The notes beneath the pieces were generated by a model. That model made no database searches. It was not told the DNA's origin and saw only the letters and a program-made list of their open reading frames with translations. A stretch of DNA of 64,000 nucleotides from Methanosarcina flavescens (GTDB taxonomy: Archaea; Halobacteriota; Methanosarcinia; Methanosarcinales; Methanosarcinaceae). Shown one piece after another: positions 1 to 64,000 of this stretch. Positions within the stretch are counted from its first letter, which is position 1; the number at the start of each line of letters is the position of its first letter. The translations under genes were made by a program, and so were the position numbers. The stretch covers positions 186,001 to 250,000 of the forward strand of contig NZ_CP032683.1 in assembly GCF_001304615.2 (NCBI RefSeq). The letters are read 5' to 3'.

Positions 1-1347
1 TAATATCGGTTATCATGCTCATAGAGCCTGCGAATTTGCCAGCTTTATCAAAGAGGGATCTGGAGCTTACAATTGTCCATAGTGGTGAGCCATCTTTACG
101 TGAAAATTTAAACTCATACCTCTCATCTATACTCTGCCATCTCCTCTCAATATACTTTTTTATAAGTGGCTTGCCCGCCTCATCGGCAAAGTCCCAGGCA
201 AATTTGCCAGTCATTTCATCCTGAGAGTATCCCAGTATCTCGGTCAATCTTTTATTGGCATAAATCGTCCTCGCTTCAGGATCACCAATCCATATACCTT
301 CACTGGCTGTCTCTACGATATTGCGGTATTTTTCCTCGCTTTCCTGCAGCTCTTTCTCTATTCTTTTACGTTCGGTTATATCTCTAAGAATCAACGCTAA
401 CTTTCCTTTTTCAGGCCTGAAGGCATAAACATCCAGATGTCTCTGCGTTATCTGGCTCAAGATCTCAAAGTGGACTGGCTTGCCTGAAAGTGCCACCTCG
501 GTAAATTTTTCTATCACTATGGGGCCTACATTTGGAAATATCTCCAGGATAGTCCTGCCTAACATCTGTTCCCTATTTACGCCCAAACTGAACTCAAAAG
601 CAGGATTCACATCAAGGTAACGATAGTCGTAAGGTCTACCGTCCATGTCATAGATGACATCTATAAGACCGAAACCATCGGTCATGTTTGTAAAAAGCAT
701 ACGGTAGCGTTTCTCACTTTTTCGGAGGGCTTCCTCAGCCTGCTTTTGGTCGGTAATATTCAGGAAGATAGCAGCGAACCGACCTAGTCGGATCTGGTAT
801 GCTGATACTTCGTAATGGCGTCTCTGAACTTCGGCATAATAGGTAAAATGCACAGGCTTGCCTGTGAGAGCTACTCGACTGTTGCCTGAGACCTGCGCAC
901 AGTAGCTTCCACTTCTCTCTCATAATCCGTGAGGTCATTCCAGATTCCTTTTTGCGGTCGGCAAATATCCTCAATCAATATCAAGCCATTATAACCACTC
1001 GCAAGAGCTTTGTCAATTCTCTCGGTCAGATCTCTCAAGGCTCTCTTTGAGTCAAAGGCACCCTCTCTCATGAACCAGTTAGCACAGGAAATAATCTCGA
1101 TTTGTCCTTTCCGCAGGAAAATATCAATACCGGGAAAATCGGATATCAAGGCTTCTTTTGCATCTTCGGCATCAAGAGACTGTGGGGTAATCCAGATACA
1201 AGCCTCATTGTTTTCCAGGGCTGCTCTCAGGTAAGGAATAACTATATCCATGAGGTCTTCTTTTGCCTGGTAGAACTGGCAAAAATGTGCTCCCTAGAGC
1301 ACATTTACAGTATTGTCGATACCAGAATTTTCGGTATTATTTTTCAT
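1..1347 (-). pseudogene. MEDS-PAS sensor protein, amber-interrupted and frameshifted, runs off left edge
   Basis: Reading leftward, an ATG at 1347 follows a GGAGAG ribosome site. The frame meets an in-frame TAG at 1294-1296, and then continues as a MEDS sensory domain (GAHFCQFYQAKEDLMDIV..., ENNEACIWITPQSL) to about 871. MEDS is the DcmR-type sensor domain common in methanogens. At the TAG, relatives that I recall carry Trp before G-T/A-HFCQF, so TGG to TAG is the simplest change. At about 860-875 the frame shifts, and a partial PAS domain (ALTGKPVHFTYYAEVQ) follows. Two further PAS domains (EEALRKSEKRYRMLF, KELQESEEKYRNIVETASEG) stay open to base 1. The MEDS-to-PAS junction appears to have lost the first part of one PAS domain. 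Readthrough of UAG as pyrrolysine is possible, but the second lesion favours a pseudogene. Any kinase domain would lie outside the window. Confidence 0.75.
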
Positions 1348-2548
1348 CGATTTCTCTCCGATTTAGTAAAGCTAAAAATTCATAATCCGGATGCCCAGTC
1401 TATATTATATTACGCTGCCTGTGACTTAAATTCGATCGGTTCACTCTTTCCAGACCCCTTAAAATTTTTAATATACTCAATCGTTTTAAGGAAAAATGTA
1501 GCCGAACCTTTCTTCCACCAGACCAGTATCTGCCGGCAAAGATATGTTCACCTCAGTAAATTACTTCGTTGAATTTATAGGCAGAGTCTATAAGTGCAAT
1601 CTCTTTATGATATCATTGAAAACATCAAGAAGCCTGACTTTTTACTATATGTGTATACTTATCTATAATTTGTTTTGATAAAAACTGTAAACTGGATTTA
1701 TCGCATACTTGAGAATTTTCTTTAACAAATCCGGACCGATAAATTGGATTATTAAGTTTACCCATAGTCGCAAAAAATAGATGAAATATTGAAAGTTAAT
1801 GCCTCTTAATTCGATGCTTTCTTCCAAAAATGAGGAACTTTTAATCATAGGAAATGGATAACATTAAAAACCGGATAATGATAGGAACTGAATAATAAGC
1901 AAGCCTGCAGCAAATCAGAAATGGACTTAAATGAGATTGGAAAAGTAATAAAAGTAATAAGAAAGCACTAAAAAGCAGATTCAGAGTATAAAGAATTTCT
2001 TACCAGTTATGAGAAATCAGCTTATGAAATATTAAGAAATCGGTTAGTAAGAGTAAGAAGAACCTCAAGGCGCCGAATTCGTTTACTGCATCCCCCAATG
2101 TAGCCTCTTCGAAGATATCGTGCTCCCCCAAACACATTTATTCGAAGAGATGGATCAGCGCCCTCAGGAGGTTCTTCTAAGCGGTAGATCTCAGTTCGCC
2201 CCTTTACTCCGGTTTCCCACTCCAGAATATACTAATGGCATAAATTATTTTAAATTAATTATATCAAAAATTGGATTCAATGAAAAAAGATTTTAACACG
2301 AAAATTTTCAACGCGAACATAAAATTCAACTATATACACGTGATTTTATTGTGTATACTCGTACTATTAAGTACATCTGCTGTTGATTTTTGTTATGATT
2401 TAAAGTAAGAAGTTTCTAATCAGGAAAAGCGGGAAAGAATAGAACACAGGAAACACAGGTGTAGCTTTTTCTAGTTTCCGGATTGCAAGCAATAACGGTT
2501 TTTTAAGCAATTTCCTGCTATCAGAATCTTATCAAAGGTTGTCCATCT
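1348..2548. other. Long AT-rich intergenic region, probably gene debris
   Basis: No intact gene is recognised. On the minus strand between about 1410 and 1560 there are short coding-like stretches in different frames, such as one ending KNFKGSGKSEPIEFKSQAA. They may be a decayed gene, but I cannot name it. An 11-bp inverted repeat (AGAAGAACCTC at 2056-2066, GAGGTTCTTCT at 2168-2178) encloses about 100 bp of higher GC than its surroundings. It could be a small structured RNA or the remnant of a short mobile element. Confidence 0.4.
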
Positions 2549-2720
2549 TTATTTCCGCATGGTTATCCGATAAAGCTTCCTGGGAAACTCGCCTTCTTCA
2601 AACTCTTCTACTTCGAGACTTTTGTATTCTTCTGCCAGGTGCCTGAGTTTAAACTTTACAAAAAACAGCCACCAGCGGCTCTGCTCATACCCAAGTATTA
2701 AGAAGATTCCGGATAATTAT
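2549..2720 (-). pseudogene. C-terminal remnant of an unrecognised protein
   Basis: On the minus strand an open stretch of about 55 codons ends at a stop at 2549-2551. Its charged, natural-looking tail includes LAEEYKSLEVEEFEEGEF followed by PRKLYRITMRK. There is no ATG, GTG or TTG start with a ribosome site upstream, and an in-frame stop closes it on the other side, so it looks like the 3-prime end of a lost gene. It lies under the theoretical upstream extension of the DUF2207 ORF on the plus strand. This argues that the DUF2207 protein really starts downstream at 2757. Identity unknown. Confidence 0.3.
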
Positions 2721-2756
2721 ATTATCCGTAATATAATATGGGTTGGGGGAAATTTA

Positions 2757-4595
2757 TTGGGGCTTTCAGATGCTTCCTGTGGGGGTGCCAGAGAGGTAGT
2801 ACTTAGGTCCTTGCTATTGAAAACAGTCAATTTTTTGCTGCTTACTATCTGCCTGGTATCTCCAGTCAGTGCAAAATACTCATTGGAAGAAGCTGAGACA
2901 CATATAACAGTTAATCCCCGCGGGGTTGTCCATGTTGAAGAGTCGGTTTCATATGTATTTGATGGGAAGTATATCGATGTTCACAGAGAACTAAAAACCC
3001 TGCCTGGAGGATCTATCGAGAATGTTGAGGCGCATTTTTCCGATAAAGAATGTGAACTCCTGATTGAACCGATTCAGGATGGGTACAGATTAATAGGTGT
3101 GCTTCCAGACCCTACTCCTGAAAGATTAACATTCCATATTTCTTATGATTGCTACGGTGCAGTCAAAGTTTACAGGGATGTCTCTGAACTTAACTATAAG
3201 CTGTGGGGTGGTGAATGGGAGAAACCTTTAAAGAAATTTAAAGGAAGTGTTATGCTTCCGGTGAAAAACGAGAGTGAAATCAGGTACTGGATTCATCCGG
3301 TTGACTATACCCGGGAAGTAAATGTAAAAAATGATGTCATTCTGGTAAGAACAGACGAGATCCCTTCCACCCAGTGGTATGAAATCCGGGCTGTTTTCCC
3401 GAGAATTGCATCCCCCAATCCTGATCTTGTCCAAGTGGATAATGCCGCAGGGCTCGAAAAGATACTGGCTATTGAAAGTGAATATCAAAAGAAAGGGCTG
3501 ATCCTGGAAGATCTGTATAGTGCGACAATTTTATTTGCACTCCTTGTCCTGGCGTTTCCTCTTTTTATATACTATCTCTATGGAAGAGAACCGGAAATCG
3601 ATTATAAAGCAATATCTAAAAAAGAGATATCTGCCGATTCCAAACCTGCCGTTGTAAATGCCGTTATGAAAGGGAACATGGGTATCCCCACAATAGATGG
3701 ATTTACTGCAACCATTATGGACCTTACTAACCGGGGCTATATTTCATTCCGGAACTTAAAACCCGAAGAGAAAGACTCGTCAGATATTCAGGAGCCCGGA
3801 TCCAGAGACTTTATGGTAGAACTTCCCGATAATGAGAAAGACCCTCAAACCGGTAGAGTCTCCACTGAACTGGAAGATTTTGAAGAAGACGTGCTCAGTC
3901 TGTTAAAGGCGCATGCTTCTGAAGGGAAAATCTCCTGGAAAAAACTTGAAAAAGAGCTTCAAAACGGACAGGATTCCTATAAGTTCTCAATTGCCTGGAG
4001 CAAAAAAGTACAGGCATACACGGTGTTTGATAAGTTCTTCCAATCCACCGGGAATGTGTACATGTACTGGTTTGCCCGATTAGTTTTAATCGCAGCAATT
4101 GTTTATTATATTTTAATCACCGGGTTTTTCCCGTCAAAAGCCTTTCCTCTGACATCAAAGATTTATGTGTTGACAGCTTCGATTGGGATCTATGGATTCA
4201 TTATGACAAAATACTCAAACGCGTTCGTAACGGTATTTGGACGGTGGACTCCCGAAGGAAGCCTTTACTACAAACGCTGGGACAATTTTAAAAAATATGT
4301 TACAGACCTCTCTGCTCTAAAAAAACATCCTCCTGAATCAGTTGAGGTCTGGGACTCTTATCTTATATATGCTGTCTCCCTCGGAGTCGCAAAGGAAATG
4401 CTTCAAAATATATCTCAGATTGTTCCGCCGGAGCAGATAAAAAGGAGCCGCTTTCATCCTATAAGCTGCAATTATTATAGCAAGTCTGGTTACGAACACG
4501 GAAATACCTTCTCATCGTCCTATCAAGGAGGAGATGGAGACGGAGGGGCTGGCAATATAAGAGGTGGTTTTGAGGAGAACAGCGGAATCGAATAA
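2757..4595 (+). CDS. DUF2207 family predicted membrane protein
   Basis: Start chosen at TTG 2757, after GGGGGA. This gives a 39-residue signal peptide ending SPVSA, the same length as in the neighbouring paralogue. The ORF is open upstream to 2622, but that part overlaps minus-strand debris. Order of parts: secretion signal; DUF2207 extracellular beta-rich domain (ITVNPRGVVHVEESVSYVF...); a membrane segment (ATILFALLVLAFPLFIYYLY) followed by the family motif YGREPEIDY; a cytosolic winged-helix-like region; two more membrane segments (LVLIAAIVYYILI and YVLTASIGIYGFI); a conserved RWTPEG...YYKRWDNFKKY block; and a Gly-rich tail. Function is unknown. These proteins typically sit beside LemA genes, as here, suggesting a shared envelope role (inference). 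Length is about 613 residues, normal for the family. Confidence 0.85.
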   Translation: MGLSDASCGGAREVVLRSLLLKTVNFLLLTICLVSPVSAKYSLEEAETHITVNPRGVVHVEESVSYVFDGKYIDVHRELKTLPGGSIENVEAHFSDKECELLIEPIQDGYRLIGVLPDPTPERLTFHISYDCYGAVKVYRDVSELNYKLWGGEWEKPLKKFKGSVMLPVKNESEIRYWIHPVDYTREVNVKNDVILVRTDEIPSTQWYEIRAVFPRIASPNPDLVQVDNAAGLEKILAIESEYQKKGLILEDLYSATILFALLVLAFPLFIYYLYGREPEIDYKAISKKEISADSKPAVVNAVMKGNMGIPTIDGFTATIMDLTNRGYISFRNLKPEEKDSSDIQEPGSRDFMVELPDNEKDPQTGRVSTELEDFEEDVLSLLKAHASEGKISWKKLEKELQNGQDSYKFSIAWSKKVQAYTVFDKFFQSTGNVYMYWFARLVLIAAIVYYILITGFFPSKAFPLTSKIYVLTASIGIYGFIMTKYSNAFVTVFGRWTPEGSLYYKRWDNFKKYVTDLSALKKHPPESVEVWDSYLIYAVSLGVAKEMLQNISQIVPPEQIKRSRFHPISCNYYSKSGYEHGNTFSSSYQGGDGDGGAGNIRGGFEENSGIE

Positions 4596-4788
4596 TAACT
4601 GATACCTTGAGAGCTATTAAAAAACCATGAGAATCAATAGCCTATAACTAATTAGTTTTTAAGGGTTTTGTATTCTTAATTGCAGTGCAGACCTCCCTAA
4701 TTTCATGTTTTGTTACTTTTTAAGAGAACTCCGGTAAAATTTAATATACTGAACGTAATATGGAGTTGGAGGAATCTGGCTGGGATTT

Positions 4789-6653
4789 TTGAAAGGATCT
4801 CTTAAACCTGTAAGAGAATCAGGTACTAATCCTGCATTCCTGAAAATAGCTATTATAACTGTTACTCTACTGGTTCTTTTCTGTCTGATGCCCTCAGCTA
4901 GTGCAAGAGACTATACTCTGGAAGAAGCGACAACGAATATAACTATAGATCCCACAGGCATTGTTCATGTTGAGGAATCGATTTCATACACTTTTGATGG
5001 AGACTATAGTGAAGTTTTTAGAGTTCTTGAAGTGTCTCCAGGGGAATCTATTCGGAATATCCAGGGATATTGTTCGGATAATGCATGTACTTTCAGAGTT
5101 GAAGAGACATCCGAAGGATACGAGTTGATAGGTGAACTTCCAACCCCGACTCCTGAAAAAGTGACTTTTTTTGTTTCCTACGATCATTACGGTGTAGTTA
5201 AAGTCCATAACGATGTTTCCGAATTTACTATAAGCTCTGGGGCGAAGAATGGGAAAAATCTCTTGGAAACTTGAAAGGAAGCATTACACTCCCTGTTGAA
5301 AACGAGAGTGAGATTCGGTACTGGATACACCCGGCTGACTACACTCAGAATGTTAGTGTGGAAAAGAACACTCTCTATTTAAGGACGGGAGAAATTCCTT
5401 CATATCGATGGTATGAAATCAGAGTTGTTTTTCCAAGGATAGAATCTCCCAACTCCAGTATTGTTCAGATAGACAACTCAGAAGGCTTCGAAGAAATAAT
5501 GGCTATTGAGAATGAATACCAGCGAAAAGTATCAATTTTAAATAGCCTTTACGGTCTGACAGTTCTTTTCGCTCTCATTTATCTGGCAGTTCCCTTCCTC
5601 ATCTACTTCAAATATGGAAGAGAACCGAAAATAGACTACGAAGCAGTATATGAAAGAGAACCTCCCACCGATTCAAAACCTGCGATAGTCAATGCTATAA
5701 TGCAGGGGGAAATAGGCATCCCTACAATGGACGGATTTACTGCTACGGTTATGAACCTTGCCAACCTTGGTTATATTTCTCTTCGTACTATAACATCTGA
5801 AGAAAGCAAGGCATATGGTTTGTTTAAATCCAAATCTGAAGACATTTTAATTGAACTTGAAAGTCCAGAATCTTACGCGAAAGCTGAGGGGAAGTTCCCA
5901 GAACTAGCAGATTTCGAGAAAGACGTGCTCAATTTATTGAAAAAACATGCTTCTGGAAACAAAATTTCATGGAACAAACTGAAAAAAGAACTTGGAGAAG
6001 GGACAGATTTCTATGATTTTATTCTCGCCTGGGATGAGAAGGTTAAAAGACATATTGCAGTTGAAAAACTCTTCAAATCCACTGGGAACAAATACATGAG
6101 CATTTTCGGCGCAATTACTACAATTGCAGCAATCATTTATTTTATCGCAGTTTCTAATTTTTTCCCATCAGATGCATTCCCTCGGGCATCCAATGTAAAA
6201 ATACTTGTAATTTTGATTGCAGCTTTCGGGATAGTCATGATAATTTTCTCAGCGGTATTCGAAAAGGCGCTTGGGCGCTGGACTCCTGAAGGGAGGCTCT
6301 TTTATGAACGCTGGAACAACTTCAAAAAATACCTCACGGATTTTTCCGCGCTAAAAGAGCATCCTCCGGAATCCATTGAACTCTGGGACTCTTATCTGGT
6401 ATATGCAACCGCTCTTGGAGTTGCAGAAGAAGTCCTTAAAAACATGTCATTAGTGGTTCCTGCTGAACAAATGGAAACAAGCCATTTTTACTACGTGTAC
6501 CACAGCTTCGGCCAGTTCGGTTCAGGCTTTGAGAGTGCTTACTCATCTTCAGCTCCATCTTCAGCTCCATCTTCAGCTCCATCTTCATACGGAAGCGGGG
6601 GAGTAAGCGGAGTGGGCGGAGGTTCAGGTGGCGGAGGCGGTGGAGCCCGTTAA
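4789..6653 (+). pseudogene. Second DUF2207 protein, split by a one-base deletion
   Basis: This is a tandem paralogue of the preceding gene, similar throughout. The first frame (4789-5274) encodes the signal peptide (ending PSASA) and most of the DUF2207 domain. The second frame (from about 5228 to 6653) encodes the rest, from the YYKLWGEEWEKSLGNLKGS region to a Ser/Ala-Pro repeat (SSAPSSAPSSAPSS) and a Gly-rich tail. Against the intact copy (gaacttaactataag) this gene reads gaatttactataag at about 5221-5234, exactly one base short. Otherwise both halves are undamaged, so the break is recent, a sequencing error, or recoded. Start: TTG 4789, or an in-frame CTG at 4780 that is better spaced from GGAGG at 4768. 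The alignment of the two upstream regions favours 4780. Confidence 0.85.
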
Positions 6654-6684
6654 GGTATATTTCAATTTAACGGATGGTGATTTC

Positions 6685-7233
6685 TTGTTACTGGAGATCT
6701 CGATAATAATATTAATAATTCTGGGGTTACTTTTTGTCATAATTTATAATGATCTTATAAAACAAAGAAACAGGGTAGAAAATGCCTGGGCTCAAATAGA
6801 TGTCCAGCTTAAAAGGCGCTATGACCTTATTCCAAATCTTGTAGAAACCGTGAAAGGCTATGCAAAACACGAAAAAACTCTTTTAGAAGATATCACAAAA
6901 GCCAGAGCTGCGGTGATGTCTGCAAATAGCATCAGTGAAACGGCAGAAGCATCAAATTATCTGTCCTCAACCCTCAAGTCCCTATTCGCAGTTGCAGAAA
7001 ATTACCCTGAACTGAAAGCCAATCAGAACTTTATGCAGCTTCAGAAAGACCTCATGGAGACCGAGAATAAAATTGCATATTCAAGGCAGTTTTATAATGA
7101 TACTGTCATGAAGTACAATATCAGCATTCAGACAATCCCTAAAAATATTGTCGCATCCCTCATGGGATTCAAGAAAAAAGATTTATTTGAAACCCAGCAG
7201 GCAGAAAGGGAGACTCCAAAGGTTAAATTCTAA
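6685..7233 (+). CDS. lemA: LemA family protein
   Basis: The product is a small membrane protein with one N-terminal helix ([17 protein letters not shown]). It continues with the LemA coiled-coil domain signature: [40 protein letters not shown], then an [19 protein letters not shown] stretch and the conserved [10 protein letters not shown] block. The chosen TTG start follows GGATGG closely and gives about 182 residues, usual for LemA. An in-frame GTG at 6628 would overlap the end of the DUF2207 gene and add a non-hydrophobic leader. It forms an apparent operon with the two DUF2207 genes. LemA function is poorly known; in other organisms it is linked to envelope stress and signalling. Confidence 0.9.
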
Positions 7234-7449
7234 ATATCTCCACTGGAAATAACTGGTATGGTGAACAGGTTGTATGGGTTGGAAAAAATCCTTCTACTCG
7301 GGAACATTTTTTAGTTAATAAATAACTACGAAAGTCTCTACCAGCTTGCTTGACACCCTTCACAAAAGGCAAATGGAAGTCGAAGAAAAAAATTGAGAGA
7401 AAGCAAAAAGAAGAAGCATTAGCCCTCTTGAACGCAAACGTCACGCTGC

Positions 7450-7630
7450 AACCTTTTTACGAAAAGGCTTGACCGAAACCGTTGCGCCGGTTTATCATCA
7501 AGCGCTGCGCCGCTTGACCACGCCGTCATGCCGGTTTTTGATCAAACTTTTTTCTAAAAAGTTTGCGGTCAAGCAGTTTTTTGAAAAGGCTTGCGCTCAA
7601 GCAGTTTTTCAAAAAGGCTTGTGAAAAGGG
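7450..7630. repeat. Dispersed palindrome-rich intergenic repeat, copy 1
   Basis: This stretch is full of short inverted pieces: a hairpin with arms CAAACTTTTT and AAAAAGTTTG, several AAAAGGCTTG / CAAGCAGTTTTT motifs, and GAAACCGTTGCGCCGGTT at 7475-7492. The same 18 bases occur in reverse complement at 60421-60438, within a similar mosaic at 60330-60475. It has higher GC than its flanks and no ORF. It lies downstream of lemA, so it might also end transcription. Confidence 0.7.
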
Positions 7631-7699
7631 CACCCTTCCTCCCGAAGCGTAACTCCAGTGCAAAAGATTATTATATAAAGGTATTTATTTTTTAATAAG

Positions 7700-8857
7700 A
7701 TGAGACTTCGCTGGATAGATGCTTTAAAAGGAATCGGGATTATACTTGTTGTGTTTGCACATCATAAACTGCCGGTGGCGCTCGATACTTACATTTTTTC
7801 CTTTCATATGCCGCTTTTCTTTTTCATATCCGGGCTGCTGTTTGATTTCTGGAAATATGCATCATCGGCTGCAAATTTTGTAAAGAAAAGATTCAGGTCA
7901 CTTATCGTTCCTTACTTCGGTTTTGCCCTGCTTACCTGCCTGTTTTATTTATTACTGGATACATGGTACCAACCAGGGATCACGAACATTGACTTTTTCA
8001 AAGCCAGTCCTGCCGAAAACATTCACTCCATAGTGTATGCGCTGGGACCCCTGATCTCTTACAATCCTCCCCTCTGGTTCCTGACCTGCCTTTTTATAAC
8101 CGAGCTTCTCTTTTACGGGTTTGCAAAGAGATATTACACTGAACCGGGAAAGCTTATATTCTGGCTCACGGCTGTCGGAGTGATGGGGTATCTTTATTCG
8201 GTCTATGTGCCTTTCAGGCTGCCCTGGAATGCGGACGTGGCTCTCACAGCCGTGGTTTTTTATGGGGCCGGAAATTTATTCAGAAAATTCCTGGAACCCG
8301 AAGAGCGGAAACTGCTGGAAAAGCCTAAAGCTAGCCTGAGTTCCCAGCCCTAGCCAAATGCGAAACTCAGAAAAGGGTTTAATAAGGTCTGGAAGTTTCT
8401 TCCCGGTATTCTTACCTTTGTAAATCTGCTATATTTTGGATACCTTTTACACTTTCCTACGGCAGAAGAGATGAATATGAACGTGCTGAAATACGGAAAC
8501 TTCTTTTCTTACTACCTGCTGGGCTTCTCAGGAATTTTTACCTTTGTTTACCTCTTCAAAAACATCGGGAGTTCAAAGGTACTGGAATATTACGGGAGAA
8601 ATAGCCTGATTGTTCTTGCGCTTCACTTCCCCGTAAAAGATATTCTTATAAAACTTATAGTTCTGGTCTTTGTGATTGATGTTGAGGCTTATTATTACAA
8701 TGCCGGTTTTGCTCTTGGCTTAACGGTGCTGAACCTGCTCTGCCTGATACCTGTAATTTTCCTTATCAATAATTACTTCCCTTTCTTACTGGGAAAAAAG
8801 AGGTCTTCTGAGAGCTCTGGAGGATTGAGGGTTCGTTTGAGAAAATTCGTAAATTGA
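7700..8857 (+). CDS. Acyltransferase-3 family membrane protein with in-frame UAG codon
   Basis: The first 217 codons begin MRLRWIDALKGIGIILVVFA, then HHKLPVALDTYIFSFHMPLF, the acyltransferase-3 (OafA/NodX-like) signature with the catalytic-type His in VFAHH, followed by several membrane helices. Codon 218 is TAG (8351-8353). The same frame then stays open for 168 more codons that supply the missing helices (FVNLLYFGYLLHF, NFFSYYLLGFSGIFTFVYLF, then GRNSLIVLALHFPVKDI). The full length of about 385 residues matches the family; neither half does alone. The enzyme would transfer acyl groups to surface carbohydrates (family knowledge). In Methanosarcina, UAG can be decoded as pyrrolysine, so this may be a functional Pyl protein; alternatively it is an amber pseudogene. 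The site is in a polar loop (SSQP-stop-PNAKLRK), where an extra residue type would be tolerated. Confidence 0.75.
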
Positions 8858-9065
8858 TGTTGCAGAGTTTTCAGGGTATCTCCAGTTTATACTCCGGCTA
8901 CATCAGCCGATTACATTTTTGGATTATTCTCCAACAGCTTTATGATTACGCTTTACTGTTACACCCTGTAGGCTGATGCCAGAAGGACTGCGGAAAAATA
9001 GGAAAGAAAAAAGCAAAATACTATAAGAATAACATCCGGATAGATCTCCAGCATAAAATAAAACG

Positions 9066-11819
9066 GTGCCGAAAAAAATGGACATTTCCCTCTTCTTAGA
9101 TCAGATTCAAGCTTCCAGCCGCTATGAAAACCAAATCGTTCATAATGAAAAAATCCCTGCAAGAGAAGCCCTGTATGCGCCTCTGGAGCTGAAACCGCAG
9201 GTAAAAGCAGCCCTTTCAGGCATCGGGATCGAAAATCTGTATACGCATCAGGTAGAAGCCATAGAAAAAATCCGGGAAGGAAAAAACGTTGTATTGTGTA
9301 CGACTACAGCAAGCGGAAAATCCCTTACTTATATAATTCCTGTTTTTGAGACCATTCTTAATGAGCCCGAAGCAACCGCCCTTTACATCTCTCCTTTAAA
9401 TGCCCTTGTAAACGACCAGTTAAAGTCTTTTCTGGAATTCGAAGAGGCTCTGAAATCAGGGGCAGGCATAGCCAGATATACAGGCGCTCTCTCAGAAGTC
9501 GAGAAAAGGAAGGTAAGAGAAGGGCAAACCAATGTGGTTTTAACAAACCCTGAAATGATCCATATGAGTTTTCTTGCCTGGCATCATCTCTGGAGGCGGT
9601 TTTACTCGAACCTCAGGTTCATAGTCGTTGACGAGAGTCATTACTATCGGGGGGTTATAGGCAGCAATATGGCAAACCTGCTAAGGCGGCTTTTACGCGT
9701 GGCTGAGTATTACGGGGCATCCCCGCAGTTTATTTGCTGTTCTGCAACTATAGGAAACCCAGATGACCATACGGAAACCCTTGTCGGGCGGAAAGTTGCA
9801 GTGGTTGAGAACAATGGTTCTCTTCAGGGCAGTCAGCAGTTCGTTTTCTGGAACCCACCACTTTACATAAACAATAAAGGGTGCACATTGAGGAGAAGCA
9901 GCTTTTCTGAGGCTTCCTCGATTTTTGCAAAGGCTGTACAGGCAGGATTCCAGACCCTGGCTTTTACCCGGTCCAGGCAGGGAGTTGAGAGGATGTATAA
10001 ACGTTGCCGGGAGCTTTTAAGGAGCAAAAATCTTTCCTCTGCAATCTGTTCCTACAGGAGCGGCTATTTTGACAGGGAAAGGGAAGAAATCGAAAAGAAA
10101 ATGAATTCTGGGGAACTTCGGGGGGTTATATCCACAAATGCACTCGAGCTGGGGATAGATATTGGAGGACTTGATGCCTGTATTCTGGACGGTTATCCGG
10201 GGACAGTTATGAGTGCAAGACAGCAGGCAGGCAGGGCGGGCAGAAGTGGGAATGAAAGCCTTGTTGTCCTTGTAGCAGGCACAAATGCTCTTGACCAGTA
10301 TTATATGAGAAATCCTGCCGATTTTTTTGCAAGAAGCAGTGAAAATGCCGTACTCAACCCCAGAAATCCATATATCCTTGCAGGACACCTGCTCTGTGCC
10401 GCAAAAGAAATTCCTCTAAAAGCATCTGATGAGAAATATTTCGGGCAAGGCTATTCAAGAGTTGTGGAACTTCTGGAAATCGAAGGTCTGCTTGCAGGTG
10501 ACAACCTGAAGTATTCGACTGACCCGTTCCCGTACAAACACGTTTCTCTCCGGGGAATCGATAATAATACTTACTCTCTGCTTGCTTTTGAAGGGGAAAA
10601 ATGCTTCCCTATAGAAAAAGACATCGAAGAAACTCTAGCCTTCAGGGAATGCCATCCCGGGGCTGTTTACATGCACAGGGGAGAACCTTATTACATAAAC
10701 AGGATCGACCATGAAAAGAAGGAGATCCATGCCGTAAAAACGCATGATGCTTATTATACGAAACCCATGATCGATTCGTCTGTGATTGTACAGGAAACAT
10801 ATGCGGTAAAGCCTCTGCTGCACGCGCCGGAAGTTGAGGTCGGGCTTGGGGAAGTCGAGGTAACGGACAGGGTTATTGGTTACAGGAAAATTCAGACCCA
10901 GAGTAATGACATAATGAGCGCACACAACCTTGAGATGCCTCCAGTCAGCCTCCAGACAATGGCTGTTTGGCTCAAGCTTCCAGACAGGCTGCAGGAACTT
11001 GCAGAAGAGCATAAACTGGATTTTGCAGGCGGAATCCATGCTGTAGAGCATGCAATGATCTCAATGTACCCTCTTCACCTGCTTGTGGACAGGAGCGATG
11101 TAGGCGGGGTTTCCACGCCGTCCCATCCTGACCTTGGAAACAAAAGCGGGATCTTCATTTATGACGGGCACAGGGGTGGAGTGGGGTACGCAGAAAAAGG
11201 TTACGACCTTATAGAAGAGGTGCTTGACGGCACCCTAAAAGCAATAGAGAGCTGTCCCTGTGAAAGTGGCTGCCCGAGCTGTATCCAGTCCCCGAAGTGC
11301 GGAAATAATAACGAGCCACTGGACAAACATGCTGCAATCATGCTTCTGCATGAGATTCTCGGAAAAGCCCCCTACATTCCGCCCAAAAGGAAAGAAAAAC
11401 ACCTTTCCGAAGTCCGGAGAGCTTCAAGGCAGGCTCCCGAAAAAAGAAGTACAGACGATGCTCTAAGCAGGGTAAGGCGCCAGCTCAGACGGGAAACCAT
11501 AAAACAGAAACCGCCTGCAGGGCAGGATAAAAAAGAGAAAACCTTCATTGTCACGGATGAAAAGGGAAGAATGATCGGAGTAATCTCTGCCCCTGCTCCT
11601 GAAAAAGCTGCCGCAAAAACCTTCCACCAGAAACTCAGAGGAGAAAAAGAACCCACAAGGGAGAAACCCCTTGAAATACGTGTCAGAGACCTTGGAGCAG
11701 GTAATGATTACAACTTCCAGCTCTGGGTTGAGATCTCCGAAAATAAAGGAAATGAAGCCGTTAATGGAGAAAATGGAAAAAAAGTTGTAAAGAAACTGAT
11801 TATCAGGAAAGTTGTCTGA
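9066..11819 (+). CDS. DEAD/DEAH-box ATP-dependent helicase, Hrq1/YprA (MrfA)-like, with DUF1998 zinc domain
   Basis: A 917-residue superfamily 2 helicase. Walker A TTTASGKS lies at residues 79-86, the DESH box at 189-192, and motif VI QQAGRAGRSG in the second RecA domain. A C-terminal DUF1998-type cysteine cluster (CPCESGCPSC...PKCGNN) probably binds metal. After about residue 770 there is a long, highly charged Lys/Arg/Glu tail. This architecture matches the Hrq1/MrfA group, 3-prime to 5-prime DNA helicases involved in DNA repair; the role here is by homology only. GTG 9066 is the first start; ATG 9078 (MDISLFLDQ) is a reasonable alternative. It stands alone between an acyltransferase and a convergent surface-protein gene. 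Confidence 0.9.
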   Translation: MPKKMDISLFLDQIQASSRYENQIVHNEKIPAREALYAPLELKPQVKAALSGIGIENLYTHQVEAIEKIREGKNVVLCTTTASGKSLTYIIPVFETILNEPEATALYISPLNALVNDQLKSFLEFEEALKSGAGIARYTGALSEVEKRKVREGQTNVVLTNPEMIHMSFLAWHHLWRRFYSNLRFIVVDESHYYRGVIGSNMANLLRRLLRVAEYYGASPQFICCSATIGNPDDHTETLVGRKVAVVENNGSLQGSQQFVFWNPPLYINNKGCTLRRSSFSEASSIFAKAVQAGFQTLAFTRSRQGVERMYKRCRELLRSKNLSSAICSYRSGYFDREREEIEKKMNSGELRGVISTNALELGIDIGGLDACILDGYPGTVMSARQQAGRAGRSGNESLVVLVAGTNALDQYYMRNPADFFARSSENAVLNPRNPYILAGHLLCAAKEIPLKASDEKYFGQGYSRVVELLEIEGLLAGDNLKYSTDPFPYKHVSLRGIDNNTYSLLAFEGEKCFPIEKDIEETLAFRECHPGAVYMHRGEPYYINRIDHEKKEIHAVKTHDAYYTKPMIDSSVIVQETYAVKPLLHAPEVEVGLGEVEVTDRVIGYRKIQTQSNDIMSAHNLEMPPVSLQTMAVWLKLPDRLQELAEEHKLDFAGGIHAVEHAMISMYPLHLLVDRSDVGGVSTPSHPDLGNKSGIFIYDGHRGGVGYAEKGYDLIEEVLDGTLKAIESCPCESGCPSCIQSPKCGNNNEPLDKHAAIMLLHEILGKAPYIPPKRKEKHLSEVRRASRQAPEKRSTDDALSRVRRQLRRETIKQKPPAGQDKKEKTFIVTDEKGRMIGVISAPAPEKAAAKTFHQKLRGEKEPTREKPLEIRVRDLGAGNDYNFQLWVEISENKGNEAVNGENGKKVVKKLIIRKVV

Positions 11820-11909
11820 GAAATAATGTGCCTGATAATGTTTCTCAGATTTGTCAGGAAGGTTAAAGGACTTGCTTTACTAGAGAAGTCTGCTTTTGAG
11901 ACCTGATAG

Positions 11910-14695
11910 CTAATTTCCGTTTGCTCCGCAGTTCTGGCTCTTCGCTGCTTTTCTGTTGTCAGTAAATAATGCTTTTAAGGGTGCATTTCCCGAGGTCACA
12001 TTCGCAAAGAAATCGGCAACAGGCGGTTTTAATGAAGGGTCCATTACCGATACCGTACACATGTAAATGTCTTGGTTTCCCTGGAAAAGTTCATTGACTC
12101 TATATCCATTACGTGAATCCACCCAGATTATCCTGTCGCCATAAATTGCGGGATGTATCTGATCGGACTTATTCGTGGTGATCTGGGTTTCCGTGTTAGT
12201 GGAGATATTGTACATGTAAATATCCCAGTTTCTATTGCACCAATCCGCCCATACTATTCTATCCCCATAGATAGAAGGATTTGATTTAGATTCATTGGTG
12301 GTGGTGATTCTGGTCTCCTTAGAGGTAGAGAGATTGTACATATAAATATGGCTGCCATTCAAGTAAACCAGCCTGTTACCGTGGATTTTTGGATTCGATG
12401 CGGATCCGCTGGTGGTAATTTGAGTTTCTGTAGATGTTGAGAGATTATACATGTAGATATCATCTTTATACCACGTACTATATCCTCTGTGCCGATCATA
12501 CCACACTATTTTTTTACGATCACGCCACACAATTTTATCATCATAGATAGCTGGATCATCTTGATCGGATTCGTTTGTAGTTATCCTTGTTTCTCTGCCT
12601 GTGGAGAGATTGTACATATAAATATCTCCCCTTCCATTGCGATAATCCAACCAGACTACCCTATCTCCGTAAATATCAGGATCATATACGCTTGTACTGT
12701 TTATGATAGGGGTTTTTTTAGAGGTAGAAAGATTATATACGTGTATACTGGAACTTTCCACTCTTCCGTTGTTATTACGATATTCCCTCCAGACAATTCT
12801 ATCACTATAGATTGCAGGCCATACATCAGAATTGTAGTAGTATGGAAGGTATGAAATATTGGTAGGGATTTGAGTTTCCGTGGAAGTGGAGAGATCATAA
12901 ACGTAAATATTATAATACCCTGATACATTGCGATCATCAAGAAATACTATTTTATCTCCGTAAATAACAGGATTAGTCTGATTTGATTTGTTTTTGGTAA
13001 TCTGAGCCTCCGTGAGAGTGTACTGAGGCCTATCGGATGCTACTACTGGATATAGCTTCGAGAAGGTACCGGATACAGGGTACACGTGAACCGGTGTTTT
13101 ATTGGTAGAGTCAATGATTCCATCATTCTCGAAGTCCCATACCCTGGACGTTGCATTCAGGGAAAGATCTGTAAACATGACAGAAAGAGGTACATAACCA
13201 TTGCTTACATTAGTACTGAATTCTGCAACAGGAAATACCGGCTGCTGGTCTCCAGGCATAGAGACGAGAGGAAGGTAATCAATATCATATGCACTGACCG
13301 TATAGATAGAGTCCCCAATTCCATCCTTATTCCAGTCGTTGCAGGTTTGCGAGAATCCAGTTCCGTCGGGATTTGCCCAGAAGTTTCCGCCGAGGTAAGA
13401 CCCTCCTGCAATGTTAGTGCCTGAGGTTTTGGAGGTGTTTAAAGAAACATTATTTTTTCCACCGCTAATGTTTGTTGCCTTTGAAATAAAATAGTTGCCT
13501 GTATAGTTGCCTGTATCATTAAAGATGTTGACTGTATTATTGAATATATTATTATAGAACCGATTAGTTCCATCATATGGAGCCTCATTGTTAACTTGTT
13601 TGATATATACTCCGTACTGCTTGTTTAGCTCCACCCTGTTATTAGCTACCAGATTTCCGGAGGAATCGCCTTCGAGTAATGTTCCTATGTCGTTGTTTGA
13701 AATCATATTATTTAAGATTGAATTATTTCCCGCCCCGTCTATTGTATAGCCTCTCACCAGTATCCCAATATTGTTTTTTGAAATAGTATTGTTTAAAATT
13801 GAGTTGCCTCCTGAATTTCCAACTATAATTCCTTGATCATTAGAGATCAGGGTATTATTGTAAATCTGATTTCCTCCCGAGTACCAGGTTGGATAGATTC
13901 CTTGATCATTAGAGATCAGGGTATTATTGTAAATCTTATTCCCCCCCGAGTACCAGGTTGGATAGATGCCCACACTACAATTTACAATTGTATTGTTTTC
14001 TATATCAGAAGAAGCTTTAATGAGTGAAATTCCATAATTTGAATCATTCGAGATATAGTTGCCGAGAATTTTGCAATCACTGGTGCTGATTAATAATATG
14101 CCACCATCCAGGAGGGTATTATTAAGCAAAACACAATAATATGGTCCGTGATCAACACGAATAACTCCGCTAACAATTAGATTATCAGAGACTGTAAAAG
14201 TATAATCACCCTCTGGTCCCCATATGAAGATACCTGAATCCAAGATTACGTTTTTCTCAATAGTGGAATTGTAGCAGTTATCAGTCCCAATACCCGATTC
14301 CAGAATATTATTCTTAACAGTGCAGTTCTCAATTTTATCATACCAGTTGCAATTTACAGGACCCTGTAATTTTAAATGTTCTTGTACTCTAAAACCACTT
14401 AGGGTAATATTATTCGCACTTAGTATAAAAGCCCTAACAGTAGTATCCTCAGGATTTTCAGATACAGAAAGAATGCTTACATTATTCCATATATCCACAC
14501 ATTCATTATAGAAGCCCGGATAAACAAGAATGAGATCACCTGATGAGGAATTGTTTACTGCCTCCTGAATAGATTTGAAATCTGCGCCTGGACCACTGTT
14601 GTCTACAGTAATTTCCTTGGCGGATGCAGGATTATAAACTGCAGCCATAAAAAAATAGTAACCAATAAAAATACAATCAATCTACTTACCCACAC
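11910..14695 (-). pseudogene. Surface protein with NosD beta-helix, PKD and propeller repeats; frameshifted signal peptide and truncated C-terminus
   Basis: The main ORF (14648 to 11910) starts inside a signal peptide, at MAAVYNPASAKEITVDN. It has a right-handed parallel beta-helix (NosD/PbH1 type, many N-NTI repeats), a PKD domain (VAEFSTNVSNGYVPLSVMFT...), then about seven TolB/WD-like propeller repeats (YGDRIVWxDxRN...DIYMYNLSTxxET). It ends in a second PKD start (PVADFFANVTSGNAPLKALF) that breaks off into a short unrelated tail. In another frame directly upstream, GTG 14695 after AGGGGGA encodes VSRLIVFLLVTIFL, a normal signal-peptide core. The two frames meet at a run of seven T (plus-strand A7 at 14649-14655). 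The family is typically exported to the archaeal surface; this copy seems damaged at both ends. Confidence 0.8.
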
Positions 14696-15010
14696 CTGTT
14701 CTTCCCCCTTTAAACCAAATCAGATTTTATCGAACAAATAAGATTTTAGAAGATCTTAAACCCTTAAAAAAATGCCAGGTTAAGGACTAATTGAATTTCT
14801 TTTCGGTATTATATAATTGTTTTTAATTTCTTAGCAAAAATAAGGTAAGTGAGAAGACTATATGCAATTTAAAAGATTATAAATCCATAAATTCTTTTTT
14901 TAACGCGTTTCAAGTCTTAAATTTTTAAACCGGATATTTAATTTAGATAACAGGTGCCTCAGCTATTCTTCAAGCGAAATAGAATTTTTTTATACGGATA
15001 ATTTCATACT

Positions 15011-15111
15011 TGATTATGATATAAAGGAAAATTATGCCTGATTATGGTATAGGGGAAAAGTATACCTGACAGGGGAAAATTATACTTAATTAGGGTGCAG
15101 AAGAAAATTGC
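15011..15111. repeat. Degenerate 28-bp tandem repeat
   Basis: Two full units of 28 bp (15011-15038 and 15039-15066, differing at a few positions, core GATTATGGTATAGGGGAAAA) are followed by a shortened and a diverged copy to about 15111. It lies in the roughly 600-bp AT-rich intergenic region (14696-15308) upstream of the FAD oxidoreductase; nothing else was seen there. Possible regulatory or replication-slippage DNA; function unknown. Confidence 0.55.
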
Positions 15112-15308
15112 TAGATAGGAAAAATGCCTGCGAAGATTGCTTATATAACAGGCTTCTATTGATCTTTTACAGCTTGCATTTTCTGTCACAATAAATTATA
15201 AAGAGCATTTCAGGAGCACGTTAGCGTTTTGCTTTGAATTTGGGGATTTACAGAGGGGACTTTGAAAAGCTTTCGGTTTAAAATTATTACTGTTTTCAGG
15301 AGTTCTCT

Positions 15309-16826
15309 ATGCTGAGACTGGAAATTTCAGGATGTTTGAATGCTTACAAAACTGAAAAGGTGCTACGCATGGATAATGAAGACAAATATTCAGGGAAACG
15401 GGAGAGAAATTCGGACTATAATGTGATAATCGTAGGGGCAGGACCTGCCGGAATGTTTGCAGCTTATGAGCTTGCAGAGTTCAAGTCTTTAAAAACTCTT
15501 ATCGTGGACATGGGCAGGGACATAGATGAACGCATGTGCCCAATGAAAACTCAGACATACTGCATGCACTGCACACCCTGCGATATCATGTGCGGAGTAG
15601 GGGGCTGCGGAACTTTTTCGGATGGGACCTTAAACCTGCGGCCTGATGTCGGAGGGGACCTGGCAGCCCTGACAGGCGACCAGACCGAAGCCTGGCAGCT
15701 CGTGGAAAAGGTGGATAAGGTTTTTTTGAAGTTTGGGGCGCCACAGGAAGCTCTGTTGACCGAAAGCCCGGAAATAGAGGGGCTTAAACGCAGGGCTGCC
15801 TCGGTAGGAGCACGTTTTATCGAAATAAAGCAGCGGCATATAGGTTCGGATAATGCCCCTACAGTGATAGCACGCTTTAAACAGAACCTTGTTAACAGAG
15901 GAGTGGACTTCCTGCTTGAGACCGAGGTAAAGGACCTGCTTATCGAGGATAGGACCTGCAAAGGAATTATACTGTCTGATGGACAGGAGATGCGAGCCAG
16001 CTATGTGCTCCTGTCACCTGGAAGACGGGGATGCAACTGGGTCTCGGACATGATTGAGAAACATGGGATCGAGGCCAGTTATGGCGGAATTGACATAGGG
16101 GTAAGGGTAGAAGTCCCTGCAATCGTAATGGACCCTGTAACGAAAATTAATCGCGACCCCAAATTCCATATCCAGAGCCGCCGTTATGATGATTTTGTCC
16201 GGACTTTCTGCACAAACATGCGCGGATTTGTTGTAATGGAGGAGTATGAAGGCTTTATCGCAACTAACGGCCATTCCCTGGCAAATACCGAATCCGAAAA
16301 TACTAATTTCGCTTTCCTTGTCCGAATTGAACTCACCGAACCCATTGAGAATACAACAAAGTATGCCCGTTCAATCGCAAAACTCGCAACCACTATAGGG
16401 GGAGGAAAACCGGTCCTGCAACGCATGGGCGACCTTAGAAGAGGCCGACGAACAACAAAAGAACGCCTTGCAAAAAACCTTGTTGTAAATACGCTTAAAG
16501 ACGTAACTCCTGGAGATATCTCAATGGCTCTTCCTCACAGGATAGTTATGGACATAATCGAAGGCCTTGAGACCTTAAACGAGATAATTCCCGGCGTCAC
16601 CTCGGACTCGACCCTGCTCTACGCCCCTGAGGTCAAATTTTACGCAATGCACCTGAATGTCGACAGGCAGATGGAAACCAGCATCAAGAATCTCTTCGCA
16701 GCCGGAGACGGAGCCGGGCTCTCAAGGGACATTGTCAATGCAGCTGCTACAGGCATTATGGCAGCCGAAGGAATAATGAAAATGGTCAAAGGGGAGAGAG
16801 GAACAAAAACAGGAACAAGAGAATAA
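15309..16826 (+). CDS. FAD-dependent oxidoreductase (COG2509-like dehydrogenase)
   Basis: The dinucleotide-binding motif VIIVGAGPAGMFAAYELAE lies near residue 39. It is followed by a Cys-rich segment (YCMHCTPCDIMCGVGGCGTF) and a C-terminal FAD motif (NLFAAGDGAGLSRDIVNAAA). This is the layout of the uncharacterised FAD-dependent dehydrogenase family COG2509. The cysteines before GGCGTFSDGTLN are a family hallmark and might hold a metal or take part in redox chemistry. The substrate is unknown. ATG 15309 follows CAGGAG with good spacing; ATG 15369 (MDNEDKY) is an alternative nearer the conserved domain. It is a single gene with its own long upstream region. Confidence 0.85.
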   Translation: MLRLEISGCLNAYKTEKVLRMDNEDKYSGKRERNSDYNVIIVGAGPAGMFAAYELAEFKSLKTLIVDMGRDIDERMCPMKTQTYCMHCTPCDIMCGVGGCGTFSDGTLNLRPDVGGDLAALTGDQTEAWQLVEKVDKVFLKFGAPQEALLTESPEIEGLKRRAASVGARFIEIKQRHIGSDNAPTVIARFKQNLVNRGVDFLLETEVKDLLIEDRTCKGIILSDGQEMRASYVLLSPGRRGCNWVSDMIEKHGIEASYGGIDIGVRVEVPAIVMDPVTKINRDPKFHIQSRRYDDFVRTFCTNMRGFVVMEEYEGFIATNGHSLANTESENTNFAFLVRIELTEPIENTTKYARSIAKLATTIGGGKPVLQRMGDLRRGRRTTKERLAKNLVVNTLKDVTPGDISMALPHRIVMDIIEGLETLNEIIPGVTSDSTLLYAPEVKFYAMHLNVDRQMETSIKNLFAAGDGAGLSRDIVNAAATGIMAAEGIMKMVKGERGTKTGTRE

Positions 16827-17803
16827 ATAAAAATTATAAAAATTATAAAAATTAAGGAAAAGCTGCACAGAGAAAAGAGAAAATTTTATTTAGAGAAGGT
16901 TGCGTTCTCACCTTAAGCTTGGATCGTTGAAAAAACATTCAAAATGCCCAGTTTCATAGTCTGAGAAGAGGTTTGGAATAGAATTCAGGACTGAGTTTAA
17001 GTTTTCAATCTCTTTGCCTGTATGCCGCAGATCTTTGTGGAGTGTGTTGCTTGTGGAGTTTTGTTTCAATAGATGAGAACGCAAGTTATACAAAGCATTC
17101 ATGGCATATATTATTTTTAAGATGTAATGTTACTTTATTGGTATAAGTCTTAGTAAGAAATGACAAATCTCAGTTCATTAGTTTAAAGGTTATATTAGTG
17201 ATGTAATGGGAAATTAGTGGGCTGGTCGAGTAGTAGAGATCGCTGAAAATCTTGAATCTGCGCTGGAGCAGTTCAGCAGCATATATCAGGAACTGGAAAG
17301 AGAGATGTAAAATCCTCTCCAGTTCATGGGTTTGTGTGATGAACTCGGAGTAAACTCAGAAAACAGCGAGAAGATGGCGAGAAACTTATGGAAGCAGTTG
17401 TTAAGGGTTGTTAGAAGGTGAAAAACCGAAAAATGAGAATTTGAGAAGCCTATTTATTAAAGGCGGTGGTTGCCAAACTGAAATAAATTAAATATTGAGA
17501 TTATCCCGAAACTAATATTATTGAGTTCATCTCAAAACATGATTCCCCTTCAAAATAGCTGCTAAGATTACAACTCAAAATAAGATATTTCTTTGATTCC
17601 ATATCTTGGAAACACTTTCTTACATGATTCTATCCAGCTTATCCAGCTAAAGAATCTTTATATTGTACTTTTGTTTTTAAACTCTTCCCAATCTGCCTTT
17701 ATTGGTCTTCCTCTCTTCTTTTATTATACTGTTTAAAGAACTTGTTGAAACCCTGTAGAGAATTTTTAATTTTGTGATATGTGATTTTGACTCAAAGAAT
17801 TTC
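16827..17803. other. Intergenic region with short gene remnants
   Basis: No intact gene recognised in 977 bases. A plus-strand stretch at about 17226-17310 reads VVEIAENLESALEQFSSIYQ then ELEREM and stop. It resembles the C-terminal helix of type I restriction methylase (HsdM) proteins; an ATG is in frame just upstream (17205) but is followed by TAG, so only a relic remains. On the minus strand at about 17590-17750, stretches such as FNKFFKQYNKRRGRPIKADW look like transposase debris. A 64-codon minus-strand ORF (16908-17102) has no ribosome site or recognisable motif and is not called. Confidence 0.35.
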
Positions 17804-18184
17804 CTAGTTTGGTTCGGCAATTTTTCTAATTACATCCATCATTCCATCCGATTCAAAAGGTTTTACTACAAACCCCATAGCGCCTATCTTCATGGACTCT
17901 GTTATCAGAACCTGCTGACCAAGAGAGGAAAACATCGCCATTTTTGCTTTGTGGTCTATAACAAGGAACTTATCCAGTAACTTTTTCCAGTTCTTACTAT
18001 CTGGCACATTATCCGGCACCATTATATCCATCAGTACGAGATCAGGCTTTACCTCCAGATACTTTTGAATGGCTTCGTCCCCATCAGCCACCTCAGCAAC
18101 CACCTCGTGCCCGTGCTTAAAGAGAGTGTCCCGGATTGCCATTCGCATAAATTCGGCGTCGTCTACAATCATAACCCTTGCCAT
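17804..18184 (-). CDS. CheY-like stand-alone response regulator
   Basis: A 126-residue single receiver domain. Acidic pocket D8-D9, phospho-acceptor D53 (DLVLMDIMVPD), switch Ser at 86/87 and conserved K108 (FVVKPF) are all present. No output domain. The segment after D53 (DNVPDSKNWKKLLDKFLVID) is atypical: the usual P-x-M-D/N-G loop is absent and the stretch to the lysine is slightly long, so its partner surface probably differs from classical CheY. GAGGG precedes the ATG. No kinase is adjacent; the partner may be one of the many orphan PAS kinases of such genomes (inference). Confidence 0.9.
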   Translation of the reverse strand: MARVMIVDDAEFMRMAIRDTLFKHGHEVVAEVADGDEAIQKYLEVKPDLVLMDIMVPDNVPDSKNWKKLLDKFLVIDHKAKMAMFSSLGQQVLITESMKIGAMGFVVKPFESDGMMDVIRKIAEPN

Positions 18185-18520
18185 TAAGTTTCCCTCTTTT
18201 TTATTTTTAATAAGTAAACTATATTATTCTACGATTTTTGTGTTATTTTTTTAGTCTAATGCTTTTCAGTCTGCCTGCAGGTAACAAACTTCCTATAAAT
18301 CTACAGAACTCAACTGTTTTATTCTTTTTGGTCAGTATTGTAAAGGGAACTCATAACAGTGAAGGAGAACTCCATAACAGGAGCGATGTACGCTTTATAC
18401 GCTTGCTGTCTTGCGAAGGACATTATTTATGCAGTAGAAAATAAATGTAAACTCGTTCTATGTTACAGCATAATACCTTCTTTAATCAGAATATAAAAGC
18501 GGGAGTATGGATGAAGTTTT
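18185..18520. other. Intergenic region, nothing recognised
   Basis: The divergent spacer between the response regulator and the cysteine desulfurase should hold both promoters. It is AT-rich near 18190-18250. I see no convincing ORF, RNA or repeat. Confidence 0.4.
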
Positions 18521-19702
18521 ATGGGAATTGAAGATTGCCTGGTTGATTTCCAGATTCCAGAATACCTCCATTATATGGATAGTGCGGCAACCAGCCTTAT
18601 TCCTGAGCCTGTAATAGCTGCAATGAACGAATATGACCGACAATACCGCTCCGGCGTTGGCAGGGGAATGCACAGGCTTGCAAGGGTTGCAACCCAGAGG
18701 TATCAGGACACACACGATAAGGTCAGCAGTTTCATTGGCGGGAAAGGAGGCACGACTGTCTTTACCAGGAACGCCACCGAAGCTATCAATATGGTTGCTG
18801 CTGGCCTTGATTGGAAACCCGGAGACCGTATAGTCACAACAATTACAGAGCATCACTCCAATTTGCTTCCCTGGCTTCGACTGCGCCAGAAAGGCGTTGA
18901 GGTAGTTGTTATTCAGCCTGACGGGACCGAGGTTATCGATCTCGAAGCATTTAAGGAGGCAATTACTGCTGGAACAAAACTGGTTGCTGTCAGCCATGCC
19001 TCAAACGTACTCGGTACAGTTCAGCCAGTAAAAGAAATTGCTGACATTTGCAAAGCGCAGGGAGCCTACTTTCTTGTTGACGGGGCACAGTCCGTTCCCC
19101 ATTTTCCTGTAGATGTCCGGCACATTGGATGTGATTTTCTCTGCTTTTCCGGGCATAAGATGTTGGGGCCTACCGGCATCGGCATTCTGTGGATGCGGGA
19201 TGAAATTATTTCTCCTCTCATACTGGGCGGAGGCACAGTCGAGGACGTCACAACCGAAGGGTACACCTTAACAAGCGGTTACCGGCGGTTTGAGGGAGGC
19301 ACCCCAAATATTTCAGGCGCGATAGGGCTTGCACAGGCTGTAAAATATCTCGAAAGCCTGGGAATGGATTCGATGTTAAGGCACGAGCAGAGACTTACTG
19401 ACCGCCTGCTTTCAGGGCTTGCCGGGATCAAAAACGTCACTGTCTATGGGCCCGAGAATGTGAAAAACAGGATAGGGGTTGTCTCGTTTACCATAGACAA
19501 AATCCATCCGCATGAAATCGCTTATCTGCTTGATGAAAGAGCCGCAATTCTCGTCCGTTCGGGAGACCACTGCTGTATTCCGCTAATGAAGCATCTTGGG
19601 CTTGAAAGCGGTACAGTCAGGGCAAGCCTCTACCTGTATAATACCCTGGAAGAAATAGACCTGCTTATTGAGACCGTGGAAGAGATTGCAAATACCATAT
19701 AA
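18521..19702 (+). CDS. Cysteine desulfurase, SufS/Csd type (class V aminotransferase)
   Basis: A PLP enzyme of 393 residues that would release sulfur from L-cysteine as a protein persulfide. The Schiff-base lysine is K213 in CFSGHKMLGPTG; the catalytic-loop cysteine is in RSGDHCC (C351/C352), the group II (SufS-like) pattern; THH-type and D-G-A-Q-S PLP contacts (VDGAQSVPH) are present. fdhD begins 86 bases downstream on the same strand, and in E. coli FdhD receives sulfur from a cysteine desulfurase, so a local sulfur relay is plausible. It may also serve Fe-S assembly or thiamine sulfur. I do not assign sufS because no sufBC genes are here. Confidence 0.9.
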   Translation: MGIEDCLVDFQIPEYLHYMDSAATSLIPEPVIAAMNEYDRQYRSGVGRGMHRLARVATQRYQDTHDKVSSFIGGKGGTTVFTRNATEAINMVAAGLDWKPGDRIVTTITEHHSNLLPWLRLRQKGVEVVVIQPDGTEVIDLEAFKEAITAGTKLVAVSHASNVLGTVQPVKEIADICKAQGAYFLVDGAQSVPHFPVDVRHIGCDFLCFSGHKMLGPTGIGILWMRDEIISPLILGGGTVEDVTTEGYTLTSGYRRFEGGTPNISGAIGLAQAVKYLESLGMDSMLRHEQRLTDRLLSGLAGIKNVTVYGPENVKNRIGVVSFTIDKIHPHEIAYLLDERAAILVRSGDHCCIPLMKHLGLESGTVRASLYLYNTLEEIDLLIETVEEIANTI

Positions 19703-19788
19703 AAGATAGCTGGAATGTGAAGGAATAATTCGGTAATATTCAGGAACATAACCTGAAGAAATGACAATTCATCAGGATATGGTGTAAG

Positions 19789-20580
19789 ATGTACAGCACG
19801 ATTCCTTATATAAAGATTGATGGAGGATCAACTGTTCCCTCCTCACATGAGGTGGTAATAGAAATGCCTCTTGCAGTCTTCGTCAACGGGCGCCATGCTC
19901 TAACTGCCATGATAAGCCCGACAGAACTTGAGGAATTTGTGACAGGGTTTTTATACACGGAAAAAATAATCAGCAAGCTTGAAGATCTTGAGTCCCTGCA
20001 CATAGAAGCGCAAGCAGGAAAAGAGAAAATTGTCACTGGCATGAGTGCAAATGTCCTTACTAAAAATCCTTTTACGCTCATACTCTCTGGCAAAACCGTT
20101 CTTTCGGGATGCGGCGGCGATACTTCATATCTTGATGCTGACAGGCTTCCGAAAATCCAGTCCGACCTTGTCATTGACCATTCCACAATAACGAATATAA
20201 TGAAAGACACGCTTGTCTCCGAGCTCCACACCAGGACAGGAGGAATCCATATCGTAGGGCTTTTTGGGCCAGAGGGCAGGATTTGCGTAATGGAGGATAT
20301 AGGCAGGCATAATGCTCTTGATAAGGCAATAGGTTACGGGTTGAAGCACGATGTGGATTTTTCCAGGACAATTATAGCCTCTTCAGGGAGGATCTCATCG
20401 GAAATGATAAGAAAATGTCTTATAGCCAATATTCCTATTATTGCTTCAAGAGGCGCAACAACCACACTTGCCATCAGGCTTGGGGAACAATCAGGTCTTA
20501 CTATTCTCGGTTTTGTTCGGGGCCAGAAGATGAATATCTATACGGGCATAGAAAGAATCAGGAATAAGGATTCTGTCTAA
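19789..20580 (+). CDS. fdhD: Formate dehydrogenase accessory sulfurtransferase FdhD
   Basis: A 263-residue FdhD/NarQ family protein, which passes sulfur to the molybdenum or tungsten cofactor of formate dehydrogenase. Seen motifs: EMPLAVFVNGRHALTAMIS, TELEEFVTGFLYTE, a GG-I-H motif (RTGGIHIVGLF), EDIGRHNALDKAIG and ASSGRISSEMI. The mobile loop that in E. coli holds a C-x-x-C pair reads SGCGGD here and keeps a single Cys, so the sulfur-carrying residue is retained but the pair is not. No fdhA/fdhB genes are in the window. It lies in line with the cysteine desulfurase upstream and thiM downstream. Confidence 0.92.
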   Translation: MYSTIPYIKIDGGSTVPSSHEVVIEMPLAVFVNGRHALTAMISPTELEEFVTGFLYTEKIISKLEDLESLHIEAQAGKEKIVTGMSANVLTKNPFTLILSGKTVLSGCGGDTSYLDADRLPKIQSDLVIDHSTITNIMKDTLVSELHTRTGGIHIVGLFGPEGRICVMEDIGRHNALDKAIGYGLKHDVDFSRTIIASSGRISSEMIRKCLIANIPIIASRGATTTLAIRLGEQSGLTILGFVRGQKMNIYTGIERIRNKDSV

Positions 20581-20673
20581 CCATAGCTTCTGATTACAAT
20601 ACTCGTGTTTATGATCCTACAATGCAACTGGTCGTAACGGATAAGCTGCTAAAACGTCTATTGAGGAACCCTA

Positions 20674-21471
20674 ATGAATAACCCGTTAAAAACGATAAGA
20701 GAAAGAAAACCCCTTATACATCATATAACGAACTGGGTAACGATTTACGACAGCGCAAACATGACAAGGGCTTTTGGCGCGCTGCCTGTTATGGCACACG
20801 CTCCCGAAGAGTGTACTGAGATGACAGGGATTTCATCGGCTCTTGTGCTTAATATCGGAACCCTCACCTCCGAAATAATTGATTCCATGCTGCTCTCGGC
20901 TGCTGCTGCAAACGAAAAGAAAATCCCTGTTGTGCTTGATGCCGTAGGGGTTGGGGCTACGAAATTCAGGGACGAGATGGCTGCAAAAATTCTCAACTCA
21001 GTTCATGTAGATATTATCAAAGGCAATTACTCAGAAATTGCAAAACTGGCAGGCGAAAGTGCTGAAACAAAAGGAGTTGAAGCAACTACAATCAGTGCAG
21101 ACCCCGAAAGAATTGCAAAAGAATTTGCAAAGTCAAGCTCCGCAATTGTAGTGATGACAGGAAAAGAAGACATTATAAGTGATGGAGAGAGGGTATTTGT
21201 TGTAAGGAACGGGCACGAACAGATGGGTTCTATCGTAGGAACCGGGTGTATGGTCGCATCGGTGATTGGCTCTTTTGCTGCCGTTAATTCGGATTACTGC
21301 GAAGCCTCAAGAGACGCTCTGTGTTATTTTGGAATTGCAGGGGAACTTGCAGCCGTGAAATCAAGCGGGCCTGGAAGCTTCAAAGTTAACCTGTATGACG
21401 AGGTGTTCAACCTGTCGGATGAAAAAGCGAGAAGCATGATGAATTTTGAGGAAAAGCGAGCTCAAAAATAA
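20674..21471 (+). CDS. thiM: Hydroxyethylthiazole kinase
   Basis: 265 residues; phosphorylates 4-methyl-5-(2-hydroxyethyl)thiazole with ATP in thiamine salvage. Family motifs: [20 protein letters not shown] at the N-terminus, [30 protein letters not shown], and the anion-hole/catalytic loop [21 protein letters not shown] precedes the ATG. thiE follows 80 bases downstream, so the pair supplies successive steps to thiamine phosphate. I looked for a TPP riboswitch in the 93-base leader and see none. Confidence 0.95.
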
Positions 21472-21506
21472 AAAGCGGTAATTTCAAAATAAAATAAATT
21501 TTGAAG

Positions 21507-21527
21507 AATATATTTTCGAAAAATATA
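21507..21527. promoter_or_regulatory. AT-rich near-palindrome between thiM and thiE
   Basis: AATATATTTTCGAAAAATAT is an imperfect inverted repeat centred on TTCGAA, about 25-45 bases before the thiE start. It could be a regulator site or a promoter element (TATATTTT). Only one copy is seen, so this is tentative. Confidence 0.3.
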
Positions 21528-21551
21528 CATGAATGAGCGGGTTTAAGCATT

Positions 21552-22229
21552 ATGGGCCAAAAAAATTTCAGCCGAAAAAGTTTCCTTTTAAAAGAAATTG
21601 ACTTCTACCTTGTAACAGACTCCAGGCTCTCGAGGAAAGGGACTTTATCCGATGTCAAAGAAGCAGTGGAGTCAGGATGCAAGATTGTTCAATACAGGGA
21701 AAAAGATAAAAGTACTAAAGTGATGATCGAAGAAGCCTCTGAAATCAAGAGGATATGCAGCGATAAGGCTATTTTTCTGGTAAATGACAGGATAGATGTT
21801 GCTTTAGCGGTTGATGCAGATGGTGTTCATATCGGTCAGGACGACATGCCTCTGGAGACGGCAAGGAGACTTCTTGGAGATGATAAAATCATCGGGCTCA
21901 GTGTCCATGACAGAGAAGAAGCAATCCTGGCAGAAAATGCCGGAGCTGACTACGTGGGTCTTGGCCCTATCTTTGATACAGCCACAAAAAAAGATGCTGG
22001 AAAAGGGATCGGTCTGCTTAAAGTAAGGGAAGTTAAAGCTGCAATAGGAATTCCTGTAGTCGCTATTGGCGGAATAAAAAAAGAAAATTGCGAGAGCGTC
22101 ATTCAAAACGGAGCTGACAGCCTGGTCGCAATTTCTACAGTCTTGTGCAGTGATGATGTAAAAAAGGAAATTGAATATTTCATTGATACAATCCAGAGAA
22201 TAAAAAGGCAAATACCGGATAACCTATAG
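21552..22229 (+). CDS. thiE: Thiamine phosphate synthase
   Basis: 225 residues, TIM barrel. Joins HMP-PP and thiazole phosphate. Motifs: [24 protein letters not shown], the phosphate-binding [52 protein letters not shown] and [12 protein letters not shown]. Start ATG 21552 with a weak upstream site; it sits behind thiM on the same strand. Some archaea fuse ThiE-like activity to ThiD/ThiN; here it is the free-standing bacterial-type enzyme. Confidence 0.95.
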
Positions 22230-22250
22230 AGAAAGTACTAATCAAATTGA

Positions 22251-22328
22251 TCTCTTTTTATTTACAACTAGCATAATCTCCTTTTATTTACAACTAGCAT
22301 AATCTCTTTTTATTTACAACTAGCATAT
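22251..22328. repeat. Three tandem copies of a 26-bp unit
   Basis: The unit contains TTTATTTACAACTAGCATAA preceded by TCTCTT. Copies lie at 22251-22276, 22277-22302 and 22303-22328; they are nearly identical, the last changing at its end. It lies between thiE (plus) and the CDF transporter (minus), where converging transcripts end. Confidence 0.85.
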
Positions 22329-22431
22329 TTAGTATCAGAACTGGTCATGATTGCTTTCTTGATCCAGAACTCGATTGGTTACTTTAAGTCCGAGGTTCAA
22401 AGGAGTAAGTTTGGCGTATATAATCGGCTCA

Positions 22432-23316
22432 TTATCTGTTTAAAACACATACTGTTTCAGAACAAACTCCTTCGCCTTCCAGTTCAAGTGTTGAGTGTTC
22501 GATGTGAAGCTCCTTTAATTTGCTTTTAATAGACTGCTTTATAGTATCTGGTTCTTGCAGGTATTTGTTCTCAACAACAACATGAGCTGTTAGGATATCC
22601 GTTTCTCCTTCCAGAGACCATATATGGACATCATGAACCCTTTTCACTCCTTCTATCGATAAGATGGAGTCTTTGACCTTATCAATATCAATATATGCCG
22701 GAACACCCTCTAGAAGAAGGTTAAATGTTTCCTTTGCATTTCTGGAAACTCCCCATAATACAAAAATCGTGAATCCTATCGTCATTATGGGATCAATAAT
22801 AGGTTCGTTCCAGAAATTTATAATTACTGCCCCAATGAGCAGGGCTACCCATCCCAGAATGTCTTCCAGAAGATGCCATGACAGAATTTTCTCACTCTGG
22901 CTCATCCCTTTCTTCAACCGAACAAACCCCAGCCCGTTTATTATGATCCCGATGATTGCAATTAAAAGCATTCCTTCGGCATTTACGGGTTCAGGATTGA
23001 TCAGACGCGGTATTGCCTGGGACAGTATTAATAATGACCCGGCTATAAGCACAATAGTAGCAAATACCGCAGATAAAAGGGATAACCTTCGATATCCAAA
23101 AGTCATTTTACTCGTTGCGGGCTTTTTTGCTTTCTTCTCTGCAAACCAGGCTATTATCAATGCAAAACTGTCAGCAAAATCGTGCAGCGCGTCAGCCATC
23201 AATGCCAGGCTGTTTGTTAAGAGCCCTCCAATAAATTCTATAACTGTGAAGAGTATGTTCAAAGCTGCAGCAAATCCCACGTTTTTTTCCCTATCACCCA
23301 TGGACAATACATCCAC
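22432..23316 (-). CDS. Cation diffusion facilitator family transporter
   Basis: About 294 residues; a proton- or potassium-coupled exporter of divalent metals such as Zn or Co, in the cytoplasmic membrane. Six membrane helices are visible. Metal site A: H-x3-D in helix II (LMADALHDFADSFAL) and H-x3-D in helix V (SWHLLEDILGW), the Zn-type pattern. The C-terminal cytosolic ferredoxin-like domain (VKRVHDVHIWSLEGETDILT) is present, with a short Cys-containing tail (VCSETVCVL). GTG 23316 is the longest start; ATG at codon 6 is also possible. No metal regulator is adjacent. Confidence 0.93.
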   Translation of the reverse strand: MDVLSMGDREKNVGFAAALNILFTVIEFIGGLLTNSLALMADALHDFADSFALIIAWFAEKKAKKPATSKMTFGYRRLSLLSAVFATIVLIAGSLLILSQAIPRLINPEPVNAEGMLLIAIIGIIINGLGFVRLKKGMSQSEKILSWHLLEDILGWVALLIGAVIINFWNEPIIDPIMTIGFTIFVLWGVSRNAKETFNLLLEGVPAYIDIDKVKDSILSIEGVKRVHDVHIWSLEGETDILTAHVVVENKYLQEPDTIKQSIKSKLKELHIEHSTLELEGEGVCSETVCVLNR

Positions 23317-23398
23317 TCATATCGTTATTAAATTTTCTGTACTCTATTTATAGTCCTTGACGTAAGGTATTACACACATTAACTCATATTATCCTTTT

Positions 23399-24437
23399 AT
23401 GGTGGGGAAGGAACAAATTGCTATTGATCAGAAGTTAAGTCTTGATGAGGTTAACTCCTTAATCAAACATGAAAATAACTCTCGCGTTCTAAAAAGGCTT
23501 TATTTTATCAAATTTAGGTATTTAGGAGGTTCTGTTGAAGAAGCTGCCATCAAAGTTGGGGTAACTAAGAAATGTGGCTATTATTGGCAAGATTATTGGA
23601 ATAAAGGCGGCTATGCCGCCTTGATGCCACAATTTGGTGGAGGAAGAAAGCCTAAGCTTACTGACGAACAAATGATAGAATTAAAGAGTTTGTTGAAAAA
23701 GAAAGATTTCTGGACTACCAGAGAAGTATTAGAGCTAATAAAGGAAAAATATGGCGTTGAGTACTCATTAAAAAGGATAGGAGTTATACTGAAAAACTTT
23801 GGAATGCATCATTCAAAACCTTATATTCTCGACTACAGGAGACCTAAAGATGCAGAAGAAATTTTAAAAAAAGTTAAGTGAAACAGTTCCAAAGTATCCT
23901 CTTTCACATTAGAAATATGTAATAGGTTTCCTTGATGAATCCTCACCACAAACAAAAGCAAATACGCAGCGTTTGTGGTCATTTACAAAATCTTCAATGA
24001 TAAAAAATACAGATTACATAAAGGCAAATGCATTTGCCTTTTACTCAATTAATGGGAATAATCTGATTGATTTTAAAGAGAGTTCAAAGGCAGAAAGCGT
24101 ATGTGAGTTTCTTGAAAAAATAATGGAAGAGAACAGAGGAAAAATCATAGTACTTATACTTGATAATTTTAAAGCACATAAAGCAGATAAAACAAAGATG
24201 AAAGCAAAAGAATTGGGAATTAAACTTGTGTTTCTTCCACCTTATTCACCAGATTTGAATCCTGTAGAGTTAATATGGAAAACAATTAAAAGAGAAGTAT
24301 CGGTCAGATTTATTCAATCAAAAGAACATTTGAGAAATATAATCAAAAATGAATTTAACAGGATAGAGGGTTCGCTATCATTTGCAAAAAGCTGGATAGA
24401 AAAATTTTATCCACAAATTAAAAGTGTAACTAGTTGA
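23399..24437 (+). mobile_element. IS630-type transposase, frameshifted with an amber codon
   Basis: Two frames make one transposase. The first (23399-23881) has the N-terminal helix-turn-helix (VEEAAIKVGVTKKCGYYWQD, GRKPKLTDEQ) and part of the second wing. The frame slips near 23875-23885, passes a TAG (LSH-stop-KYVIG, about 23911-23913), and resumes with the catalytic half: first Asp in GFLDESSPQTKAN, second Asp in LILDNFKAHKA, Glu in DLNPVELIWKTIK. These are the DDE residues of IS630/Tc1-like elements. The element is expected to be flanked by TA, but I could not define terminal repeats with confidence, so the span given is the coding part. It is probably inactive unless another copy supplies transposase. 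Confidence 0.8.
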
Positions 24438-24911
24438 GAGAAGAACTATAAATTGAAATGAAAAACGACTATTCAGTTCGCTCTAAATACAAAGTTATCT
24501 ATATATCAAAAACTCATCACATATGTGAACTATGAATACTAAAGGTCTTATGACTACAGCAATAGAAACTAATAAAATTATTAACATTATACTCTCATTA
24601 TTGATAAAAAGCCCTTCAGATATGTGAATGGAGGACCTATTTATCTTTAAAAGTGTTCAGATACTTGAGATAGAAGTATTCGGATGCTTGAAATGAATAT
24701 ACATTCTCATTGTAAGCCTGGGTTTTGCTATGCATAGTTTGCTAAGTTAGCTATTATCTGGTTGCCGGGATAAGTTATTAAGAACCGTGAGCACAATGAC
24801 TCCTTTACATTTTCTCAAAACACAGAAAAAAGCTCGATTTCTCGTGTTTATTAAGAACTTGCATCCTGATTTTCTCAATATTAGAAATTTATAATTAAAC
24901 AAGGGATAAAA
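24438..24911. other. Intergenic region, nothing recognised
   Basis: 474 AT-rich bases between the IS630 remnant and the beta-helix gene. The right end of the insertion element must lie at its start. No coding-like stretch or strong repeat was seen. Confidence 0.35.
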
Positions 24912-26357
24912 ATGAATGAAAAACATCTGAGATACATACAGCAAAACAGGAAAAAAATAGGAATTTCCGTTGTAATCCTCTTTTTCTCGATTGCATTGGG
25001 AATACTTATTTTTCATACTATAGAGTCCAGCTTTTTTCCAAAACCGGCAAATAAAACTGTGTATGTAGCTGCTGATGGAAGTGGAAACTTCACATGTGAT
25101 GGGAGTGATGATCAGGTAGAGATAAATCGAGCTCTTGCATATGTTGCAAAAAATCCCGAATATTCAACTGTCCACTTGAAAGGTAATACTACTTACGTTA
25201 TCTCTGACAGTATTTTAATTGGGAGCAATACAATCCTTGAGGGAGACCGTACAGCTGTAATTAAACTCGAAGACAATGCAGACTGGACAGTGGGCAAGCC
25301 CATGATAACACAGATGGACCGTTCCGGAGTCAATAGAGTCACTATAAGAGGATTCGAGATTGACGGAAACCATGACAAAAATCTAGACAAAAAGAGAGGG
25401 CAAGGATATTACAATATGATCCATTTCTCTGATTCTAAGAACATAGATGTGCATGACATGCATATGCATGATGGGCATGGAGATGGGCTAAAAGTAGAGA
25501 GAAGTTCCAATATTAAATTTTATAATAACAGGGTGTATAAATTAGGACACGATGGTCTCTTTGCCATCGACAGTCAGAATATAAAAGCTTGGAATAACAG
25601 AATAACCTGCAGAACTAATGGCGGGCTTAGAGTAATGAACTCAAATCATGTAAAATTCCATGATAATGTAATTAATTCTTTTTACCACTGGAGTGCAGGT
25701 GGATCTGCAATTCTGATTGAAAAAACAACAGGTATTGTTAATGATGTAGAGGTTTATAATAATACTATCCATAATACGTATGGTCCCGGGTTGTGGCTGA
25801 TAGGCTATGGGAACTCCTATTCTAAGAAAGAGGCACAGAACGTCCACATACACCACAATACCTTCTACAATACTGGTACGAATCCCAACATTAATTGGGT
25901 AGGAGGGATAGTGACAAGTGGGTTTTTTAATACGCTTATTGAAAATAACGTATTTGACGGGGTATATCATGGAGCCATTATTAACATGTATCCTACCACC
26001 GCAGATGTAGACCACTCAGTTGATCTTTCACCTCAGGGAACAGGATATAAAACCATTGTCCGCAATAACATAATCATTGCCACCCAGAAGCGCAAGAAGG
26101 ATCCTGATGGAACAGGATATGCGATAATTAATTATCTCCCTGAGACACATACAATTGTGCTGGAGAATAACTGTTTATACAGCAATTCGGGAGGAACTTA
26201 TAAAAACGCAAGTTCAACTACAGACATCTATGTAGCCCCTCTCTTTGTAAACCGGAGTAAACATGATTACCGCCTGAGGCCAAACTCTCCCTGCATTGGT
26301 GCAGGATATTCCTCAGCAGGTTCTTCTGAAAATGGTATTAATATAGGAAGATACTAA
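24912..26357 (+). CDS. Membrane-anchored right-handed beta-helix (NosD/pectate-lyase-like) surface protein
   Basis: 481 residues. A short basic N-terminus and one membrane helix (GISVVILFFSIALGILIF) probably anchor it outside the cell. Then comes a domain that opens with VYVAADGSGNFTCDG and DDQVEINRAL, as in pectate-lyase-fold proteins, followed by many beta-helix coils (NIKFYNNRVYKLGHDGLFAI, HVKFHDNVINSF, NVHIHHNTFYNTG). It ends in a cap (LRPNSPCIGAGYSSAG) typical of such surface proteins. An activity on polysaccharide is possible by fold but unproven. No partner genes; it is flanked by insertion elements on both sides. Confidence 0.85.
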   Translation: MNEKHLRYIQQNRKKIGISVVILFFSIALGILIFHTIESSFFPKPANKTVYVAADGSGNFTCDGSDDQVEINRALAYVAKNPEYSTVHLKGNTTYVISDSILIGSNTILEGDRTAVIKLEDNADWTVGKPMITQMDRSGVNRVTIRGFEIDGNHDKNLDKKRGQGYYNMIHFSDSKNIDVHDMHMHDGHGDGLKVERSSNIKFYNNRVYKLGHDGLFAIDSQNIKAWNNRITCRTNGGLRVMNSNHVKFHDNVINSFYHWSAGGSAILIEKTTGIVNDVEVYNNTIHNTYGPGLWLIGYGNSYSKKEAQNVHIHHNTFYNTGTNPNINWVGGIVTSGFFNTLIENNVFDGVYHGAIINMYPTTADVDHSVDLSPQGTGYKTIVRNNIIIATQKRKKDPDGTGYAIINYLPETHTIVLENNCLYSNSGGTYKNASSTTDIYVAPLFVNRSKHDYRLRPNSPCIGAGYSSAGSSENGINIGRY

Positions 26358-26538
26358 TAATATAGGAAGATATGGCTAATGCTGCAAAATTGACATAAAT
26401 CGTCTTATTCAGTCAACCAGGAACCTTCAGGATCCTTCAAAATTTTTAAGATTCTTCAGAATTCTTCAGAAGAATTTCGACATAAAAACAAAATGTTTCA
26501 AAAGCACTTCGGGAATACTTCAAGATTCCTCAAGGTTC

Positions 26539-26615
26539 TTCAGGAGTACTTCAGGAGTACTTCAGGAGTACTTCAGGAGTACTTCAGGAGTACTTCAGGA
26601 GTACTTCAGGAGCAT
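26539..26615. repeat. Seven tandem 11-bp units
   Basis: TTCAGGAGTAC is repeated six times without change from 26539 to 26604, followed by a variant copy (TTCAGGAGCAT) to 26615. Looser CTTCAG copies lie upstream from about 26420. The unit length makes a 33-bp coding period, so an ORF runs through it, but it has no start signal or homology. It fills most of the space between the beta-helix gene and the IS5-type element. Confidence 0.9.
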
Positions 26616-26663
26616 TTTAGTAGTCAGAGGTTCGATTATCACTCTAAAAATAGATCCAAAAAA

Positions 26664-27673
26664 CGGCTCTGTAGAAATCCTCTAAATTCTGTTTTTACCC
26701 AAAAATTATAAAAATAAAATTGTAAAAATGCTCCTTAATTTTTTTGTCCACACAAAAAACAAAGGAGCAATTGCTATTGTCATCAAATAAGTATATTAAA
26801 TTTATTGATCTCAGTCTTAAAACGGTTCAGTCTTCCAGACTGAACCTTTACTCCTGCAAATATTCCAAACGTGTTTATACTCAACATCAGCTTCTTGTTC
26901 TTGTTTTATTGAAGGAGTATATAAGTACAGACTACCGTGACTTTGTAGAACTTGTTGACCTCATGAACAGTATAAAGGAAAAACTTGACCTTGATAAGGT
27001 TCCTCATTACACTACTCTTCAAAAGTTTGTGTCCAGAATTCCCTCTTCATTGTTTAACCTAATTTTGTCAAAAACTCTAAAACTATTTTACTCACATGGA
27101 GAAAAAGTTCTCATTACGGCAATTGATGCAACAGGATTTACGAGTTCTTATGCAAGTCATTATTATTCTAAGAGAACAGGGAAGCTCCGAAGGAGCTTCC
27201 TTAAAACTTCAATATCAGTAGACACTATTAAAAAAGTAATATTAGGATGGAAAATTAGCCAAAAAACAGATCATGATGTCAAGCATGCAAAGACTCTGAT
27301 AAGACAATCAAACAAGTCAAGAAAGTCTCAATGTTATGTGATGGATAAAGGATATGATTCCGAAGAAATTCATACTCTAATAAGAGAAGAGATAAAAGCA
27401 GATTCAATAGTACCTTTGAGAGAAAGAAAAAGAAAGAGAATAAACGGAAAATATAGAAAACAATTAAACAAAGACTTTGATAAGATCAAATACAATAGAA
27501 GGAATATAGTAGAGACAATAATATCTGTTGTAAAAAGAAAATTTGGAGAAACATTAAGAGCAAGAAAGGTTAGAAATCAAGTAAAAGAAGTAAAAGTTAA
27601 ACTAATAGTCTATAATATAAACAAAAAAGTAATACAATTATTATGGATTAAATTAAGGATTTCTACAGAGCCG
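26664..27673 (+). mobile_element. IS5-type insertion element with perfect 18-bp terminal inverted repeats
   Basis: CGGCTCTGTAGAAATCCT at 26664-26681 is repeated in exact reverse complement at 27656-27673, giving an element of about 1010 bp with one transposase gene. The A-rich flanks are AAAA on each side, which could be a 4-bp target duplication but is not diagnostic. The transposase reading frame passes through the right repeat and stops 27 bases outside it. A related terminal sequence bounds the MITE at 44921-45042. Confidence 0.88.
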
Positions 27674-27700
27674 AAAAATGTTAGAATAATAAAAGATTAG
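26777..27700 (+). CDS. IS5-family DDE transposase
   Basis: DDE residues are visible: Asp in [13 protein letters not shown], Asp in [12 protein letters not shown], and Glu in the family signature [17 protein letters not shown]. The N-terminal region ([30 protein letters not shown]) is the usual IS5 DNA-binding part. Start chosen at TTG 26777, 10 bases after AAAGGAG; TTG 26771 and 26744 are in frame. The frame is intact, so the element may be active. The last nine or so residues (KNVRIIKD) are encoded by host DNA beyond the terminal repeat. Confidence 0.88.
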
Positions 27701-27815
27701 GGACGTGGAAAGCAAAAAAGAAAAACATAAACATTAATGTTAATTTATTCTACTCTCAAGTCTCTCAAGTATTTTACTCTTGTCCGATTATTTTATCAGT
27801 TATTTTTATAAGTAC

Positions 27816-28013
27816 TTAATATGTTTCTGGATATTTATTTTTGAAGGCTACAAGAAATCTTTCATCTATTTTTGTCCTTTTAATTGATTTTACTTTAGAA
27901 AGCTGGTCAATGAATAAATTGCAAGCTTCTCTGAAATTAACTCCTTCAAGATTAGCTCCTATAAGAAGGCCGCGAAGTTTATCTTTACAAGGTCAGCCTT
28001 CAAATTCAGGCCC
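27816..28013 (-). pseudogene. Detached C-terminal end of the NACHT-pentapeptide gene
   Basis: Directly after the stop of the NACHT gene, the same frame contains a second stop and then resumes with IGANLEGVNFREACNLFIDQ, LSKVKSIKRTKIDERFLVAF and KNKYPETY to a stop at 27816. This closely matches the ordinary ending of pentapeptide proteins (LSKVKT...KLD...LKEKYP). Another frame bridges the two stops (NLKADLVKINF). The simplest reading is a pair of compensating one-base indels at about 27965-28015. The intact protein would have had about 974 residues. Confidence 0.7.
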
Positions 28014-30740
28014 TTAGAATTTAGCCCCTTCAAGGTTAGCTCCTTCAAAGTTAGCTCCCTCAAGGTTAGCCCAGTAGAAGATAGCCCTAGAAAGGTTAGC
28101 CTCAGAGAAGTTAGTCCAGTAGAGAATAGCCTTGAAGAGGCTAGTTCTTTCAAGGTTAGCTTTTTCAAGGTTAGCCCTTTCAAGGTCAGCCCATTCAAGG
28201 TTAGCTTCTTTGATATTAGCCTCTTTAAGGTTAGATTTTTTGAGGTTAGCTGCTTCAAGTGTAGCTCCTATAAGACTGGCACCTATAAGGTTAGCTTTGT
28301 TAAGATAAGCCTCTTTAAGGTTAGACTTTTCAAGATTAGCTCCTTCAAGGTTAGCTTCTTCAAGATTAGCCTCTATAAGATTAGCTGAGTGAAGGTTAGC
28401 CCAAGAGAGATCAGACCAGAAGAGGTTAGCTCTTTCAAGATTTACTCCGGAGATGTTAGCTCCTTCAAGAACAGCCCCTTCAAGGTTAGCCCCTTCAAGA
28501 ATAGCTCCCTCAAGGTTAGCCTCTATAAGGTAAGCCCTTTCAAGGTTAGCCCCTATAAGATTAGCTGAGTGAAGGTTAACCCAAGAGAGATCAGACCAGA
28601 AGAGGTTAGCTCTTTCAAGATTTACTCCGGAGAGATTAGTCTTTTTAAGGCAAGCTTCTCTAAGCTTGGCCCCTTCAAGATTAGCTTTTTCGAAATTAGC
28701 CCCTTTAATATTAGCTTTTTCAATATCAGCCCTTTTTAGACAGGATTCTGAAAAATCAGTAAATCTTAGTATGCTATTCGATAGTTTAACGTTTCTCATA
28801 ATTGTTTTTCTAAAACATGTATTGCTGAGGTCGCAATTTGATAAGTCTGCACCGGATAATACCGTTAAAGAAAAGTCACTCTCTCTAAAATCATAACTTA
28901 AGTATTTTAGTAAAGTAACTGCATTACCGCCAAGGAACCCGGTTTCATTTTCCGTTTTCCCCCTGGTGTACTCGATCATACTTAAAAAGAGACTACTTTT
29001 GTTATTGATCATCTCCTTAATGAAACTTATAATCTCGGGAGTGAGCATTTTTTTACGCAGAATATTACTATCAATAATATCCTCATTGATTTCTTGGGAA
29101 AGCTTTTTAGCAATAAAAAATTCCATGAACGATCGATGCATGAACACGAAATTATCTTCAGAATCTCGGTAAATGAAAGAAGCTGTCCTTATCTTTTTAT
29201 TAATGTCATCGATATCGACCCTTCCTTTCATAATGTCCGCTCTAAATTTTCTGTCAACTGTCTCATATATCTCATCTATTGTAATTACATTTTTATTCTC
29301 TGTAAACATTTTAAAAGCTAGCTCTTCCATCACGACTGAAACATATTTTGGGTTTACTTTCCGTTTCTCTCTATTCATCCACTTATTAACATATGTATCG
29401 TATAGCTTTGACTGGGTAATCTCACCTGTTGTTAGCGAAAAATCCGATAGTGTTTGAACTATTAAATTAAGTAGTATAGGACGCTTAGAAAGGTCGCTAA
29501 GATTATATATTTTATTTATTGTTTCATATCGAGCAAACCAGTTAACACCAAAATATCTTTTAAGGTATCTCTTTATATCGTTTTCACTGAATAGACTAAT
29601 ATACACTATCTTTACCTTAGATTTGTCCTTTAACGATATTCCAGTGAAATCCATCGATTCTGGGTCTAGGGACAGCTCCTCGTCCTCTTTGTTCTCAAAA
29701 TAGTGAGTACGGGATGTAATTATAACCTTATTCCGAGCAGATACTAGTGAATTTACCTCATTAAACTTCTCGACAGTACCTTTTGGCAACTCATCATAAC
29801 CATCGAAGACGAATAGTATTTTCCCTTGCCTAAATTTATTCTCAAAATCATTAATACTCAAACCATATAAAATATTGTAATTTTTAATCAGATCTTCTAA
29901 GTTCCAGAACTTTGTAAAATTCTTTAGCTGTACTGATATGGGCAGATAAAAATCGTTGTCCTTAACATATCGATCCGCAAATTGTTTAATTAGATTTGTT
30001 ACATAGGTTGTTTTGCCCGTACCGAAATCGCCTAATATAACTAAGATAGGATAATTTTTTTCTCCCAGCCACTTTTCCACGTACTTATCTATCAATACTA
30101 TATCGTGATGCTCATCTTCATAGCATTTCAGGTCTATATAATAAGCTAAATTTTCAAACGTACTGAAATGATTGAATATATTCTTTGCATATTCTACAGA
30201 AGTATCTTTTTGAAGGTTACATAGTGTACCATATATTCTGTCGAATTGATCAATATAGACCTCTAACAATTTTTCTTTTTCTTCATTACAATCTTTGGAG
30301 TTTCTATATTCTCTCAATGTTTCCTGAAGTATCTCATGTAGATATCGAATTTCAGCCTCTATTCCATTAACCTTATCTACCATATATGGTTTAAAGATCT
30401 CTATGTCTTTGGAAGCATATTCGAATAACTTTTTTTTGTATCTCTTCTTGAAATCATCATAAAACCAATCTAATACCTCTGTTTCAAGAAGCCCATTTAA
30501 TTTTCTATTGAATTCGTCTTTTTCTACAATATCTATATTAATAAACAAGTCTTTTTTTGATTCTTCGATCTCATCTAACATTGTGACCCAATCGGAATAC
30601 TTATCATCATCTTTAATTTCCTTGAATACCTGATCTATGACACTGTCTATAGGATGTTTTCGTAGGATGTTATCTTTAAAATTTTTTACTAGCTTCGTTA
30701 CTTCTAATAGCGCCAAAGCATCATCTATTGCTATTACCAT
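28014..30740 (-). CDS. NACHT-type STAND NTPase with pentapeptide-repeat C-terminus (NLR-like, candidate immune protein)
   Basis: 908 residues. An N-terminal helical region (1-225) is of unknown fold. The NACHT ATPase has Walker A GDFGTGKTT at 237-245, Walker B ILFVFDGYDEL at 308-318, sensor VIITSRTHYF, and a winged-helix part (YVNKWMNREKRK, FMHRSFMEFFIAKKL). From about residue 640 there are some 50 pentapeptide repeats, A(N/D)LxxA(N/D)L, forming a right-handed square helix. This matches bacterial NACHT proteins (bNACHT), several of which protect against phage, with the repeats as likely sensor; by homology it is a candidate defence gene. No separate effector gene is adjacent, so an effector function would have to be in the N-terminal region. 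Low GC, IS elements on one side, no operon. The stop is premature relative to the remnant at 27816-28013; most repeats remain. Confidence 0.88.
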   Translation of the reverse strand: MVIAIDDALALLEVTKLVKNFKDNILRKHPIDSVIDQVFKEIKDDDKYSDWVTMLDEIEESKKDLFINIDIVEKDEFNRKLNGLLETEVLDWFYDDFKKRYKKKLFEYASKDIEIFKPYMVDKVNGIEAEIRYLHEILQETLREYRNSKDCNEEKEKLLEVYIDQFDRIYGTLCNLQKDTSVEYAKNIFNHFSTFENLAYYIDLKCYEDEHHDIVLIDKYVEKWLGEKNYPILVILGDFGTGKTTYVTNLIKQFADRYVKDNDFYLPISVQLKNFTKFWNLEDLIKNYNILYGLSINDFENKFRQGKILFVFDGYDELPKGTVEKFNEVNSLVSARNKVIITSRTHYFENKEDEELSLDPESMDFTGISLKDKSKVKIVYISLFSENDIKRYLKRYFGVNWFARYETINKIYNLSDLSKRPILLNLIVQTLSDFSLTTGEITQSKLYDTYVNKWMNREKRKVNPKYVSVVMEELAFKMFTENKNVITIDEIYETVDRKFRADIMKGRVDIDDINKKIRTASFIYRDSEDNFVFMHRSFMEFFIAKKLSQEINEDIIDSNILRKKMLTPEIISFIKEMINNKSSLFLSMIEYTRGKTENETGFLGGNAVTLLKYLSYDFRESDFSLTVLSGADLSNCDLSNTCFRKTIMRNVKLSNSILRFTDFSESCLKRADIEKANIKGANFEKANLEGAKLREACLKKTNLSGVNLERANLFWSDLSWVNLHSANLIGANLERAYLIEANLEGAILEGANLEGAVLEGANISGVNLERANLFWSDLSWANLHSANLIEANLEEANLEGANLEKSNLKEAYLNKANLIGASLIGATLEAANLKKSNLKEANIKEANLEWADLERANLEKANLERTSLFKAILYWTNFSEANLSRAIFYWANLEGANFEGANLEGAKF

Positions 30741-30984
30741 AATCAGTCAGACCCGTTTACTATTGCTAAATATTTGAAGACTATAATATTAAAATTTTAG
30801 TAATTTTTAAGGAATAGTAATGTCACTAATTGAAGGTTCGAGCCTAATGCAAGTTATACCTGTGAAAGGAAAAACACGTTGGAATTCATTCAGCAACTAA
30901 AAACTCATTAACAACCTCTAAACAGAATAAATCTTAACCCTGCGAGGAGAAATTAATATATACTTCCAATCTGTCAGGGGAAGT

Positions 30985-31458
30985 ATGCTAATTACTACCT
31001 CTCGAAAACCTTCTGCAAGAACCAGGTCGCTTTGCAAGTTGCTTTCGCGGTTTATAGCCGGCAGGTGTATAACACGCGGAAAAATGGGCATGAAGGAACT
31101 CTTGGAGTTTGCGGATGGCGGACCTCTCATAGTTATAGGGGAGTACCACGGAAACCCAGGAGAACTCAGCTTTTATGATGAAAACGGGAAGCTCCTTTTC
31201 TCTATCAGATTTACGGACTGGTATTCCGAGGAATCTGATTCCTACTGGTTCCCTGATGTCGAGCCCGCGCTCTCAGGTCAGGGAGAGATTGCAGATGCCT
31301 TTGAGTCCTTTTTCCAGTTCAAGAGGGTTGAAAGCGACAAAATCGATCAGCTTCCTTCGGATTCCACTCTGATAGTTGTCGGGGAGAAGTATATCGATTT
31401 TATTGGCAGCAAAAAGTCACTTTTTAAACTTAACCTCCGAGGTTTTAAAAAGTACTGA
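30985..31458 (+). CDS. Archaeal Brix-domain rRNA maturation protein
   Basis: 157 residues. The opening [20 protein letters not shown] and the [20 protein letters not shown] block are the signature of the archaeal Imp4/Brix family (COG2136), which act in ribosome assembly by binding pre-rRNA. AGGGG stands before the ATG. The KEOPS Pcc1 gene follows 110 bases downstream on the same strand; Brix and Pcc1 genes are neighbours in many archaea, supporting both calls. Confidence 0.92.
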
Positions 31459-31568
31459 CCTCCAGACCCTTATTTTTATAACTGGCTTTTATAAATCGAT
31501 TTTTCCATCTAATTCAAAAACCGTTAAAACGATTAAAACAAAAAACAGGATTCTTCAGGAGGAATTCC

Positions 31569-31835
31569 TTGAAACTTTTCGCAGAATTCACCTTTGAAAC
31601 CGAAACCGCAGGAACAATCTACAGGGCCCTCCTGCCCGAGCTCAGTGAGAGCTTTTCCGAAAGATCTGTAATAGACCTGTCCCTTGAGGACAAAAGCAGG
31701 CTGGTATTGAGCGTAAAAGCCGAAGATGCCGTTTCCCTTCGTTCAGCCCTCAATACCTGGCTCAGGCTTATCCAGATTGCCCAGGAAATCCTTGAAGTCA
31801 CAAATGAGGCACGTTCTCCATATCAGGTCAGTTGA
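31569..31835 (+). CDS. KEOPS complex Pcc1-like subunit
   Basis: 88 residues starting at TTG 31569, exactly placed after AGGAGG. The pattern (AEFTFETETAGTIYRALLPE, VIDLSLEDKSRLVLSVKAED, RSALNTWLRLIQIAQEILEV) is that of Pcc1, the dimerising subunit of the KEOPS complex, which makes t6A37 on tRNA. Placement behind the Brix gene agrees. The other KEOPS genes (Kae1-Bud32, Cgi121) are not in the window. Confidence 0.9.
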   Translation: MKLFAEFTFETETAGTIYRALLPELSESFSERSVIDLSLEDKSRLVLSVKAEDAVSLRSALNTWLRLIQIAQEILEVTNEARSPYQVS

Positions 31836-32122
31836 TAGATATGGTTTGAAATTAGCATTTTAAAAAATTTCATTATATTCGAATGAGACGTGGATGGCTA
31901 TGAAACATAAGAGTATGCAGGAATATAAAGAAAAAATTAATAGGATTTCTTTTAGCTCGTTTAATTCCGGCAGCAAAAAATAAGTAATATAAATGCTCCG
32001 GAATTTCTATCAGGACTGGAGGTTGTCTCAATTCATTTTATACTTTAACCTTTTTTTGAGTTCTTCTTATCATCTCGAGCTTCTTATGCCTTGCTTTATC
32101 TGAATTTGTTTTTCACATTCTC

Positions 32123-32296
32123 TTAATAACCATGGGCTCTGGATTTTTTTGATCTGGGGCCTTTATTTGGTCTGAAAGCCCTCTCCGGGCATTTCTTGGA
32201 ATCGGTTTTCCCATGCACTTCGAAGCCCAGGCTGAAACATTCGCCTTTCATCTCGTCAATAGCCGTATAAAATCTACAATCTTGGCATGTAGGCAT
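32123..32296 (-). CDS. Small Cys-rich protein
   Basis: 57 residues. The ATG at 32296 follows GGAGGT at good spacing, and a longer start at 32329 lacks this. Cys positions: C-x2-C near the start (PTCQDCRFY), one in GECFSLGF and one in KKCPERAF, a probable four-Cys metal site. The tail is basic (RPNKGPRSKKSRAHGY). Family not recognised with certainty. It may bind zinc or iron-sulfur; function unknown. Confidence 0.65.
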   Translation of the reverse strand: MPTCQDCRFYTAIDEMKGECFSLGFEVHGKTDSKKCPERAFRPNKGPRSKKSRAHGY

Positions 32297-32545
32297 TTGG
32301 ATTACTACCTCCAAATATGTGAAGGCCACCCGGTTTTTATCCCAGAGTGTTTACCCGGATACAGCCTCTGAAGCAAGAAAATCATTTCTCTTCAGATTTC
32401 TTGATTACAGGGATGTATCCTCTAAATAATATGTATCTGTAAATAAAACATTTTTGGTGGTTATCAGAAGGAAGGTAGGTTTACATAAGGGCAACCGCCG
32501 GAAAATTACAACAACTAATTAAAGTTATTTATATATCAGAAAGCT

Positions 32546-32628
32546 TTTGCCTGCAGTTTGCCTGTAGTTTGCCGTTTGCCTATGATTTGCAGTTTGCCTA
32601 TGATTTGCAGTTTGCCTGTGATTTGCAG
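32546..32628. repeat. 18-bp tandem repeat with shorter variants
   Basis: Three full units of TTTGCCTATGATTTGCAG (32575-32592, 32593-32610, and 32611-32628 with one change) are preceded by two 11-bp shortened units (TTTGCCTGCAG, TTTGCCTGTAG) and a 7-base partial from 32546. It lies in the divergent-convergent spacer before the JAMM gene end. Confidence 0.85.
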
Positions 32629-32649
32629 TTTTACAGACTGGATCTTAAA

Positions 32650-33045
32650 TCAGATTTCCTCATAATCCTCAAATTCCACATCGAGTACAGGCAGCTCAAT
32701 AATCTCTCCTTCTCTGTTATAGCATGTCCAGCTTTTTTTATGGTAGGGGCGTCCCACTATGATATGGTAGTTCCCTGTTCTCGAGAAGAGACGAAGATCA
32801 GCCTGAGAGGGGCTGCGGTTCGGGCCCGGATGGCTGTGGACCGAACCAACGGCTTTAATGTTTGGCATCATATAAAGCCTGAGAATTGCGCTCTTATTAC
32901 TTGATTCTGTGCCAGGCAATATAAGAACTTCAGTAATGATGCCTCCTTTTTCCTGCAAAAGACCGGCAAATTCTTGAGGAGCCATGGATTTGCTGGCCTC
33001 AAGAATAAAGTGGAGGGTATCGCGGGCTATTCCTTTAATTTGCAT
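32650..33045 (-). CDS. JAMM/MPN-domain metalloprotease
   Basis: 131 residues. The complete JAMM zinc motif is present: E25 (PQEFAGLL), H70-x-H72 (SVHSHPGPNRS), S80 and D83 spaced as H-x-H-x7-S-x2-D. Such archaeal proteins remove SAMP/ubiquitin-like modifiers or act on sulfur-carrier proteins; the substrate here is not shown. AGGAG lies 11 bases before the ATG. No ubiquitin-like gene is adjacent. Confidence 0.93.
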   Translation of the reverse strand: MQIKGIARDTLHFILEASKSMAPQEFAGLLQEKGGIITEVLILPGTESSNKSAILRLYMMPNIKAVGSVHSHPGPNRSPSQADLRLFSRTGNYHIIVGRPYHKKSWTCYNREGEIIELPVLDVEFEDYEEI

Positions 33046-33318
33046 AAGGGATTATTCTCCTGAAAAGGTATATCTTTTCTGAGGTAATGACTGCCGAGTG
33101 AACCGATTAGATTAGAGCGGTTTTTACCCTGGTTGCTTAAAAACTGAAGATTTCGCGGGTTTAAAAAGCTGTTAGCTTTGTGAGAACATTTTGCTCGACA
33201 GGTCAGGCTCTGGAATTATCTGGCAGCGGGTTTATTTATGGTTTGCATAGACTATTATATAGGAGATTTTATTTCTCAGAGCCTTGTCGGATTGAAGCTT
33301 AGCTCTCAGTGCTGAATA

Positions 33319-34635
33319 TTGTCAGGGGGTACTAGAATAAAAGATATACACTCGGTTTCAGACTCGGAAACGAGCCTGGAAAAAAATTCTGGAATGGATG
33401 TTGGAAAATACCTGGAAAAAGACAGTGATACACACATATCCCTGTATAAAGAGTCGCTTGCAATTCACCGACAACTTGGGGGTGTACTGGAGGTTGCAAG
33501 TAAAATCCGCCTTCGAACTATACATGACCTCAGCGTTGCTTATACGCCAGGGGTTGCCGAGCCGTGCAGGAAAATAAGTGAAGACCCGGAGCTCGCTTAC
33601 CTTTATACCCTGAAGAGAAATACCATTGCTGTTGTCACTGATGGTTCTGCAGTGCTCGGGTTTGGGAATATAGGGCCCCATGCTGCCCTGCCTGTCATGG
33701 AAGGAAAAGCGATAATTTTCAAGGAATTTGCAGGCATTGATGCCTTTCCTATCTGTCTGGATACGCAGGAAACCGAAGAGGTGATAAAAGCGGTAAAGCA
33801 TCTTGCTCCTGCTTTCGGAGGCATTAACCTTGAGGATATCAGTGCTCCCCGCTGCTTTGAAATCGAATCCAGGCTGCGTGAAGCCCTCGAACTACCAGTT
33901 ATGCACGATGATCAACACGGCACAGCGATTGTAGTTTTTGCCGGGCTTCTTAATGCTCTTAAAATTGTGAATAAAGAATTAAACGAGCTTAAAATCGTGA
34001 TTTCAGGCCTTGGTGCTGCAGGCGTTGCAATTTTTCGGTTTTTGGTCCGTGCAGGAGCAAATCCCGCTAAAATTCTTACCTGTGATAGTAAAGGGCTCAT
34101 TTACCAGGGTCGAAAGAACGGCATGAACTCTGTAAAGGAAGAAATTGCCAGGCTTACAAACCCCGGAAAATTGAAAGGAGGGCTCGAAAAAGCTTTTCCG
34201 GGAACTGATCTTTTTATCGGGGTCTCGGTAGGAGGCATAGTTACCGAGGATATGGTTAGCTCTATGGCAAAAGATGCAATTATTATGGCCATGGCAAATC
34301 CTATCCCTGAGATTATGCCAGATGCTGCAAAACGGGCAGGAGCAAGAATTATTGCAACAGGCAGGTCGGATTTTCCAAACCAGCTTAATAATTGCCTGAG
34401 CTTCCCCGGGGTTTTCAAAGGGGCTCTGAGCACCTGTGCAAGGAAAATAACGCCTGAAATGGAAATGGCTGCAGCCCATGCGCTTGCTGACGTCGTAAAA
34501 GTCAGCGAGCTTTCAGAAGATCACATAATTCCTCATCCTCTTGACAGGCATGTAGTACCCGCGGTTGCAAAAGCCGTTGCAGATGCATCACTTGAGAGTT
34601 GTGTTGCCAGGAAGAGTCACGAAGATAAAGCCTGA
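33319..34635 (+). CDS. Malic enzyme (malate dehydrogenase, oxaloacetate-decarboxylating)
   Basis: About 438 residues; converts malate to pyruvate and CO2 with NAD(P). Motifs: catalytic Tyr region SVAYTPGVAEPCR, VTDGSAVLGFGNIGP, Lys in MEGKAIIFKEFAGIDAFPI, metal-binding LEDISAPRCFEIE and PVMHDDQHGTAIV, Rossmann loop ISGLGAAGVAIF, and ANPIPEIMPDAA. It is the short, prokaryotic form without a phosphotransacetylase domain. The start is unsure: TTG 33319 gives a 50-residue polar leader; ATG 33394 (MDVGKYLEK) is another option. An AGGGGG at 33323 has no standard start just behind it. Confidence 0.9.
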   Translation: MSGGTRIKDIHSVSDSETSLEKNSGMDVGKYLEKDSDTHISLYKESLAIHRQLGGVLEVASKIRLRTIHDLSVAYTPGVAEPCRKISEDPELAYLYTLKRNTIAVVTDGSAVLGFGNIGPHAALPVMEGKAIIFKEFAGIDAFPICLDTQETEEVIKAVKHLAPAFGGINLEDISAPRCFEIESRLREALELPVMHDDQHGTAIVVFAGLLNALKIVNKELNELKIVISGLGAAGVAIFRFLVRAGANPAKILTCDSKGLIYQGRKNGMNSVKEEIARLTNPGKLKGGLEKAFPGTDLFIGVSVGGIVTEDMVSSMAKDAIIMAMANPIPEIMPDAAKRAGARIIATGRSDFPNQLNNCLSFPGVFKGALSTCARKITPEMEMAAAHALADVVKVSELSEDHIIPHPLDRHVVPAVAKAVADASLESCVARKSHEDKA

Positions 34636-34807
34636 AAAACCGGTTTAAAGTTCTGTTTGCGGACAGCTTTTCCACCTCTTCAGGTTCATCACTCCTTTTT
34701 ACCTTCTTTTTTTATCTTAACTCCAGGTTCACGGACCAAACTTCAGAATTGATGTTTCGCAAGCAATTTGAATCTAAATTACATACTTTTTCGTCAGGTA
34801 TATAGGG

Positions 34808-34972
34808 GTGATTGGAATAAATTGTAATGATCTGAAAACTGGTCAAACTCTTGTTTGTGAAAGATGCGGGATTGAACTTAAAGTGATAAGTGAATGCACA
34901 GATCACAGCTGCGCTACAGGCTGTGCGGGTGATATGGACTGTTGTGGAGAGCCAATGAAACTGAAAGAATAA
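34808..34972 (+). CDS. Small desulforedoxin-like iron protein
   Basis: 54 codons from GTG 34808, too short to be found by simple ORF length limits. The protein reads TLVCERCGIELKVI and ends DCCGEPMKLKE, the C-x2-C ... C-C-G-x-x-M pattern of desulforedoxin, where four Cys hold one iron. Between the two pairs it has an insert with three more Cys (ECTDHSCATGC) not found in classical desulforedoxin. It may act in electron transfer or oxygen detoxification. It stands alone between malic enzyme and nudC. Confidence 0.7.
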   Translation: MIGINCNDLKTGQTLVCERCGIELKVISECTDHSCATGCAGDMDCCGEPMKLKE

Positions 34973-35046
34973 ACAACAGAATAAGCAATAGAATAAAAAC
35001 GCTACTGTAATCATATATAGAACGAAAAACAATAAGTACGAACATT

Positions 35047-35904
35047 ATGACTTCAAAAAAAAGAGAAAATCCTGCTTTCCCGGAATTTGTCATAGGTGTA
35101 GAGCCGCCAGCCGATAGGGCCGAAAAAGCGCTCTGGTTTATTTTCCGGGACCGTGAGATTCTCCTCAAGCTTAATAATAATCCCGGAGCAATTCCAAGGC
35201 TGATTGACCTGGGAGAGCTTGGGCTTTCAGGTATCAGGGAACAGTATCTCGGAGCCCTTGATGGAACACACTGCTATTCCGTGGAGCTTCCAAATAACGC
35301 GCAGCCTCCTGAAGGAATGGAATTTATGGATCTCAGGCAGGCATATACACAAATGGGTGAAAAGTGTTTTGCGCTTGTTAATAAAGCCGTTCAGGTCATG
35401 GAATGGGACAGGACGAGCCAGTTTTGCAGCAGATGCGGGACAAAAACCCTGCAAAAGCCCGGAGAGAGGGGAAAAGAATGCCCTGATTGCGGAGAGCTTT
35501 TCTATCCCAGAATATCGCCTGCCGTTATCGTGCTTATCCGGAAAGGGCATGAAATTTTACTTGCCAGGTCTCCAAACTTCCCAGATGACATGTATGGTTT
35601 GATAGCCGGCTTTGTTGAGCCCGGAGAGTCTGCTGAAGCTGCGGTTGCCAGAGAAATCAGGGAAGAAGTGGGAATTGAGGTTAAAAATATTACTTACTTC
35701 GGAACACAGGCATGGCCGTTTCCTAATTCTCTTATGATCGGGTTTACTGCGGAATACAGTTCAGGGGAAATCCAGCCCGATGGGTTTGAAATCGAGGACG
35801 CCCGGTGGTTCCCGGCTGGGGATTTGCCAGTATTGCCTGGAAAAATAAGCATTGCAAGAAAGTTGATTGACCATTTTCTTAAAGAAGAAGGGATGGAAGT
35901 TTAA
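35047..35904 (+). CDS. nudC: NAD(H) pyrophosphatase NudC
   Basis: 285 residues. Zinc ribbon CSRCGTKT...CPDCGELFYPRISPAVIVL, then a Nudix box GFVEPGESAEAAVAREIREE with the following EVGIEV, and the NudC-specific array after it (TYFGTQAWPFPNSLMIGFTA, equivalent to SQPWPFPxS). It hydrolyses NADH to NMNH and AMP, and in bacteria also removes NAD caps from RNA. ATG start without a strong ribosome site. Single gene. Confidence 0.95.
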   Translation: MTSKKRENPAFPEFVIGVEPPADRAEKALWFIFRDREILLKLNNNPGAIPRLIDLGELGLSGIREQYLGALDGTHCYSVELPNNAQPPEGMEFMDLRQAYTQMGEKCFALVNKAVQVMEWDRTSQFCSRCGTKTLQKPGERGKECPDCGELFYPRISPAVIVLIRKGHEILLARSPNFPDDMYGLIAGFVEPGESAEAAVAREIREEVGIEVKNITYFGTQAWPFPNSLMIGFTAEYSSGEIQPDGFEIEDARWFPAGDLPVLPGKISIARKLIDHFLKEEGMEV

Positions 35905-36179
35905 GACGGATTCATAATTTTTCAGATTTCTATTTCCAGTTCTACCTTTTTCGATACACTTTATTCACCTGGACGAAAGATCTTTTACCTCTATAAAGCC
36001 AGGAAAGAGTGAATATACCATGTTCTTATTTCAGATGATCCAGCAGCAGAGATAAGAAAAACTCAACCTCAAATTCTAAAAAATTTAAGGTTTTTCTCTC
36101 TTTTTCTTCTCAGGTTCCACAGGCTCGGTTAAAAAGAATCCAAACGGTGCGAAATCTTTGAAATAGATGATAAACGAAA

Positions 36180-37936
36180 TTATATTATACCTTTTTCAAT
36201 TGCTTTATTTAAACAATCTTCTGCTTTTTGTGATATATTAGATAAAGTATATTCTGACGCTAGAAATAAAAGTAGAATCTGAAACGTTTTAATTTCTTCT
36301 GGGGCCTCAATTCCACCGTACTCTTTAGATAGCCGGTAAACCCAGCTTATAAAAATTGCAATATAACAAGAAATTGCAATTGAGTAATGGATCGAGAGAT
36401 ATTTGACATATTTAGTCAAAGTATTCTTTTTTATAATAGAGGTAAGAGGAATTTTATGACTTTTCCGAGCTACTTCTAAGATGTCCATAAAAACAATTAA
36501 AAAAAAGAAGTAAATTCCTATTATGTATTGACCTCTCAATAGAAAAGAACGATACGAGCTATGCCCAAATATTGAGTCATAAACTAAAAAATATAAATCA
36601 AATAATGAAGTAATAAAAGGAATAACAATAATATAAACAAAAAGAAAATCAATAAATCTCTTTACTGTAGTTCTTTTTCTCAATTGTTTTGAAAAAAGTT
36701 TTTCAATTATCTTAAATTGAATTCCCTCTAAGTTCTTGTGACTTGTTGATTCTTCAAGGAAGTTAGTTATTTTTTGCTTAAGTTTTGACTTTAATTCCAA
36801 AAAACAGGGTGTAGGATTTAAATGGAAAAATATGATATAGGTTATAATTGCAAAACCTACAGAAATTAGAAGATAATATATGAGACCCATGTTCATTAAA
36901 TTTGTAGGATGATTGTATGGTATTCCTCCGGCTAGCACCATCATTTCTGATATAATACTCATCTCAGGGTTATTAGTATCAATTGGATCATAAACTAAAG
37001 CTATTTTAAGATACTTTGCAAAATAAATTGCATTAAGAAAAATAATATTATTGCCAATAAACATACAAAAAATATTTTCTATTTTCTTATAATCAACGCA
37101 ATAATTTACGTTGAAAAACTTAAATATAACCTTATTTAAGGAAATTGTAATATAACTAAAAAAAGTGATGCAATGAGAATACTCGATAAAAATAGCATAC
37201 AGTTGAATGACGAATCTGAAAAATAATTATTAACTTGATCTGATGCAGACGTTGCAAAAATGATAGAAAGGATTAAAAGCCCAAACAAAATAAATTTTGA
37301 GCTTGTAACTTCTAATGTCCATGAATTTTGATATATAAACTCAGAGACATTATGTGATCCTTTTCGATTAATCTTCGATCTATTTAATTTATTTAATATT
37401 AAATAAACACCTTCATCAAACAAGAATGTAATAAAAAACAATGCCTCAAATAAAACTACAAGATTAAAAATTAAAAATATCACTACGATAATCACTAATG
37501 TAGGGTTAGCCCAAAATTGAGCATCAAAGGTACTCATCGTTTGTAGTATGTTCCAATGAAGTCTATTTACGCCGAGAATACACGAATGAGTACAAGAAAA
37601 TAAAATGGGAAAACATCTTAATAGGGTTTGTTTCCAAGACAAGGCTTCGGAACGTTTAAAAAACAATCCGCTCCAATTCATTCTTACAGATATAATTTTT
37701 GCTAATAACATTAAGTTCAAAACATATATAAGAATTAATGAAATAGTAATCGAACTGTCACTTACAATTGTTGCTATATACCAGTTGGCTGTAAACTTAA
37801 AACATATAATTAAAGTGAAGTATATTAATATATTAAATATATTCTTAATAATTGACTTAGAATTAATTGAGAAAAATAACCTATTAAATTCCAAAAATAT
37901 ATTATTCTGCTTAATAGCCTGTCTTTTTAAACTCAT
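36180..37936 (-). pseudogene. Polytopic membrane protein of unknown family, split by a frameshift in an A/T run
   Basis: Two minus-strand ORFs (37936-37136 and 37064-36180) appear to be one gene. The second frame is open upstream of its ATG back to about 37165 (SYITISLNKVIFKFFNVNYC...) and overlaps the end of the first, which finishes IASLFLVILQFP. They meet at seven T on the coding strand (plus-strand A7, 37158-37164). Joined, the protein is about 585 residues with roughly ten hydrophobic helices and a charged middle part (LKQKITNFLEESTSHKNLEG). No recognisable motif. AT-rich with no partner genes. Either a decayed gene or a homopolymer sequencing error; two real proteins are less likely because the gap is coding. 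Confidence 0.6.
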
Positions 37937-38082
37937 TCTAGTAGCAATTATTTAGATAGTATTAATTCTTTTCTAATTTATTTCCAAAATTTCCGTTTAT
38001 GTTTATTTTTTCAGTGATCTTCGTCAACAGATTCATTTTTAGTTTACTATTCTCCAGACAAGATTCTGAAATGTAAAAAAGA

Positions 38083-38433
38083 TCAGTGATGTTGAATTAG
38101 TGCTATTTTGACTCCGTTTGGGTCTTCTAAGAAGGCAAGGGTTCCAACTGTTATTGGTGTGGGTTCCATTGTGATTTTGGCACCTTTGGATTTGAGTTCT
38201 TCCACTGTAGTGTTTATGTCTTCAACATCCATTCCTACCGAAAACAGGCCAGTTTCATGTTCTGTATTCATTATAAGCTCTATCATAGCATCCCCTTCCC
38301 CTTTCAATAATGTGATTGTTACTCCAGGTTGAGGGTTGTGCTGGCTATCTATTTTAAGTCCCATAACTTCCGTGTAAAATTTAATCGATTCATCCATATC
38401 CTCAACTATGATGGTAGCGTATTTAACTTTCAT
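38083..38433 (-). CDS. VOC/glyoxalase-fold protein
   Basis: 116 residues from ATG 38433 (after GGTG); the longer start at 38463 adds a leader outside the fold. Single vicinal-oxygen-chelate module: [37 protein letters not shown], and the closing [14 protein letters not shown]. Related to glyoxalase I and antibiotic-resistance VOC proteins. The metal ligands are not certain from sequence; substrate unknown. It is downstream of the toxin-antitoxin pair on the same strand but 300 bases away. Confidence 0.85.
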
Positions 38434-38550
38434 ATTTATCACCATATGAATACTGTTTATCATTATTTATTAATGTTGAATCTGGTAATTTTTTATCTAC
38501 GAGCTGTCACAAAAACCGCTTTTAATCCTTTTTTGCCTCTTTTACGGAAT

Positions 38551-38626
38551 GATACATATCAATTCCCTGTCCTGCCGTGGATAAATTACGCATATTTCGC
38601 ACATGGATTTCGAAAACAGGGAAAAA
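38551..38626. repeat. Unassigned 76-bp repeat, copy 1
   Basis: ATATCAATTCCCTGTCCTGC and the following GTGGATAAATTACGCATATT...GGATTTCGAAAACAGGGAAA match 44805-44880 at most positions, with scattered substitutions and a small gap. No ORF explains both copies. Probably a relic of a repeated element. Confidence 0.6.
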
Positions 38627-38730
38627 CTTTAACATCTGTGCATCAATGAAATAGAAAAAACAGATTATTCCTCCGGGCACACGAAGGAAGTTTTCAAGGG
38701 GCTGCCAGAAAAATAAACAAAACTTCAAAG

Positions 38731-39000
38731 TCAAAATATTTTATCGTGATGGTCGTAATCTTCCAGGGTTATAGTCTTTGATTCCTCATCAATAGAAAAA
38801 ACCAAAACAAAATGCTTATCGATATGCACTCTTTTTAAATGGTTCATCGGAGCTTTTAAATTCTTGTATCGATGTGGATATTCCAGGATCTCATTTGCTT
38901 TATCTAAAATAATTTCAAGTTGTTTTTTATTCTTTTTTGCTAATTTTTCAAATTTACTATCAAGTTCCGATCTGATTTTCAAAAAATACATAAAAATCAA
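38731..39000 (-). CDS. RelE/ParE-type toxin
   Basis: 89 residues. Typical fold pattern: FLKIRSELDSKFEKLAKKNK, a helix with KANEILEYPHRYKNLKAPM, then HLKRVHIDKHFVLVFSID and the final LEDYDHHDKIF. RelE-family toxins act on mRNA at the ribosome or, for ParE, on gyrase; the C-terminal YDHHD suggests the RelE/YoeB-like mRNA nuclease group (inference). Its ATG overlaps the antitoxin stop by four bases (ATGA), so the two are translationally coupled. Confidence 0.88.
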   Translation of the reverse strand: MIFMYFLKIRSELDSKFEKLAKKNKKQLEIILDKANEILEYPHRYKNLKAPMNHLKRVHIDKHFVLVFSIDEESKTITLEDYDHHDKIF

Positions 39001-39236
39001 AGACCATATCGTTTCCTTAAGTTTTCAACCGTGCCTACTTCTATAGCTTCCTGTTTTACTATTTTCTTCAGTTTCTCAACGTACTCAGGCTTTAACTCTG
39101 GCTCTAAAATTTCTTCTTCATACTCTTCAGCCATTTTGTTAATAGCAGCACTTTTGTCCTTTAAACCGTATTTGGCCTTGATAATATTCAAAATTCGATT
39201 AGTGCGCTCATCAATGTTTATTATCGCTTGAACCAT
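38997..39236 (-). CDS. Ribbon-helix-helix-like antitoxin (DUF2683 type)
   Basis: 79 residues. The N-terminal strand VQAIINIDERTNRILNIIKA, followed by GLKDKSAAINKMAEEYEEE, is the DUF2683/RHH-type DNA-binding antitoxin of archaea. The C-terminal part (KPEYVEKLKKIVKQEAIEV...NLRKRYGL) would wrap the toxin. Two 11-bp direct repeats lie just upstream and may be its operator. It is the first gene of the two-gene operon, as usual for antitoxins. Confidence 0.85.
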   Translation of the reverse strand: MVQAIINIDERTNRILNIIKAKYGLKDKSAAINKMAEEYEEEILEPELKPEYVEKLKKIVKQEAIEVGTVENLRKRYGL

Positions 39237-39243
39237 GTATATC

Positions 39244-39276
39244 CCATATTAATAGTAGGTTAATACCATATTAATA
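39244..39276. promoter_or_regulatory. Direct-repeat operator/promoter of the toxin-antitoxin operon
   Basis: CCATATTAATA occurs at 39244-39254 and 39266-39276, 22 bases apart, which is two helical turns. It begins 8 bases before the antitoxin start. RHH antitoxins commonly bind such spaced repeats to repress their own operon, and the TATTAATAT core may also be the TATA box. Confidence 0.55.
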
Positions 39277-39692
39277 TATGCCATTCTACCTTGCCAAGAT
39301 TTAATTTCCACTGGCTTTTTGAGTCCGACCACTATAATATCTAGAAAAAAGCTTAAAGAAACAGCAATGTATGATTTATAGCAAAAAATAGGTCATGAAA
39401 CTGAAACGAAAATATATTATAATGTAGACTGTATCGAACTAAGGCGTAAATATAGGAAGTAGATACCAGATAACAGATTTAAAACATTGAAAAGGATTGG
39501 GGAAAATTCAGAAATGAGAAGGCAAACTTATGATGCCGTTTGCAGTCCAGGTTCATCATGCACTTGTTAATAGTATTCATATTGGCAAATTTGCGGATAG
39601 GCTGCAGAGACCTGGATAAAGTGTAGATTGCAGGCATAATGGGAGATTAGAATGCTTAAAGGGAAAAAATTAGGACGCGGTAACGATTATTT
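39277..39692. other. Intergenic region, nothing recognised
   Basis: 416 bases upstream of the antitoxin operon and downstream of the pentapeptide gene. No coding-like stretch, RNA or repeat that I can support beyond the operator repeats at its left edge. Confidence 0.35.
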
Positions 39693-40298
39693 TCAGATAA
39701 TTTTGATTCCCAGGAACCTCGCAGCAAGTTCTGTTGCTTGCCAAGCATTAACTATAGCCCCTCTGAGTTCGTTGCGTGTATCGGATACTATCATCCCGTC
39801 AATGATACAATCCGATAAGTCGATGTCTTTGAGTGAAGTTTTAAAGAAGTCTGCTCCTGTGAAATTAACCTCTTTCAGCTTGGGCTTCTTTAACCGAATC
39901 TCGGATAATAAGGCTTCCATGAAGTTGCAGCCATGAAGGGCACAGTTCTCCAGTACAGAACTTGAAAAATTTGCATATCGAAACGAACTATCCACTAGAG
40001 AGGTTTCTTTCATATGGCTCTTGCTGAAGTTGCTGCCATCGCCCTTGCACGTTAAAATTTTGGAGCCTTTCCAGTAGCTCCCCGTAAAAATGCAATTTGC
40101 AAAATTGCAGTTATCAAACACCGAATCGTAAAAGCTGGCTTTTGAAAAATCACATTTGTTGAACTGGCATTGTATAAACTGTATCGATTCAAATTTCATC
40201 CTTGCGCTATCGATATCCGAAATAATCTCGTTTTCAAAGCGCATCCTTTCTATAAAATTGTCATCAGATTGTGCGGTTATAATTCTGCTTTCCAACAT
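39693..40298 (-). CDS. Pentapeptide-repeat protein
   Basis: 201 residues from ATG 40298, after GGAG at good spacing; the ORF extends to 40451, but that leader is hydrophobic and has no ribosome site. Most of the protein is pentapeptide coils: FESIQFIQCQFNKCDFSKAS, FYDSVFDNCNFANCIFTGSY, FRYANFSSSVLENCALHGCN, NFTGADFFKTSLKDIDLSDC. Such folds imitate DNA (Qnr/MfpA) or serve as binding scaffolds. The short C-terminal helix (RGAIVNAWQATELAARFLGI) resembles the end of Qnr-like proteins, but gyrase protection is not shown. It follows the HEAT-repeat gene on the same strand. Confidence 0.8.
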   Translation of the reverse strand: MLESRIITAQSDDNFIERMRFENEIISDIDSARMKFESIQFIQCQFNKCDFSKASFYDSVFDNCNFANCIFTGSYWKGSKILTCKGDGSNFSKSHMKETSLVDSSFRYANFSSSVLENCALHGCNFMEALLSEIRLKKPKLKEVNFTGADFFKTSLKDIDLSDCIIDGMIVSDTRNELRGAIVNAWQATELAARFLGIKII

Positions 40299-40506
40299 GC
40301 TTCCATCTCCAGATATTGAGGTTCCAAAGAATGATAATATGAATGGTTTGGACGAAGTTAAGAGCGAGAACAGCAGTGAAGTGCCTGAGAAAAAAATAGA
40401 GGCAGAGTAGAAGTGGAGGAGAGAATTTAGAAATACTGAACTTGACTTCATCTCCGTTTGTCTCCCTCATCCACCAGATGCTACCGCTGGATAGCAAAAG
40501 ATAAGT

Positions 40507-42195
40507 TTACTGCCTTTTATAGTCAGAAAGTCTCGAAGCTGCCGATCTATAAAGCACCCATTTTTCATACCCTATCCTCTGGATTCTTTTACCTGAGGCT
40601 CTTGAATACATCTTGGCTCCGGGTATCAGGCTTAATAATCTACTGACATGCCTGTAACGCTCAAGAAGGCACTGTTCCTGGCTGATATCATCAAGCTTCT
40701 GAAAAATAGACATATTTTCAGGAATAAAGGGAATTTGAACTCTAAGAGTGCTGAGCAAAGACTCAAGCTGCCTGTCCAGTTCTTTCCTATCTTTCTCAAG
40801 ATCCTGGAAACTCCATGTCTTGACCCTCTCATTTACAGCACATGTAATTTTTTCCGTAGGCTTGCCTTTTGCCTTAAAGCATGCTGTTCTTGCTTTATAC
40901 CTGATTCCGGAAAGAATCTCTTTTAGCTTCTGTTCCGTAATTACTTTTCCCGTTATTGAACACTCTTTTCTCAAGTTTTTTTGCTCAAGAATAGCATCTT
41001 CTTCCATAATATCCAGAATTCCTGAAGCTCTGTCAAAAGCCTCTATGCTGGCCTCAAGAAGTTTCTTCCGGGCAGGTAAATCTCCGGCAGTCAGATTTCC
41101 TGCTGATAGAAGGAGGTCTGAGAATTCTTCCATAATTTTAAGAAGTCTCTTGTCTTCTTCCAGATACTTGATCTCATGGGTTACCTCTGAAATATATTGT
41201 TCACTCTCAAGTCTTGAAGATCTCCTCCCGAAAAGAATCTGTAAGAGAGCGTTGTAAAAGGGATAGTATAATCCGGGAATAGCAGTGCTGGTAGAGGCCT
41301 CAGTCGAATCTTTAAAATATTTGACTGCTTCTTTAAGCCCAAAAAGATAAGTAGCTTCGTTTTCAGCCTTGAGAGCCTTCCAGAGAGAAGCTTTTCCAAG
41401 AGATCGAAGTGCATACATACGGACGTAGATATAAGGGTTACCAATAAGAACCTGTAAGTCTTTCAATGCCTGTGTTTTATCAGGTACATAAAAAAAGGCA
41501 GATCCAAGGGTTCTTGTTGCTACCCTTTGAACAAAGTTATCACCGTGAGTCGAAAGTCTGATAAGGTCGCTCCAGACTTTCGCTTTATCCGGAACTTCTG
41601 AATAACCTGACGAAAGAGCAAGTACAGCCTCTTTTCTTACCTCTCTGTCTTCAGCGGATGTAAGCCTCATAAGATCGTTCCATGTTTTTTGCTTATCATC
41701 TGAGTATGCAAATGCAACAGTAAAAAGCTCTGCAGCTTTCTTCCTGAGCAGGGAGTCCGGACTCTCAGCAAGCTTTACAAGGTCAGAAAAAACGGTAGAT
41801 TTTTCCTCAACTACCGGAAAGACACGCGAAAGCATGCTTGCAGCACCCTTTCTAACACCTGTGTCCGTATCACCAGATATCTTTAGAAGTTCATTCCATA
41901 TATCCTGTTCTTTGCCTGATTTTAGCGAATAAATAGTAAGAAAAGAATCGATCGCACCTCTTCTTATCTGCGGGTCCGGATCCGAACTGAGTCGAAGGAG
42001 TTCTTCTATAATTTTCTCTTTTTCTGGAAGACCTGCATATGATTTTGCAAGAGACTCTTCTGAATCTTTTCTTAAATATTTGTATCTGTCATCTGCAGGT
42101 TCCAGGAAACTAAAGGTGGATATTCGGCATCTTTTTTCTTTGACCTGCTTACATTCGATCCTATCCTCGCTTCTCATTTCTCTTTCCCTTATCAT
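40507..42195 (-). CDS. HEAT-repeat protein
   Basis: About 562 residues from ATG 42195 (AGGAG upstream); the frame is open to TTG 42243. The first half has some seven HEAT/armadillo-type repeats of about 40 residues, each with a W-x-D/E-L-x-R/K-L ... D-x-x-V/I-R-x-x-A/G pattern (KVWSDLIRLSTHGDNFVQRV). The second half is helical and charged, with no known domain (YISEVTHEIKYLEEDKRLLK, DLEKDRKELDRQLESLLSTL). Such solenoids bind proteins or nucleic acids. The pentapeptide gene is 208 bases downstream on the same strand, so the two may work together. In methanosarcinas, similar HEAT fronts are often joined to NTPases; none is attached here. Confidence 0.78.
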   Translation of the reverse strand: MIREREMRSEDRIECKQVKEKRCRISTFSFLEPADDRYKYLRKDSEESLAKSYAGLPEKEKIIEELLRLSSDPDPQIRRGAIDSFLTIYSLKSGKEQDIWNELLKISGDTDTGVRKGAASMLSRVFPVVEEKSTVFSDLVKLAESPDSLLRKKAAELFTVAFAYSDDKQKTWNDLMRLTSAEDREVRKEAVLALSSGYSEVPDKAKVWSDLIRLSTHGDNFVQRVATRTLGSAFFYVPDKTQALKDLQVLIGNPYIYVRMYALRSLGKASLWKALKAENEATYLFGLKEAVKYFKDSTEASTSTAIPGLYYPFYNALLQILFGRRSSRLESEQYISEVTHEIKYLEEDKRLLKIMEEFSDLLLSAGNLTAGDLPARKKLLEASIEAFDRASGILDIMEEDAILEQKNLRKECSITGKVITEQKLKEILSGIRYKARTACFKAKGKPTEKITCAVNERVKTWSFQDLEKDRKELDRQLESLLSTLRVQIPFIPENMSIFQKLDDISQEQCLLERYRHVSRLLSLIPGAKMYSRASGKRIQRIGYEKWVLYRSAASRLSDYKRQ

Positions 42196-42309
42196 TCCTT
42201 TTTTCTCCTCTTTCCATCTCTCCTTCTCCCTCAATTTCTTCAAACTTACATATTCTTCAAATGAGTTTGAGTTATGTATAGAAAGTCGGAATGATTAATA
42301 ACAGTACTC

Positions 42310-42530
42310 TTTTGAAATAGGGTATGGGGATACTGAGTATGCTATAGAGGGGAAGGGAAAACGGTCTTATTGCTACACGGCTCAGGAGGAGGTTATGATC
42401 AGGGACTTTGGGCTGGCAAAGTATTTTTCGGGGACGGGCATAAGTTCACTCAGTTTTACGATATGGCTATCCTCATTCATCCATTCCGGATGATGCTCGT
42501 ACTGCACAAAGGTTGAACAAACATATAGTA
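42310..42530 (+). pseudogene. Alpha/beta-hydrolase remnant
   Basis: Pieces in different frames restore the start of an alpha/beta hydrolase: YGDTEYAIEGKGK, then after a one-base shift TVLLLHGSGGGYDQGLWAGK (the H-G-S-G-G oxyanion-hole motif), and after another shift SSIPDDARTAQR. The nucleophile elbow and the rest are missing. It lies before the catalase gene with no start signal. Confidence 0.6.
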
Positions 42531-42756
42531 ATAAATGTTAACCAAAACTAATATAAGGTTATAATTGTATTCATAGTAAAACCAAGCAGCAAAGACATTT
42601 GCTTTTATAGGTGAAGAGATTTTGAGGCTCGTCAGGTCTATGGGGAAGAAATAGTTTACATGCTTAAATTCTGCTGGAAATGGTTTTTTTCTAATAGACT
42701 TGATAACTTCTAATTTGAACATGAAAAAGTTGAGAACATATAGTTGAGGGTATTTT

Positions 42757-44454
42757 ATGAAGGGTGACAATTATAAAAATCCAATGGATAAAAATGAATT
42801 AGGGGAGCCACTTCCAAGCAGAAATCAAACAGTAGGGGAAACTCCTGAATTAACTACAGTAGCAGGAGCTCCAGTGGAAAACAATCAGGACAGCATGACA
42901 AGCGGTAGACGCGGACCTCTTATGCTACAGGATATCTGGTTTCTGGAAAAATTAGCACATTTTGACAGAGAAGTAATTCCAGAACGCAGAATGCATGCAA
43001 AAGGCTCAGGAGCATTTGGAACATTTACTGTAACTCATGATATTACCAATTACACTAAAGCAGCCATATTCTCTAAAGTAGGAAAGCAAACCAAAATGTT
43101 TGCACGTTTTTCTACTGTAGCGGGTGAGCGTGGAGCAGCTGATGCAGAGCGTGATATTCGTGGTTTTGCTTTGAAGTTTTACACTGAAGAGGGCAACTGG
43201 GACATGGTAGGGAATAACACGCCTGTATTCTTTTTCAGAGACCCTCTAAAGTTTCCTGATTTGAACCACGCTATTAAACGTGATCCGCGTACCAATATGC
43301 GTAGCCCGAATACTAACTGGGACTTCTGGACATCATTACCGGAAGCTCTGCTACAGATAACTATTATTATGGGTGATCGTGGAATACCTTCTTCTTACAG
43401 GCACATGCATGGATTTAGCAGTCATGCTTACAGTTTAATAAATAAAGATAATGAACGGGTATGGGTAAAGTTCCATTTCAGGTCACAACAGGGTATAAGA
43501 AACCTCACTGACCAGGAAGCTGAAAGAGTTATTGGAATGGATCGCGAAAGCCATCAAAGAGACCTTTACGAAGCCATTGAAAAAGGCAATTTCCCAAAAT
43601 GGAAAATGTATATACAGGTTATGACAGAGGAACAGGCTAACTCTATGAAGAATAACCCCTTTGATCTGACTAAAATGTGGTATAAAAAGGATTTCCCACT
43701 GATACCTGTGGGTGAATTTGAGTTAAACAAAAATCCTGAAAACTACTTTGCAGACGTGGAACAGGCTGCTTTTTCACCGGCTAACGTAGTCCCAGGAATT
43801 AGTTTTTCTCCGGACCGCATGTTGCAGGGACGTTTGTTCTCTTACGGAGACGCACAGAGGTATAGATTAGGTGTGAATCACCATCAGATACCTGTGAATT
43901 CTCCTCAGGGTGTTAAAAACTATCACAGTTTCCATAGAGACGGAAAGATGAGAGTTGATGGCAATAGAGGAAGCCAACTGAATTATGAACCCAATAGCTA
44001 TGGAAACTGGAAAGATCAACCTCAATATGCACTTCCAGTTGAAAAAACAGGTTCAATAGATATCTTGAGGTATGATTTCAGAGAAGATGACAATGATTAT
44101 TACACCCAGCCAGGAGAGTTGTTCAGAGCTATGACTCCTGATCAGCAGCAGGTTTTGTTTGAAAATACCGCCAGAAATATGGGCGATTCTACTCTCCAAA
44201 TCAAACACAGGCACATTTACAATTGCTATCAGGCAGATCCTAAATATGGTGAGGGCGTTGCAAAAGCACTGGGGATAGACATCTCAACTGTTGATTTAAA
44301 TTTGCCAGAGCGTACTTCAAGACAAGCCAATTATGAAGCAAACAATAAGCATCCTGAATTAAATCAACCTACAGAGAAAAAAGATTCAGGCAGGGAAATT
44401 GACACTAACGGCGATCCTTACATTGAACCCGAAAATGATCCGTGGCTTTTGTAA
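42757..44454 (+). CDS. Monofunctional haem catalase
   Basis: 565 residues; breaks down hydrogen peroxide. Catalytic His80 ([14 protein letters not shown]), distal Asn at 153/154 ([11 protein letters not shown]) and the haem-ligand Tyr363 in [12 protein letters not shown] are all present, so the enzyme should be active. The N-terminus has a polar leader ([20 protein letters not shown]), and the C-terminus ends about residue 565, the small-subunit size. GAGGG lies just before the ATG. No regulator is adjacent. In anaerobic methanogens catalase is patchy and often thought to be acquired; its place amid decayed accessory genes fits that (inference). Confidence 0.95.
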
Positions 44455-44804
44455 CTATTAAAATTGCCATTAGCGGTACTATCAGGTCTAAGAGGAATAA
44501 ACAATTTACAGGCTTGAATGTAGCTGAAATAGTTCTTAGTCCTCATAGACTTGATAATTCCTTTTTTTAATTCTTTTGGAGTATAGGGTAATGATTTGGC
44601 TTTTAATCCGTTGTTTATAACAGACACTTATATTTTTAAATTTTAGTATTGTTAATTAAACATAGCTAACTATTTATTTATATATTTCATTAAGAGGAGA
44701 ATTTTATTACTTTTCATGCTATAATCAACAGCGTTAGATATCGAAAAAAGGCCTATGATCTTTCAGAATTTTTTATATTTAATGCTCCGTTTCTCATTAC
44801 ACAG

Positions 44805-44880
44805 ATGATATCAATTCTCTGCCTGCCTTGGATAACATTCACGCATATCTCGCATACGGATTTCGGAAACTGGGAAAAAG
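44805..44880. repeat. Unassigned 76-bp repeat, copy 2
   Basis: Diverged copy of 38551-38626 in the same orientation (ATATCAATTCTCTGCCTGCC ... CGCATATCTCGCATACGGAT ... GGGAAAAAG). It stands 33 bases before the MITE target duplication. The rest of 44455-44912 shows nothing else. Confidence 0.6.
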
Positions 44881-44920
44881 CGCAGCCAATTTATATATCT
44901 AGAATTTATTTTCTAATTTT

Positions 44921-45042
44921 GGCTTTGTAGAAACCTATCTAAATCCAACCATACGGGACTGAAGGTAAGTAATTAAACATCGATCAGTATATTCATTTCA
45001 GATCGATAGAGATACTTTACTTCTGATGATTTCTACAAAGCC
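44921..45042. mobile_element. 122-bp MITE with 13-bp inverted ends and 8-bp target duplication
   Basis: The ends GGCTTTGTAGAAA (44921-44933) and TTTCTACAAAGCC (45030-45042) are perfect inverted repeats. The 8 bases CTAATTTT stand directly outside both ends (44913-44920 and 45043-45050). It has no coding capacity. The ends resemble the 18-bp terminal repeats of the IS5-type element at 26664-27673 (GGCTCTGTAGAAATCC), so that transposase could have moved it. An 8-bp duplication is known for the ISH1 branch of IS5. Confidence 0.88.
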
Positions 45043-45128
45043 CTAATTTTAGAGTCTGCCTAATAATTTCAATGTTCTTGAAGTATTTTTGATTTAGTTC
45101 TTCTTTATTAAAAGCTTTCTATCAAAAA

Positions 45129-45851
45129 TTAATTGCTTTGTCTAGAGATTTGTTCTCTCTTCTTTTTTAATAGGTCAAATATTATATTACCTAGTATGAA
45201 CACAATGCCGGGAAGTATATATATGAAAAACTTTTCGAATCCAAGAGGTCGGTTCTCTGAGACTTTAAATTCATATATATTGTATGATACCAATGAGTTT
45301 GAATTTCTATCGAAAAGATATATAAATATTCTCCAATCACCTATTAATTTTTGATCTTCACTTGGTAGCTTAAATACAAAATTTAATTTATTATCACCAT
45401 CTTCTGAAGAAATATCATCTTTTTTTGTCAATAAATCTTCAGGAGCGTTAATGGGAGTATTTATTTTAGGATAGACTCCTCTTATCCTTTCTAATGGATC
45501 GCAGATAAGAATTCTATATTCTGGATTTTCAATATTTTTCTTTCCTTTGTTGTTAATTGTAATAGAAAATTTTAAATCTTCTCCATATTCTATTATTTCC
45601 TTATTATTTACTTCCATCTCCACGTAATATATTGGATCAGTATTTAATAAATATAGATTTGTAGGATAAATTTCTGGCTCGGTATTGTAAATTAGATACT
45701 CCTTTTCATCAAAAGAAGGTACAGGAATATGGACGTTAAAAAGTTGGGCAATTACTGTTAGGAGCATGGCAAAATTAATGATGACGCCCCATTTGAGCCA
45801 TTTTAGATTTATTTTGTCAAAGTTTTTAGCAATATCATCCTCATTTATCAT
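45129..45851 (-). CDS. Two-helix membrane protein with an extracellular beta domain, unknown
   Basis: 240 residues. One membrane helix near the N-terminus (LKWGVIINFAMLLTVIAQLF), then about 140 residues of beta-rich sequence (EYGEDLKFSITINNKGKKNI, EDQKLIGDWRIFIYLFDRNS) like CARDB/Ig-type surface modules, and a second helix near the end (FFIYILPGIVFILGNIIF) followed by a basic tail. AGAGG precedes the ATG. No family assigned. It is AT-rich, in the island with the large frameshifted membrane gene. Confidence 0.6.
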   Translation of the reverse strand: MINEDDIAKNFDKINLKWLKWGVIINFAMLLTVIAQLFNVHIPVPSFDEKEYLIYNTEPEIYPTNLYLLNTDPIYYVEMEVNNKEIIEYGEDLKFSITINNKGKKNIENPEYRILICDPLERIRGVYPKINTPINAPEDLLTKKDDISSEDGDNKLNFVFKLPSEDQKLIGDWRIFIYLFDRNSNSLVSYNIYEFKVSENRPLGFEKFFIYILPGIVFILGNIIFDLLKKKREQISRQSN

Positions 45852-46447
45852 AAAAACCTCTTATTATTAAACAAGAATATGACTATTTCGTTTTTATTAC
45901 ACTCGTTTATTTACACATTATTTAATTGATATTTTTTTGGCGCCTCATATATAAGCCAGTTAACTTTAAAGATATGCTATTAAGATCAAAAATAATAGAA
46001 AGTAATAAGAATAAGTTATAAAGCATAATGTCAATAAATGTTAAATTTTATATTAATGATATCAAAATAAATTACCTTCTCTTTGTATTGTGATAAGGCT
46101 CCACAGCCCGACTATATTGAGATAGAAAAGTGCCGCAAGATCCTAATGCGGTATCTAAGAGTATAGTTAAAATTTTTGTAACTATAAGATTTACGAATTT
46201 AAGCCAGAGTAAAATTGAGAGGAAGGGGAAGAAATAAGTAGAAGTATATATTACCCATATTGGGATATTACCCCAAGCCATACGTGTTCTCAAACTCTAG
46301 AGTTCTGATTTTGTACCTTAGATCATGTATAACAGCCTTATCGTTACCAGTCATTGAAAACAAGTACATGCCCTAAGGCGACAGGGCATAGTATTTATCA
46401 AAAAACGTACTCAAAGAAAGTGATATTGAGTTCAGAAATAAAGGGGT
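45852..46447. other. Intergenic region with a hairpin
   Basis: 596 AT-rich bases. The hairpin ATGCCCT-8-AGGGCAT (46368-46389) lies past the end of the minus-strand gene and could end its transcript or be a small RNA element. Short minus-strand stretches, such as TGNDKAVIHDLRYKIRTLEF at about 46290-46350 and a 73-codon ORF at 46072-46293, look like debris without start signals. Confidence 0.4.
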
Positions 46448-48946
46448 TTACGTCCAAAGTTCATTCAATGATTCAAGTAAATCCAAAAACTCATTTACAC
46501 ATCTCTTTTGAGTACTTGGTTTAAGAGTCTTCTTTGGGTATCTATTAGAATATGCGTTTGCAAACACAGCGTATAAAGATTTTTTAATCTCTTCTTTCAA
46601 GTCCTTACTTTGCAAAAATACTCTTTCCTCCCGAGTAAGATCTTTTCGTAGACCTGTTGACAAGTACTCATATATTTTTAGTTGGTCAATGACGTCTAAA
46701 ATATTTATTGTGCTATCAAGAGTAGAAACGGCTAACTTTTGTTCGTCTTCAAGGTAGCCAGAACCGGAAGCTAAAGATGTAATACAAGATGCAATATCTA
46801 GATTTATTAGTTGAAGCTTACCCTTTTTTTCAATTTCTTTATCTAAAATTCCAAAACTGTATTTTGAAGGGCTAATTCTCAAAACTATAAGACCTATATC
46901 TTTCCATTTAGCTTCATCAGTTAGATCCTTAGTTTCTTTCTCTAATAATTTTTCAACATCAGTAGTAATATCATTAGCGAAAGTTGAAAACTCAATATCC
47001 TTATGCAGAATACCAATTCTAGTAGATTTAGAATATTTAGTAAAATTATACTTTGGAATACGTGAACCGTCTTTTAAATCATAATATAGTGAAATATTGT
47101 TTTCTTTTTCAAAATTTTTAATATCCTCCTCATTTTTGAAATTGCTAATTAACAGACGATCCACTACTTTATCTGTGAATTCTCCTATAGAAGAATTTGT
47201 AAGAATAAAATATACCGTAAAAAGACCAGCATCTACAGCTCTATCTAGGGTATTTATGCTTACTTTCTCAAAAATATTAATGAATGCTTTTTTAAACGCT
47301 TCAAATTTTTCTTTATTTCTTATTCTCTTAGACAAATCTTCTATCATTTTTTGTATAATTATTTGACTTGATTCATGCCATTCGCCTCGAGACAATGAGA
47401 GTACCATATATCTAAAAATCTCTTTTTCTGCGTTATCATTTTCAATTTTCTCTTTAATTTCAGATGGTTTCTCTGCTTTAAATATATCCGACAGAGTGAA
47501 AGATTCATTTGCAGCTGCTTTCTGTTCACGTAGCTTATGATATGCCATCAAAATGTATATGGAATTATGGTTTTCAGCCGCTTTCTTGCATACTTTGTCC
47601 CTAAATTTAATATCTGGATTTAGAATAATTGCCATCAGTGCGATTACATAAGCCTCTTTGATATTTCCATCTGCATCTATACTTAACGATTTATGAAGTT
47701 CTTTTGAAAAAACATCAATAAAATTAGATTCAAAATCTTTTTCGAAATCGATATTTTCTACAATATTCTCACAATGTAGTTGATTTCTCAAAGGAATTTT
47801 TTCGTCAATTAGTTTTTTAAAGTAGCCCTGAAGGAAACTGCATAGACGCAGATATAAAGACACATTGTCTGTTATCGAAAGCAGGTCAAAATTTTGAGTT
47901 CTTAACAGAATATTTTTCAGGATCTCTTCACTAAATTTGGATTCGTTTAAATCTTCGGATTTATTTGAATTAGATTTTTTGGCAAAATCTAGTTTATCTA
48001 ATTCAAATAATTTTTTTTGCTAGATAATTTACTTTATTGGGATCCTGCTTGATAGATTTCCATAATCGTCCAGCTTTCTTATCTTCATTATAACAGTATA
48101 TGAATAGATTCATTAATTGGATATCTAAGCAAGTTTTTTCACATATATACTCGATAATTGAGTATCTCAAGTTTTCATCATTTGAACGCTTTTTTTCAAT
48201 CATTGGCTTTTTTGCTAATAGGGTAAGTTCATTGCTTTGAGCTTTCAGCCCAAAATAAGTAGTTACTATTTTTAATTTGTGGCATTCTAAGTACCACTTC
48301 TCCTGAAATTTGTGTAGCTCATCTATTTCTTTACAAGTTGGAATAAGATTGCGAACTACTTCGCATGTGTCTTTAAGTGAGCTTTTGAACTTGGTATAAA
48401 TTTCGTTTATTTCCTCAATATCAGAATCAATGGAACATTTTGTCTTATCTAGTGCTTTTATATCATTATCATTTTTTTCTTGACTATCTTCATGGAATTT
48501 TTCAAAATCTATACTGAATTTACTTTTAGAATTCTGCACTGCAAAATGGATAAAAACAACTTGAAGAAAAAAATAACGAATATGCTGCCGATTTTGCAAT
48601 ATAAGGGAGATTGTTGGTCCACAAGTCCCCAGTCGTATCCTAAAATGGGTACAGTTGCGAAGAAGCAAAAAGTTGTTATCCCAATAATTGAAGTAAGCAA
48701 CGTTCTACTAAAAGAGTTTATACGGTTGCTAACCCAATTTTTATATATATCAATCTTTCTTTTACTCAAATTTAGATATCCATTTAGATATCCATTTATT
48801 TTTGATGGAGTGGATTGATTTAGTTCAACAAGCTTATTCTGATTTTCATTCCAATTAGTCTCAAATATTTTATCGTTATCCTCGAGTACGAGGATAACTT
48901 TTTGTTTGAACTCTTCACTTAAATTTTGTTTTCCATTGGGCATCAT
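46448..48946 (-). pseudogene. Large membrane protein of unknown family with two homopolymer frameshifts
   Basis: Three consecutive minus-strand frames make one coding region of about 830 codons. Part 1 (from 48946): soluble head then two helices (TLLTSIIGITTFCFFATVPI, IGSIFVIFFF). At A7 on the plus strand (48567-48573) the frame shifts to LQVVFIHFAVQNSKSKFSID. Part 2 runs to 48003 and ends at a run of eight T on the plus strand (48011-48018), after which KLFELDKLDFAKKSNSNKSE continues in part 3, open well before its GTG at 47863. Part 3 is a long helical cytosolic region (ALMAIILNPDIKFRDKVCKK, LSTGLRKDLTREERVFLQSK). No motif recognised. If intact, it is a membrane-tethered helical protein; decay or homopolymer error explains the breaks. 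Confidence 0.6.
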
Positions 48947-49212
48947 ATTGTAATTTTAATAAAGAAATTCTTAAGTTAATTAACATTTTGATTTGTATGA
49001 GTATCAAAAGCACTAAATAATACCAAGCTTTTTTATTCATTAAAGTATTTTTAAAGTTTCTTACTTTGATTCTTACCGTTTTCTCTAAGATTAGTGCTAG
49101 GAATGACTAGGGAATTTTTCAGCCGGAATAAAAAGGAGTCTCCAAGCGCAATTGAGCTTTTACAGGACAAAATATCAAAATATTTATCCATTTAATCAGA
49201 TACTTCCATTTC

Positions 49213-50322
49213 ATGAACAATCATAGCGAAGCAGAAACTTCAGGTCATAATCCAGTTCATAGTGACACTAATACTATTCCAGGGTGGAATGAAGAACTTG
49301 AGCTTGCTTTTTCTGCCTACAAAGGCTCTTACACTCCCGGAAGAGTCACATCAAGGCACAAAACAGTCTGCGAAGTCCTTGTCCCTGGAGCTGTCGTGCA
49401 GGCTGGAATTTCCGGTGCACTTCAGAAAATTGGGAAGCAGCCGGTTGTAGGGGATTTTGTCGTTTTACTTGACCAGCCAGAACTGGGCTCACGCATGATT
49501 GTTAATATCCTTCCCAGAAGAACCTATCTCTCAAGAGGGGCAGCAGGAAACGGGGGCGGAGAGCAGGTAATTGCTGCAAACCTTGATACCATTTTTATCG
49601 TGACGTCGGTTGGTAAGGATCTCAACCTTAGAAGGCTTGAGAGGTATCTCACCATTGTATATTCTTCTGGGGCAAGACCTGTAATTTTACTTAACAAAAT
49701 TGACCTTGAAGATAATCCAGCCCGGCTGGTAGAAAAAATCCAGTTTATTGCAGGGAATGTGCCGGTTATTCCATTAAGTGCCCTTTCAAAAACCGGGCTT
49801 GATACACTTAGCCCTTACCTCAATCCAGGGGAAACGGTTGCATTAATCGGTTCTTCAGGGGTTGGGAAATCCACACTTATTAACGCTTTTCTTGGTGAAA
49901 CCGTCCAGAGAACCAGCGGTATCAGGGAAGACGATGAAAAAGGGAGACATACAACAACAGTCCGCCAGATGTTCCCGCTTCCGAACGGAGCAGTCCTTAT
50001 AGACAATCCCGGAATCAGGGAAATCCAGCTCGGAGACTCTGCAGACGGGCTTGAAAAAGCATTTTCAGAAATAGTTGATGCAGCCCGCAACTGCAAATTT
50101 AAAGACTGCACTCACCGTGACGAGCCGGGTTGTACTGTACTGAAGGCGGTTGAAGACGGGCTTATTCCGGAAGAACGGCTTGCCAGTTATCACAGGTTAA
50201 CTGATGAACTTATATTCCAGACAAAAAAAGCCGAGATAGGGCTTAAGCGGCTTGAAAAGGAAAGATTCAAGAAAATAGCGGTGGATATTAAAAAATATAA
50301 GAAATTTACTGGAAAGCCGTAA
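49213..50322 (+). CDS. rsgA: Ribosome small-subunit-dependent GTPase RsgA
   Basis: 369 residues. OB-fold N-terminus ([20 protein letters not shown]), circularly permuted GTPase with NKID ([11 protein letters not shown]) before the P-loop ([19 protein letters not shown]), T-type switch [18 protein letters not shown], and the zinc knuckle [14 protein letters not shown]. It helps 30S subunit maturation in bacteria; in methanosarcinas it is probably of bacterial origin (inference). No ribosome site before the ATG. Confidence 0.95.
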
Positions 50323-50567
50323 GATAAGATTTATAAGATATTTCGATTTCAGGCAGGAATTACCAAGAATTATGAATTACCAAGAATTTATCGCCATTCA
50401 ACCACATTTAAATTTTTTACAGGGTCTTTGTGACATGTGAACTTTATTGACCAGTAACTTTTCTTTCTCTCCAGCGCAATACCTAAAAATAAAAAACACT
50501 TTCTTAACTTCACACATTTAATTTCACACTCAGGATAAAGCACAAATCTAGATTAGGAGGGACTTAA

Positions 50568-51677
50568 ACGGTAAGTAAAGTTTATTTTGCAGATCTCAGG
50601 GCTAGAAACCCACAGGAAAATACCATCAGTAAGATTCAGAGGCTTTTTGATGAAGCAGGATTCGTTGAGCTCCTGGGGTCAGACGACCTGACTGCAATAA
50701 AGGTTCATTTTGGAGAGTACGGGAACGATGGATACATAAATCCGGTCTTTGTACGGCAGGTTGTGGAAAAGATTCGAGCAGCCGGGGCAAAACCGTTTAT
50801 TACGGACACAAATACACTTTACTCGGGCAGCCGGCATAATGCCGTCGATCATCTGACAACAGCAATAGAACATGGTTTTGATTATTCCGTAGTCCGGGCT
50901 CCACTTATTATATCGGACGGCTTGAAGAGCCAGAATGCGGCAGAGGTCGAGATCGGGCTGAAGCACTTCAATTCCGTAAAAATAGGGTCGGATATTGCTG
51001 CTGCGGACTCCATGATTGTGATGTCCCATTTTAAGGGGCATATCGTAGCCGGATTTGGAGGGGCTATCAAAAATCTTGCTATGGGCTGTGCTCCCGCAGT
51101 CGGCAAGAAAGAACAGCACTTCAGGACAAGCCCGCATGTGGTTGGAGAAAAGTGCGTAGCCTGCGGAAAATGCGTTGAGGTCTGTCCGGTTGGGGCTTCT
51201 GCTCTTGTAGGCGAGGTTTCAATGATCGAGCCAAATATCTGCATAAGCTGCGGGCAATGTATGGAAGCCTGTCCGTCAGGGGCAATTGATATCGACTGGG
51301 AACACGACATCCCGGAGTTTCTGGAATGCGTTACAGAATATGCATATGGCGCGGTGAAAGGAAAGAAAAACAGAGTCGGCTATATTAATTTCCTGCTTAA
51401 AATTACACCTGACTGCGACTGTGTGCCCTGGAGCGATGCGCCTATTGTGCCGGATATAGGAATCCTAGCTTCAACTGATCCTGTTGCCCTTGACCAAGCA
51501 AGTTACGACCTTGTAAATAAGCAGAAAGGGCTTATCGGCTCCTCCCTGCACTTTAACCACGAGGCCGGAGCCGATAAATTCAGGGGCGCCTGGCCAATGG
51601 TTGACGGAACTCACCAGCTCAGATATGGAGAAGAAATCGGGCTTGGAAGCCGGGAGTATAAACTGGTTGAGATTTGA
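50568..51677 (+). CDS. DUF362 protein with two 4Fe-4S clusters; no standard start codon
   Basis: The DUF362 fold begins SKVYFADLRARNPQENTISK and continues through AIKVHFGEYGNDGYINPVFV, VVRAPLIISDGLKSQNA and MSHFKGHIVAGFGGAIKNLA. It then has a two-cluster ferredoxin domain (CVACGKCVEVCP and CISCGQCMEACP) and a C-terminal half (LASTDPVALDQASYDLVNKQ). AGGAGG stands at 50555-50560, but the codons at the right distance are ACG-GTA-AGT (50568-50576), directly after TAA. The first standard in-frame start (GTG 50763) would remove 65 conserved residues. Either ACG initiates or an ATG has mutated. An electron-transfer role is likely; the partner is unknown. Confidence 0.88.
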   Translation, partial: TVSKVYFADLRARNPQENTISKIQRLFDEAGFVELLGSDDLTAIKVHFGEYGNDGYINPVFVRQVVEKIRAAGAKPFITDTNTLYSGSRHNAVDHLTTAIEHGFDYSVVRAPLIISDGLKSQNAAEVEIGLKHFNSVKIGSDIAAADSMIVMSHFKGHIVAGFGGAIKNLAMGCAPAVGKKEQHFRTSPHVVGEKCVACGKCVEVCPVGASALVGEVSMIEPNICISCGQCMEACPSGAIDIDWEHDIPEFLECVTEYAYGAVKGKKNRVGYINFLLKITPDCDCVPWSDAPIVPDIGILASTDPVALDQASYDLVNKQKGLIGSSLHFNHEAGADKFRGAWPMVDGTHQLRYGEEIGLGSREYKLVEI

Positions 51678-51898
51678 GTTGATTTAAAGAAATCAACTCT
51701 CAACAGTTTTTCCTTTTTACTCATTCCTTTAAAGAAACCCGGGTGTCAACCCAATTTCAAGATCAATTCCCAGATCAAACCATAACTCAACTTTACTTGT
51801 TTTGATCACAAATCTATTTTTTAAAAAGATAAATATAGCAGATACAACCACTTAGTATATTAGTTAATCTTATCCAACTTTACTGGAGATGAATTAGA

Positions 51899-52084
51899 AT
51901 GACCATATGGGAATATGATGTCAAAGAGATAAGGTTCAGTGAGTGGTCAAAGACAAAAGAAGATCTTAACCGCCTTGGAGTTGAAGGCTGGGAACTCATC
52001 AAGTTTGCGGACGAAATTGACGAAAACGGTATGATAACAGCTGTTTTTAAAAGACCGGTCGATTACGTAGACGCATCTTTCTAA
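51899..52084 (+). CDS. Small DUF4177-like protein
   Basis: 61 residues. WEYDVKEIRFSEWSKTKEDL, NRLGVEGWELIKFADEIDEN and AVFKRP give the compact pattern Y-x-V ... LN-x-LG-x-EGWELV ... FKRP known from DUF4177 proteins. GGAG stands before the ATG. Function unknown; stand-alone. Confidence 0.8.
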   Translation: MTIWEYDVKEIRFSEWSKTKEDLNRLGVEGWELIKFADEIDENGMITAVFKRPVDYVDASF

Positions 52085-52365
52085 ATTCCTTTTTTAAATT
52101 GTTTTCTTGCTTTGCATTTTCTATTTAAAGTGTCAGTTTAAACAAGAGTATATAAAAATTAAATTTTCTTAATTCTTTATTTTAAGTCTACATTTAAAAT
52201 TTACTGTTATCTCCTTTGAGTAGCACTTTAATTTAACAATTTTTACTCATTTTGTTATAAGTTAAAACTTTAATCGCACTAAATGTTACTGTGTTTTACG
52301 AAATCCATATGTAGACAGAAAAAGGTCAGAACATATATGGACAAATGATGGGTAGGAGAGAAGGC

Positions 52366-53658
52366 ATGGAACATGAATCTGATGACAAAAAAGGGTATGA
52401 TATCAAGGTTAACACACAAGCTACAGAGAAAAATCGATTGGAAAATGATTTAAATGCCAGGAAGAAACTTAAAAATTTAAAAGAGCTTGAAAAAGCTGTG
52501 GATTTGATGCAAAAACCCGAGATAGATTCAGATCAATTTTTCAAGCTTATTGATTCTTCTATACAGGGTTTAAAAGAATACAGGCTCATTGTCTCAGCTA
52601 TTGACCTCGGGGTGCTTGAAGCTCTTAAAACTCCTTTATCAGCAGGAGCCCTGGCTGAAAAGCTTGGTTGCGACTCAGTGCTCATGCCTCACTTCTGTGA
52701 AGCCCTTTACAGCCTTGGCCTGCTCGATAGGTTTGAAGAAGGAGCACTTGAAGAAAAAGGAAATACACACAGGCATGGAAAAGAAAAAAACGATGAAAAA
52801 GACGAACATACTCCCGAAAACGGATATGAAAACAGGCCTGAGGGCAGGGTTCAGAATAACGGCTCAACAGATCTTAGTGCCGTGTATCTGGTCTCCGAGT
52901 TAAGTGCTACTTATCTTCTGGAGAGTTCTCCATTTTCACAGCGGCATTACCTTGCCGAAAGGTTAAGGACTGTCGATCTCTGGAACCGCCTTCCCGAAAT
53001 CATGAAGACCGGACCTATAATTTTTGAGAAAGGAACTTTTTTTGGAGAAGTTATCCAGTCTATGGCTGAGAACGCACGCTGTGGAATGCTTCAGGAAACT
53101 GTCAAAGTCGTCGCGGAAAACATTAATCTGGAAAATGTCAAAAAACTGCTTGACCTCGGAGGAGGTCATGGGCTCTACGCCATTGCATTTGCCAGACTGA
53201 ATAAGAACCTGCAGGCTTTTGTTTATGACCTGCCTCCAGTTACGGAAAAAGCAAAAGAATTTATTGAGAGATATGAAGCGTTAAATGTGGATGTAATTCT
53301 GGGAGACTTTTTTAAGGACGAAATCGGGGATGGGTATGATCTAATCTTTTCTTCCTTTAACCCTGGAGGAAAAGTGCCATCCCTTATCCCGAAGATTTCC
53401 AAAGCCTTAAACACTGGAGGCATTTTCGTAACCCGGCAGATGCCTGACGAAAAGATGAAATCCAATCCCCTTCTCAACCTTGAATGGAATCTGTGGACTT
53501 TTGAAGGTGTGAAAAAAGGAGGATCTAGTTACAGCTTTGAGAACAGCGTACCTTTCATCGAGTATATAGATATGCTTGGCAATTACGGGTTTGAAGTATT
53601 CTGTGAGCTTGATATGAAGGATGGATCAAGAATTGTATTTGCACGAAAAATAGGATGA
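52366..53658 (+). CDS. SAM-dependent O-methyltransferase (COMT-like)
   Basis: About 430 residues from ATG 52366, which has AGGAG at correct spacing (the ORF is open from 52345). A charged leader is followed by a winged-helix dimerisation part (LIVSAIDLGVLEALKTPLSA, GALAEKLGC), then a low-complexity insert (RHGKEKNDEKDEHTPENGYE), and the methyltransferase domain: motif I KKLLDLGGGHGLYAIAFARL, FVYDLPPVTEKA, GDFFKDE, and GGIFVTRQMPDE. This is the class-I COMT/hydroxyindole-methyltransferase type; the substrate is unknown. The Asp/Glu/Lys-rich insert is unusual. Confidence 0.88.
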   Translation: MEHESDDKKGYDIKVNTQATEKNRLENDLNARKKLKNLKELEKAVDLMQKPEIDSDQFFKLIDSSIQGLKEYRLIVSAIDLGVLEALKTPLSAGALAEKLGCDSVLMPHFCEALYSLGLLDRFEEGALEEKGNTHRHGKEKNDEKDEHTPENGYENRPEGRVQNNGSTDLSAVYLVSELSATYLLESSPFSQRHYLAERLRTVDLWNRLPEIMKTGPIIFEKGTFFGEVIQSMAENARCGMLQETVKVVAENINLENVKKLLDLGGGHGLYAIAFARLNKNLQAFVYDLPPVTEKAKEFIERYEALNVDVILGDFFKDEIGDGYDLIFSSFNPGGKVPSLIPKISKALNTGGIFVTRQMPDEKMKSNPLLNLEWNLWTFEGVKKGGSSYSFENSVPFIEYIDMLGNYGFEVFCELDMKDGSRIVFARKIG

Positions 53659-53828
53659 ACTTGCAGGGAGAGGGAAGTTCCTTTAAATTATACAGGCAGA
53701 AATCATCATACTCTGGAAAAATGTATGTGAGAGTTTCCTCAAATAGGAAATGATAAAAGATTTTCCAACATAGTTGAGCGAAAAAAGAAAAACAGAGATT
53801 ACTTAATCTTTTTGCCAGAACATTTATC

Positions 53829-54044
53829 TCAGTTTTCAGGGGAACAATGTATATATTCCCCGGTTTCAACAAAATACCTGAAATGATCTATCCAGATTTT
53901 AGATTCTTCTTCCTTATCCGTAAATTCTATGAATTTCTCCAATGTACGTGCTGTTTTTGGATTAAGGGTATGCTCAATTTTGCAGGCATCTTCTTCTGCA
54001 GTGTGTTCATCAAGCCCAAAATGCATGAGAAAATCCTTGAACAT
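53829..54044 (-). pseudogene. Fragment of a DtxR-type metal-dependent repressor
   Basis: 71 codons: FKDFLMHFGLDEHTAEEDAC and KIEHTLNPKTARTLEKFIEF closely follow the dimerisation/metal domain of DtxR/MntR-type regulators (L-x-DFL...G-x-D-E...AEEDACKIEH). The winged-helix DNA-binding half is absent. The upstream bases encode a different open stretch (SPSVLEASEILFSVTRKLKL) in another frame, suggesting a frameshift near 54040. It probably cannot bind DNA. Confidence 0.6.
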
Positions 54045-54172
54045 GCTTTATTTTTCCCTCGTTTTTCTGGCAATTTCAATTTTCTAGTAACAGAAAAGAG
54101 TATTTCACTTGCTTCCAGAACAGAGGGAGATATGTAACAACAATCGTTATTATACAAAAAAACAATCTCTAG

Positions 54173-55237
54173 ATGGGGATTGATGTGATAAAAGAAGCCA
54201 TGCTTTATGAGAAAATCGGAGACAACAAAGTACATTGCAATCTCTGCGCCCAGAGTTGTAAAATTCCTCCGGGGAAAAGGGGCTTTTGTGGGGTCAGGGA
54301 AAACAGGGAAGGGCAATTATATACTCTTATTTACGGGACAGTCTCAAGCGAAGCCGTTGACCCTATAGAAAAAAAACCTCTTTATCACTTTTATCCGGGA
54401 TCTTATGTTTACTCAGTAGGGTCGATAGGATGCAATTTCCGCTGCAAGCACTGCCAGAACTGGGCAATATCCCAGGCTTGCCTGGAAGATGCTTATACAA
54501 TGAATATCCCCCCTGACGAGCTGATTGAAAGGGCGATCCTCTCACGTTCAGGCTCAATTGCCTGGACCTATAACGAGCCCACGATCTGGCACGAGTACAC
54601 TTACGAGTGTGCAAAACTGGCAAAGGATGCAGGGCTTGCAACAATTTATGTAACAAACGGGTACATGACGCCTGATGCCCTAAGACATATTGCGCCTTAT
54701 CTGGATGCCGCAAATATCGATATCAAAGCTTTTAATGAAAAATTTTACCACGATGTTGCCAGCGCAAAACTGGCTCCTGTGCTTGAGGCTTCAGCCCTTG
54801 CAAAACAACTCGGTATCCATGTAGAGATTACAACCCTGATCATACCAGGCGCAAACGATTCCCTTGATGAGCTCAGGGAGCTCTCAAAATGGGTCTACAA
54901 AAGCCTGGGGCCTGAAACCCCCCTGCATTTTACACGTTTCCATCCGCAGTACAAAATGCAGAACATCTCCCCTACACCTGTAAAAACTATGCAAGAAGCC
55001 TGTAAAATCGCAACTGAGGAAGGGCTGAGATATGTTTACATGGGCAATGTCCCTGGCAGTGAGAAAAACAATACCTTCTGCCCGAATTGCGGAAAACTGT
55101 TAATTGCCCGGGGCTTCTTCGAGATCGAAAAGTATGATATTACACCTGAGAAGACCTGTCCAAAGTGCGGGGAACATATCCCTATTATAGGTGAATACGC
55201 TGGCTTAAAAGAGGCATCAGATGAATATGGATACTGA
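54173..55237 (+). CDS. amrS: AmmeMemoRadiSam-system radical SAM enzyme
   Basis: 354 residues. Four N-terminal Cys (HCNLCAQSCKIPPGKRGFCG), radical SAM cluster C-x3-C-x2-C in CNFRCKHCQNW, SAM-binding SGSIAWTYNEPTIW, TIYVTNGYMTPDAL and NIDIKAFNEKFY, and a C-terminal zinc-ribbon pair (CPNCGKL, CPKCGEH). This is the AmrS protein, found with AmmeMemoRadiSam partners (AMMECR1 and Memo) whose joint role is unknown. The partners are not in the window. ATG 54173 has no clear ribosome site; GTG 54185 after GGGG is another start. Confidence 0.92.
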   Translation: MGIDVIKEAMLYEKIGDNKVHCNLCAQSCKIPPGKRGFCGVRENREGQLYTLIYGTVSSEAVDPIEKKPLYHFYPGSYVYSVGSIGCNFRCKHCQNWAISQACLEDAYTMNIPPDELIERAILSRSGSIAWTYNEPTIWHEYTYECAKLAKDAGLATIYVTNGYMTPDALRHIAPYLDAANIDIKAFNEKFYHDVASAKLAPVLEASALAKQLGIHVEITTLIIPGANDSLDELRELSKWVYKSLGPETPLHFTRFHPQYKMQNISPTPVKTMQEACKIATEEGLRYVYMGNVPGSEKNNTFCPNCGKLLIARGFFEIEKYDITPEKTCPKCGEHIPIIGEYAGLKEASDEYGY

Positions 55238-55750
55238 GTCGGATAAATACAAGTGTTAGGAAGCCCGAAGTAGTGAGAGCCAGTAAAGAGAAGAGCAGGA
55301 GATGAGAAGAGCAGGAGATGAGAAGAGCAGGAGATTGCCCGGGATTCAGGAAAAAGCTTACCTGATATTTCTTTCAGAAATATCGTAATCTACTATCCTG
55401 CAAGATAGCTGAATTTCCACAGCTTCTTTTTACTCCGGTAATCTATTCTCTGGCTTGCTTTCTACTACATGCTAAACTATTTAATTACTTGTTGACAATA
55501 ACTATTATGTTTTTATCATTACTTTGCTGGATAATTCTTTTAATATCTCTCAGTATATTGGCGTGTTGCGACTGGAGTAGAGCTCTAAAGGTGCTTTTCA
55601 TAAAAGAGAAATAAACCATACCAGAATTGTATCATGGCTTTTTTTCTCAGCCTGAAAGATTTTTATTTCTTTTTGATTTAATCACAATGTCTTCATTTGT
55701 CGCATATAGACTAAGAAGGTTTTCATTACTTAGAAAAAATTATTACTTTG
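55238..55750. other. Intergenic region with a 16-bp tandem repeat
   Basis: AGAAGAGCAGGAGATG occurs three times in line (55289-55304, 55305-55320, 55321-55335 with the last base changed), just past the end of the amrS gene. The rest of the 513 bases is AT-rich and shows no gene. Because amrS (plus) and the Nudix gene (minus) converge here, transcript ends are expected. Confidence 0.75.
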
Positions 55751-56272
55751 TCAGAAGAAATATTTTCCGTACCCTTCCTGGAAGATTTTTATGATTCCTG
55801 CCCGCAGGGAAGGCGTATATTTTTCAGGTTCGGCTCTAACAGCCCTGTGCAATTCTTCCAGTTCTATCCATTCAACAAAAACGGCTTCTTCCGGATCTGG
55901 CCGAATTGAGTTTGCAATTTTTGCAGAACATCGACCTGAAAATACCGTGTGGAAGGCTCCTTTGTTTTCGAAAATACAGGAGATCTTAAATAGCTTCCTG
56001 AAAGGAATTGAGATTCCGATCTCTTCAAGCATTTCCCGCATCATACAGGCCTCATAAGATTCGTCCGCTACAGTACCGCTTACCGAGTATGTGTAACGGT
56101 TTGGATACCAGCGTTTTTTAGACGACCTCTTTTGTATGAGCATTTTATTCTCAGGGTTGAGCAGGATAAGCTGAGCAGCCCTGTGGATGTGCTCTCCTGA
56201 ATAAAACTCCTCTCGATCGCGTAGCCTGAGAAAGTTATCGTTTTTGTCAACTTCGCTGATTAACTCAACCAC
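55751..56272 (-). CDS. Nudix hydrolase (isopentenyl-diphosphate-isomerase-like)
   Basis: 173 residues from GTG 56272 after AGGAG; the ORF is open to 56299. It begins ELISEVDKNDNFLRLRDREE and RAAQLILLNPENKMLIQKRS, and has a Nudix box of the form GTVADESYEACMMREMLEE followed by IGISIPF. This subgroup acts on isopentenyl diphosphate-like or other nucleoside-diphosphate-linked substrates. The Nudix Gly and Glu residues (G-x5-E-x7-REMLEEIG) are in place. Substrate not known. Downstream of the Tat cluster on the same strand. Confidence 0.85.
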   Translation of the reverse strand: MVELISEVDKNDNFLRLRDREEFYSGEHIHRAAQLILLNPENKMLIQKRSSKKRWYPNRYTYSVSGTVADESYEACMMREMLEEIGISIPFRKLFKISCIFENKGAFHTVFSGRCSAKIANSIRPDPEEAVFVEWIELEELHRAVRAEPEKYTPSLRAGIIKIFQEGYGKYFF

Positions 56273-56428
56273 AAAAGGTCTCCTGATGAATTGTAACACT
56301 ATCCGGATCCGATTAAAAATAAAACTAAAAATATCGACTAAAATAAAATTAAAATGACAGGCTTCAATAAAAGGTTAAACCTGAATTAAATGCCATGAAA
56401 AGCAGAGAGACTCACTTTTCAGGTATTC

Positions 56429-56734
56429 TCAGGGTTCGGAGACTTCTTTTGGCTTTTCTGTGGATTTCTGGATCTCATCCAGGAGCTGGTCGTCGGTTTT
56501 ACCTCTTATATCAATCCCGAGTTTCTGGGCGGTTTCCTGTATCTTGCTCTTCGGAGCTGCGGGCTCCTTAAGGGACTTTTCAAATTCCTTCAGGCTTAGT
56601 TCCGATTCTCTCTGGGCTTTCTTAAATTCTCCCATTGAACTTCCCATGGACCGGGCAAGTTCCGGAAGTTTAGATGCCCCGAAAAGGAGTACAATTACTC
56701 CGAAAATCATTAAGAGTTCATTTGTGCCTATCAT
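56429..56734 (-). CDS. tatA: Sec-independent translocase subunit TatA/B, copy 1
   Basis: About 101 residues from ATG 56734 after GAGG; the ORF is open to 56782, but the extra part is not family-like. IGTNELLMIFGVIVLLFGAS then KLPELARSMGSSMGEFKKAQ is the TatA/TatE signature of a short N-terminal membrane helix, hinge and amphipathic helix. The C-terminal tail is acidic and basic mixed. It forms the Tat pore with TatC for export of folded, often cofactor-bearing proteins. A TATA-like box (TTTATATATTATAAA on the coding strand) lies about 100 bases upstream. Confidence 0.92.
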   Translation of the reverse strand: MIGTNELLMIFGVIVLLFGASKLPELARSMGSSMGEFKKAQRESELSLKEFEKSLKEPAAPKSKIQETAQKLGIDIRGKTDDQLLDEIQKSTEKPKEVSEP

Positions 56735-57000
56735 TGGCTTGGCCTCAACTATCGTTTTCTTAAATAAATATAATTGATTCAACAGTAATGGGATAAAAAT
56801 TCTAAATATCGCTAAGTTAAGCTAAGTTTTTTTATAATATATAAAGCTTCTACTTTATTTATTGTAAGATATTTTATGTAAGATATTTTATATATTTAAC
56901 TCTTTTTATTTCATTTTTTCCATTCAGTCTATCTCCCTGGCTCTCTCCTTAAATCTATCCTCCAGACCTTTCCCTTTTCATCATGGCTAAGTCCTAAATT

Positions 57001-57342
57001 TCAGCTTTTTCTGGGCTCTTCCGGTCCAGCGGCAGATTTTTCGGCTTCGAGCGAATTTTCCATGTCTGTATTGTTGACTTTTAAACCTGTATCGGTTTTT
57101 GCTTCTTTACTGCTGCCTGGTGTGTCCTCTTGTTCCTCCTCTTTCTCTTCCGGAGTTGCCGTATTACTGGCTTTTCGGGTATAGGCATCGAATTGAGTGA
57201 GACCAAGCTCAGCAGCACGCTGTGCTTTTTTAAATTCTCCCATTGCACTTCCCAAAGACCGTGCAAGCTCAGGAAGCTTCTGAGGCCCAAAGAGGAAGAG
57301 AGCAGCAACGATGATTGCTATCAATTCTGCTGTACCTATCAT
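57001..57342 (-). CDS. tatA: Sec-independent translocase subunit TatA/B, copy 2
   Basis: 113 residues. MIGTAELIAIIVAALFLFGP, then QKLPELARSLGSAMGEFKKA, gives the complete TatA core, with a long, Glu-rich acidic tail (PEEKEEEQEDTPGSSKEAKT) unlike copy 1. The FGP-x-K-L-P-E-L motif is shared with TatA/E types. It lies between copy 1 and tatC on the minus strand, in one direction of transcription with both. The two paralogues may serve the two TatC proteins separately or form mixed pores. Confidence 0.93.
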   Translation of the reverse strand: MIGTAELIAIIVAALFLFGPQKLPELARSLGSAMGEFKKAQRAAELGLTQFDAYTRKASNTATPEEKEEEQEDTPGSSKEAKTDTGLKVNNTDMENSLEAEKSAAGPEEPRKS

Positions 57343-57471
57343 TGCTGGTTATTATCAACAATCAAATATAAAAGTTCTTGTAAAAAGATCGGGGGACTGA
57401 TTTATTTTGAGGTTTTTTAGAGTATCTCATATTTTAAAAGAAAGAAATTAGATAAAATAGACAAATTAATC

Positions 57472-58254
57472 TCAAAATAACCTGATAAGCAGCAGGCTGA
57501 ATTCAAACAGGAACCCCAGGAGAAGTGCTACAACCATTTGGGCGATGAAAGTTGGATCAGGGGAGAGAAATAACGAAACTGCCAGAATTATACTGTAGAC
57601 CAGTACTCTCTGCTTTTTGAGGGTCTGGTACTCCACAAGCCCCATCTTTACTGCAAAAACTACAAGCAGGGGAAGCTGAAACACAATTCCAAAGCCTGCC
57701 AGGATCGTAGTTACGGCTGAGAGGGTGCTCTGGACTGAGAGCTGGGCTGTAGCCATATCGCCCGAGTAAAGGAGGATGTATTTGAACATCACAGGCAGGA
57801 CAACAAAGTAACCCAGAGCCGTTCCAAAGAGAAAAAGCAGGAAAGATGCCGGAATAACCTTGAGGAAAAACCGTTTCTCATGCGGATAAAGTCCCTTGCC
57901 TGCAAACCTGTAAAGCTGGTAGAAGAACTGTGGAACTGAGATTGCAAGGGCGAAGACCAGGCAGAGCTTGAGGCGGGCAAAAGTCCATTCAAGAGGGGAG
58001 TATGCTGTCATGTAAAGGTCAGTACTTATAAACTCCTTCCAGAGAAGTAGCATCCCTTTTGCCGAAAATGGGAAAGCAATAATTATCCCCAGAAAGAGCC
58101 AGACTAAAACTATTGCTAGCCGGTTCCTTAGCTCGAACAGGTGGGCAGTAATAGGTTCTTCAATATCTCCCGGAACACCTGAGGTATAAGTATTCGTTCC
58201 CGATACCTGTCCGGTAGAAATTGTTTTTCCGTTGTCTGTGTGCTGCGAGTCCAT
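57472..58254 (-). CDS. tatC: Sec-independent translocase TatC, copy 1
   Basis: 260 residues, six membrane helices. Begins with a polar leader (about 30 residues), then the conserved ITAHLFELRNRLAIVLVW and F-x-x-T/S-Y-x-P-L-E region (YMTAYSPLEWTFARLKLCLV), the GLYPHEKRFF segment, and FLLFLFGTALGYFVVLPVMF. It recognises twin-arginine signal peptides together with TatA/B. Same strand as the two tatA genes, 130 bases upstream of copy 2. A divergent second tatC starts 811 bases away. Confidence 0.95.
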   Translation of the reverse strand: MDSQHTDNGKTISTGQVSGTNTYTSGVPGDIEEPITAHLFELRNRLAIVLVWLFLGIIIAFPFSAKGMLLLWKEFISTDLYMTAYSPLEWTFARLKLCLVFALAISVPQFFYQLYRFAGKGLYPHEKRFFLKVIPASFLLFLFGTALGYFVVLPVMFKYILLYSGDMATAQLSVQSTLSAVTTILAGFGIVFQLPLLVVFAVKMGLVEYQTLKKQRVLVYSIILAVSLFLSPDPTFIAQMVVALLLGFLFEFSLLLIRLF

Positions 58255-58489
58255 TTTTTCCGCTCATATGTATCTGATAAATATATTAATATCGGAACAT
58301 AATATTAAATGTAAATATTATTAAATGTGAATCTGCAAACCTTCTGCCAGGGTTCCGATTTTCCTGTACAGGGAAGCTTGAAATGCATTTCACGGTTCCT
58401 TTTCACAATATCTTTCTACTACACTTTGCATATCTGATTGTAGCATACCTTAAGAAGGGCGTACCTGAAAACTTATGGCAGCTGAGTTA

Positions 58490-58790
58490 CTAAATATAAT
58501 GGAAAACATTTAAAATGATTAATATAACCAAATTAAGATAATTATTTTATTGCATCATGGTAATTAGTATAACTTAATTAAGATAATTTACATAATATAG
58601 TTATCGCAATTGATATAATTTATTTGAGAAATTTGTTTAATATAGTTATGGTAATTACTATAACTCGATTAAGATAGTTGATATAATCCTTCAGATTATA
58701 TAACTCGATTAAGATAATTAATATAATATACTTATTATAATTAATATAACCTATTAAGGTAACTTATTAAGGTAACTGCTATTTCCCTGT
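58490..58790. repeat. AT-rich array of degenerate repeats between the two tatC genes
   Basis: Imperfect copies of ATAACTCGATTAAGATAATT / ATAACTTAATTAAGATAATT recur at roughly 60- to 80-base steps, joined by TTAATATAAT-type stretches. The region is almost only A and T and lies midway in the 810-base divergent spacer between tatC copies (58255-59064). It could be a regulatory region, a scaffold or a slippage product. No ORF or RNA gene seen. Confidence 0.6.
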
Positions 58791-59064
58791 CACCTGTACT
58801 TTAACAACATTATCTCATACTCGAACTTTGGCTCTCTTTAACCGAATTCTTCTTGGATGGCTGGCAATTCCGTGAAACATTCAAAGGATTCCGTGAAAAG
58901 AACCAAACAAACCAAGAACGAAAAAACAAAATAGGTAAAAAGAAAGTTGATGATAAAAACCACTGCAGTGAATAGTTCCCCTTGCCCTGGGCTCCTGCAA
59001 TGAACCAGAATTCCCTTAAACGGGAGAAGGAACTTTCTTTTGCTTTTCCGGATAGGTACTCCAT

Positions 59065-59850
59065 ATGTCTGAAGCCATTGAAAATCTCAGTGTAATCCTG
59101 CTGACCCTGCGAAATAAGCTACTTGTGATTGCAGGGGTCCTTATTACAGGTATAATTCTCTCATTTCAGTTTACCGGACCCCTGATAGAGAGGATGAAAG
59201 AAGATCTCCTACCAGAGGGTGCAAAACTTATTTACATTTCCCCTCTGGAAGTAATGATGCTGCAGCTCAAATTATCGGTTTTAATAGGGTTGCTCATTAC
59301 CCTGCCTCTTATCGCATTTTATACTTACAGGGCCATTTCGAGGCGATACTCAATTCGGGTTCCAATCTCGATAGGAAAAGGTCAGATTGCTGTACTGGGC
59401 ATCAGTGCCATCATTATGTTCATCCTCGGGGCTTCATATGCCTACTTCCTCATGCTGCCCCTCCTCCTCAAATACCTCTATATGGATGCAGCCAGTTCAG
59501 GGGTGACTGCAACTTATTCTATCTTCAAGTTCATCTCGTTCGTAGCCTCAGGAACGGCAATGTTCGGTCTGGTATTCGAACTTCCGATAATACTCACCTT
59601 CCTTACCCGAAATGGACTTGTAAAATACAGGACACTTGTAACCTATAGAAAGCATCTTTATGTCCTGATAATGATTATTGCAGCCGCCATAACCCCAGGA
59701 GCGGACGTGCTCAGTCAGATAATGCTTGCCGTGCCCATGGTAGTTTTCTTTGAGATAAGCCTGATTATTGTCAGGATACTTGGGGTCAAGAACAACCTTC
59801 CCAAGCCTGACACGTCGGGATCTGCATTCGGGGCTACGAGGAAAAACTAA
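59065..59850 (+). CDS. tatC: Sec-independent translocase TatC, copy 2 (divergent)
   Basis: 261 residues, six membrane helices: AIENLSVILLTLRNKLLVIA (for the usual HLxELRxR, here without His and Glu), LIYISPLEVMMLQLKLSVLI with the S-P-L-E motif, LGASYAYFLMLPLLLKYLYM, and FELPIILTFLTRNGL then ITPGADVLSQIMLAVP. The family is certain, but the first cytosolic recognition motif is degenerate, so its signal-peptide specificity may differ from copy 1. Transcribed away from copy 1. A charged tail follows the last helix. Confidence 0.93.
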   Translation: MSEAIENLSVILLTLRNKLLVIAGVLITGIILSFQFTGPLIERMKEDLLPEGAKLIYISPLEVMMLQLKLSVLIGLLITLPLIAFYTYRAISRRYSIRVPISIGKGQIAVLGISAIIMFILGASYAYFLMLPLLLKYLYMDAASSGVTATYSIFKFISFVASGTAMFGLVFELPIILTFLTRNGLVKYRTLVTYRKHLYVLIMIIAAAITPGADVLSQIMLAVPMVVFFEISLIIVRILGVKNNLPKPDTSGSAFGATRKN

Positions 59851-59970
59851 ATCGCGAGAAGAAATTAAAGAAAGGATATAGTAAAAGAGTGTAAGGGAAG
59901 ATCTGTAATCCCCAAAGCTGAAAAAAGAAAAGCTACAAAAAAGAGCCGGTAGCTTCAGGGAGATATGCGA

Positions 59971-60039
59971 ATAAGAGGCAAGGCGTGTTTGGGGGTGATG
60001 TGATGATAGTTGAGAAAGTAACCCAAACACGCCTCTTAT
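59971..60039. terminator. Long inverted repeat downstream of tatC copy 2
   Basis: The right arm CCCAAACACGCCTCTTAT (60022-60039) pairs with ATAAGAGGCAAGGCGTGTTT GGG at 59971-59993, with one 5-base bulge; 13 bp are continuous (59981-59993 with 60022-60034). The 28-base loop is long for a terminator, and no T-run follows closely, so it could also be a structured RNA element or binding site. Confidence 0.45.
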
Positions 60040-60118
60040 CAATCTTTTTCCGCACTCGCCTATCCGCTATATATTTTGTATTGGCAGGATTTAAGATTAT
60101 CGAAATTACTTTTATAAA

Positions 60119-60307
60119 ATGATTTTTTTGACAGTGTTGTTAAGTCATGATTTTATAAAACTCAGGCTGCCAGCAACCTGGGTATCTCTTTTCGGGTTGT
60201 TTGTGCTTTCAGGTATCTGGCAGTCCCCTGAAACAGTGCTTATCAAGAACCTTCCCGAGCTCCTCTTCCCCGAGGTGACAATCACATTCACAGGCTCGAT
60301 TCTTTAG
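60119..60307 (+). other. Doubtful 62-codon ORF or gene relic
   Basis: The bases 60150-60307 have higher GC than the surroundings and encode KLRLPATWVSLFGLFVLSGI ... PELLFPEVTITFTGSIL in one frame. There is no ribosome site or known motif, and the other frames give no better protein. It may be the end of a lost gene. Spacer 59851-60733 otherwise holds the inverted repeat at 59971, the dispersed repeat at 60330 and AT-rich upstream DNA of the helicase gene. Confidence 0.25.
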
Positions 60308-60329
60308 TTAACAGGGCTTATGACGGTGT

Positions 60330-60475
60330 GATAAACACAAACTTTTTAAGAAAAAGTTTGACCACAAGCCTTTTAAAAAGGCTTGAGCGAAAACGGCTGG
60401 TAGGCGTGGTCGGCGTGATTAACCGGCGCAACGGTTTCAGCGCAACGGTTTCGGCGCAATAGCTGCGTTCAAAGC
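60330..60475. repeat. Dispersed palindrome-rich intergenic repeat, copy 2
   Basis: Contains the hairpin CAAACTTTTTAAGAAAAAGT-TTG, CAAGCCTTTTAAAAAGGCTT-G, and AACCGGCGCAACGGTTTC at 60421-60438, the exact reverse complement of 7475-7492. Read on the minus strand, the order of the motifs is the same as in copy 1. No coding potential; it lies upstream of the helicase gene. Confidence 0.7.
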
Positions 60476-60733
60476 TCTAGGAGGAGTAATCGTAACATAA
60501 AGAAAAACTCTAATAGTAGGGAAATGTTTTCAGATATAAGAAAAAAAATTATTCTTAAATGTATTATTCTTAAATATGTTACTTTTAAAGGAGTTCTCAT
60601 CGAGCCGGGTTATATTTCTCCTCCATTCCAAGCTTTATGGCCAACGGAACAGAGTAAAATTTATTAATAAATGTTCTGCATCTTATTAATCGTATATATT
60701 TCATTGATTATTTGAAAAGAACCTGGTATTCTT

Positions 60734-63700
60734 ATGGTAGACGTAGTTAAGGAATTGGAAGCACTGAGGCAGAATTTGCTTGATCTGTCCCTTCGAAATA
60801 ATCTTCTCAATTACCGCCCTTCCCAGAGAAGGACAATCTCAATCTCAGGTAGAAAACCAAAGGAGATTTACGAACTTTTTGTCCTTCATGAAAAGTCATT
60901 GAGGTTCAGAGCAAAAACCAGGTCCAAGAAAGGAAGAAAAACCAAAACTGAGGAAGAAGATGAGGCTTCGGAAAAAGAAAGCAGACTTTTAAGAACAATA
61001 GGAAAAATCCTTGTTTCCGAAGAAGACAGATCCCAGAAAGAAGACAATATCCGGAGTTCCCGTTCTGAATCCTTCCTGGAAACTCCAGATGACAACGAAA
61101 CCCTTGATAAGAAGCTTTTTTATGTTTTTAATCAAGCAAATTCTATTTTTGAAGAACAGGGATATCCTGTGCTCTACCTTGCTCTGGGTTTTCTGCAGTG
61201 GAACGACAGCAAGATAGCCGTAAAAAATCCTAAAGCTCCCCTTCTCCTGGTTCCTGTCGAACTCAAACGCATAGGAAAAGGCCGTGTTTTCAGCATCCAG
61301 TGGACAGGAGACGAAATCTTTACTTCAATTACTCTCCAGGCAAAAATGAAGGAATTCGGAATCTTTCTTCCCGAATTCGAGATGCCTGAGGAAGCTGCAG
61401 GCATTGAAGAATACTTCAGGGCTGTATCCCGGGAAATCCGCGAAAAAGAGGACTGGAAAACCTTGCCTGAGGTCTGCCTTGACCTTTTTAACTTTAGAAA
61501 ATTTGTAATGTATAAGGACCTCGACCCTGCAACCTGGCCTGAGGACATGACTCCTGCTGACCATCCCCTGATCCAGAAAGTTTTTAATCCTGAGGATCCC
61601 GAGTGTGAGGACTCCGGCTTCCTTGAAGATGAAGTTGACCTGAGACCCCCAGCAAAAGACACTTACCAGATAATGGATGCCGATTCTTCCCAGATCGCGG
61701 TTATTGAAGACATAAAAGCCGGAAAGAATCTTGTCGTTGAGGGACCGCCCGGAACCGGCAAGTCCCAGACAATTGCTAATGCCATTGCAGAACTTATAGC
61801 ACAGGGAAAAAGCGTACTTTTCGTGAGTGAAAAAATGGCTGCCCTTCAGGTGGTAAAGAGCAGGCTGGACTCGGCTGGCCTGGGAGAACTCTGTCTTGAG
61901 ATTCACAGTAACCAGACCCGGAAAAAAGCCGTGCTTGAAGAACTGGAAAAAACCCTGAATCGTACAACCCCTTCCCCAATACGCCCTGACAGGGATCTCA
62001 ATGAGCTCGAAAAGCTAAAACATGAGCTCAACCAGTATGCCCTGTCCCTTGGAGAGCCTGCTGGAAATCTCTATCCCAGCCTCTATACCCTTTATGGCAT
62101 AAGGGAGAAAACAAAGGCTTACTTCGAATCAAAAAACCTGAAAATGCCTGCTTATAAATTTCAAGAGCCCGAAACCTGGAAGCCTGAAGCCTGGACCGAT
62201 GCAGAAACTGTTCTGGAGAAACTGGGTCAGGTACTTCCTTTTCTCGGTCCAGTTCGGAAAAATCCCTGGTATGGCTGCGAACCAGGGCTTGTACTGCCTT
62301 CAGATCTCGGGGAAATCGAAGTCCTTATAGGCGAATGTGCTACAGCTTTTGAAGCCCTGGAAACAGCCATAAAAACATTTAATGACCTCTCTGCAACCTC
62401 AAAACCTAGAACTCTAGAAGGAATTGAAACTGCAATCGAAGCCGCAAAGCTTCTAGGGAAAACAAAGCCCCTGCCTGAAAGAATGCTTCAGAATCCGGAG
62501 TGGGAATCCGAAACCTCAAGAGCCGGGGCTGACGCTCTGCTTTCGAGCCTCAGGCAGTACATAGAGCTCAAGACTTTTGCAGAGAAAACCTTTAACCCTG
62601 CAATTTTTGACCTTGATACCTCTAAATTCGAGGAGCTTTCCAGCAATCTCTTCAAGCTTTTAAACCCAAAATACAGGAAGCTCAGGAAAGAGATTTCAGC
62701 CTGCTATCGTTCAGGAGCACCTTTGCGGGACAGCAAAATCCTTCTTGATCTTGCTTCGCTTTCTGAGTATGAGGCCTGCAGGCTGGAGCTTGAAAATTCG
62801 AATGCAAAAGGTAAAAAGTATTTCGCAGATTACTGGAAAGGTTTAGAAAGCGATCCTGCTCTTCTTGAGGAGTACAGCCAGTGGGTAATTCCCTTCCGGA
62901 AATACCAGAAAGAAGGTATTCTGACGGACAGAAGTTTCAAGCTTATAGCAGCCGGAATTGACAATACAGCTCTTGAATCGGCAGCCAACCGGGTGCTTGC
63001 CGCAAAGCAAGAGTTTCTGGAGTCACTTAATAAGGTTGGAATTCGAATAGGCGCGGATTTCAGCAAAATGTTTGGGCATGGCCTGGAAACTGTAAAACTG
63101 AGCCTGTTAAAATCCCGTATAATGAAATGGAAAAACGAAACTTCTTCCCTGATACTCTGGAGCCAGTATCTCGGATACCGACATACCTGTCTGGAAACAA
63201 AAGCAGCACCTATGATAGAGGATCTTGAGTCCGGAAAACTTGATGTCTCTGATGCGATTCCTGCTTTTGAAGGCAACTACGCCGAGATCCTCCTGAACCG
63301 AGCCTTCAGGGAGAGGCCTGCGCTCTCTACTTTCATCCGTGAACTGCACGAAAGTAAACTTGGAAAGTTCAGGGAACTTGACAAAAAAGTGCTTCTGGAA
63401 AACCAAAGAAGGGTAATATGTTTGGCTTATGAAGAAGCCCCAAAATTGAATTCAGGCGCTTCAAGGGCTTCGGAAGCAGGCATTTTACTCAATGAGTTCA
63501 ACCGGAAAAGAGGGCATATGCCTATCCGTACCCTTATGAAGAAAGCAGGTGGCATTATTCAGAAGATCAAGCCCTGTTTCCTGATGAGCCCGCTTTCCAT
63601 TGCACAGTATCTTGACCCCAGAAGCACCCGTTTTGATGTGATCATCTTTGACGAAGCAAGTCAGGTCAGACCCGAAGATGCAGTTGGAGCTCTCCTGCGC

Positions 63701-64000
63701 GGAAAGCAGGTCGTGGTAATGGGAGACTCAAAGCAGCTTCCTCCAACAGAGTTTTTCGATACTGTGCTCGCTCCTGAGAGTGAGCCAGATGACTATACTG
63801 CAGCCGGGGATATGGAAAGCATCCTGAATGTCTGCAAACGCAGCTTCCCGGTAAAGACCCTGCGCTGGCACTACAGGAGCAGGCATGAATCCCTAATCGC
63901 GATTTCAAATCAGGAATTCTACGATAACCAGCTCTATGTTTACCCTTCGCCAATGCAAAAAGACGAAAAGCTCGGGCTGAAGTTCGTGCACCTTCCGGAT
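60734..64000 (+). CDS. DUF4011-type superfamily 1 helicase, partial at right edge
   Basis: ATG 60734 opens a frame that is unbroken for 1089 codons to the window end. N-terminal DUF4011 domain: LRQNLLDLSLRNNLLNYRPS, then QGYPVLYLALGFLQWNDSKI and PLLLVPVELKRIGKG. P-loop near residue 335: VVEGPPGTGKSQTIANAIAE. A long helical insertion is followed by motif II VIIFDEASQVRPEDAVGALL and motif III VVMGDSKQLPPTEFFDT, and the next lines show HYRSRHESLI. It is a UPF1/Dna2-like helicase. In this family a C-terminal nuclease or Vsr/DUF3320-like domain is common, but it lies outside. Some relatives are found in phage-defence loci; others are stand-alone archaeal genes. Confidence 0.88.
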   Translation, partial: MVDVVKELEALRQNLLDLSLRNNLLNYRPSQRRTISISGRKPKEIYELFVLHEKSLRFRAKTRSKKGRKTKTEEEDEASEKESRLLRTIGKILVSEEDRSQKEDNIRSSRSESFLETPDDNETLDKKLFYVFNQANSIFEEQGYPVLYLALGFLQWNDSKIAVKNPKAPLLLVPVELKRIGKGRVFSIQWTGDEIFTSITLQAKMKEFGIFLPEFEMPEEAAGIEEYFRAVSREIREKEDWKTLPEVCLDLFNFRKFVMYKDLDPATWPEDMTPADHPLIQKVFNPEDPECEDSGFLEDEVDLRPPAKDTYQIMDADSSQIAVIEDIKAGKNLVVEGPPGTGKSQTIANAIAELIAQGKSVLFVSEKMAALQVVKSRLDSAGLGELCLEIHSNQTRKKAVLEELEKTLNRTTPSPIRPDRDLNELEKLKHELNQYALSLGEPAGNLYPSLYTLYGIREKTKAYFESKNLKMPAYKFQEPETWKPEAWTDAETVLEKLGQVLPFLGPVRKNPWYGCEPGLVLPSDLGEIEVLIGECATAFEALETAIKTFNDLSATSKPRTLEGIETAIEAAKLLGKTKPLPERMLQNPEWESETSRAGADALLSSLRQYIELKTFAEKTFNPAIFDLDTSKFEELSSNLFKLLNPKYRKLRKEISACYRSGAPLRDSKILLDLASLSEYEACRLELENSNAKGKKYFADYWKGLESDPALLEEYSQWVIPFRKYQKEGILTDRSFKLIAAGIDNTALESAANRVLAAKQEFLESLNKVGIRIGADFSKMFGHGLETVKLSLLKSRIMKWKNETSSLILWSQYLGYRHTCLETKAAPMIEDLESGKLDVSDAIPAFEGNYAEILLNRAFRERPALSTFIRELHESKLGKFRELDKKVLLENQRRVICLAYEEAPKLNSGASRASEAGILLNEFNRKRGHMPIRTLMKKAGGIIQKIKPCFLMSPLSIAQYLDPRSTRFDVIIFDEASQVRPEDAVGALLRGKQVVVMGDSKQLPPTEFFDTVLAPESEPDDYTAAGDMESILNVCKRSFPVKTLRWHYRSRHESLIAISNQEFYDNQLYVYPSPMQKDEKLGLKFVHLPD

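Follow-up and report, generated by a model that had tools for sequence, protein, structure and literature searches.

An in-frame TAG shared by two Methanosarcina species in an acyltransferase-3 gene is probably read as pyrrolysine

The window analysed here is a stretch of 64,000 nucleotides (positions 186001-250000) from the complete genome of Methanosarcina flavescens (3,283,688 bases; G000 in the coordinates below). Near its start lies a gene whose product can be assigned by sequence to the acyltransferase-3 family (PF01757) and is a predicted membrane enzyme, and the reading frame of this gene is interrupted by a TAG. An earlier note had placed this TAG at codon 218, with the same frame on both sides, and we confirm that it is in frame with the ATG at 7700 and with the TGA at 8855-8857. 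The features are as follows, all on the forward strand and numbered within the window.

7700-8857, forward: acyltransferase-3 gene, 385 codons if the TAG is counted as a residue, stop TGA at 8855-8857 (from the frame, PF01757 and orthologues)
7700-8350, forward: upstream part of 217 codons, which would be the product with UAG as a stop (dN/dS 0.19 against G029, a related genome introduced below)
8315-8359, forward: variable-length loop containing the TAG, codons 206-220, between two predicted helices (from the orthologue alignment and a predicted model)
8351-8353, forward: TAG in frame as codon 218, presumably encoding pyrrolysine (from the frame and the same codon in G029)
8354-8854, forward: downstream part of 167 codons, subject to purifying selection (dN/dS 0.075 against G029, p 6.4e-11 against neutrality)
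8471-8473, forward: first in-frame ATG past the TAG (codon 258), where translation would have to restart if the protein were made in two pieces

The 385-residue product of read-through has one match to Acyl_transf_3 (PF01757, residues 4-347, E 8e-30), which scores 104.4 bits across the TAG at a gathering cut-off of 31. The upstream and downstream halves occupy consecutive profile positions (2-203 and 204-312), and the segment FHMPLFFFISG is conserved in the product. Two adjacent in-frame genes can be ruled out, as one Pfam domain and the unbroken orthologues cross the TAG site, so that the region represents one gene and not two neighbours.

Orthologues were sought by protein search in 31 genomes from this genus, and only one other near-identical gene with a TAG was found, in genome G029 (3,127,379 bases), with 94% protein identity. 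There, too, the TAG is codon 218, in the identical setting CAG CCC TAG CCA, and the locus is syntenic, with LemA, DUF2207 and helicase genes as flanks in both genomes. The upstream DUF2207 gene (window 4789-6653) is itself divided in G000 into two overlapping ORFs, the two genomes differing by one base near 5216-5226; G000 thus has either a frameshift of its own or a sequencing error there. The closest TAG-free orthologue (86%), from MSH10X1 (G018), is likewise flanked by DUF2207 and helicase genes. A CAG in this orthologue is alignable with the TAG, though uncertainly so, given a two-codon length difference, and the TAG may possibly have arisen from such a CAG. In all, about 14 unbroken Methanosarcina orthologues have no stop at this site. 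Unbroken orthologues are mostly 376-408 residues long, so that the read-through length of 385 is normal for the family, as the earlier note had held. The gene is patchily distributed in the genus, being absent from some genomes and broken in several, and its nearest relatives outside the genus (about 40% identical) are from Bacillus and its relatives. A sequencing error as the source of the TAG can be ruled out, since the same TAG is present in the separately assembled G029; for the same reason it cannot be brand new. Most likely, it arose once, before G000 and G029 split.

The differences between these two genomes show how the gene has fared since then. The dN/dS is 0.19 for the upstream part and as low as 0.075 downstream of the TAG, where the differences comprise 24 silent and 6-7 replacement changes; for those 165 downstream codons to which MSH10X1 can be aligned the numbers are 24 and 6 (p 6.4e-11 against neutrality). 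When changes are polarised with MSH10X1, silent change predominates on both the G000 and the G029 branch. By codon position, the differences past the TAG number 4, 3 and 24, a pattern that is gone in the 102 bases beyond the final TGA (22, 20 and 23). Provided that, by parsimony, the shared TAG predates the split, this silent excess implies that the part behind the TAG has remained translated and of use ever since the species separated. To judge from the substitution pattern, the downstream part is kept by selection for protein, and the gene is alive. The TAG is the sole lesion, neither G000 nor G029 having an indel or a second stop; the earlier note had argued from this absence of other lesions, which is a weak argument on its own and is borne out by the downstream dN/dS. 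We therefore strongly disfavour a young pseudogene, in which function would have been lost with the TAG in the common ancestor, with decay not yet to be seen. Such a fate would be in line with a family that has been lost or broken in several Methanosarcina, but the downstream part shows no relaxation, and the explanation would be viable only if the TAG had arisen twice, and very recently.

The position of the TAG within the protein is also informative. The loop around codon 218 differs among orthologues in length and in sequence, is often Ser/Gly-rich and has no conserved residues; no CAG, AAG or TGG is fixed at codon 218. A predicted model, built from 14 sequences (mean pLDDT 65.6, pTM 0.69), predicts helices at 178-206 and 221-251 joined by a coil (207-220) to which residue 218 belongs, with residues 199-219 modelled as coil at a pLDDT below 50. 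A PDB sequence search gave no match to the product, and Foldseek with this modest model returned nothing usable. The alignment and the model together suggest that residue 218 sits at a tolerant site, in a loop that is fixed in neither sequence nor length.

A break in a loop between helices could also be a place to divide a protein, with UAG acting as a stop, translation restarting at Met258 (8471) or at an earlier non-standard start, and the two halves assembling in the membrane. Selection is indeed strongest in the part after Met258 (20 silent, 3 replacement), and in genome G001 (5.75 Mb) a frameshift in this very loop disrupts the orthologue (L048, G001:3295464-3296598). In that orthologue, the downstream part is well kept, and no usual start codon follows soon after the frameshift. 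Against such a division, the first ATG, GTG or TTG lies 39 codons past the TAG, none being present in 8354-8470, and a product starting at Met258 would omit the predicted helix 221-251, which is well kept among orthologues. The stretch from the TAG to the ATG at 8471 still leans towards silent change (4 silent, 3 replacement; p 0.048), with too few differences for a strong test, and the weakness of its own translation signal has to be counted as a point against read-through. From the sequence comparison and the model, we favour read-through over reinitiation at Met258 and consider a protein made in two pieces unlikely.

A route to read-through is encoded in the genome, as pylTSBCD, for which we searched, is complete in G000. 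PylS (G000:2010576-2011289), PylB, PylC and PylD exceed the NCBIfam equivalog cut-offs, and a tRNA-Pyl with a CTA anticodon (CUA), identified by ARAGORN, adjoins pylS in G000 and in G029. An mtmB gene with one TAG adjoins the pyl cluster, and an mttB gene with an in-frame TAG is found at G000:2175980. As a terminator, TAG is the least-used stop, ending 40 of 783 long ORFs (5.1%) in a 1.2 Mb sample, which can be set beside the approximately 4-5% of genes reported for Methanosarcina (PMC4153887). Archaea with pyl genes use UAG both as a sense codon and as a stop (PMC2933860), and pylB of G000 (L041:11224-12339, minus strand) itself apparently ends in TAG, which would then serve as a stop within the pyl cluster. 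In M. acetivorans, 20-30% full-length pyrrolysine protein was obtained from a foreign gene into which an amber codon had been introduced (PMC2933860). The RNA past the TAG at 8351-8353 folds no better than shuffled sequences and so has no excess structure; this does not count against pyrrolysine, since the PYLIS element has been reported as not essential for decoding (PMC2933860). The proposal of a candidate pyrrolysine codon, made in the earlier note, thus gains support from the pyl genes, the variable loop and the downstream purifying selection. The case in which that note would have given it up, a genome lacking pyl genes, does not apply.

The two genomes were also surveyed for other in-frame stops, using 1.2 Mb of each (about 673 kb of G000 was matched in the G029 part), dropping frames hidden under longer ORFs and requiring at least 45 open codons on each side. 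Conserved stops flanked on either side by a coding signal included three TAG cases, namely mtmB, mttB and the acyltransferase-3 gene, and within the approximately 670 kb shared these three, all TAG, are the only ones that lie convincingly inside one gene, a sorting done by reading, without a formal test. Strong conserved TAA or TGA cases were interpreted as gene ends, with another start codon following within 2-16 codons, and in three weak ones (G000:1977953, 2027305 and 2096980) the signal past the stop is poor or borderline. Viral contigs were scanned for a DNA pattern, which gave no match. An alternative is that UAG is read by near-cognate ordinary tRNAs, or by some other suppressor tRNA, in place of tRNA-Pyl. 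In bacteria that lack pyrrolysine, conserved in-frame stops have been reported to be read through (PMC7918605). Yet a dedicated UAG-reading tRNA and its synthetase are present here, and it is by UAG, the stop least used in G000, that the gene is interrupted in both species, so that we regard such reading as quite improbable.

The explanation that we consider probable, on the evidence of the sequences, is that UAG-218 is partly read through as pyrrolysine and is a near-neutral codon in a tolerant loop. The ribosome would insert pyrrolysine at UAG-218 by means of the cell's own tRNA-Pyl and PylRS, yielding full-length acyltransferase-3, while competition by the release factor would leave some of the 217-residue fragment. 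The TAG would have arisen once before the G000/G029 split, in a loop without fixed sequence or length, and would persist since pyrrolysine is tolerated at 218 and not since it is needed. A point against this explanation is that the gene is dispensable in the genus, being broken in several genomes.

We presume, accordingly with a tolerated residue, that pyrrolysine has no special role at 218. The opposite would be a UAG that is itself selected, with the pyrrolysine supply setting the amount of full-length enzyme or with pyrrolysine acting in the loop, and this we consider very improbable. There is just as slight a chance that the UAG is a switch, by which full-length enzyme would follow the pyrrolysine supply and so tie surface or lipid acylation to growth on methylamines. 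The TAG has outlasted a species split, as a selected codon would, and in the bacterium Acetohalobium pyrrolysine decoding does depend on the growth substrate (PMC8211752), but in Methanosarcina expression of the pyl cassette is reportedly constitutive (PMC4153887). Moreover, codon 218 lies in an unconserved loop, and other species do without the TAG.

To our knowledge, few natural pyrrolysine proteins have been documented besides the methylamine methyltransferases. Like MtmB, MtbB and MttB, the acyltransferase-3 gene has one in-frame TAG conserved across species with purifying selection on both sides; in those enzymes, however, pyrrolysine belongs to the active site, with a codon conserved throughout, whereas the TAG described here is in a variable loop and limited to two species. 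By analogy, it probably belongs with the in-frame amber of Thg1 (tRNA-His guanylyltransferase) of M. acetivorans, which Heinemann et al. 2009, as described in a review (PMC2933860), attribute to neutral evolution. Both are non-methylamine genes of a pyl-bearing Methanosarcina with one in-frame UAG at a dispensable site and with TAG-free orthologues; as for Thg1, we found orthologues without UAG and an unconserved site. The pyrrolysine residue of Thg1 has, as that review describes, been physically observed, while the acyltransferase-3 case is known from genes alone, and the Thg1 amber is described there for M. acetivorans only, in contrast to a TAG that is common to two species and affects a membrane protein. 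Further likenesses are the predicted non-methyltransferase pyrrolysine proteins of Ca. Methanomethylophilus alvus (PMC4153887), and the sequence-predicted clusters of amber-interrupted ORFs of Have et al. (PMC3639795), both of which concern ordinary genes with an in-frame TAG and TAG-free homologues. The main text of these two papers, as far as it was searched, names no acyltransferase-3 gene (PMC4153887, PMC3639795), and the searched text of the latter describes the M. thermophila genome as incomplete. The present candidate stands out in being found in two species, in its measurable selection signature, in lying outside methylamine metabolism and in being a membrane protein. One peptide could be enough to establish that, in Methanosarcina, amber codons acquired through drift survive as sense codons. 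Standard gene calling would split this gene or label it as a pseudogene.

The survey also gave four cases in which a stop in one genome corresponds to a sense codon in the other, three involving TAG and one TGA, and this excess of TAG fits a tolerance of UAG, though the numbers are small. A sodium/alanine symporter gene (TIGR00835; L069:14839-16266, minus strand; G000:355448) has a TAG for a CAG in G029, and both sides of the TAG appear constrained. An MFS transporter gene (L094:8921-10135, minus strand; G000:1849899) has an in-frame TAG where G029 has GAG. The reverse was seen for a weak squalene-hopene-cyclase-like match (L122:13032-13748, minus strand; G029:2373593), with a TAG in G029 for a CAA in G000, and this gene is near the pyl cluster. 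The TGA, corresponding to TGT in G029, is in a universal stress protein gene (L102:16360-16968, minus strand; G000:2016744).
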